Shown here one piece after another: positions 1 to 20,434 of a stretch of 20,434 nt of DNA (positions are counted from its first letter, which is position 1; the number at the start of each line of letters is the position of its first letter). The translations under genes were made by a program, and so were the position numbers. Origin of the DNA: a virus; the IMG/VR virus record IMGVR_UViG_3300048928_000301, positions 1 through 20,434 of that record. One strand, given 5' to 3'. Below the pieces are notes generated by a model. It did no database searches. It was not told where the DNA came from and was given only the letters and a program-made list of their open reading frames with translations.

Positions 1-17
1 TCATGTCAAGAGGAACT

Positions 18-137
18 ATGCGCAGTAACCGAGAGATTCGGAAACCGAAGAAAGAAAAGTTAGAGACTACTCCTAACTTATCTAAGCCTTCATCCATCCC
101 GCATCGTATCAAAGACACCGAAATCGTCAAAAAATAG
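18..137 (+). CDS. 39-residue basic protein, KPKKEK type
   Basis: ATG at 18 follows a purine-rich ribosome site (AAGAGGA, 8-14), and the frame runs 39 codons to TAG. The product is very basic near its start (MRSNREIRKPKKEK) with a Pro/Ser/Thr-rich middle and a lysine-rich end, and has no membrane segment. I recall tiny proteins with an RKPKKEK core as common in Rhizobiales, but their function is unknown to me. A convincing terminator follows at 158-198, which supports a real short transcript. Confidence 0.55.
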   Translation: MRSNREIRKPKKEKLETTPNLSKPSSIPHRIKDTEIVKK

Positions 138-157
138 AGCGTCTAGATTAAATAAGA

Positions 158-198
158 ACCGCCCATCAGTATCCCTGCTGGGCGGTATTTTGTTATTT
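158..198 (+). terminator. Rho-independent terminator after the 39-residue gene
   Basis: ACCGCCCA at 158-165 pairs perfectly with TGGGCGGT at 179-186 around a 13-base loop, followed by a T-rich tract to about 199. The orientation fits the plus-strand gene ending at 137. Confidence 0.8.
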
Positions 199-240
199 TT
201 ATGCGCCCCTTGCTTTCAGCTCCGCTGTTCTGATTGGTAT

Positions 241-312
241 GCGAGTAGGCCGTGCTGCTATTCTGGCGCAGCATTTAACCGATTGCGTCTTGGTTCCTCG
301 GCACCTACTCGC
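241..312. ncRNA. Candidate structured RNA, three-way junction (strand unknown)
   Basis: GCGAGTAG at 241-248 pairs with CTACTCGC at 305-312. The stem continues as GCCG/CGGC after a two-base bulge. Inside, TGCTGC (254-259) pairs with GCAGCA around nine bases, and AACC pairs with GGTT further on. The result is a 72-nt, tRNA-sized, three-helix fold in a stretch with no gene. It is not a recognisable tRNA because it lacks the TTCRA T-loop. No T-run follows on either strand, so it may be a processed RNA, a leader structure or a degenerate tRNA. This is inference from pairing only. Confidence 0.3.
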
Positions 313-335
313 TTCCGTTGAGGCGTTCTCTCAAA

Positions 336-599
336 TTAAATATGATGCTTTTCAACAGTATGGAGCGCGTAGTTGGCCCAAACGCTGCGCTTAGCGTCTT
401 CCTCGGTCGCCATTTCAGCTTCGAAATCCTGATCGAGGGTTAAATATCCGGTCTTGTCTTCGATGTCCGCAGGCGTGTCGAAACCTTGTTCACACTCACC
501 GCAATGGGCATAAACAGTGTTATCAGCCAGGTTTCTGACTAAGTAGAGTAAACCTTGTCTGCACAAAGGGCACTGACCTGCGTGAAAGTAACAATCCAT
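336..599 (-). CDS. Small zinc-ribbon protein (CPLC...CGEC)
   Basis: The 87-residue product starts at ATG 599 (MDCYFHAGQC); a GTG 15 bases upstream at 614 is an alternative start. Two knuckles, CPLC and CGEC, are spaced as in a single zinc ribbon, and the C-terminal half is acidic with no membrane segment. Such ribbons bind zinc and often nucleic acid or protein, but no specific role can be assigned. It is divergent from the secreted-protein gene at 760, so the 600-759 gap should hold promoters for both. Confidence 0.7.
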   Translation of the reverse strand: MDCYFHAGQCPLCRQGLLYLVRNLADNTVYAHCGECEQGFDTPADIEDKTGYLTLDQDFEAEMATEEDAKRSVWANYALHTVEKHHI

Positions 600-759
600 T
601 CCGTATCTGAACACAGGATCATGTCAGGCGAAAGAGCATTTACCAATAATCCAGTTGGTGCTTTAAGAGCGTTTGCACTGCCAGGCAGCAAAATGGGCGC
701 TTGATCGCTTGCTATTTTCACCTGCTTATTCCCAAGTGAGGCCCAATAAGGAGATGACG

Positions 760-1062
760 ATGTATCTGAAAACCGCTGTAGTTGCTGCAATAGGTCTAGT
801 CGGGTTATCAACCGTTTCTCATGCCGCGCTTGGTCCAAATTACCAAAGGGCCAAAGAGTTGACGGCGATCATTGAAGCAGTTGCGGAGCGAGTTCCCGCT
901 CATCCTATTACGAAAATCATTTATCAGAAGCGCGATCATTATCAGGTCATCGCTGGACCATGCTCTATTCGAGCAATGATTGTGACGACACCTCAAAAGA
1001 AGCAGATTGTCGGGGCTCGGCAGTTTGATGTGAAGCTCTTCCCGCAGCGTTGCGGCAAGTAA
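760..1062 (+). CDS. Small secreted protein of unknown function
   Basis: ATG at 760 is preferred: it lies about seven bases after the AAGGAG ribosome site at 748-753, whereas the in-frame ATG at 754 touches that site. The 100-residue product begins with a clear Sec signal peptide, MYLKTAVVAAIGLVGLSTVSHA, ending in a plausible SHA cleavage site. The mature part is about 78 residues with two cysteines (AGPCSIR and FPQRCGK) that could form a periplasmic disulfide. I do not recognise the family. In a prophage it would be a candidate lysogenic-conversion gene. Confidence 0.7.
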   Translation: MYLKTAVVAAIGLVGLSTVSHAALGPNYQRAKELTAIIEAVAERVPAHPITKIIYQKRDHYQVIAGPCSIRAMIVTTPQKKQIVGARQFDVKLFPQRCGK

Positions 1063-1141
1063 GTTTCATTTGTTCTTGCAAAAATGGAGACCAGTTCTCA
1101 TATCATACCGCCTATGAAGTAATTTCTAGCGGTTATTGGAA

Positions 1142-1234
1142 ATGGCTCCAGAGACAGTCACAAAAATTTTAGTCGGAATATTCCTGTTCACCCTAGCATG
1201 GAGCCTATACCTGGCTTTCGTCGCGGGGGTGTGA
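1142..1234 (+). CDS. 30-residue single-span membrane micro-protein (tentative)
   Basis: ATG at 1142 opens 30 codons: an eight-residue polar start (MAPETVTK) followed by about 20 hydrophobic residues ending FVAGV, which is almost exactly one transmembrane helix. The ribosome site is weak (TTGGAA). It lies in the roughly 300-bp gap between the secreted protein and the next zinc-ribbon gene, where nothing else codes. The hydrophobic pattern could arise by chance in such a short frame. Confidence 0.35.
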   Translation: MAPETVTKILVGIFLFTLAWSLYLAFVAGV

Positions 1235-1362
1235 TGATCAAATAGCCGATCTTTCGCACACGACGACAACCCCACAGAAAAATTACGCTGCAGAGTGGAG
1301 TGCCGAACGGAAACATTGTAGTCGTTTAAATTAGCATATGCTGAATTACCGGGGGATTTGTC

Positions 1363-1572
1363 GTGTTTGAAGATCAAAAAATCGGTGTTGCTTGTCCGGT
1401 ATGTTCACATAAGACTGAGAAGACAACAGCCTGGCTTAAAACCAATGATCTTCTCACCTGCGGATCGTGCGGAATCGATTTTGTGATCTATAGCGAAAAG
1501 CTGTTTTCTTGGCTCAAACGCGCGCAGCAGCTGTTTTACCGAGTAACGTTTAGTTTGATTGCGCAAAAATAA
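1363..1572 (+). CDS. Small zinc-ribbon protein (CPVC...CGSC)
   Basis: GTG at 1363 follows a strong GGGGGA ribosome site at 1351-1356. The 69-residue product has CPVC and CGSC separated by about 17 residues, a compact zinc ribbon. The rest is rich in basic and aromatic residues (FSWLKRAQQLF). The layout resembles short zinc-ribbon proteins of unknown role in Rhizobiales. It is a different gene from the larger ribbon at 336-599; only the CxxC spacing is similar. Confidence 0.65.
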   Translation: MFEDQKIGVACPVCSHKTEKTTAWLKTNDLLTCGSCGIDFVIYSEKLFSWLKRAQQLFYRVTFSLIAQK

Positions 1573-1608
1573 AATCAAGTGTTTTCCTTTTATAATAGGA
1601 GAACCGAC

Positions 1609-1832
1609 ATGCCGTTTAAAAGCGCAGCCTATCAGGGGATATTTACACCTCAGGAATTAAACTCGCTCCAAAAAGCGTATAATCTTTGCTGCGAGATTTT
1701 AGGTCGCCTCCCGACCTCGCAGGAAGATAAGAAGATCTGGCTCGTTACGTGATGAGAGCATTCGACTACAGTGATGGCGACGTAAAACTATCGGCAGAGC
1801 GCGCTGCGAATATGGCAAGAATGCTTGAGTAA
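1609..1832 (+). pseudogene. Small conserved-type gene broken by a one-base frameshift
   Basis: ATG at 1609 follows ATAGGAG and reads MPFKSAAYQGIFTPQELN through LGRLPTSQEDK, then stops early at 1750-1752. In another frame the natural-looking continuation EDLARYVMRAFDYSDGD begins at 1731 and runs to TAA at 1830-1832. One added base near 1728-1731 (AAG restored to AAAG) would give one continuous protein of about 74 residues. I infer either a real disruption or a sequencing error in a short A-run. The joined product has no motif I can name. Confidence 0.6.
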
Positions 1833-1862
1833 AACCTCAATTTTACTGCGGTAAAAGCTTGC

Positions 1863-1888
1863 CAAAAAAAAGCGGCCATTCAGCCGCT
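1863..1888 (-). terminator. Strong terminator of the leftward early operon
   Basis: Read on the minus strand, AGCGGC and GCCGCT (1883-1888 and 1871-1876) form a perfect six-base stem around six bases, followed by eight consecutive T residues. It lies about 75 bp after the last gene of the leftward operon and separates it from the plus-strand genes at the window start. Confidence 0.88.
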
Positions 1889-1963
1889 CAAGGGGTTGTT
1901 TCTGCCGTGGCGCAAATCACCACAATACAAAATATAGTGTAATTCGCTTAAGCGGGCAACTAT

Positions 1964-2539
1964 TTATCGTGTTTTATATCCCCAATGCACAGCCAATTCT
2001 TGGAGGCCATCTTTAATATAATCGCTAAAGGTCGTCTTCTCGCGCTGTGTCTTAGCGATGTCCGCTATTTCCATGCCCTGCCCGACGACTTTTATCATGA
2101 TTTCAAAGGTTCGCTTGCCCAGAACCGGCAGGCAGTTATTCAAATGGTGCGTAGCCTCCACGACTAAATCAGGCAAAGGATCGATTGCTTTACCGCCGTC
2201 GACTTGAACGCGGCTATAATCAATCGCTATGGCTCCCTTCGCTCCGGAGCGCTCCCAAAGCATCCTGAATCGTCCTGCCGCCGCCCATTGAGCATCGTTG
2301 ATGTGACCACGAGCGTACAATGTTCCAATCGCGCTTTCTTTGATGTTCACAAGCGCGCTGACCTTCAACGGGTTCGAACGCGAAACCTTGTGAGCGGGGT
2401 TGTGATACGGATTAGGAACTTTACTAACTTCCACCTGCGATTTCAGGCTTCCCGGTTCTTCATGCTTACGGCGTGCCACCTTTAGGGCATCGCGCAGTCT
2501 CTTGTCATTTGATTTTCGCTGCTCTGTTATCGCAGTCAT
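1964..2539 (-). CDS. DUF6456-like phage protein, last gene of leftward operon
   Basis: The 191-residue product has a basic N-terminus, a Pro/Asn-rich linker near residues 40-60, and a C-terminal helical region of about 120 residues with the pattern RGHINDAQWAAAGRFR, a central LPDLVVEATHHLN, and a final YIKDGLQELAVHWG. This resembles the DUF6456 region common in alphaproteobacterial phages and DNA-binding proteins, though I match it by appearance only. Its place at the end of the early operon, just before a terminator, would suit a regulator of later expression, but that is inference. ATG at 2539 follows AGGAAACAGGC. Confidence 0.7.
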   Translation of the reverse strand: MTAITEQRKSNDKRLRDALKVARRKHEEPGSLKSQVEVSKVPNPYHNPAHKVSRSNPLKVSALVNIKESAIGTLYARGHINDAQWAAAGRFRMLWERSGAKGAIAIDYSRVQVDGGKAIDPLPDLVVEATHHLNNCLPVLGKRTFEIMIKVVGQGMEIADIAKTQREKTTFSDYIKDGLQELAVHWGYKTR

Positions 2540-2568
2540 GCCTGTTTCCTCATCGCCTGGAGTTGTGC

Positions 2569-2751
2569 CTATGCCGCTTGCTCGCCGTGCCGATCGAACC
2601 GTGCTGGCTTTCGTTTCTCATGGCTGCGCAGTATGTGAATACGGCGCTCTACTTCCGCCTGTGTGATCCTGAGAATGGCCGCGATTTCGTAAGTGTCCTT
2701 GCCTGATCTGAATAGCCAGAGCGGACAGGTATGCGGGCTGTACGCCGTCAT
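2569..2751 (-). CDS. 60-residue helix-turn-helix protein
   Basis: ATG at 2751 overlaps the stop of the upstream gene (ATGA), typical of coupled translation. Residues about 12-45 (LFRSGKDTYEIAAILRITQ followed by EVERRIH) form a helix-turn-helix of the kind seen in small phage regulators and sigma-like DNA-binding segments. The C-terminus is basic. It could regulate transcription or assist replication; no target is evident. Confidence 0.65.
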   Translation of the reverse strand: MTAYSPHTCPLWLFRSGKDTYEIAAILRITQAEVERRIHILRSHEKRKPARFDRHGEQAA

Positions 2752-3323
2752 GCTGCCCTCCCTGCTTGCTTGAATGTGTCGCTTGGTGCGTTCTTGATCT
2801 TGTCGAGATTGAAATCTGCGCCGTTGGCTTCGGCTGCTGCCTTAAGGCGAGCCATGCTAGCCTCTGGGCTGGTGTCGTATTGGTCGCGGCGAGTTTCTTC
2901 TGCGGCATTGTCGAGGCGCTGCTGTGCCTTTGTGGCTTCCCACTTTGCCGTTGCACGGGCGCGGCTTTCTGGCGTCCACTCTGCGCGTTTGCTGTCTGCT
3001 GCCATTTCTTTGAGAATGCGGCGGTCGTAACTGTCTCTGGCGCGGGCTTCGAGAATAGGCTTCATTACCTTGTCGCATTCCTGACGAAGCTCTGGAGGGC
3101 TTGGAAGGAAGGCATGTCCGAGCGAACCCTGCATAATTTGCTTCGTTGCTGTTTGGAGGCCGTGGCGCGTCACACCTTCAAGAGCCATGTAGAAACCAGC
3201 AACATTGACTTGATCGTCAGCCGAAGCCCTTGAGGGCAGGCTTGAAAGCAAGGTCAAGCACTGTAACATTTCCTCCTGCGTTGCCTTCGCTGTGAAATCC
3301 TCGGTTTTCGCTATCTGGTTCAT
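2748..3323 (-). CDS. Probable phage replication-associated protein, helix-rich
   Basis: The 191-residue protein follows the DUF1376 gene. Its segment around residues 45-90, with a helix, then GSLGHAFLPSPPELRQECD, resembles N-terminal domains of phage helicase-loader or replication proteins that carry a 'F-P-S-P-P-E-L' turn. The second half is highly charged and probably coiled. No Walker A motif is present, so it is not a DnaC-type ATPase. ATG at 3323 has a GGAG nine bases upstream but overlaps the preceding gene by 107 bases; a later ATG at 3269 sits right behind AGGAGG and is an alternative start. Confidence 0.55.
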   Translation of the reverse strand: MNQIAKTEDFTAKATQEEMLQCLTLLSSLPSRASADDQVNVAGFYMALEGVTRHGLQTATKQIMQGSLGHAFLPSPPELRQECDKVMKPILEARARDSYDRRILKEMAADSKRAEWTPESRARATAKWEATKAQQRLDNAAEETRRDQYDTSPEASMARLKAAAEANGADFNLDKIKNAPSDTFKQAGRAA

Positions 3324-4092
3324 TTCTCAAAACTCCAAGTCGCCTTGCTTCGTCGCGTATTGCATCCCCGATATTTCGAGGCTTTGGAGGCGGTTCGTTT
3401 CGGTGAGCGGTAAACTTCGGATCTGCTTCATCGAGCCAGCACTGGCCGTTGAGCCACGTCGAAGCGTGTTTCGTGAATTCGGGGTTTTCGCCTTGGCGGC
3501 TGGAGGCATAGCGGCGAACGCCTGCCATGATCGTTTCCAGATCGTTCTGCTTTCGAGCAGCACGGAAGGCCTTGAGAGCCTGTCCTTTGCCGACCCTCTT
3601 GGGATAGGCTGGCCAAAACTGCTGATCAAATTCGCTTTCGAAATCTGGCTTGATCGTTACATCTGAACGAAGTGAAGATGTATTATCTGTATCTGTATCT
3701 GTATGGTTGAACGTCTGTTGAACGTCCGTTGAAGTCATGCGTTGTTTTTGTTGTCTTTTTTCGGCACTTGCTTTTCCTGCCTTGGAATTAATTTTCAACT
3801 TGTGCGCACGACTTGAAATTTCAGCTTCGGCTCGGTGGTTGGAAATCATGCCGTCGAGAAGCTCCAGCTTCCCAAGTTCGATGAGCTTTTCGACTGTCTT
3901 AACGAATGTCGATTCACGCATGCCGCAGTATGTTGCGAGGCGCATGACGTGATATTCTACAGGGCCGTTTTCTTCATAGATGCGGCAAAGCATCATTGTG
4001 TAGACGCCGACTTCCTGAGCCGACAGGCCACGAACGCCGTGCATGAAGTCAGACGGGTAGAAATCAAAATACGGGATGCGGTCTTTGCTCAT
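3217..4092 (-). CDS. DUF1376 (YdaU-like) phage replication protein
   Basis: Starting at ATG 4092 (MSKDRIPYFDFYPSDFMHGV), the 291-residue protein opens with the DUF1376 signature: the 'YFDFYPSDF' start, then LSAQEVGVYTMMLCRIYE, which is a winged-helix-like region. A Lys/Gln/Thr-rich linker follows. The C-terminal half carries FWPAYPKRVGKGQALKAFRA, a pattern found at the ends of phage replication initiators. The start overlaps the rusA stop (ATGA). DUF1376 proteins usually sit in phage replication modules, and I infer an origin-binding or primosome role here. Confidence 0.85.
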   Translation of the reverse strand: MSKDRIPYFDFYPSDFMHGVRGLSAQEVGVYTMMLCRIYEENGPVEYHVMRLATYCGMRESTFVKTVEKLIELGKLELLDGMISNHRAEAEISSRAHKLKINSKAGKASAEKRQQKQRMTSTDVQQTFNHTDTDTDNTSSLRSDVTIKPDFESEFDQQFWPAYPKRVGKGQALKAFRAARKQNDLETIMAGVRRYASSRQGENPEFTKHASTWLNGQCWLDEADPKFTAHRNEPPPKPRNIGDAIRDEARRLGVLRNEPDSENRGFHSEGNAGGNVTVLDLAFKPALKGFG

Positions 4093-4442
4093 GTCGCTAA
4101 CGCCTCCTCGGCGCGCTGCAAGATGACGACACACTCCTCTTTCAAACCGGCATCCCACGTCATTGTGAGGCGTTCACAGAGGCTGTCGTTCTTGATGACC
4201 TTGTAATGCTGGAGAACGTCGAGAAGCGCTTTCATGCGGTTGTCGAGGTCCATGCGCTTATGCGGACGCTTCAAAGCAACTGAGATGCTGAAAGGTCCAT
4301 CGATGAATTCATTCTTGCCGTTTAGGAACCAGCCGCAATCATCGCGCCATTTGTTATAGGCGCTCGTTCGGTGCTTGGTTTTCCCATGACCTTCGTAAAT
4401 ATCCCATACGGATGGAGGGAACGGGAGCGCGAGCTTGATCAT
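4089..4442 (-). CDS. rusA: RusA-family Holliday-junction resolvase
   Basis: The 117-residue protein matches RusA in length and layout: an N-terminal LPFPPSVW strand, then RPHKRMDLDNRMKALLDVL with the catalytic aspartates near residues 65 and 67, and a third acidic site in KND near residue 86. RusA dimers cut Holliday junctions symmetrically and resolve recombination intermediates during phage DNA replication. Both ends overlap neighbours by ATGA, so translation is coupled. It complements the Erf/YqaJ recombination genes of the rightward operon. Confidence 0.9.
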   Translation of the reverse strand: MIKLALPFPPSVWDIYEGHGKTKHRTSAYNKWRDDCGWFLNGKNEFIDGPFSISVALKRPHKRMDLDNRMKALLDVLQHYKVIKNDSLCERLTMTWDAGLKEECVVILQRAEEALAT

Positions 4443-4648
4443 GCTGCCGCCTCGCCTTCTGCCTTGCGGGCGATGGCGTTGCGGTAGTCCTGTGCCACCG
4501 CTTCAAGCACGGCGACATCACCACGGCGGTTTTCCAGCTCGTGATCAGGGCGCTTGTTTTTGCCAGATGAGAAATCACCAAGCCACCACAGGCGCTCGTT
4601 TCTGATCTTCTCAATTCCTGCGAGCTTTTCTTGAATGGTGAGCGTCAT
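4439..4648 (-). CDS. 69-residue phage protein of unknown function
   Basis: A charged, soluble protein with a predicted helix at IQEKLAGIEKIRNERLWWLG and an Ala/Glu-rich tail. It overlaps the methyltransferase stop and the rusA start by four bases each, so it is clearly part of the operon. I do not recognise the family. Confidence 0.65.
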   Translation of the reverse strand: MTLTIQEKLAGIEKIRNERLWWLGDFSSGKNKRPDHELENRRGDVAVLEAVAQDYRNAIARKAEGEAAA

Positions 4649-5316
4649 ACAGCACTCCCGAACAATTCGCCTTGTCTGGCGTCTTTTCGGTCGAGCATTC
4701 GCAGAACTGTTTCGCCCTGGTGGTCTTTATCCCAGACAAACCACGCATGAAGCGCAGGAGGAGAACCCTGACCGGTAAAGTCTATCTTCCAGCGCATGAG
4801 GTAAACACGAGCAGGAGGGAATCTGCCCCAGAATGATGCAAGCCCACCGGCACCCGGCCACGACCAGTTGAGCAACAGCGCCATGTAATCAACGTCGAGC
4901 GTATCAAGCGCGTGGTAAAGCCAGCGTGCTTTGCCGTCCCCCCAACTGCACTGATCGAAAGGAGGATTGGTGACGATAGCAGGGGCTGTCGATACGGGGA
5001 AATCATAGAAAGACCGGATATCCGCATCACAGCCGCGATCAATCAGATCAGATGCGCGAACGACAAGGCCGAGCGATTCCATTTCGCGAACCATTGCGCC
5101 ATCGCCCGCTGCAGGCTCCCAAATGCAAGGGAAGTCACGCAAACGCTCAATCTCAGCATGGAGAAACGCGCGCGTCGGCTCTGGCGGTGTCGGATAAAAC
5201 TCGTTTGGTTCACGCTCAAGGGAATCGGTCTTCACAATCTCGCCGTCGAGCATGATGTGAACCGGCTTTGGCTTATTACCTGTAGCTCTGAAAAGACCAC
5301 GCGCGCTTGCTGTCAT
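4645..5316 (-). CDS. Phage DNA N6-adenine methyltransferase
   Basis: The 223-residue protein has the SAM-binding motif I as EPAAGDG (residues 67-73) and the catalytic motif IV as NPPF (117-120), the D/NPP[FYW] signature of amino-methyltransferases acting on adenine. The N-terminal NEFYPTPPEPTRAFL region is typical of phage-borne members. ATG at 5316 overlaps the stop of the preceding micro-gene (TAATG), which favours it over the GTG at 5328. It may protect phage DNA from restriction or mark it for regulation; the recognition sequence cannot be read from the protein. The family usually lacks a partner nuclease, and none is adjacent. Confidence 0.85.
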   Translation of the reverse strand: MTASARGLFRATGNKPKPVHIMLDGEIVKTDSLEREPNEFYPTPPEPTRAFLHAEIERLRDFPCIWEPAAGDGAMVREMESLGLVVRASDLIDRGCDADIRSFYDFPVSTAPAIVTNPPFDQCSWGDGKARWLYHALDTLDVDYMALLLNWSWPGAGGLASFWGRFPPARVYLMRWKIDFTGQGSPPALHAWFVWDKDHQGETVLRMLDRKDARQGELFGSAV

Positions 5317-5405
5317 TAGAAGTTCCACTTCATATAAAACAGCACCACAATGAGCGGGATAAGCGCGCAGGCGGCAGCAATGAGAATGGAGCGGAACTCG
5401 ATCAT
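5316..5405 (-). CDS. 29-residue single-span membrane protein
   Basis: ATG at 5405 directly follows the stop of the upstream gene (TAAATG) and its TAA overlaps the methyltransferase ATG. The peptide MIEFRSILIAAACALIPLIV continues VLFYMKWNF: one hydrophobic helix of about 20 residues with charged ends. The exact fit between two genes is good evidence that it is translated. The function is unknown; phage micro-proteins of this shape can act on membrane transporters, lysis or exclusion. Confidence 0.6.
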   Translation of the reverse strand: MIEFRSILIAAACALIPLIVVLFYMKWNF

Positions 5406-5855
5406 TTATCGCCCTTCTCTATTCTCGTCGGATAGGTTTCCTGATCCTTTTGTCGGCGAACCTTGCGCAACCAATACCGGCGCAATTTCTGCCACAGCTC
5501 CACGGAAAGGCGTGCCAGCAAGAGCATCAGCCAAGCCAAGTATTTTCGAATTACGTGCATTGGCCAGTTCCCTCTCAGACTGGTAGGCTTTTTCTGATGC
5601 TTCGAGCGCGGCCTTGTACGCACGAGCAATGGCCGCATAAGCGGACACAGGCATGTCTTTGATGGATCGATAGCGAAGACGGTGCATCCAAGAGGCAGGC
5701 GCGCCATACATGCGCTCTGCTCGGTGCATGGCAGCATCTACCGTGTCACCCGGACCGCGGTAGGAACTCTGGAGAATGAAATCACTCATTCCCTTAGCGC
5801 TGCTGACAAACTCGACACTCATTTTGTCAGATCCTTCAAAACCTTTGTCGGACAT
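5406..5855 (-). CDS. 149-residue phage protein of unknown function
   Basis: The central part, from about residue 35, has YRGPGDTVDAAMHRAERMYGAP followed by helix-rich sequence ending in a long Ala/Glu/Ser stretch, then a Gly/Ser-rich tail. A motif of this kind (GDT-x5-HRAE) occurs in hypothetical proteins of rhizobial phages, as far as I recall. Two starts are possible: ATG 5855 behind GGAGAG, or ATG 5822 behind AAGGA, the latter overlapping the stop of an upstream frame (ATGA). Confidence 0.65.
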   Translation of the reverse strand: MSDKGFEGSDKMSVEFVSSAKGMSDFILQSSYRGPGDTVDAAMHRAERMYGAPASWMHRLRYRSIKDMPVSAYAAIARAYKAALEASEKAYQSERELANARNSKILGLADALAGTPFRGAVAEIAPVLVAQGSPTKGSGNLSDENREGR

Positions 5856-6181
5856 TGCAAAGCTCTCCAGTTACGTTTCAGGACAGAGACGAACTGAAAC
5901 GAAACATTCGCTGGAGAGATTGTTTGGAACACATCGGGCACGCGGCGTGGCGCGTTTTGCAGAACGCACGAAAGGCAGCGATAGCCCGAAGAAATGACGC
6001 GGATGCAGAAATGCGTGAGCCTGCTTTGTTCAAGGTTGAGGGGAAAGCCCCGGTCACGCGCCGCCAAGATGCACCCGCTACAGCCGAAGAACTTGGCGGA
6101 CAGGCATTCGCGCCCGAAAGATCGCGCAATAAACGCTCGGCTGATTTTTGAATTTGAATTGGACAGGATGTTCCTCATCAT
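5819..6181 (-). CDS. 120-residue Cys/Arg-rich frame, uncertain gene
   Basis: This frame fills the only sizeable hole in the leftward operon. In favour: it starts six bases after the stop of the preceding gene and its TGA overlaps the alternative ATG at 5822 by ATGA, as in its neighbours. Against: its composition (many Cys, Ser, Arg and Phe, for example FFGCSGCILAARDRGFPLN) is unlike the neighbouring phage proteins, and the ribosome site is weak. An 8-bp inverted repeat, GGACAGGA/TCCTGTCC (6161-6168 and 6192-6199), spans its start. It could be a genuine unknown gene or an untranslated leader. Confidence 0.4.
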   Translation of the reverse strand: MMRNILSNSNSKISRAFIARSFGRECLSAKFFGCSGCILAARDRGFPLNLEQSRLTHFCIRVISSGYRCLSCVLQNAPRRVPDVFQTISPANVSFQFVSVLKRNWRALQCPTKVLKDLTK

Positions 6182-6187
6182 CGCCGC

Positions 6188-6391
6188 CTATTCCTGTCCA
6201 GAAAGGAGAGCCTCACCGCGCTTATTGAAGGCGGTGAGGCTTTTCTCGTCTGCTGCTTGGGAGGCGGGAGACGCAGACGAAAGGAGGTTGCGTAAAGCAT
6301 GCTGACGAGTGCGACCGCTCGCGCCTTTGCCGGTGATCTGGCAAGTCGCAATGAAATTACCGTCTTGTGTGGGATATACGGTCGCGCTCAT
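6188..6391 (-). CDS. 67-residue phage protein of unknown function
   Basis: It begins two codons after the GapR-like gene. The start (MSATVYPTQDGNFIATCQIT) looks like two beta strands, followed by TGKGASGRTRQHALRNLLS and a helix, resembling a small antitoxin-like or dsRNA-binding-like fold, though no family match can be claimed. A perfect 10-bp inverted repeat lies inside its last third (6210-6240). Confidence 0.6.
   Translation of the reverse strand: MSATVYPTQDGNFIATCQITGKGASGRTRQHALRNLLSSASPASQAADEKSLTAFNKRGEALLSGQE
6210..6240. repeat. Perfect 10-bp inverted repeat within a coding region
   Basis: GCCTCACCGC at 6210-6219 and GCGGTGAGGC at 6231-6240 flank an 11-base loop. On the plus strand TTTTCTC follows, so it has the look of a terminator for transcripts running against the leftward operon. 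On the operon mRNA it would form a stable hairpin just before the next start codon. Confidence 0.5.
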
Positions 6392-6394
6392 GGC

Positions 6395-6655
6395 TCAGCT
6401 CATGCCCAATGCGTCCATGTAAAGCTGAAGCATTGCTTCGGCTTCTTGGCGCTCATGATCTTCTTTTTTACGGAGACGGATAATTTCGCGAACAACGGGC
6501 GCTTGGAAACCAGAGCCTTTCAGTTCCGCATAAACTTCCTTGATGTCGTCGCCGATGGTGTTTTTTTCTTCTTCAAGGCGCTCAATACGCTCGATGAAGG
6601 CACGCAATTGGCCGACAGCAATTGTCTGGGCTTCCGATGTAAAATCGTCGCTCAT
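6395..6655 (-). CDS. GapR-like (DUF2312) DNA-binding protein, prophage paralogue
   Basis: The 86-residue protein matches the GapR/DUF2312 pattern closely: [35 protein letters not shown], then a C-terminal [11 protein letters not shown] end. GapR in Caulobacter is a nucleoid protein that binds overtwisted AT-rich DNA ahead of replication and transcription and stimulates topoisomerases. Cellular GapR is chromosomally encoded, so this is a phage-borne copy placed second in the early operon. ATG 6655 has an AGGA ribosome site and gives the family's usual length; ATG 6694, overlapping the Cro-like stop, would add 13 residues. A role in phage replication or DNA topology is inferred. Confidence 0.9.
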
Positions 6656-6690
6656 TGGGTTATCCTGATTAAGGTTGGGGTTTGGACTGT

Positions 6691-6897
6691 TCATGCGCTT
6701 ACCCTCGTGCGGGAGCGCTTCTTGGCATCGATTGCCAAACGGTCGATGAACGCTTTGGCAGGCCCACGGGTGGGAACGCCTTCGTTCTCCCAACGCCAAA
6801 CGGTTGAGAGGTTGACCCCGGCCATTTCGGCCAGCTGGGTCTGTGTCAACTTCAGTGTGCGACGGATCGCTGGGAGGTCGATGTTTGCGTTTGTCAT
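6691..6897 (-). CDS. Cro-like helix-turn-helix repressor
   Basis: The 68-residue protein starting at ATG 6897 ([15 protein letters not shown]) has an XRE-type helix-turn-helix: [20 protein letters not shown]. It is the first gene of the leftward operon and diverges from the S24 repressor, the position of Cro in lambdoid phages. The upstream in-frame ATGs at 6912 and 6903 lie in or before the -10 element, so they cannot start the protein from this promoter. Transcription should begin near 6897, making the message essentially leaderless. Its C-terminus overlaps the extended GapR start by four bases. Confidence 0.85.
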
Positions 6898-6899
6898 TC

Positions 6900-6948
6900 G
6901 CATAGTATGCATAACGCAAACTATCCCGTCAAGGCGAAACGCATACTA
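6900..6948. promoter_or_regulatory. Operator cluster of the immunity region
   Basis: Repressor-site repeats lie between the divergent cro-like and repressor genes: the near-palindrome GCATAGTATGC (6900-6910), AACGCAAACTA (6913-6923) and AACGCATACTA (6938-6948). All three recur exactly at 11008-11084. They overlap the -10 and spacer of the leftward promoter and the likely promoter of the repressor, so binding would control both. Which protein binds which site is inferred. Confidence 0.75.
6904..6932 (-). promoter_or_regulatory. Leftward early promoter
   Basis: On the minus strand, TTGACG (-35, 6932-6927), a 17-bp spacer and CATACT (-10, 6909-6904) make a good sigma-70 promoter reading into the Cro-like gene. 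The same TTGAC[G/T]-17-CATACT layout recurs at 11056-11084 for the rightward operon. Confidence 0.8.
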
Positions 6949-6968
6949 AAAATGTGCAATATGCAGTC

Positions 6969-7709
6969 ATGACAGAAGACACTCGCCCAGATCCAGCCAA
7001 ACGCCTTGAAGAAGCGCGCATTGCTCGCGGCTTTAAGAACGCAAAGGACGCAACAAATTATTTTGGCTGGTCATACGTGACTTATACGCAGCATGAGAGC
7101 GGGGAGCGCGGAATAACGCGAGCCGTCGAAAAGTATGCGAAAGCGTTCCGAGTTAGCCCTGGTTGGCTTCTGACTGGCGAAGGAAAAGGCCCGGACGGTG
7201 TTTTGGTTGAGTTTCCACCGGTCGAGGAAGAAACATTTACGCCATCAAAGACTAAGCCGAACGCCAGCTTCCCGCCTAAATATCAGAGCTTCCCGCAAGA
7301 TCACTCTATACCTCTGCTCGGACAAACAGCCGGAGGCCCTAACGGTCGTTTTGTTCTGAATGGAACCGAAATAGGCCGGGTGTTCTGCCCGCCAATGCTG
7401 GAAGGCGTTGAAGGAGCATATGCGGTAATGGTGTTCGGCACATCGATGGAGCCACGCTACTTCGCTGGGGAAACCGTGTGGGTTAATCCACACTTGCCCG
7501 TGCGTGCCGGGGACGACGTTATCGCGCAGCTTATTGAAGACGGCGAAGAAAACCCAGTCGAGAGCTATATCAAGCGCTTTGAATCTCGATCGTCTCGTGT
7601 CCTTCGCCTCTATCAGTACAATCCGGATGAAGGCGAAGAACGGGAATTGGAATTTGATGCTGATCGCGTGTTCTCAGTACACAAGATCGTATTCAAGGCC
7701 AACGCCTGA
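6969..7709 (+). CDS. CI/LexA-like phage repressor with S24 peptidase domain
   Basis: The 246-residue protein has an N-terminal helix-turn-helix (residues about 15-57) and a C-terminal S24 self-cleavage domain: nucleophile Ser near 159 in GTSMEP, catalytic Lys near 202 in SYIKRF, and an Ala-Gly cleavage site near 121-122 in GQTAGG. RecA filaments formed during DNA damage would trigger self-cleavage and induce the prophage. ATG 6969 is chosen; GTG 6954 would add five residues. No clear ribosome site precedes either, so the message may be leaderless, as lambda cI is when read from its maintenance promoter. Its 3' end overlaps a convergent gene by 36 bases. Confidence 0.92.
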   Translation: MTEDTRPDPAKRLEEARIARGFKNAKDATNYFGWSYVTYTQHESGERGITRAVEKYAKAFRVSPGWLLTGEGKGPDGVLVEFPPVEEETFTPSKTKPNASFPPKYQSFPQDHSIPLLGQTAGGPNGRFVLNGTEIGRVFCPPMLEGVEGAYAVMVFGTSMEPRYFAGETVWVNPHLPVRAGDDVIAQLIEDGEENPVESYIKRFESRSSRVLRLYQYNPDEGEERELEFDADRVFSVHKIVFKANA

Positions 7710-7955
7710 CGGGTCGCTATCCCGCCAAGTGGGCTTGATTGTCAGATTGCGCGCGTGTGGTGGTGCCGGAGGGCATTCGCCGCAGCGGATCTTATGGCAA
7801 AGGTCGCGATAGCTCTGCACTCCCAAGTCAGCCACACGCTTTAAACTTGATGTGTAGAGCATTCGGCTATGACCGCAATCATCGCAAGCGACATATACGC
7901 TGGACAGCTCAATAACTAGGCGTTTGCCTTCATCAGAAATTGGGCCGTCTAGCAT
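7674..7955 (-). CDS. 93-residue zinc-binding-type protein convergent with the repressor
   Basis: The protein has CDDC near residue 24 and CGEC near residue 58, so it may bind zinc, with a helix between them and a Pro-rich stretch after. Its start overlaps the stop of the upstream gene (TAATG), and its last 36 bases lie antisense to the end of the repressor gene. Both genes follow a LexA box at 8266-8280, so this pair is probably SOS-induced. A role in antagonising the repressor is possible but unproven; I know no family for it. Confidence 0.7.
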   Translation of the reverse strand: MLDGPISDEGKRLVIELSSVYVACDDCGHSRMLYTSSLKRVADLGVQSYRDLCHKIRCGECPPAPPHARNLTIKPTWRDSDPSGVGLEYDLVY

Positions 7956-8212
7956 TATACACGCTCCATCTCTTCGACTTCTGGCGGCAATGGGTCGCCA
8001 TGAGCATAGATGAGCTTTGGAGGATCGAAATCGCCTGTCTCAGCATCGCCTGTATTGGCGAAGGCAATTACCATTGGGCTGCTTTTCGCCATTCTCTCAG
8101 CAGTGCGCTTTGCATGCGCAGCGTCTTTTGCTACGAAAGGTGTGTCAGGGTTCAGCTTGCCCCGATAACCCTTGCTGTAGCTCTGCACGATGTAGTTTGT
8201 CTCCATGCTCAT
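7955..8212 (-). CDS. 85-residue phage protein, first gene of LexA-controlled pair
   Basis: ATG 8212 is preferred over 8218 because it lies eight bases after GGGAG. The product starts MSMETNYIVQSYSKGYRGKL, continues with a KDAAHAKRTAERMAKSSP helix and ends in an acidic tail. It looks like a small alpha/beta protein common in rhizobial phages, but I cannot name it. The LexA box lies about 54 bp upstream. Under SOS it would be expressed when the prophage is induced, as Tum is in phage 186. Confidence 0.7.
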   Translation of the reverse strand: MSMETNYIVQSYSKGYRGKLNPDTPFVAKDAAHAKRTAERMAKSSPMVIAFANTGDAETGDFDPPKLIYAHGDPLPPEVEEMERV

Positions 8213-8265
8213 TAACATTACTCCCTGTTCCGCTTGTCATGTGCGACAGGATGATTTATAGATTA

Positions 8266-8280
8266 GAACAAATCAAGAAC
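8266..8280 (-). promoter_or_regulatory. LexA (SOS) box, alphaproteobacterial type
   Basis: GTTC-N7-GTTC is exact on the minus strand (GAAC at 8266-8269 and 8277-8280 on the plus strand), the established LexA site of Alphaproteobacteria. A TATAAAT -10-like element lies a few bases downstream in the direction of the 8212 gene, so LexA bound here would block that promoter. The surrounding gap 8219-8397 otherwise shows no gene. Confidence 0.75.
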
Positions 8281-8397
8281 ATTCTTGAGGAAAGGTTAAT
8301 GGCGACTTGCCGCCGCAAAGGTTGCGATCAACGACAAGATAATCACAAACTTTGACTGTGGATAACGTGTAAAAATGCGAACGAAAGCCTTTGCCCC

Positions 8398-8438
8398 TTG
8401 ACACGACTTTCATTCCTTACTTCTCAGCTAACTGAGAA
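8398..8438 (+). promoter_or_regulatory. Promoter/operator candidate of the DprA-like cassette
   Basis: TTGACA at 8398-8403 is a perfect -35. A 7-bp palindrome, TTCTCAG/CTGAGAA with a four-base centre (8421-8438), occupies where the -10 would be, and no good -10 is seen at 17 bp. The palindrome could be an operator or an mRNA hairpin in the leader; it is embedded in a wider CACGA/TCGTG pairing. The ribosome site GGGGGG (8473-8478) and a TTG start follow. Confidence 0.45.
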
Positions 8439-8483
8439 TCGTGTTAAAAATTAACAAATTGCTTTTTACTCTGGGGGGTTAAA

Positions 8484-9251
8484 TTGCTCTTAGATACGGG
8501 TACTAGAACGTTGGTTGCACAACAGAGACATACAGATAGCACGTTTAATCGACGGTCTCGTTATGTCGCACCTGCATCCGTTTTTGAAACGCCCTTAAGC
8601 GAGCTATTATCCCATGCTGGCCGCTCCATCACAAAGCAGCAAGAGAGCTTATTTCGTAAGCCTGAAGAAAATGATCCTGTTATATTTTGGTCGGGAGATA
8701 TCGACCTTTTAAAATTACCCAGTGTTTCCGTTATTGGTGCTCGCTCAGTAACTGAGGAAGGTCGCGCGCGCGCGCGCCGGGTAGCGAAGGGCTTGGCTTC
8801 AGCGGGCGTAGTTGTGACCAGTGGTCTTGCTAAGGGTGTAGATACAGCGGCCCATAGTGGCGTCATTGCAGCTGGTGGCAAAACAATTGCTGTCATTGGC
8901 ACCCCCTTAAATAAAGCTTATCCTGCGGAAAATACCCAGCTACAAGAAACAATATACACCAATCATCTACTCATATCGCAATTTCAGCCGGGGCAGAGGA
9001 CATTTCAATCTGACTTCCCTAAACGTAATCGACTGATGGCAGCAATATCTGATGCCAGCGTTATAGTTGAAGCGTCCGATACCTCTGGTACACTTCATCA
9101 AGCAGCTGAATGTATCCGCCTTGGTCGATGGTTGTTTATAATGCGATCTGTCGTTGAAGATGAAAAGTTAACTTGGCCTAAGCGCTTTTTGGATAATCCG
9201 AAAACGATTGTTCTGACCAGTGTTAATGACATTCTAAATCGGATTTTATAA
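8484..9251 (+). CDS. DprA/Smf-like Rossmann (SLOG-type) protein, no SAM or WH domain
   Basis: The 255-residue product starts at TTG 8484 behind a GGGGGG ribosome site. From residue about 80 it follows DprA closely: SVIGAR (82-87), SGLAKGVDTAAH (113-124), AVIGTPLNKAYPAEN (136-150), FPKRNRLMAA (178-187), VIVEASDTSGTL (193-204). DprA binds single-stranded DNA and loads RecA in natural transformation. The usual N-terminal SAM and C-terminal winged-helix domains are absent; about 80 residues of unrelated sequence precede the core. One base separates it from a phosphoribosyltransferase gene, so the pair should be coupled. Base composition is AT-rich compared with its neighbours, suggesting transfer. 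A nucleotide-sensing SLOG role in defence is an alternative. Confidence 0.85.
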   Translation: MLLDTGTRTLVAQQRHTDSTFNRRSRYVAPASVFETPLSELLSHAGRSITKQQESLFRKPEENDPVIFWSGDIDLLKLPSVSVIGARSVTEEGRARARRVAKGLASAGVVVTSGLAKGVDTAAHSGVIAAGGKTIAVIGTPLNKAYPAENTQLQETIYTNHLLISQFQPGQRTFQSDFPKRNRLMAAISDASVIVEASDTSGTLHQAAECIRLGRWLFIMRSVVEDEKLTWPKRFLDNPKTIVLTSVNDILNRIL

Positions 9252-9252
9252 C

Positions 9253-9912
9253 ATGCAGGTGCATTATTGTTGTGTTTATTATTCCGAGCTAGCTCATAAA
9301 AACGTGGCAAGAACAGAGCCTTACTGGCAATCTAGGGCTTTTTCTTGGGCTGTTAAAACAGGTGAATTTAAGAATAATTTTACTGTTATATATCGCAAAA
9401 AGCCAATTAGTATAAATAAAACAAACATTCATAGGGCGAGAGAGATCTTTGGAAGCTTTATTGAAGCTATTCTTAAGCAAGAAAAAGTTGATGATGATGT
9501 GCTCTTGATTCCCATCCCTTCTAGAGACGCGACATTAGAAGTAGATAATTATCGATCACTAATGATGGCAAAATGTTCGCTGGTTAATAGTGATAGGAAG
9601 CCTAATATATATGATGGCTTAAGATGGTCAGAGCCCCTTAAAAAAGCACACGAAGGTGGGCCGCGCAGCAGAGAAGAACTAAAAAAGTATCTAAAGTTGA
9701 TAAGTGACGTTAAAGGTAAAAAAGCGTTTCTGATTGATGATATTTTCACAAAAGGCGGTACTTTACTTGCATCAAAGGACGCACTCGAAGCAGCGGGTGT
9801 GGAGGTTCTCGGCGCAATTACTGCCGCAAAAACAGTTTATGATTTTAATACTGAGCCATTTGGCTACCAATGTATCGACCTGAGTAACGAACTCAATGAC
9901 TATGTTGCTTAG
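9253..9912 (+). CDS. ComFC-like type I phosphoribosyltransferase
   Basis: The 219-residue protein carries the PRPP-binding loop AFLIDDIFTKGGTL (158-171) of type I phosphoribosyltransferases, and LIPIPS near 85-90 where ComF proteins have VPVPL. The N-terminal half is not that of a nucleobase salvage enzyme, and the CxxC zinc motif usual in ComFC is absent. ComFC takes part in DNA uptake and is reported to work with ComFA and DprA in Bacillus. ATG 9253 starts one base after the dprA-like stop with only a weak ribosome site, fitting translational coupling. Transferase activity and substrate are unknown. Confidence 0.82.
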   Translation: MQVHYCCVYYSELAHKNVARTEPYWQSRAFSWAVKTGEFKNNFTVIYRKKPISINKTNIHRAREIFGSFIEAILKQEKVDDDVLLIPIPSRDATLEVDNYRSLMMAKCSLVNSDRKPNIYDGLRWSEPLKKAHEGGPRSREELKKYLKLISDVKGKKAFLIDDIFTKGGTLLASKDALEAAGVEVLGAITAAKTVYDFNTEPFGYQCIDLSNELNDYVA

Positions 9913-9918
9913 GCTATA

Positions 9919-9943
9919 CCCCGCTTCAGCGGAGTTTCTTTTT
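9919..9943 (+). terminator. Terminator of the DprA-like/PRTase cassette
   Basis: CCGC and GCGG around a TTCA loop (9921-9932) precede TTTCTTTTT, immediately after the PRTase stop. The stem is short, so it is probably weak, but it is well placed. Confidence 0.55.
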
Positions 9944-9946
9944 GCC

Positions 9947-9981
9947 GCAAAATAAAACTCCCCGACCGTCAGGATGGGGAG
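9947..9981 (-). terminator. Terminator downstream of csbD-like gene
   Basis: On the minus strand CTCCCC (9981-9976) pairs with GGGGAG (9963-9958), followed by TTTTATTTT. It lies about 20 bp after the csbD stop and faces the cassette's terminator. Confidence 0.75.
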
Positions 9982-9999
9982 ATAGAATTGGTAAATGAG

Positions 10000-10191
10000 T
10001 TAAGCCTTGTCGACTGCAGACTTTACAGCGTTCTTTGCCTTGCCTTTTGCGTCCTGAGCCTTGCCCTTTAACTTCTGGGCTGCGCCCTCTGCCTCAACCT
10101 TTCGGTTGCCAGATAGCTTGCCAGCTTCTTCCTTAATGGCTCCGCCAGCCTGATTGGCTTTTCCCTTGATTTTATCGGTGGTGCTGCTCAT
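10000..10191 (-). CDS. CsbD-family stress protein
   Basis: ATG 10191, behind GGATGAAGAG, gives 63 residues: MSSTTDKIKGKANQAGGAIK and then repeated K-G-K-A/E blocks. The pattern is the CsbD family, small hydrophilic, Lys/Ala/Gly-rich helical proteins induced by general stress. It is preceded by an EcfG-type promoter at 10233-10257 and followed by its own terminator, so it is a single-gene unit. Its place inside a prophage suggests a moron gene that benefits the lysogen. The biochemical function of CsbD is not established. Confidence 0.9.
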   Translation of the reverse strand: MSSTTDKIKGKANQAGGAIKEEAGKLSGNRKVEAEGAAQKLKGKAQDAKGKAKNAVKSAVDKA

Positions 10192-10232
10192 CTCTTCATC
10201 CTTTATTGATGGGAAATTCTTCGCAGCTGGAA

Positions 10233-10257
10233 AACGAAGATACAGCCAAAACGTTCC
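10233..10257 (-). promoter_or_regulatory. EcfG-type general-stress promoter of csbD
   Basis: GGAAC (10257-10253), exactly 16 bases, then CGTT (10236-10233) on the minus strand matches the alphaproteobacterial EcfG consensus GGAAC-N16/17-CGTT. The predicted start is about 30-35 bp before the csbD ATG. I infer control by the PhyR/NepR/EcfG cascade of the host. Confidence 0.75.
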
Positions 10258-10346
10258 GCTGAAATCGATGTGGATAAACGCCTTGGTGAGGCGCGCCCCG
10301 CTCTTCGGTTCACATCTCTCCACGTGCGTCTCTTATTTTGCATGTA

Positions 10347-10380
10347 CGTAAAACCCGCCGCAATCAGCTTGCAACGGGTT
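10347..10380 (-). terminator. Possible terminator of the lipoprotein gene
   Basis: On the minus strand AACCCG (10380-10375) pairs with CGGGTT (10357-10352), followed by only two further T residues. The stem fits but the T-run is short. Confidence 0.4.
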
Positions 10381-10406
10381 CACTCATTTTAAACCTGGCA
10401 ATCTTG

Positions 10407-10829
10407 TTACCGAGGGCCTCGCTTGACAGGTGTGAAGTCATCAGACTCAATAAACTTGGCGCCTCGACTATTATTGGTCGGACGAACAATCTGCGGTCTA
10501 TCCGGGCGGCTGTCTGGGCGAACTCCCGGCGGATTTGTCGGGCGGTAATCGGGCCGGGTGTTTGGACGGTTATCTGGGCGAGTATATTGATAATCTGGAC
10601 GGCGCGATGGTCGATCGTAGCGATCGCCTCTACGATAATAATCACGGTAATATCGGTCATCGCGATACCGCCGAGAATCATAACGCGGGCCGGAACTGTA
10701 AATCACAGTTGAGCCGCCATAGTATCCATCATATCCGCCACCGCTGTACGGATCGTTCACGCAGCCCATCAGCACAATAGAAACTATGCCCACTGACGCT
10801 GCTGATAAAATCTTCTTAATCGAGACCAT
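10407..10829 (-). CDS. Tyr/Arg/Pro-rich lipoprotein
   Basis: ATG 10829, behind GGAGAA, gives 140 residues. The first 22 are a signal peptide with positive start (MVSIKKILS), a hydrophobic core and a lipobox L-M-G-C with lipidated Cys23. The mature part is low complexity: Gly/Tyr-rich first, then repeated D-R/Y-Y-R and R-P-D-x-R blocks, ending with a charged tail. No catalytic fold is visible; such sequences may bind surface polymers or cell wall. It is likely anchored in the membrane facing the periplasm. Transcription is leftward, like csbD, and opposite to the phage operon beginning at 11056. Confidence 0.8.
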   Translation of the reverse strand: MVSIKKILSAASVGIVSIVLMGCVNDPYSGGGYDGYYGGSTVIYSSGPRYDSRRYRDDRYYRDYYRRGDRYDRPSRRPDYQYTRPDNRPNTRPDYRPTNPPGVRPDSRPDRPQIVRPTNNSRGAKFIESDDFTPVKRGPR

Positions 10830-11007
10830 CAAAATTCTCCGCGTGCGCGTAATGTAAACATGCAGATAACCTGATCGGTCCGAGTTGCAAGGGCAAGTCA
10901 CGATAAAAATCAGACTGCATGGACATGGCCATGGGACAAGATCGCGCCACCCCTGATTTGGAGGTATCTCTGCGCTGCGATTCTATCAGACCTCCCTTAT
11001 GATCAAT

Positions 11008-11084
11008 GCATAGTATGCGTTTATCACTTTAATTCTCGTTATGCATATTTTTAGATTGACTGCGTAGTTTGCGTTATGCATACT
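11008..11084 (+). promoter_or_regulatory. Rightward early promoter with operators
   Basis: TTGACT (11056-11061), a 17-bp spacer and CATACT (11079-11084) form the promoter of the rightward operon. Operator repeats surround it: GCATAGTATGC (11008-11018), TAGTATGCGTT (11011-11021), CGTTATGCATA (11037-11047) and TAGTTTGCGTTATGCATACT (11065-11084), the last an exact 20-base inverse copy of 6904-6923. The phage repressor should silence this promoter in the lysogen. A start in the -10 (ATG 11076) is thereby excluded for the first gene. The stretch 10830-11007 contains no gene I can support. Confidence 0.82.
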
Positions 11085-11114
11085 GCTCTCAACGAACGAG
11101 TTGGGAGCAACGAA

Positions 11115-11375
11115 ATGCACTCCACATACCAGATCACCGGAAACGACCTTGCGAGAGCCTTTGCAGGCATTGCGCAGACGGTAAACAAGCCACGCTTTTT
11201 GCGTGACGTTCTCGCCATCAAGAAAGAGCGTGGCGACGAGGATTGCGCCTATTTCGAGCTTAACGCTCGCTACTACGCCAATCGTCTGAACTCGACTGTT
11301 GAAGGCGCTCATTACACTGCAAGCCGTGCACCAAGCATGAAGCGCTTCGCAGGAATGCTTGAGGAGTTTCTGTGA
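11115..11375 (+). CDS. 86-residue phage protein, first gene of rightward operon
   Basis: ATG 11115 follows GGGAG by seven bases; the earlier ATG at 11076 lies in the promoter. The protein starts MHSTYQITGNDLARAFAGIA and is rich in Arg and aromatic residues with mixed helix. I do not recognise it. Being first behind a repressed strong promoter, it is made immediately on induction or infection. Its stop overlaps the next start (TGATG). Confidence 0.65.
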   Translation: MHSTYQITGNDLARAFAGIAQTVNKPRFLRDVLAIKKERGDEDCAYFELNARYYANRLNSTVEGAHYTASRAPSMKRFAGMLEEFL

Positions 11376-11494
11376 TGGCTCTCCTCGTAACAATCCTTTT
11401 CATCCTCGCCATTGCTGGAACAGCAGCAACGTTTCTCATGCTCTGCCATGCCGAAACAATGGCGGAAATCGCTCGGAGTGAAACAGATGTCTGA
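11375..11494 (+). CDS. 39-residue membrane micro-protein
   Basis: ATG 11375 overlaps the upstream stop. The first 25 residues (MALLVTILFILAIAGTAATF and on) form one hydrophobic helix, followed by a polar acidic tail. The last eight bases overlap the next gene. Position and overlap support translation; the function is unknown. Confidence 0.55.
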   Translation: MALLVTILFILAIAGTAATFLMLCHAETMAEIARSETDV

Positions 11495-11645
11495 ACTCAC
11501 CCGCTCCAAAATCATCGAGAAGCGCAAGGAAATCGAGCATTTCCTGAAAACTGACCCCGACATTCCAACCCGCCGTTATCTCGCAGCCAAGGACGCCGAA
11601 CTCTATGCGGCGCTGGAACAGATCGAAGAAGGAATTGCAGCATGA
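11487..11645 (+). CDS. 52-residue helical protein of unknown function
   Basis: ATG 11487 lies after CGGAG. The sequence MSELTRSKIIEKRKEIEHFL then acidic helices (AALEQIEEGIAA) is probably an all-helical small protein. It ends with an ATGA overlap to the coiled-coil gene. No family recognised. Confidence 0.6.
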   Translation: MSELTRSKIIEKRKEIEHFLKTDPDIPTRRYLAAKDAELYAALEQIEEGIAA

Positions 11646-12760
11646 ACGCTCAGACACAGACAGAAACCGGAACTGATATCGTCGGTTATGTATCGGCTAA
11701 TCCTGTTTCGGTTCTCGTTGATGAGAAGGTTTATTCTCAGTTTTACGAGCAGATCAAAGCCGAGACAAATGCTTTCACGCCAGACCTTTCTACGGTTTCG
11801 AGCCGCAAGGAAATTGCCGCCCTCGCCTATAAGGTGACGCGAACCAAGACAGCTATCGATGCAGCTGGCAAAAAGCTGAATGAAGACGCTCGCGCCAAGA
11901 TCAATGCAGTCGATGCACAGCGCCGTAAGATCCGTGAAGAACTAGACACGCTGGCTGAAACTGTTCGTAAGCCGCTGACAGAATGGGAAGCAGCCGAAGA
12001 AGCGCGCATTGAGAATATCAAAGCCACTCTCGCGCATATCGATGCGTGTGGCAAAGGCATGATCGGCGGCGAGCTGCAGGCGTTCGCCATTCTTTTCCGC
12101 GAACTGGAAGAAAAGGTCATCATTGATGACAGCTTTGGCGAGTTCAAGGAACAGGCCGAAGCCGCGAAAGCAGATGCGCTGGCAAAACTGAAAGTCGCCT
12201 TCGAAGCTCACCAGAAAGCAGAAGCAGAACGGCTCGAACTTGAACAGCTTCGCGCTGAAAAGCTGGAACGCGACCGGATTGAGGCTGAACGTGTCGAACA
12301 GGAACGCCTAGCCAAAGAGAAGGCAGAGCGCGAAGCGATTGCAAAGGCTGAATACGAGCAGGCTGTAAAGCGTGAAGCAGAAGCAGCGGAACGCGCACAG
12401 AAGGAAGCCGCCGAACGCGAAAAGCGCGCTGTTGAAGCTGCTCGCCTTGAAGCCGAGAAAAAGGCTCAAGAGGCAATCGCACAGGCAGAACTTGAAAAGG
12501 CTGACGCTGTTGCCAAGGCAGAAGCAGAAGCCCTCGCAGTAAAGCAGAAAGCCGAACAGGCAGAAGCGGAACGTGCCGCCGAAGCCAAGCGCATTGCCGA
12601 CGAACAGGCTGCACGAGACGCCGACAAGGCTCATCGCTCCAAAATCATGAAGTCCGCAAAAGAAGCATTGATGGCTCAGGGCGCGGACGAAGAAACAGCC
12701 AAGAAGATCGTTCTCGCGGTTATCGCTGGCGAAATCCCCAACGTAACATTGAGGTTTTAA
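11642..12760 (+). CDS. Long coiled-coil phage protein upstream of Erf
   Basis: The 372-residue protein has a globular N-terminal part (about 1-160) with SSRKEIAALAYKVTRTKTAI and DARAKINAVDAQRRKIREEL. Residues about 170-345 are an almost uninterrupted Ala/Glu/Lys/Arg heptad region. It ends in a short compact domain (KSAKEALMAQGADEETAKKI). Proteins of this plan are often found just before the annealase gene in phages of many hosts, and may be a DNA-binding partner in recombination; I infer that role from position. Its internal repetitiveness explains several long open frames on the opposite strand. Confidence 0.8.
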   Translation: MNAQTQTETGTDIVGYVSANPVSVLVDEKVYSQFYEQIKAETNAFTPDLSTVSSRKEIAALAYKVTRTKTAIDAAGKKLNEDARAKINAVDAQRRKIREELDTLAETVRKPLTEWEAAEEARIENIKATLAHIDACGKGMIGGELQAFAILFRELEEKVIIDDSFGEFKEQAEAAKADALAKLKVAFEAHQKAEAERLELEQLRAEKLERDRIEAERVEQERLAKEKAEREAIAKAEYEQAVKREAEAAERAQKEAAEREKRAVEAARLEAEKKAQEAIAQAELEKADAVAKAEAEALAVKQKAEQAEAERAAEAKRIADEQAARDADKAHRSKIMKSAKEALMAQGADEETAKKIVLAVIAGEIPNVTLRF

Positions 12761-12762
12761 TC

Positions 12763-13560
12763 ATGGCCGCTCAAGCACTTGATATTAAGAAGGAGAGCAA
12801 TGCGCCCGTTTACCGTGGCGGCGACGCTCCAATGATTTCCATGATCGAACGTATCGCCATGGACCCGACAATCCCTCTCGACCGTCTGGAAAAGATGCTC
12901 GATATGAAGGAGCGTATGGAAGACCGCGCCCGTGAAGACGAGGAACGGCAGGCCAAGAAGGCATATTTCGCAGCAATGTCTAAGTGCCAGGCTGAATTGC
13001 CTGTCGTCACAAAGACGCGCAAGAACAGCCACACCAATTCGACTTATGCGGACCTTGCAGCAATTGAAGATCAGGCAATGCCGATCATTCACGCCCACGG
13101 TTTTGCCGTTTCGTTCCAGCCAGATGGCTATAACGATAAGGGCGAGCTACGCATCCTTTGGGAAATCTCTCACGAAGAAGGCCATTCCAGAAACGGTGTA
13201 GGTGAAATTCCAGTCGATGGCGCTGGCGCACAGGGCAAGGTCAACAAGACTGGAACGCAGGCATTCGGCAGTACCGCGACTTATGGCCGTCGATATCTGC
13301 TTTGCATGCTGTTCAACATCAGCACAGGCGACGACAAAGACGGCAATAAGGTGCCGGAACAGTCGGGCCCGATCACAGCTGAGCAGGTGGTTTTGCTGCG
13401 TGAGCTTATCGAAAAGTCCGGCGCACAGATCGATCTTGTTTGTGAAAAATACAAGATCGACGCAATCCCTGACCTTCCGTCCAACCTGTTCAATGAGTGC
13501 TTTCGAGACATTGAGAATTGGTGGAAGCGTCAGCAGAAGACGAACGGCGGTGCAAAATGA
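12763..13560 (+). CDS. erf: ERF-family single-strand annealing protein
   Basis: The 265-residue protein has the ERF core at about 65-190: YFAAMSKCQAELPVV, then NSTYADLAAIEDQAMPIIHAHGF, and GSTATYGRRYLLCMLFNI near its end. ERF proteins anneal complementary strands and, with an exonuclease, drive RecA-independent phage recombination and genome circularisation. ATG 12763 lies behind TTGAGG with eight bases spacing. The stop overlaps the YqaJ start by ATGA, so annealase and exonuclease should be made in parallel. Confidence 0.92.
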   Translation: MAAQALDIKKESNAPVYRGGDAPMISMIERIAMDPTIPLDRLEKMLDMKERMEDRAREDEERQAKKAYFAAMSKCQAELPVVTKTRKNSHTNSTYADLAAIEDQAMPIIHAHGFAVSFQPDGYNDKGELRILWEISHEEGHSRNGVGEIPVDGAGAQGKVNKTGTQAFGSTATYGRRYLLCMLFNISTGDDKDGNKVPEQSGPITAEQVVLLRELIEKSGAQIDLVCEKYKIDAIPDLPSNLFNECFRDIENWWKRQQKTNGGAK

Positions 13561-14195
13561 CAGACATTGTTCAAGGCTCTGCTGAATGGTTTGCCGCACG
13601 GCTTGGACGCGTCACCGCGTCCCGAGTTGCTGACGTAATCGCAAAGACAAAGACCGGCTACGGAGCATCGCGCAAAAACTATCTCGCGGAACTCGTCCTT
13701 GAGCGCCTTACCGGAAAAGCAGAAGAAACCTTCACGTCCTCTGCGATGCAGTGGGGCACGGACAACGAGCCTGACGCACGGTCAGCCTATCAATTCGAAA
13801 AGAACACGCGCGTTGTGCAGGTGGGTTTTGTGGCACATCCGCACATTGCTATGACAGGGGCATCACCTGATGGCCTTGTCGATGCTGATGGCCTTTTGGA
13901 AATCAAATGTCCTAATTCCGCAACCCACTTGGACACACTTCGCACAAGCACGATTCCGGCACGATACATCACTCAGATGAATTGGCAGATGGCATGCACT
14001 GGTCGCCAGTGGTGTGACTTTGCGTCATTCGATCCGCGCTTTCCAGAACACATGCGCTTGTTTGTGAAGCGTCTTCACCGCGTTGATGCCGACATTCGAG
14101 CATTGGAAATCGATGTGACGCTGTTCCTCAAAGAGGTTGATGAGGCGATTGCTGATCTCGCTGCTGAATATCCAGCATTCACGGAGGCAGCATGA
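13557..14195 (+). CDS. YqaJ-family (lambda Exo-like) exonuclease
   Basis: The 212-residue protein has the YqaJ viral recombinase motifs: GSAEWFAARLGRVTAS at the start, GASPDG with catalytic Asp near 105, LEIKCP with Glu115 and Lys117, and QMNWQM near 140-145. It degrades one strand of duplex ends so that Erf can anneal the exposed strand. The true start is ATG 13557, overlapping the erf stop, not the upstream in-frame codon at 13518. Confidence 0.93.
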   Translation: MTDIVQGSAEWFAARLGRVTASRVADVIAKTKTGYGASRKNYLAELVLERLTGKAEETFTSSAMQWGTDNEPDARSAYQFEKNTRVVQVGFVAHPHIAMTGASPDGLVDADGLLEIKCPNSATHLDTLRTSTIPARYITQMNWQMACTGRQWCDFASFDPRFPEHMRLFVKRLHRVDADIRALEIDVTLFLKEVDEAIADLAAEYPAFTEAA

Positions 14196-14608
14196 GCCGC
14201 GCAACACTCGTAATCAGCAATGACCTAGTGCGCCAGAAGGCAATCAACTGGCTTCGCAGCTCGAAACTGCCTTGGGGAACCCGCGTAGAGTTTAAAGCCC
14301 CAAAGCGTTCGCTTCCACAGAACGATAAAATGTGGGCGATGCTCACGGAGGTAGCAGATCAGGCCCGATACCACGGCGTGAAGCTGGCTTGCGACGACTG
14401 GAAGCTAATCTTCCTCGACGGTCTTAAGCGAGCCAAGGAGCAGGAACTGCGCTTTGTGCCAAACCTTGACGGGACCGGCTTTGTAAATCTCAGCACATCA
14501 TCATCCGATCTTTCAAAGGATGAAATGGGTGAACTCATTGAGCTTATCCACGCATGGGGTGCGCAGAACGGTGTGATTTTCGCTGACGATGAAAGGAAAT
14601 TCGGATGA
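14192..14608 (+). CDS. ninB: NinB-like recombination protein
   Basis: The 138-residue protein contains RSLPQNDKMWAMLTEVADQA near 39-60, the central pattern of NinB/Orf, a recombination mediator that in lambda helps load the annealase on single-stranded DNA. GELIELIHAWGAQNGV near the end also fits. It directly follows the exonuclease with an ATGA overlap, as expected for a recombination module. Confidence 0.88.
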   Translation: MSRATLVISNDLVRQKAINWLRSSKLPWGTRVEFKAPKRSLPQNDKMWAMLTEVADQARYHGVKLACDDWKLIFLDGLKRAKEQELRFVPNLDGTGFVNLSTSSSDLSKDEMGELIELIHAWGAQNGVIFADDERKFG

Positions 14609-14793
14609 CCGCTATTTCCCTACATGCTCCTTGGGAAGCTCGCAGCACCAAGGCCAAGGCTGAAAGGTACGTTTCCACCCACAGCCAGCTTGAGCGCGAA
14701 GTACGCGGCAAGTTCGACCGCGAGTGCGAGCAGTATTTAGATATCGTCCTGTCGCTCACCGACTTCTCGGAGGTGCATCATGGCGCGGCGTGA
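14605..14793 (+). CDS. 62-residue phage protein of unknown function
   Basis: ATG 14605 overlaps the ninB stop and its last 14 bases overlap the next gene. The N-terminus MTAISLHAPWEARSTKAKAE is followed by a charged helix and an acidic end. No family recognised; the overlaps on both sides support coding. Confidence 0.6.
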   Translation: MTAISLHAPWEARSTKAKAERYVSTHSQLEREVRGKFDRECEQYLDIVLSLTDFSEVHHGAA

Positions 14794-15199
14794 GTTCACA
14801 AAGTCGGTTTATGCCGAAATCGTCAAGCGATCGATGCAGCCTAACGGTGATATCGCCTGTGAAGGTTGCGGTCTGATCCTCGGCAAGCGCAAATATCACA
14901 TTGATCATATCAAAGCAGATGCTCTTGAGATCGATAAGAGCGCAAAGCTTACTGCAAAGGATGGTCAGCTACTCGGCGTCGAATGCTGCCACAAAGAAAA
15001 GACCCGTCAGGACGTGGCAGTCATTTCAGAAGCAAAGCGCCGCGAGGAAAAGCACCTCGGCATTAAGCGCCCGAAAGGCACGATCAAAAGCGCCGGCTTC
15101 CCGAAATACGAAAAGCCTGGTGGCATCGACAAATCAGCCCTTCCCCCATTGCCATTGTCCCGGCTGATGCAGTCAGGGATTGCGAGGACGCGAGCATGA
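14780..15199 (+). CDS. HNH-type nuclease-like protein with zinc finger
   Basis: ATG 14780 lies after GGAGG. The 139-residue protein has CEGCGLIL near 30, then YHIDHI near 48 (the HNH histidine-aspartate pair), and a second zinc pair in ECCHKEKT near 72-79. This is the layout of small HNH nucleases. A C-terminal basic Pro/Gly-rich tail follows. Activity may be a nicking or junction-cutting step during phage replication or packaging. It is not next to terminase genes, where HNH partners of packaging usually sit. Confidence 0.8.
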   Translation: MARREFTKSVYAEIVKRSMQPNGDIACEGCGLILGKRKYHIDHIKADALEIDKSAKLTAKDGQLLGVECCHKEKTRQDVAVISEAKRREEKHLGIKRPKGTIKSAGFPKYEKPGGIDKSALPPLPLSRLMQSGIARTRA

Positions 15200-15456
15200 A
15201 AAACCGCCTGATAGATTTGAACAATCATCTATTCGCCCAGTTGGAACGGCTCACCGATGAAGAATTGACACCTGAACAGATTGCGACCGAAGCCAAACGC
15301 TCGGAAGCTATTGTCTCGATCAGTGAGCAAATCATTCAGAACGCAGATCTTGCACTTAAGGCGGTCAATACAATCGCTATTCGCGGCGAAAAATTTAAGC
15401 CAGCGCTTCCCATGATTTTTGACAAATCAAAGCAGATAGATGGGGTGGCAGAATGA
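15196..15456 (+). CDS. 86-residue helical phage protein
   Basis: The sequence MKNRLIDLNNHLFAQLERLT followed by TPEQIATEAKRSEAIVSISEQII and a Lys/Phe-rich end is a familiar small phage protein, helical throughout, seen near HNH genes in several proteobacterial phages, as far as I recall. Function unknown. It overlaps both neighbours by ATGA. Confidence 0.65.
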   Translation: MKNRLIDLNNHLFAQLERLTDEELTPEQIATEAKRSEAIVSISEQIIQNADLALKAVNTIAIRGEKFKPALPMIFDKSKQIDGVAE

Positions 15457-16109
15457 AGGGACGTGCAATTCCATACTCTGCCGCAGAACTTGCATGGCTT
15501 GAACACAACCGTTCGTTGGTAATCGGTGACTATTGCCGAATGTTCAACGCCACTTTCGACCGACAGGTTTCAGAGATTAATCTCCACAGTCTGCGCAAGC
15601 GCAAAGGTTGGAAGACAGGGCGCTCTGGTTGCTTCGTAAAGGGTAGCAAGCCGCACAATAAAGGCAAGACGTGCGCCCCTGGTAGGGGTGGCAATCACCC
15701 CAACGCAAGGAAGACGCACTTCAAGAAAGGGCGGTTGCCACATAACACGCGCTATCTCGGCCATGAGCGACAGACAAAAGAAGGTTACATCGAAGTAAGC
15801 GTCAATCAGACGAACCCGCAAACCGGATATGAGCGCGATTACGTTCTTAAGCATCGCTATCTCTGGGAACAAGAAAACGGCCCGCTTGCAGATGGCCTTA
15901 TCCTCAAATGTCTGGATGGAAACAAAGCGAACACCGATCTATCGAATTGGGAGCCATTACCACGCGCTACCCTGCCTTATCTTAACGGGCATCGGGGGTT
16001 TGATTACGAGGCCGCTGCGCCGGAAGTTCGCCCTTCAATGATCACTTTTGCGAAGCTTAAACATGCTCGAAAGAAAGCACTTTCAAAGATCGAGGATATG
16101 CGCCAATGA
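15453..16109 (+). CDS. HNH_3-type endonuclease, probably a homing-like enzyme
   Basis: The 218-residue protein has an N-terminal helix-turn-helix-like region (SAAELAWLEHNRSLVIGDY), a basic linker with repeated KGS/KGK/KGR units (about 60-95), and the HNH_3 core at about 120-170: YVLKHRYLWEQENGPL, LILKCLDGNKANTDLSNWEPL. That is the pattern of phage HNH endonucleases related to mobile introns. Here it sits in-frame in the operon with ATGA overlaps at both ends rather than as an insert, so it has been adopted by the operon. Confidence 0.85.
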   Translation: MKGRAIPYSAAELAWLEHNRSLVIGDYCRMFNATFDRQVSEINLHSLRKRKGWKTGRSGCFVKGSKPHNKGKTCAPGRGGNHPNARKTHFKKGRLPHNTRYLGHERQTKEGYIEVSVNQTNPQTGYERDYVLKHRYLWEQENGPLADGLILKCLDGNKANTDLSNWEPLPRATLPYLNGHRGFDYEAAAPEVRPSMITFAKLKHARKKALSKIEDMRQ

Positions 16110-16507
16110 CCCTCATTGACAGACTATCCAAGCTGGACTGGCCTGATAGGGAAGTGGATGCTCAAATCTATATCCTGTTCAATATACCGGCAGAACGCGC
16201 GGGCAGGATTGATTACGCTCATGGAATGGTCGGGTGGTGGCCGAAGGATGGACCTTACGTCTCTGCCGTAACCGTTCCCGCCTACACCGCCTCTGTAGAC
16301 GCTTCTATCGCGCTGGCTCGCAGGCTCTATCCTGATGCGATGTATCGCGTCGGCAATGATGGCGAAGGACCAGACCCAAGCCTGTATCTGGGTGAGCTAT
16401 TGATCCCCGGCGAACAGAAGGACAGCTATTTCACCGGCCTTTCGCCAGTTGATGCGGTCAGTCTCTGCATCGCCATCTTGCGCGCAAAGGAGGCCAGCAA
16501 GCTATGA
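16106..16507 (+). CDS. Phage ABA-sandwich-domain-like protein
   Basis: Of 133 residues, the central PAYTASVDASIALARRLYPDA and the C-terminal GLSPVDAVSLCIAILRAKE match the small alpha-beta-alpha sandwich domain found in many phages, where TxS/TxD-A-x-x-L and 'AL..A.L.A' helices occur. The function of the family is unknown. Start overlaps the HNH stop (ATGA). Confidence 0.65.
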   Translation: MTLIDRLSKLDWPDREVDAQIYILFNIPAERAGRIDYAHGMVGWWPKDGPYVSAVTVPAYTASVDASIALARRLYPDAMYRVGNDGEGPDPSLYLGELLIPGEQKDSYFTGLSPVDAVSLCIAILRAKEASKL

Positions 16508-16716
16508 GCCTCGAATACATCAAGGATCATTATCGTGTTCCGGCTCGTGTTGGCGGTCGTGTCAAATACGCGGGCGACAAGCAACCTCAGTTTGGAACGA
16601 TTGAAGGCGATCGCAATCAGTACCTGCTCATTCGCCTTGATGGCGAGAGCCATGAACCTGGCTCATATCATCCCACATGGGAACTAACGTATTTGGAGGC
16701 CAGCCATGGCGAGTAA
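16504..16716 (+). CDS. 70-residue beta-rich phage protein
   Basis: The sequence (GVPARVGGRVKYAG-like start, GTIEGDRNQYLLIRLDGE centre) looks like a small beta barrel, with a glycine-rich turn and a strand typical of KOW or SH3-like folds. Nothing further can be assigned. It overlaps the previous gene by ATGA and the next by 11 bases. Confidence 0.55.
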   Translation: MSLEYIKDHYRVPARVGGRVKYAGDKQPQFGTIEGDRNQYLLIRLDGESHEPGSYHPTWELTYLEASHGE

Positions 16717-16975
16717 GGAACAAATCCGCGAGACGTTTGATCGTGATGAAATCGTTCTGGCTGGTCTGGCCTCAACAGCCAAACAGTATGTTTCAGATCA
16801 AGCTGTCAACGCTGCGCTCAACGCAGCAGACGCATACTCTCGAAAGCACATGCTCAATTTGGTCCATACTGGAAACGGCGATCCGGAAACACTACAGCGT
16901 GAACGCATGCGATACGCTATTGCCGCCGGAATGATCGTTTGCGCGACAAGCCCACTAGGGGAGCAGAGCGAATGA
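16706..16975 (+). CDS. 89-residue phage protein of unknown function
   Basis: ATG 16706 lies behind GGAGG. An all-helical, Ala/Asn-rich protein: KQYVSDQAVNAALNAADAYS and, later, AIAAGMIVCATS. No known family seen. Its last bases overlap the next start (ATGA). Confidence 0.6.
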   Translation: MASKEQIRETFDRDEIVLAGLASTAKQYVSDQAVNAALNAADAYSRKHMLNLVHTGNGDPETLQRERMRYAIAAGMIVCATSPLGEQSE

Positions 16976-17163
16976 AGCTGACCACCGCACAAAAAAAGCT
17001 CTTGAAGTCGCTGCAGGACAGATGCGAGTTCTTCACTTGCGGAGAAGAACTGCCCGCGCAGCTTGTTAAACTGCGGCTGGCTAAATGGTCGAATATCCGT
17101 ATGGGACGAGGGCTTCTATCAATTACAAGGTCAGGTCTCCAAGTCCTGAAAGGCGGTGAGTAA
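16972..17163 (+). CDS. 63-residue small winged-helix-like protein (tentative)
   Basis: ATG 16972 overlaps the previous stop. MKLTTAQKKLLKSLQD is a helix; the centre has a Cys (CGEELPAQLVKLRLAKW) and the end GRGLLSITRSGLQVLKGG resembles the turn and wing of a small winged helix. It may bind DNA; the call rests on pattern only. The stop shares its last base with the next ATG (TAATG). Confidence 0.5.
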   Translation: MKLTTAQKKLLKSLQDRCEFFTCGEELPAQLVKLRLAKWSNIRMGRGLLSITRSGLQVLKGGE

Positions 17164-17510
17164 TGGTCCACGGTTCATCAAAGCCTGTCACTATCAGAGG
17201 AATTAATTATCCGTCGCTAACAGCTGCTGCATCTGCGTTAGGCGTTTCGGTAAGTAGCGTTTCTCTTGCTGTCAAACGTGGCACCGAAGATACAATTGGC
17301 CTCGGCTTTAGAAAGCAAACTGACTTGGAATGCGATGGGGAGATTTATACCAACGTGCGAGAACTAGCTCAGGCAATCGGTCACACTCCGGCTTCTGTGT
17401 ATCTCGCATTGAGCCGAAAAACTAAAGATGCAGCCGGTTACGTTCTGTTGAAGAACCACCGCATTAAGAGGCTGGCAAAGCCTGCTGCAACGCAAGAAAG
17501 GGGGAAGTGA
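17163..17510 (+). CDS. Two-repeat NUMOD1-like DNA-binding protein
   Basis: The 115-residue protein has two copies of one motif: residues about 8-45 (VTIRGINYPSLTAAASALGV) and about 57-95 (GEIYTNVRELAQAIGHTPAS). Each copy has strand, [ST]-x-x-x-A-A-x-A-[IL]-G, then a helix, as in the NUMOD1 helix-turn-helix modules of homing nucleases. No nuclease domain is attached, so it may be a stand-alone DNA-binding protein or a leftover of one. Confidence 0.65.
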   Translation: MVHGSSKPVTIRGINYPSLTAAASALGVSVSSVSLAVKRGTEDTIGLGFRKQTDLECDGEIYTNVRELAQAIGHTPASVYLALSRKTKDAAGYVLLKNHRIKRLAKPAATQERGK

Positions 17511-17707
17511 TGAAGAACCCTACAGTAAATAACGAAAGCCTCGATCTTGTGTGGGGCATCAAGGATATTGCCAAGTTCATTGGCCGTACCGAACGACAGG
17601 CCTTTTATATGGCTTCGGAGGGTAAAATCCCTGCCAAACAAGTCGGAGGTCGATGGGTAGCTTCAAAACAGAAGCTTATCGAATTCTTTATAGGGGATGC
17701 CGCTTAA
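17510..17707 (+). CDS. Xis/AlpA-like helix-turn-helix protein
   Basis: ATG 17510 lies behind AAAGGGGGAA. The 65-residue protein has WGIKDIAKFIGRTERQAFYM followed by ASEGKIPAKQVGGRWVASK, the MerR-like helix-turn-helix and wing of excisionase/AlpA families. It is the gene directly before the integrase and thus a strong candidate for the recombination directionality factor. Confidence 0.8.
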   Translation: MKNPTVNNESLDLVWGIKDIAKFIGRTERQAFYMASEGKIPAKQVGGRWVASKQKLIEFFIGDAA

Positions 17708-17743
17708 CGCGGCTCTCTACCCTTTCATTACAGGTGAGAATTA

Positions 17744-18949
17744 ATGTCGATCCGCAAACGCGAATGGACGGCGCCTAATGGCGTCCAAAAAACTGCTTGG
17801 GTCGTTGATTATATCGACGCACAAGGTAAGCGACGCTTAAAGACGTTCGCTAAGAAAAAGGATGCAGATCAGTTCTCCACCACAGCTAAGGTTGAAGTGC
17901 GAGATGGTGTGCATGTTGCAGATAGTGCCACAGTGACCATCCAAGAGGCCGGTAAGTTTTGGCTAAAAGCTGGCGACGATGCTGGTTTAGAGAGAACGAC
18001 AATCGACCAACGGAAGCAGCATCTAAATCTACACATTGTTCCATTCGCCGGGTCAGTGAAGTTGTCTAAAATCTCAGCACCTTGGGTAAGGTCATTTCAG
18101 GAAACGTTAAGAGAAAACGGACGTTCGGCTGCAATTATTAAGCGGGTGACTGTGAGTCTTGGAAGCATTCTGGCTGATGCACAAGGCCGTGGCCTCGTAG
18201 TAAGAAACGCAGTTCACGAATTGTCAAAAGCTCGTTCCGGGACAAAGGCATCCGACCGCCGAAGCAAGCCTAAATTACGCGTTGGTGTCGACATACCTAC
18301 CAACGCAGAAATCAAGGCGATCCTAGAGGCTGCAACTGGACGCTATCGAGCCTTGCTTATTACGATGATCTTTACTGGCATTCGCGCCAGCGAGGCGCGC
18401 GGGTTGCGCTGGGAAGACATTGATCTTTCCGACCGTCGGCTCAGTATCAGTCAGCGCGCCGACCGATATGGAGAAATAGGAATGCCCAAATCAGAAGCAG
18501 GACAGCGAACCATTCCATTGCCACCGTTTGCGATAAACACTTTGAAGGAATGGAAGCTTGCTTGCCCAATGAGCAAACAGGACTTGGTTTTTCCGAATCT
18601 GGTTGGAAACATTGACAACCATCAGAACATGGTCAAACGCGGGCTCTGGGTTGCAGAAGTTGCGGCAGGAGTATCCGTTGCGACCGGCAAAATAGATGCT
18701 GACGGCAAGCCGATTCTTGGACCTAAATATTCAGGCTTCCACGCTTTGCGGCATTGGTATGCGTCTTGGTGCATCAATCGAAAATCTGATGGTGGACTTG
18801 AACTAACACCGAAGGCAGTTCAGAATCGGATGGGTCATAGTTCCATTCAGGTGACATTCGACACCTACGGCCATCTATTCCCATCATTGGATGCGGGAGC
18901 CGAGCTTCTTGAAGCTGAAAAAGCGCTGTTCTCAGTCGACGCAACATAG
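17744..18949 (+). CDS. int: Tyrosine-family phage integrase
   Basis: The 401-residue protein has the full layout: an N-terminal DNA-binding domain, a SAM-like core-binding domain at about 65-165, and a catalytic domain with Arg214 (TGIRASE), Lys249 (GMPKSE), His333 and Arg336 (HALRHW), His365 (MGH) and nucleophile Tyr375 (DTYGH). All catalytic residues are present. It sits at the end of the rightward operon, 37 bp after the Xis-like gene, and its stop is 48 bp from the tRNA-Gln remnant. ATG 17744 lies behind GGTGAG. Confidence 0.95.
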   Translation: MSIRKREWTAPNGVQKTAWVVDYIDAQGKRRLKTFAKKKDADQFSTTAKVEVRDGVHVADSATVTIQEAGKFWLKAGDDAGLERTTIDQRKQHLNLHIVPFAGSVKLSKISAPWVRSFQETLRENGRSAAIIKRVTVSLGSILADAQGRGLVVRNAVHELSKARSGTKASDRRSKPKLRVGVDIPTNAEIKAILEAATGRYRALLITMIFTGIRASEARGLRWEDIDLSDRRLSISQRADRYGEIGMPKSEAGQRTIPLPPFAINTLKEWKLACPMSKQDLVFPNLVGNIDNHQNMVKRGLWVAEVAAGVSVATGKIDADGKPILGPKYSGFHALRHWYASWCINRKSDGGLELTPKAVQNRMGHSSIQVTFDTYGHLFPSLDAGAELLEAEKALFSVDAT

Positions 18950-18997
18950 ACGTGACACGGCGCCAATTTTTCTAATGATTTCAATGTTGGGGGAAAC

Positions 18998-19042
18998 ACT
19001 CTGACTCCGTTAGTCCTGGTTCGAATCCAGGTTCCCCAGCCA
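18998..19042 (+). tRNA. 3' half of tRNA-Gln(CUG): attR attachment site
   Basis: From 18998 the sequence is the 3' part of tRNA-Gln: anticodon CTG (19001-19003) in CTCTGAC, the 3' anticodon stem TCCGT, T-stem CCTGG / CCAGG with loop TTCGAAT (19015-19031), acceptor strand TTCCCCA (19032-19038), G and CCA (19040-19042). The preceding bases do not pair with the anticodon stem, and no D-arm exists, so this is a partial gene. The identity breaks at the anticodon loop, the usual crossover region for tyrosine integrases. The full tRNA should be at the left end of the prophage. Confidence 0.9.
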
Positions 19043-19080
19043 AAACTTTCTTCAAGAAGATCAACGATTTAGATAAACTA

Positions 19081-19104
19081 AACGCTCTGTGAAGAGCCGT
19101 TTTC
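19081..19104 (+). terminator. Terminator of the displaced tRNA-Gln
   Basis: AACGCTCT and AGAG-C-CGTT pair around GTGA (eight pairs with one bulge), then TTTC. It lies 38 bp after the tRNA 3' end and is the expected host terminator of the original tRNA gene. Confidence 0.65.
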
Positions 19105-19713
19105 ATGTCACGTTTTGCTGCAAATAGATTCCGGGAAATTACAACTACTTACAAGAACCCACGGTAAATCCATGCATCATGGAATGTAACACGATCATCT
19201 ATCCAATTAATATACATAAGAAGTATCGTCTATAATTTCGGCGATCTTAGTAGATCAGCAGAGCTTTAATATAAGGCTTTAACAAGGAAGAGTTTAAGGT
19301 TTTATACTTGGGCATAACCGTCACAAATTTAACTTCACCATTCGCTGGAACTCCTGCAACTGGCGCATTAGTTAGCAATGGCCAAACATGAATGGCCTTT
19401 TCTTAAAAATTCGTCGAGAGACATTCCGCTGCTTGGTGCAGTGAAAGCACTGGTGCCTTGATATGCCGCGCCATTGATTTTCCTGTCGTCAAGAAGGCCA
19501 CCTCAAAGGGCGGTCGAATCTTTGGTACCCATCGCATTCGAAAGACACATATCCAGTTCATTGAACGGTCATTTTGAATCTTTGTGGCACGGGTGGCACA
19601 TAGTTCACGAGATATTTTGCGTGTTAGCTGAGTTGACCGCAATATCCGGAACCACCTGCAGTTGAATGTGTTCAGTTCAATTGCGGGCGCGAAACCAAGA
19701 TTGGATATGTGCC
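19105..19713. other. Non-coding host flank with a possible gene remnant
   Basis: No convincing gene lies in these 609 bp. On the plus strand an open stretch at 19275-19391 encodes 38 residues such as GITVTNLTSPFAGTPATGA before a TGA, but has no ATG and is directly followed by a hairpin terminator, so it may be the tail of a decayed gene. The 109-codon minus-strand frame at 19403-19732 has a composition unlike a real protein (Cys/Arg/Thr/Trp-rich). Confidence 0.6.
19380..19404 (+). terminator. Hairpin terminator in host flank
   Basis: GGCCA (19380-19384) and TGGCC (19393-19397) pair around eight bases, followed by TTTTCTT. It could end transcription of the remnant noted at 19275-19391 or of an unknown RNA. 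Confidence 0.55.
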
Positions 19714-20040
19714 ATGTACAAGTTTGCAGCAATCGCAGCGGTGGCTATTTCGGCTTTCGCCTTCACAGTTTCAGCAAATGCGCAAAGTATTGAGCTGGGT
19801 CCAAACGGTATCCGAGTAAATCCTGATGGAAACCGCCAAATTGAACGTGATCGCCGTCCTGATCGCGACGAAATAAGTGAGCGTCGCGCAACGCGAATTG
19901 CTCGCGACGAAGGAATGGATGAAGTAGAAAGCGTGTCTCGTCGTCGAGGCGTTTATGTTATCCGCGGCATTGATCGCCGCGACAACGATATGCGCGTAGT
20001 CATCGACAGGCGGAGCGGCGAAGTTCTTGAAGTGCGATAA
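19714..20040 (+). CDS. Secreted PepSY-like protein
   Basis: ATG 19714 begins a clean signal peptide (MYKFAAIAAVAISAFAFTV, cleavage after ANA-type site near residue 24). The mature 84 residues are highly charged: a basic linker (RQIERDRRPDRDEISERR) and a C-terminal PepSY-like unit with TRIARDEGMDEVESVS, then GVYVIRGIDRRDND and VVIDRRSGEVLEV. PepSY units often inhibit proteases or bind ligands in the periplasm; this is by pattern. It lies outside the prophage. Confidence 0.82.
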   Translation: MYKFAAIAAVAISAFAFTVSANAQSIELGPNGIRVNPDGNRQIERDRRPDRDEISERRATRIARDEGMDEVESVSRRRGVYVIRGIDRRDNDMRVVIDRRSGEVLEVR

Positions 20041-20118
20041 CCGCTTTCGCAAAGAGTCACAATCTCAAAGCTTTGAATGGAAAGAACCTTGCCGTCGAAA
20101 CAGAATGTGAGATGATGC

Positions 20119-20193
20119 TTGGGCGTCGGTGAGGTGTGACAATCGATCAGGCGTAGCCTCGGAACGCCCAACGGCTGCCCCGGGGCTTTTTTT
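20119..20193 (+). ncRNA. Candidate small RNA with terminator
   Basis: TTGGGCGT (20119-20126) pairs with ACGCCCAA (20164-20171); inside, GAGG pairs with CCTC; after the stem, GCCCC/GGGGC (20077-20086 offset: 20177-20186) forms a tight hairpin ending in seven T residues (20187-20193). A 75-nt RNA with closed stem plus terminator, in a gap between two genes, suggests a small RNA or the 3' end of the upstream message. I do not recognise a known family, and no strong promoter is visible. Confidence 0.45.
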
Positions 20194-20227
20194 GGCAAGA
20201 AAGTCCCGCGACTGCGGCTGCATTATA

Positions 20228-20256
20228 GATTCAACAAAATTTGAAGCTGTTGAATC
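20228..20256. repeat. Inverted repeat with two GANTC sites
   Basis: GATTCAAC (20228-20235) and GTTGAATC (20249-20256) are exact inverse copies, 13 bases apart. Each carries a GANTC sequence, the target of the CcrM methylase in Alphaproteobacteria. TATAAT occurs next to it on the minus strand (20226-20221), but lacks a good -35. Confidence 0.45.
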
Positions 20257-20309
20257 AGCAATTTTGAGGTAATACCCCTCACAATAGATAGCAGCCTGGA
20301 AATATTCAG

Positions 20310-20417
20310 ATGGATTGGTTCATTGTAGTCTTCGTTACGTTCAAGGTTCTCGTGTTAGGCACGGGCATGTTCTTCGCCATCAAATGGCATTATGATCAAG
20401 GTAAGAAAAAGAAATAG
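20310..20417 (+). CDS. 35-residue single-span membrane protein
   Basis: ATG 20310, behind CTGGA, opens 35 codons: MDWFIVVFVTFKVLVLGTGM, continuing into an FFAIKW helix, then HYDQG and a KKKK end. It is one transmembrane helix with a strongly positive tail, and appears a real small host protein by its clean composition. Function unknown. Confidence 0.6.
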   Translation: MDWFIVVFVTFKVLVLGTGMFFAIKWHYDQGKKKK

Positions 20418-20434
20418 CCAAGCTATCAGACCGT

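Follow-up and report, generated by a model that had tools for sequence, protein, structure and literature searches.

The window, by which is meant the whole 20,434-nt stretch of viral DNA that was analysed, contains a repressor gene with an early promoter on either side, PR and PL, both of which point outward, and with a divergent cro-like gene at PR. The S24-type repressor (6969..7709, plus strand) combines a 434-like helix-turn-helix (HTH) domain with a LexA/CI-type peptidase domain. Its GTSMEP and YIK-F motifs are kept, a TAGG site is present in the window protein, and an A-G site near residues 121-122 where cleavage is likely, together with Ser159 and Lys202, was assigned by motif only. 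The cro-like HTH (XRE) gene (6691..6897, minus strand) probably starts at ATG 6897, given that PR overlaps the start of the longer open reading frame at 6912. On the other side of the repressor, p7674 (7674..7955, minus strand) is a small Cys-rich reading frame (CxxC..CxxC) which overlaps the 3' end of the repressor gene in antisense, and is linked to S24-type repressors. The adjacent p7955 (7955..8209, minus strand) is a conserved frame of 85 aa, with a LexA/SOS box of the exact alphaproteobacterial type, GTTCTTGATTTGTTC, upstream (8266..8280, minus strand).

The remainder of the interval is occupied by a cargo block, which begins with a ShosA-like (DprA/SMF) gene (8484..9251, plus strand; PADLOC ShosA, 1.6e-69) and a ShosT-like phosphoribosyltransferase gene (9253..9912, plus strand; PADLOC ShosT, 5.3e-9). 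These two genes are adjacent, as ShosTA requires, and form a predicted defence pair. They are followed by genes for a CsbD-like stress protein (10000..10185, minus strand) and a predicted lipoprotein (10407..10838, minus strand), to which no family was assigned. The PL operon opens with a gene of 86 aa (11116..11375, plus strand), similarly assigned to no family, the ATG of which, at 11116, is preceded by GGGAG.

The two promoters are joined by an unusually long repeat. The sequence AGTATGCATAACGCAAACTA at 6904-6923 has an inverted copy at 11065-11084 (20 identical bases), GCATAGTATGC is present twice, at 6900 and 11008, and AAACGCATACTA, at 6937, has an inverted copy at 11011. All of the repeats described in the initial annotation were found, no more than a base or two from the positions given there, and the shared repeat is longer than the 20 bases it described, extending for 29 nt at 90% complementarity, and spanning the -35 to the -10 of both PR and PL. 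The arms lie 4,123 nt apart. No exact inverted repeat in the 20.4-kb record is longer than this one of 20 nt, the runner-up reaching 14 nt, and the longest in 30 Markov shuffles were of 13-15 nt. When the PR region was compared, ungapped, with the 8 kb downstream, the score was 22.4, while the highest among 20 shuffles was 14.4.

The leftward early promoter PR (6904..6932, minus strand; TTGACG-17-CATACT) lies 5' of the cro-like gene and the replication genes, and is kept in three relatives (L008, L003, and L004), while the rightward early promoter PL (11056..11084, plus strand; TTGACT-17-CATACT) lies 5' of the ERF, exonuclease, and integrase genes. As consensus promoters, both are weak (9/12 positions), and the promoter scan, which found 11 such matches where 5.9 were expected, is too noisy to prove them by itself. 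The conservation of these elements supports their assignment as promoters.

Both promoters are overlaid by a 19-bp dyad, AGTATGC-N5-GCATACT, and in the window just two sites agree with it at 13 of the 14 positions. These are the strong predicted operators OR1 (6904..6922; AGTATGC-ATAAC-GCAAACT, 13/14), over the -10 of PR, and OL1 (11066..11084; AGTTTGC-GTTAT-GCATACT, 13/14), over the -10 of PL. The sites and their placement on the promoters are read directly from the sequence. Each promoter has one strong site, with weaker, conserved sites beside it, the latter (OR2, OR3, OL2, and OL3) being candidates based on conservation. Upstream of the PR -35, the OR2 candidate (6929..6947) has one perfect half, GCATACT, and its GTATGCGTTTCG is retained in four relatives. 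The OR3 candidate (6951..6966) is a conserved TGCATATTGCACAT adjoining the repressor start, with a putative function suggested by footprint conservation in four relatives. At the other end, the OL3 candidate (11012..11030) has a perfect half, AGTATGC, while the OL2 candidate (11031..11049; AATTCTC-GTTAT-GCATATT) falls under the scan threshold in the window and was recognised by footprint conservation in five relatives.

About 40 related records are organised in this way and have, between them, about ten operator codes, and the code switches at both promoters jointly, tracking the DNA-binding domain of the repressor even where the rest of this protein differs in type. In 40 records, the median score was 17.1 for PR against its own PL, 15.0 between records sharing an HTH type, and 7.6 between records whose HTH types differ, although the PL region of each record was taken as the best partner of its PR, which biases the "own" scores upward and affects the off-diagonal comparison less. 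The Mantel correlation was 0.73, a figure inflated by related records, and none of the 2000 permutations was as high. By the same scan, about 10 of the 31 close S24 loci had no clear shared repeat, and the more distant relatives had hardly any.

The clearest case is a natural domain swap in one relative (L006), the repressor of which is 96% identical to that of the window in its C-terminal part and 47% identical in its N-terminal part. At both of its promoters, ATCGTAC-N5-GTACGAT replaces AGTATGC-N5-GCATACT, with the 7-5-7 geometry unchanged. Six other records (L096, L106, L108, L109, L114, and L115) encode short repressors that lack the S24 domain and have the L006-type HTH, and these share its CGTACATAACGTACGA / TCGTACGTTTTGTACG pair. 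In L008, the repressor is 98% identical to that of the window and the operator pair is the same, beside a wholly different cargo.

Given that the code changes at both ends together, and follows the DNA-binding domain, both promoters are very probably under the control of a single repressor. The initial annotation had proposed this, and the covariation of operators and DNA-binding domain at both ends, through about ten codes, supports it. This swap, provided by nature in public sequences, indicates that promoters this far apart are, very probably, governed by one repressor. The promoters might, alternatively, be alike by common descent through a duplication, without shared control, as the -35, spacer, and -10 that they have in common would allow. 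Duplication alone is inadequate, however, because, where relatives have other HTH domains, both members of the pair have switched in step to unrelated sequences, and this explanation is extremely improbable. It is also very improbable that the shared sites serve mainly the cro-like protein or another regulator, with the S24 repressor controlling the PR end only. The cro-like gene is located at PR, and its protein may bind the same sites, just as the lambda Cro uses both OL and OR (PMC8630535), but at either end the code tracks the HTH type of the repressor, in the L006 swap and in the short repressors of that HTH type as well, and L006 has dual sites even though the cro-like protein of the window has no detected homologue there.

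The locus is best read, with a probability of about 0.9, as an immunity region of the lambda type (bipartite OL/OR), carried by a temperate phage of alphaproteobacteria, in which one repressor would act at both promoters, and the cargo could be expressed in the lysogen. The S24-family repressor is predicted to bind the strong 19-bp operator over the PR -10 and the near-identical one over the PL -10, assisted by the weaker flanking sites, which would keep both lytic operons (the cro-like and replication genes from PR, recombination and integrase from PL) off in the lysogen. Induction would follow from self-cleavage of the repressor. Like rexAB of lambda, the cargo between the repressor and PL could be expressed in the lysogenic state, because it lies outside both repressed operons and lacks strong operators.

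In lambda, where cI-rexA-rexB lies between OL and OR, a single repressor, outward early promoters, related operators, and accessory exclusion genes between the repressor and PL are also found (PMC8630535, PMC12894663). The window differs in spanning 4.1 kb rather than 2.3 kb, in having an S24 repressor from another branch and ShosTA-like cargo, partly on the opposite strand, and in the LexA-box gene pair between the repressor and the cargo. A DNA loop, bridged by the repressor and enclosing the cargo, would be an addition to this immunity-region reading, as a means of tuning repression or the expression of the cargo, and is possible, if on balance somewhat improbable. The lambda CI loops OL to OR over 2.3 kb in vivo (PMC3708714) and over 20 kb with an efficiency of about 16% (PMC8053113), and two to three sites, strong and candidate, are available at each end here. 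Against looping, the distance ranges from 0.8 to 4.2 kb with no visible constraint, and short non-S24 repressors share the layout.

The immC region of the Rhizobium/Sinorhizobium phage 16-3 encodes a homologous C repressor, about 40% identical in the C-terminal domain, with a leftward PR and, toward the integrase, a rightward PL, as in the window. Its record annotates OR1/OR2 on Pr and OL1/OL2 on PL as bound by the C repressor. In phage 16-3, however, PL starts about 30 bp past the repressor stop, OL and OR are about 0.85 kb apart, there is no cargo, and the operator letters differ. The p7955/LexA-box module was not recognised in this phage, and the phage records contained no p7955 homologue. 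The sole match in the DNA search of phage records was the repressor of Agrobacterium phage Rivra.

Within a lambda-type layout, the SOS box before p7955, inside the block, is new and unexpected. An exact box is found upstream of p7955 in all 26 of 26 records and, in two host genomes, recA is preceded by a box of this type. The p7955 frame occurs alongside several, very different repressor types, and had no weighty match in Pfam, PHROG, phage records, PDB, or viral folds. The initial annotation took the block to be unrepressed in the lysogen, which agrees with the lack of a strong operator, but is too simple, given that an exact LexA/SOS box precedes its first two genes. The LexA-controlled antirepressors (Gifsy GfoA/GftA, 186 Tum, and N15 AntC; PMC3121763) are also small genes behind a LexA box and, as in those systems, many phages of this group have a short repressor without the peptidase domain. 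The likeness is in the LexA box, whereas p7955 differs in lying inside the immunity region, without detected homology, and in being kept across very different repressors. One tentative and rather unlikely possibility is that the constant, SOS-controlled p7955 is an induction factor that works whatever the code of the repressor. It would then be joined with what might, just as doubtfully, be three interchangeable modules: the DNA-binding domain with the two operator sets, the repressor tail (the S24 peptidase or a short form without it), and the cargo slot. The constant LexA-box gene beside varied codes offers a lead on the induction of prophages with short, probably uncleavable repressors.

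The cargo turnover is observed directly. The 19-bp dyad scan of the window found no strong operator within the block between the promoters and, in L008, L003, and L004, the repeats of the window are kept while the block is replaced by other genes, which supports the initial proposal of an accessory block between the promoters. The 4-kb distance between the promoters, previously regarded as unusual, falls within the group range of 0.8 to 4.2 kb, which shows no visible constraint, and the spacing is set by the cargo slot.

It had also been suggested that the repeats remove the block. The 20 identical bases in inverted orientation, and the differing cargo of close relatives, might recommend them as recombination sites that remove or flip it, but inverted repeats would lead to inversion rather than removal, no inverted block was seen, and the direction of p7955 relative to the repressor is constant in all records compared. 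Homology with the relatives breaks at about 8,316-8,367 and 10,979-11,091, rather than at the repeats as such, and the repeat sequence itself changes with the repressor. The likelihood of such recombination sites is close to negligible, and deletion of the block through the repeats is rejected, given their orientation and the breakpoints lying elsewhere.

The locus appears, then, to be a clear new example of the known lambda arrangement, with a swappable anti-phage slot. Prophage defence hotspots beside the repressor in K139-like phages (PMC9122126) and in Gifsy immunity regions (PMC12724215) are likewise small, high-turnover slots with anti-phage or toxin-antitoxin genes, although these belong to other phage groups, and the slot of the window is bounded by p7955 and OL3. 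A defence-gene slot with such clear boundaries (p7955 and OL), in phages of Ochrobactrum-like and other alphaproteobacteria, can help to find new anti-phage genes. The slot of other records holds different defence or toxin-antitoxin genes, and the stretch encoding the CsbD-like protein recurs as cargo in L095 and L096.

The 20.4-kb IMG/VR virus contig carries a leftward early promoter, PR (6904-6932, minus strand), followed by a cro-like gene, a phrog_4212 protein and the replication genes, and a rightward one, PL (11056-11084, plus strand), followed by an 86-aa ORF, an ERF annealing protein, an exonuclease and an integrase. Between them lie an S24 repressor, two small opposite-strand ORFs, p7674 (7674-7955, minus strand) and p7955 (7955-8209, minus strand), a ShosA/ShosT pair, a CsbD protein and a lipoprotein. 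The repressor matches phrog_4 and the C repressors of Rhizobium phage 16-3 and its relatives, while its DNA-binding domain (HTH) matches the 434 repressor, and motif matches point to the elements needed for self-cleavage, namely Ser159 and Lys202 together with an Ala-Gly site.

The 20-base inverted repeat shared by the two promoters was found as first described, as were the GCATAGTATGC and AACGCATACTA pairs. The repeat is longer than initially noted (29 nt, 90%), spanning the -35 to the -10 of both promoters, and its 20-nt exact portion is the longest exact inverted repeat of the record, the next being 14 nt, and is not due to chance, given the 13-15 nt obtained in shuffled sequences (n=30). 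The dyad AGTATGC-N5-GCATACT, at 13/14 positions, occurs in only two places in the window, the repeat arms, where the predicted strong operators OR1 (6904-6922) and OL1 (11066-11084) cover the -10. At window positions 6895-6909, the PR -10 lies six bases ahead of the ATG at 6897 of the cro-like gene, so the mRNA of this gene may be leaderless.

The repeats, whose absence from close relatives with the same regulators would count against a shared operator, are present in these relatives. The locus with 98% repressor identity has the identical 20-base pair 3.8 kb apart, and those with 84% and 83% identity have the same operator sequence type, or code, 2.8 and 3.5 kb apart, respectively; in a fourth, the PL half is seen, with PR beyond the contig end. 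Phylogenetic footprints indicate conservation of OR1, OL1 and weaker flanking candidate sites, and approximately 10 of the 31 close S24 loci have no clear repeat pair by the scan used.

Covariation is a stronger test than the presence of the repeat in relatives. In the related locus L006, the C-terminal part of the repressor is practically that of the window (143/149 identical), whereas the HTH differs (42/90), and both promoters carry ATCGTAC-N5-GTACGAT in place of the window dyad, with the 7-5-7 spacing unchanged. In other records, the L006-type HTH is fused to a short tail lacking the S24 domain, with operators as in L006. When the PR of one record was scored against the PL of another (40 records, 13 HTH clusters), the median was 15.0 within the same HTH type, versus 7.6 between types (95th percentile 10.4), with a Mantel r of 0.73 (0/2000 permutations), a figure inflated by kinship. 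The PL region of each record was picked as the best partner of its PR, which biases a record's own scores; the L006 swap stands apart from this bias, because it is independent of that selection. The main proposal, one repressor acting at two promoters, is thus well supported by the comparison of relatives' sequences. Mix-and-match repressors, with one HTH joined to an S24 tail or a short conserved tail (IRGEQEILxTLKRIEGL...DDQ...HHxxKP), were observed in L006, L095-L115 and L012, where the operators track the HTH.

A single S24 repressor on OR1 and OL1 would keep both early operons off, and its expected self-cleavage during the SOS response would open both. Judged from its sequence, the window contains a new example of a lambda/16-3-type immunity region, carrying a defence slot. 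The distance between the promoters, thought unusual in the initial annotation, is ordinary for the group (0.8 to 4.15 kb in 40 records, median 2.2, above 4 kb in five, the window included), and is approximately 1.2 kb in phages without cargo; in 16-3, OL and OR are ~0.85 kb apart, compared with ~4.1 kb here. In lambda, CI joins OL to OR across 2.3 kb (PMC3708714) and can loop 20 kb at ~16% efficiency (PMC8053113), so by analogy 4.1 kb should be no obstacle to a candidate loop.

An exact LexA box, GTTC-N7-GTTC, the alphaproteobacterial consensus (PMC3091678), lies at a similar position 5' of the conserved ORF p7955 in 26/26 records (window 8266-8280, minus strand, and 25 related loci), against a general frequency of 0.011 per 150 bp. 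A box of the same type precedes recA in two host genomes, and host LexA therefore most likely controls the two leading genes of the block, to be switched on by DNA damage. The view that the block is unrepressed in the lysogen is thus only partly right. The operator dyad scan of the window found no strong repressor site between the PR and PL arms. The cargo, outside both operons, may be expressed in the lysogen, like rexAB of lambda. The Gifsy, 186 and N15 prophages have small antirepressors under LexA control, with no cleavage of the repressors in the Gifsy phages (PMC3121763). By analogy, p7955, for which no relatives were detected by sequence or fold, may be an antirepressor-like factor of this type or an SOS modulator, although its retention beside very different repressors counts against a simple direct antirepressor.

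Homology between the window and its relatives breaks at ~8,316-8,367 and ~10,979-11,091. The slot in relatives holds, for example, an AAA/DUF4276 pair (PADLOC HEC-01), a GmrSD-type protein (HEC-06), a HicA-type toxin and partner, a RelA/SpoT-domain protein, SocA/Panacea antitoxins, a HigBA-type Gp49/HTH_37 pair, or GNAT, DUF1828, DUF3800, NYN and other proteins, and p7955 is its sole content in L023. The idea, also suggested initially, that recombination between the repeats removes the block was rejected. A CsbD stretch with ~80% identity occurs as cargo in the window (9918-10315), L095 (4390-4783) and L096 (7442-7842), the latter two being phages with different repressors, and by this distribution is a predicted mobile cassette inside the slot. 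A near-identical 279-aa protein adjoins PL as cargo in L107 (5732-6571), L112 and L114, which differ in operator code. A perfect 7-nt inverted repeat, TTCTCAG-CTAA-CTGAGAA, lies 5' of the ShosA-like gene (8421-8438), and is possibly an autoregulatory site of the ShosA/ShosT-like pair.

Follow-up and report, generated by a model that had tools for sequence, protein, structure and literature searches.

The repressors of phages lambda and P22 undergo RecA-stimulated cleavage at Ala-Gly. Other phages carry LexA-controlled antirepressors, i.e., Tum of coliphage 186, AntC of N15, and those of Gifsy, which inactivate the repressor by binding to it (PMC3121763); the LexA-controlled antirepressors that we found described come from a few gammaproteobacterial phages. 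In the TF-smORF modules and Qtip, cI repressors capable of autoproteolysis are inactivated by unrelated small proteins, with no cleavage involved (Silpe et al., 2023; PMC10432266).

Here we analyze an operon of two small genes, P2 and ZnF, that runs convergently into the gene of an S24-type repressor in a phage of Brucella/Ochrobactrum-type bacteria. The window, i.e., the whole stretch of DNA that was analyzed, is a complete IMG/VR virus record of 20,434 bases, the record itself being probably a fragment. The features considered are as follows.

6691–6912, minus strand: Cro-like HTH gene, divergent from the repressor gene (HTH_3, E = 1e-5)
6954–7709, plus strand: S24-type phage repressor, HTH and peptidase domain (PF00717, E = 1e-8; phrog_4 transcriptional repressor, E = 6e-29)
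7260–7709, plus strand: repressor CTD (from NASFPP), exchanged together with ZnF (HTH, CTD, and ZnF pair identities; two-sided exchange)
7674–7709: 36 nt shared, in antisense, by the 3' ends of ZnF and the repressor gene (from the sequence; the genes overlap in relatives too, mostly by 16 nt)
7674–7955, minus strand: ZnF, second operon gene, 93 aa, CxxC...CxxC, proposed antirepressor (invariant Cys, dN/dS, convergence)
7955–8212, minus strand: P2, first operon gene, 83–85 aa, start at 8212 or 8206 (relatives, dN/dS, structure model)
8221–8226, minus strand: Shine-Dalgarno-like AGGGAG 5' of P2 (from the sequence; ACAGGGAG is kept in nearly all aligned P2-type relatives)
8266–8280, minus strand: LexA (SOS) box GTTC-N7-GTTC, exact match (kept in 78 of 81 ZnF loci and 22 of 23 X loci)

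In phages that have the box and P2 without ZnF, an unrelated small gene (X1, X2, or X3) takes its place. Like Tum and AntC, ZnF is a small gene, by its sequence LexA-controlled, that would act on a phage repressor. Tum has 146 aa and is similar to DinI (PMC3121763), whereas ZnF has 93 aa and four cysteines; unlike Tum and AntC, ZnF is convergent with the repressor gene and has the alphaproteobacterial box. The comparison with Tum made in the sequence-only reading is apt as an analogy (a LexA-controlled gene set against a repressor; PMC3121763) but finds no support as homology in family-library searches: neither P2 nor ZnF matched a family, that of Tum or GfoA included, above the cut-off in Pfam, NCBIfam, PHROGs, or PADLOC.

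The Gifsy genes GfoA, GfhA, and GftA of Salmonella are likewise LexA-controlled small antirepressors, and they share with the X-type phages short repressors devoid of a peptidase. However, the Gifsy antirepressor genes are situated outside the immunity region, while ZnF and the X genes lie directly against the repressor gene, overlap it, and are swapped along with its CTD, and the ZnF version faces an S24 repressor. The TF-smORF modules and Qtip resemble the ZnF and X genes in that unrelated small proteins follow one common logic, but their expression is SOS-independent and depends on a phage transcription factor that acts at a divergent promoter, in contrast to the LexA box found here (PMC10432266). 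The repressor itself, an HTH joined to an S24 domain with a Ser-Lys dyad, is built like CI of lambda and P22, and differs from it in having a variable residue at the cleavage position and an SOS operon directed at its gene. The locus would thus work like a known kind of antirepressor, with apparently unrelated proteins and in a new arrangement (convergent, overlapping, and exchanged with the CTD). Our literature search on LexA-controlled antirepressors in Rhizobium, zinc-finger antirepressors, and GANTC together with LexA in prophages found no earlier description.

LexA box and promoter

An exact GTTC-N7-GTTC box upstream of the 8212 start, reported by the sequence-only reading, was confirmed at 8266–8280 on the minus strand, where it reads GTTCTTGATTTGTTC. 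The P2 start codon (ATG 8212) lies 53 nt from the box, with further in-frame ATG codons at 8218 and 8206. By itself the motif carries little weight, because 0.7 exact boxes are expected from shuffles in the whole window; the expectation for the 277-nt intergenic stretch 8207–8483 is 0.013. A second exact box, at 3709–3723 on the minus strand, falls inside a coding ORF (3217–4158) and was discarded as a promoter, as it shows no promoter sign and finding at least two boxes in the whole window is compatible with chance (P = 0.145).

The GTTC-N7-GTTC operator is documented for Caulobacter (PMC9578287). Among the 12 hosts whose recA start was located by script, six have an exact box of this form at recA, indicating that these hosts read the motif. 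LexA control of the operon is, at the level of sequence, strongly supported; LexA would be expected to bind at 8266–8280, and P2 and ZnF to be induced in the SOS response.

In all 67 ZnF-type promoters considered, a GANTC (CcrM methylation) site, often in the form GACTCGACTC, occurs within 60 nt upstream of the LexA box (background 7%); P2-type promoters have one within 40 nt downstream of it in 10 cases out of 11 (background 5%). The promoter in the window has no GANTC beside the box. That GANTC and LexA motifs lie close together in SOS genes has been mentioned previously (PMC7987155).

The P2 and ZnF genes

The two genes of the operon, P2 (7955–8206/8212) and ZnF (7674–7955), are indeed coupled, as initially described: they are joined as TAATG, with one base in common (7955). 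In every detail that was checked, the earlier description of the sequence was correct.

Relatives of P2 are 77–87% identical to it and further ones 58–69%, with dN/dS of at most 0.11. Its structure model is confident (pLDDT 89.6) and of the alpha/beta type, and a Foldseek search with this model gave no match below E 0.001. A Dmd-like antitoxin fold was considered and set aside, the VIA-align scores with Dmd of T4 and RB69 (Z 5.1 and 4.5) being too weak to use. Nor is P2 specific to phages, as it belongs to a large family present in 80 of 347 Hyphomicrobiales genomes. An exact box is situated within 350 nt upstream of 15 of the 30 family members examined, the other 15 having none; box-less members were seen on Bradyrhizobium plasmids, and also in chromosomes, with no S24 gene nearby (L251 and L253 included). 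In a few prophages and one Pseudochrobactrum plasmid (L221, L223, L252, L287, L288), a P2-family gene is the only one between the box and a convergent S24 repressor. P2 may be the common SOS partner in the proposed switch, and may do the job itself where it is the sole convergent gene. The sharpest antirepressor candidate is ZnF rather than P2, because the P2 family is wider and occurs also in non-phage places.

Four cysteines and an RNLT motif are invariant in all 43 aligned relatives of ZnF, and dN/dS is 0.09–0.15. No known fold or family was found for ZnF; its structure model (pLDDT 63) shows no informative fold and is too poor to interpret. The dN/dS values of about 0.1 and the invariant cysteines imply that the products of ZnF and P2 matter as proteins.

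Conservation of the layout

Searches with ZnF and P2 of viral contigs, named genomes, and one sequenced phage yielded 103 ZnF loci including the window, 81 of them distinct over 800 nt; these are phages and prophages of Hyphomicrobiales. An exact box lies within 400 nt upstream in 78 of the 81 distinct loci (0.03 boxes per kb elsewhere in the same loci), and a convergent S24 repressor is present in all 81, overlapping by 16 nt in 68; owing to their common descent, the loci do not count as independent trials. A reciprocal search from the S24 CTD gave a convergent ZnF in 80 of 80 loci and an exact box in 79. Within the viral set, ZnF never occurs apart from this repressor CTD, nor the CTD without ZnF. 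The box, the spacing, and the overlap persist while more than half of the synonymous positions have changed (pS 0.55–0.79). The layout of box, operon, and repressor is, judging by its conservation, not due to chance.

In the 347 Hyphomicrobiales genomes, the S24 CTD profile was found in 22 and the ZnF profile in 8. A broader ZnF profile retrieved from the same genomes members with as little as ~25% identity to ZnF of the window; among its hits below E 1e-8, 14 of 15 have an exact box and most have a convergent S24 gene, which led us to reject the idea that ZnF is a common chromosomal zinc ribbon with no tie to phages. One locus (L262) has the convergent S24 gene without an exact box. A class-wide sample of 385 genomes contributed two weak further ZnF hits only.

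In a distant version (L243), the box precedes a row of three genes, ZnF and two others, that converges on an S24 repressor; hence, the SOS operon can be longer. In Agrobacterium phage Rivra (L057, PV764937), a ZnF gene at 34944–35210, between gene 51 and the CI repressor, had been missed by the deposited annotation; the box and the 16-nt overlap are intact.

The repressor and its cleavage site

The Ser-Lys dyad of the S24 domain is intact in all repressors (Ser 81/81, Lys 81/81), and hence a double SOS trigger, by cleavage and through the operon, is possible. In the column that we take to correspond to the Ala-Gly site of LexA, Ala occupies P1 in 42 of the 81 repressors, Gly in 34, and Ser or Thr in 5. 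The aligned tripeptide in the window is AGG, with Gly at the aligned position and Ala-Gly one residue earlier. The earlier proposal that SOS acts twice may hold, the dyad being intact, but the LexA-equivalent residue is not Ala in 39 of the 81 repressors, that of the window included. Self-cleavage of the repressor cannot be assumed, and the double trigger is plausible but unproven. These repressors keep Ser and Lys and may self-cleave, which makes an antirepressor look redundant and counts against the antirepressor reading.

Exchange of small gene and CTD

The HTH domains of repressors encoded beside ZnF are very diverse, with pairs down to 5% identity and 10 clusters at 40%; the CTDs of these repressors are at least 51% identical and the ZnF proteins at least 43%. 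For 232 pairs with HTH identity below 30% and CTD identity above 80%, ZnF is on average 82% identical. ZnF follows the CTD more than the HTH (partial r of 0.41 vs. 0.24), part of this co-inheritance being linkage, since the two are physically adjacent.

Similar HTH domains are also found with different CTDs and partners. Thus, the HTH of L003 (S24, ZnF) is 69–72% identical to those of L048 (X2) and L051 (X1), and that of L020 (ZnF) is 66% identical to that of L053 (X1); the window (P2 and ZnF) shares 71% with L252, which has another S24 CTD and a P2-like gene only. At the DNA level, L045 and L051 are homologous at the box and P2 (4925–5242 of L045) and again from the HTH (6020 on), with nothing alignable between, and therefore the replaced unit is exactly the small gene plus the CTD. 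The loci L005 and L186 are 95% identical until 10 nt before the P2 stop codon and unrelated beyond it. Neighboring genes could stay together by linkage alone, but exchange on two sides, each time ending at a functional border, is the prediction for a matched pair of antirepressor and target. Both this two-sided exchange and the obligate convergence with the CTD support an action against the repressor.

Other small genes in the same position

Single-sequence scans for X genes gave 23 distinct loci, with the box in 22 and a convergent repressor lacking the S24 domain in all 23. These repressors are mostly 120–141 aa long and have an HTH but no S24 domain, and the X genes overlap them by 80–137 nt. 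X1 and X2, which like X3 were compared against Pfam only, have a common C-terminal motif GGxW...DHQ. A repressor without S24 cannot cleave itself, and therefore an SOS-inducible prophage of the X type needs another inactivator, for which the LexA-controlled convergent gene would be the obvious candidate.

Genes beyond the LexA box

On the other side of the box in the window, at 8484–9912 on the plus strand, a DprA-like gene and a phosphoribosyltransferase gene match ShosA and ShosT (PADLOC E = 2e-69 and E = 5e-9), an anti-phage toxin-antitoxin system (PADLOC). The pair is transcribed away from the SOS operon and starts ~200 nt downstream of the LexA box. The cargo in this position varies: instead of ShosTA, other loci contain a HEC-01 ATPase pair (L045), a SocA/Panacea antitoxin domain (L049), a GNAT acetyltransferase (L053), or a PDC-S33 protein with a RelA/SpoT domain (L054). 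The stretch beyond the box looks like a hotspot of defence and toxin-antitoxin genes.

Proposed mechanism and alternatives

The best explanation of these observations, to which we assign a probability of roughly 57%, is that these operons of temperate phages are antirepressor cassettes, controlled by LexA and directed at the CTD of the repressor. DNA damage would remove LexA from the box at 8266–8280, and P2 and ZnF would be made; ZnF would then bind the CTD, i.e., the dimerisation and S24 peptidase domain, and disable the lysogeny repressor, releasing the lytic genes. Binding of ZnF to the repressor and its effect on lysogeny are the predicted steps here. In other phages the same switch would operate with X1, X2, or X3 matched to another repressor CTD, so that the small gene and the CTD would form an exchangeable cassette of antirepressor and target.

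That the operon merely adjoins the repressor and serves another SOS-induced function, e.g., cell-division arrest, anti-defence, an antitoxin, or repair, appears unlikely: ZnF and this CTD are never apart in the viral set, and exactly the small gene and the CTD are exchanged. Such a function would be in line with the occurrence of P2-family genes away from S24 genes, both with and without the box, and with the weak likeness of the P2 model to the T4 and RB69 antitoxin Dmd. We consider it very unlikely that ZnF, instead of being a simple antirepressor, assists S24 self-cleavage or, the other way round, keeps it from occurring too early. ZnF is invariably paired with an S24 repressor whose dyad is intact, and the residue equivalent to that of LexA is Gly, Ser, or Thr where it is not Ala, so that cleavage may need help; however, the X proteins fill the same operon position where no peptidase exists.

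The overlap makes room for yet another mechanism, in which SOS-driven transcription of the operon lowers the repressor mRNA or the polymerases collide, the small proteins being secondary. Both observations behind it were verified, namely the 36-bp antisense overlap with the repressor 3' end (7674–7709) and the absence of a clear terminator between operon and repressor. The region contains six terminator-like matches, all weak (shuffle mean 2.2, sd 1.6); the nearest to the junction is a 5-pair stem at 7721–7733 on the plus strand, inside ZnF, and none of the 81 related junctions has a good hairpin with a T-run in the ZnF direction. Convergence in all 81 loci and conservation of the overlap, which reaches 80–137 nt in the X loci, also favor interference. 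Yet the overlap is just 16 nt in most ZnF loci, the strong protein-level constraint (dN/dS of about 0.1) and the invariant cysteines are those of a working protein, and an RNA-only mechanism needs no protein family per CTD, though linkage could mimic that. We consider interference as the main mechanism decidedly unlikely; under the antirepressor reading, terminator-less transcription into the repressor gene could add to the effect.

Implications

A more far-reaching reading, which we offer as tentative and somewhat doubtful, is a "lock and key" system: temperate phages of alphaproteobacteria would carry interchangeable cassettes, each made of a repressor CTD and its dedicated LexA-controlled antirepressor, which are swapped while the SOS promoter stays the same and the DNA-binding domains are unrelated. 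The ZnF version would be a two-key SOS trigger, directed at a repressor that could still cleave itself, and the conserved GANTC (CcrM) sites beside the LexA box in most of these promoters may connect induction with the cell cycle or DNA methylation.

One architecture is shared by about 80 distinct loci in phages and prophages of Hyphomicrobiales, and its small-gene slot is taken by three or more unrelated types of protein. It calls into question whether the presence of an S24 domain suffices to infer that a repressor is inactivated by self-cleavage, offers natural domain swaps for the study of antirepressor specificity, and predicts which protein would wake these prophages.

What the first reader, a model, noticed from the sequence alone, without database searches (positions are those of the whole stretch)
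8398..9943. Compact DprA-like plus ComFC-like phosphoribosyltransferase cassette in a prophage accessory slot
Seen: two genes one base apart, with a TTG start, their own leader palindrome and terminator, clearly AT-rich relative to the phage genes around them, inserted between the immunity region and the rightward operon. The first is a DprA core without SAM or WH domains; the second has an intact PRPP loop (DDIFTKGGT) but no ComFC zinc motif. Known: DprA and ComFC both handle incoming single-stranded DNA in competence and are reported to be linked; SLOG-fold proteins, to which DprA belongs, also occur in nucleotide-signalling defence systems; accessory slots in prophages often carry defence genes. 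Inference: a phage-borne module acting on single-stranded DNA or a nucleotide signal, for superinfection exclusion or phage recombination. I know of no named system with exactly this pair.
Basis: partly seen in the sequence, partly recalled or inferred. Interest (0 to 1): 0.85.

Follow-up and report, generated by a model that had tools for sequence, protein, structure and literature searches.

The report
Compact ShosTA-type toxin–antitoxin defence pair
Two neighbouring genes in a temperate-phage genome form a shortened version of ShosTA, a known toxin–antitoxin anti-phage system, and sit in a cargo slot where related phages carry other defence genes; the pair is real and well supported, but it is not a new kind of system.

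Summary
The two genes are real. A (8484-9251) is a DprA-like Rossmann/SLOG protein; T (9253-9912) is a phosphoribosyltransferase with an intact PRPP loop. The pair already has a name: ShosTA. PADLOC calls A as ShosA (1.6e-69) and T as ShosT (5.3e-9). T's AlphaFold model (pLDDT 94.7) is closest to H. pylori ComFC (Z 11.7) and solved ShosT (Z 10.5). A DprA+PRTase pair in the P2 prophage hotspot protects against T7 and lambda (PMC9122126).

The linkage is strong. In 106 of 118 related A loci an intact T is adjacent, against 0 of 35 chromosomal DprA loci. No T lacked an intact A (0 of 41), while 12 of 118 A genes lacked an intact T, as expected for antitoxin and toxin. The slot is a cargo site: related phages carry there HEC-01, a GmrSD-type enzyme, HicAB or a STAND-like ATPase.

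Most likely mechanism: A restrains T, and infection frees T, which perturbs PRPP/purine metabolism (inferred from characterised relatives). New details: a short subclade, an exchange of PRTase partners, and a possible one-antitoxin/two-PRTase operon. Novelty: new member of a known kind.

The parts
8421..8438 (+). 7-bp-arm palindrome TTCTCAG-CTAA-CTGAGAA about 45 nt upstream of A; possible operator
   Evidence: the nearest relative, L009, has TTCTC-GGTT-GAGAA in its leader; the motif occurs 16 times in 2.0 Mb; it is absent from the leaders of 20 other clade loci
8484..9251 (+). A: ShosA-like antitoxin, DprA-type Rossmann (SLOG) fold, 255 aa, TTG start
9253..9912 (+). T: ShosT-like phosphoribosyltransferase, 219 aa; PRPP loop IDDIFTKGGT; no evident Shine-Dalgarno of its own, so probably translated by coupling to A
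9919..9943 (+). short GC hairpin followed by a T-rich run; weak terminator candidate
   Evidence: z -0.18; not found by the terminator scan
8219..11075 (.). variable cargo slot between gene 7955-8218 (-) and the rightward operon; holds A, T, a CsbD-like gene and a lipoprotein-like gene here, other cargo in related phages

Best explanation
The cassette is a compact ShosTA toxin-antitoxin module carried as cargo by a temperate phage, probably of Rhizobiales-type Alphaproteobacteria. T is the toxin: a ComFC/ShosT-fold phosphoribosyltransferase that binds PRPP and, when free, disturbs purine/PRPP metabolism and damages DNA. A is the antitoxin: a DprA-like protein translated first that counteracts T in the uninfected lysogen. 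Infection by a competing phage upsets this balance, T is freed and the infected cell stops supporting the invader. Shown here: gene structure, fold, family, conserved linkage, clade-level co-divergence of A and T, retention asymmetry, and the defence-cargo slot. Inferred from characterised ShosTA and DprA-PRTase relatives: toxicity, neutralisation, phage trigger and defence.
For: PADLOC: A = ShosA 1.6e-69, T = ShosT 5.3e-9; all 48 aligned relatives of each gene match the same models. Models: T pLDDT 94.7, closest to ComFC (Z 11.7) and ShosT (Z 10.5); A pLDDT 92.5, Z 27 to DprA and 23.5 to ShosA 8zva. T adjacent in 106/118 A loci of this lineage and 0/35 chromosomal DprA loci. T-anchored search: 41/44 with an open A alongside, the other 3 cut by the contig end. 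T broken behind an open A in L018, L027, L030 and L036. A and T distances correlate (rho 0.77, 0 of 1000 permutations). Related phages fill the slot with HEC-01, GmrSD/HEC-06, HicAB or a STAND-like ATPase. Literature: P2-hotspot DprA+PRTase protects against T7 and lambda (PMC9122126); ShosT as PRTase and pyrophosphatase disturbing the nucleotide pool, ShosA binding DNA, T7 Gp0.7 as trigger (Pu et al. 2025 as summarised in PMC12593503).
Against: No activity was tested. T's sequence match to ShosT is weak (34 bits), and it lacks the ~177-residue N-terminal part of E. coli ShosT. A lacks the SAM and WH parts and most of the DprA ssDNA patch, so sensing may differ. The retention asymmetry is modest (Fisher p 0.037), uses two differently anchored samples and counts related phages as independent.
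Confidence: 0.85

Rival explanations
1. A phage recombination aid: A loads recombinase or annealing protein on phage ssDNA, alongside Erf, YqaJ and NinB of the same phage, and T assists as a ComFC-like ssDNA handler.
For: A keeps the key ssDNA arginine (R87 = SpDprA R115); T's nearest solved fold is ComFC; Erf, YqaJ and NinB lie downstream.
Against: Related phages keep Erf/YqaJ-type genes but carry other cargo in the slot. 4 of 5 patch lysines and both aligned RecA-contact acids are lost. T lacks the ComFC zinc finger. The A lineage is separate from chromosomal DprA.
Confidence: 0.07
2. A nucleotide-signal system: T makes or modifies a nucleotide from PRPP and the SLOG fold of A senses it, as SLOG domains of ThsA sense cyclic ADP-ribose.
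For: A is a SLOG-fold protein (PF18306 7.1e-07) and resembles LOG and ThsA SLOG domains more weakly (Z 11-16); T has an intact PRPP site.
Against: A is far closer to DprA/ShosA (Z 23-27) than to ThsA (Z about 12). No separate effector gene lies between A/T and the neighbouring cargo. Characterised relatives behave as toxin-antitoxin.
Confidence: 0.06
3. A moron of no current defensive use: the cassette is decaying or neutral cargo.
For: AT-rich relative to the phage; some relatives have lost T behind an open A.
Against: Both frames are open and all motifs invariant in relatives are intact; linkage is conserved across bacterial and archaeal relatives.
Confidence: 0.05

Closest known systems
ShosTA, E. 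coli APEC O1 form (PDB 8zva, 8zvc, 8zvd; Pu et al. 2025)
   Same: DprA-like antitoxin plus PRTase toxin; same folds (Z 23.5 and 10.5); intact PRPP loop
   Different: Window T is 219 aa and aligns to ShosT only from residue 178 on; window A is 255 aa without SAM/WH; sequence identity 15-25% in the structural alignments
DprA + PRTase system of the P2-like phage hotspot (Rousset et al. 2022, PMC9122126; PADLOC PDLC03961/PDLC03962)
   Same: Compact two-gene pair in a prophage accessory slot; in the viral relatives compared here A precedes T; protects E. coli against T7 and lambda
   Different: The relatives taken as P2-type (clade I) have A of about 290-340 aa; window belongs to a separate shorter clade (II), with A about 34-42% identical to clade I members
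RqlHI / PsyrTA
   Same: DprA-like antitoxin restraining a PRTase-domain toxin; in RqlH the PRTase domain carries the genotoxicity
   Different: There the PRTase is fused to a RecQ-like helicase; the window has no helicase
ComFC and DprA of natural transformation
   Same: Closest solved fold of T is H. pylori ComFC (Z 11.7); closest of A is S. pneumoniae DprA (Z 27.2)
   Different: No ComFC zinc finger; A fails the DprA equivalog cut-off, lacks most of the ssDNA patch and is not in a host competence locus

Membership tests
ShosTA toxin-antitoxin / anti-phage system | DprA-like ShosA protein | tested here: met
   PDLC03961 1.6e-69; fold Z 23.5 to 8zva
ShosTA toxin-antitoxin / anti-phage system | PRTase-fold ShosT with PRPP loop | tested here: met
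   PDLC03962 5.3e-9; IDDIFTKGGT; fold Z 10.5 to 8zvc
ShosTA toxin-antitoxin / anti-phage system | The two genes adjacent and linked across genomes | tested here: met
   1-nt spacing; 106/118 and 41/41 testable loci
ShosTA toxin-antitoxin / anti-phage system | T toxic alone and neutralised by A | not testable with these tools
   only indirect: T never seen without an open A, A seen without T
ShosTA toxin-antitoxin / anti-phage system | Protection against phage | not testable with these tools
   shown for relatives only (PMC9122126)
Competence DprA (TIGR00732 equivalog) | Score above the equivalog cut-off | tested here: not met
   156.1 bits against 191.15
Competence DprA (TIGR00732 equivalog) | Basic ssDNA patch and RecA-contact acids | tested here: not met
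   R115 kept; 1 of 5 patch lysines kept; E235 and D243 replaced by A and W, third acid not aligned
ComFC | N-terminal 4-Cys zinc finger | tested here: not met
   absent from T; defined in PMC9005727
ComFC | comF family score (TIGR00201) | tested here: not met
   18.4 bits against 233.55
PsyrTA / RqlHI | RecQ-like helicase fused to the PRTase | tested here: not met
   T is 219 aa and matches only PsyrT residues 575-685 of 689

The most novel reading that the evidence does not exclude
The short clade (clade II, which includes the window) is a distinct ShosTA subtype in which the DprA-like antitoxin is an exchangeable hub: it is paired with different PRTases, some in tail-to-tail orientation and some two at a time, and may detect infection without the canonical DprA ssDNA/RecA surfaces.
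Probability: 0.25. Interest if true: 0.5.

Novelty: new member of a known kind. Interest (0 to 1): 0.3.

Why it matters
It places ShosTA in a defence-cargo slot of a temperate phage group of Rhizobiales-type hosts and separates a minimal form (Rossmann core plus bare PRTase) from the longer forms studied so far. If the minimal pair works, the SAM and WH domains of ShosA and the N-terminal part of ShosT are dispensable, which narrows where sensing and toxicity must lie. The slot itself is a place to look for further defence genes.

Tried and rejected
(1) Unnamed-system reading: rejected by PADLOC and solved structures. (2) Host competence gene: rejected; chromosomal DprA forms a separate clade without T, 0/35. 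(3) Patterns from the single protein T in viral contigs: no hits; the broad T alignment had no searchable stretch; a narrow alignment gave only 3 loci already known. (4) Megablast of the whole window against phage records: no match. (5) T in 200 genomes of the family of Nitratireductor: nearly all hits were ribose-phosphate pyrophosphokinase-like proteins, only about 4 at E below 1e-6. (6) Conserved leader palindrome: shared only with L009, absent from 20 other loci. (7) Cross-clade T in L097 and second T in L150: tree placements suggest exchange, but AU tests do not reject the alternatives (p 0.30), so not claimed. (8) Pu et al. 2025 and the H. pylori DprA-ssDNA paper were not held (the DOI tried returned an unrelated paper), so their content is cited second-hand. 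(9) ThsA-like and LOG-like SLOG domains appear only as weaker structural matches.

Full report
OBSERVATION. The window is a 20,434-base IMG/VR virus record with a CI/S24 repressor, replication genes, Erf, YqaJ, NinB, HNH and an integrase. A (8484-9251, TTG) and T (9253-9912, ATG) are intact and 1 nt apart. GC is 46% and 39%, against 51% elsewhere. A matches PF02481 (1.4e-52) with no SAM or winged-helix domain; T matches Pribosyltran (1.1e-07). T has no evident Shine-Dalgarno of its own (sequence), which suggests translational coupling to A (inference). The leader palindrome is present; the terminator is weak.

IDENTITY. PADLOC names A ShosA (1.6e-69) and T ShosT (5.3e-9); all 48 relatives aligned for each gene match the same models. 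A falls below the DprA equivalog cut-off (156.1 against 191.15 bits) and T far below the ComF cut-off (18.4 against 233.55). AlphaFold models are confident (T pLDDT 94.7, A 92.5). T's best structural neighbours are H. pylori ComFC (Z 11.7) and E. coli ShosT (Z 10.5 and 10.2), with ordinary APRT/OPRT enzymes from Z 9.1 down. A's are DprA (Z 27.2) and ShosA (Z 23.5).

LINKAGE. Searches with A found 80 genome loci and 80 viral loci. In the A tree the chromosomal DprA genes form one clade of 35 without T; 21 of these have a topA-sized gene just downstream. In the remaining lineage, 106 of 118 distinct A loci with enough downstream sequence have an intact T adjacent, against 0 of 35. Nearly all T genes start within 155 nt before to 20 nt after the A stop, most often with a 4-nt overlap. 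A T-anchored search gave 44 loci: 41 have an open A alongside, and in the other 3 the contig begins at T. By contrast 12 of 118 A loci lack an intact T, and in four (L018, L027, L030, L036) the T remnant is visible. That asymmetry (Fisher p 0.037) is what an antitoxin and toxin would show; it is modest, the samples are differently anchored, and related phages count as independent. A and T distances correlate (Mantel rho 0.77, 0 of 1000 permutations).

CLADES. A and T each split into two supported clades: I (taken as the P2/Pseudomonas-phage type, A about 290-340 aa) and II (short; the window; mostly 230-290 aa; including Bradyrhizobium, Methylobacterium, Nitratireductor and archaeal MAGs). Nearest A relative: Nitratireductor sp. 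B36, 62-65% identical. In L002, L011, L089 and L090 the PRTase lies tail-to-tail on the opposite strand. These four PRTases form one clade (100*), but their A partners do not (AU p 0.0004), so partners have been exchanged. L261 has a tail-to-tail arrangement in clade I. In L150 one A is followed by two overlapping PRTases.

SITE. Phages sharing the repressor-side genes or the rightward operon have other cargo between gene 7955-8218 and the operon: an AAA/DUF4276 pair called HEC-01 (L200), a GmrSD-type enzyme called HEC-06 (L195), a HicA toxin with a HicB-like partner (L193), a STAND-like ATPase (L194), and an unknown protein (L170). The slot is therefore a cargo site enriched in defence or TA genes, though only a handful of relatives could be compared.

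MECHANISM. Literature on relatives: the P2-hotspot DprA+PRTase protects against T7 and lambda, and its authors linked it to shosTA, syrTA (psyrTA) and rqlHI (PMC9122126). In RqlHI the PRTase domain is genotoxic and RqlI restrains it (PMC4670107). A 2025 review reports that ShosT is a PRTase and pyrophosphatase that disturbs purine metabolism, that ShosA binds DNA, and that T7 Gp0.7 is a trigger (Pu et al. 2025, as told in PMC12593503). The window pair keeps the catalytic signature, so the same scheme is the best guess. In A, the arginine equivalent to SpDprA R115 is invariant, but K119, K175, K202 and K225 are E, A, Q and S, and RecA-contact E235 and D243 are A and W (residue roles from PMC4066776; alignment). 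E. coli ShosA also lacks much of that patch (read from the alignment), so DNA binding by other residues is not excluded, but a DprA-like RecA-loading role is unlikely.

VERDICT. Observation confirmed; interpretation partly supported; a new, compact member of ShosTA in a phage defence slot.

Noticed in passing
L150:1301-3511: In a contig with Mu-like head genes, one ShosA-like gene is followed by two overlapping PRTases, one grouping with clade I and one with clade II: a possible one-antitoxin/two-toxin operon (the cross-clade placement is not significant by AU test).
   Followed up: partly
L002:6728-7279, L011:8701-9252, L089:6758-7321, L090:6781-7398: PRTase convergent with the DprA-like gene, 3' ends overlapping by 8-21 nt; one PRTase clade with A partners from two places in the A tree. 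L261 shows the same layout in clade I.
   Followed up: partly
L047, L052, L166 (actinobacterial loci): The PRTase beside the DprA-like gene carries ComF-like paired Cys motifs, so zinc-finger versions of T exist.
   Followed up: no
L005:786-1976 and L008:2938-4123: Bacteroides plasmid (L008) and human faecal phage (L005) carry a PRTase followed by a small SLOG-type protein (order T-A), L008 with an SSB gene upstream; the PRTase is about 26% identical to window T.
   Followed up: no
window 10000-10901: CsbD-like stress gene and a lipoprotein-like gene, both on the - strand, share the cargo slot; no match in the related phages compared.
   Followed up: partly
L197:5842-6618: Near the homologous slot, an open frame matches the second domain of Mtd (PF21916, 0.00014), the target protein type of diversity-generating retroelements.
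   Followed up: no
L195:3312-4091 and L170:5921-6868: Slot proteins of 259 and 315 aa without Pfam or PADLOC match; candidate unknown defence cargo.
   Followed up: no
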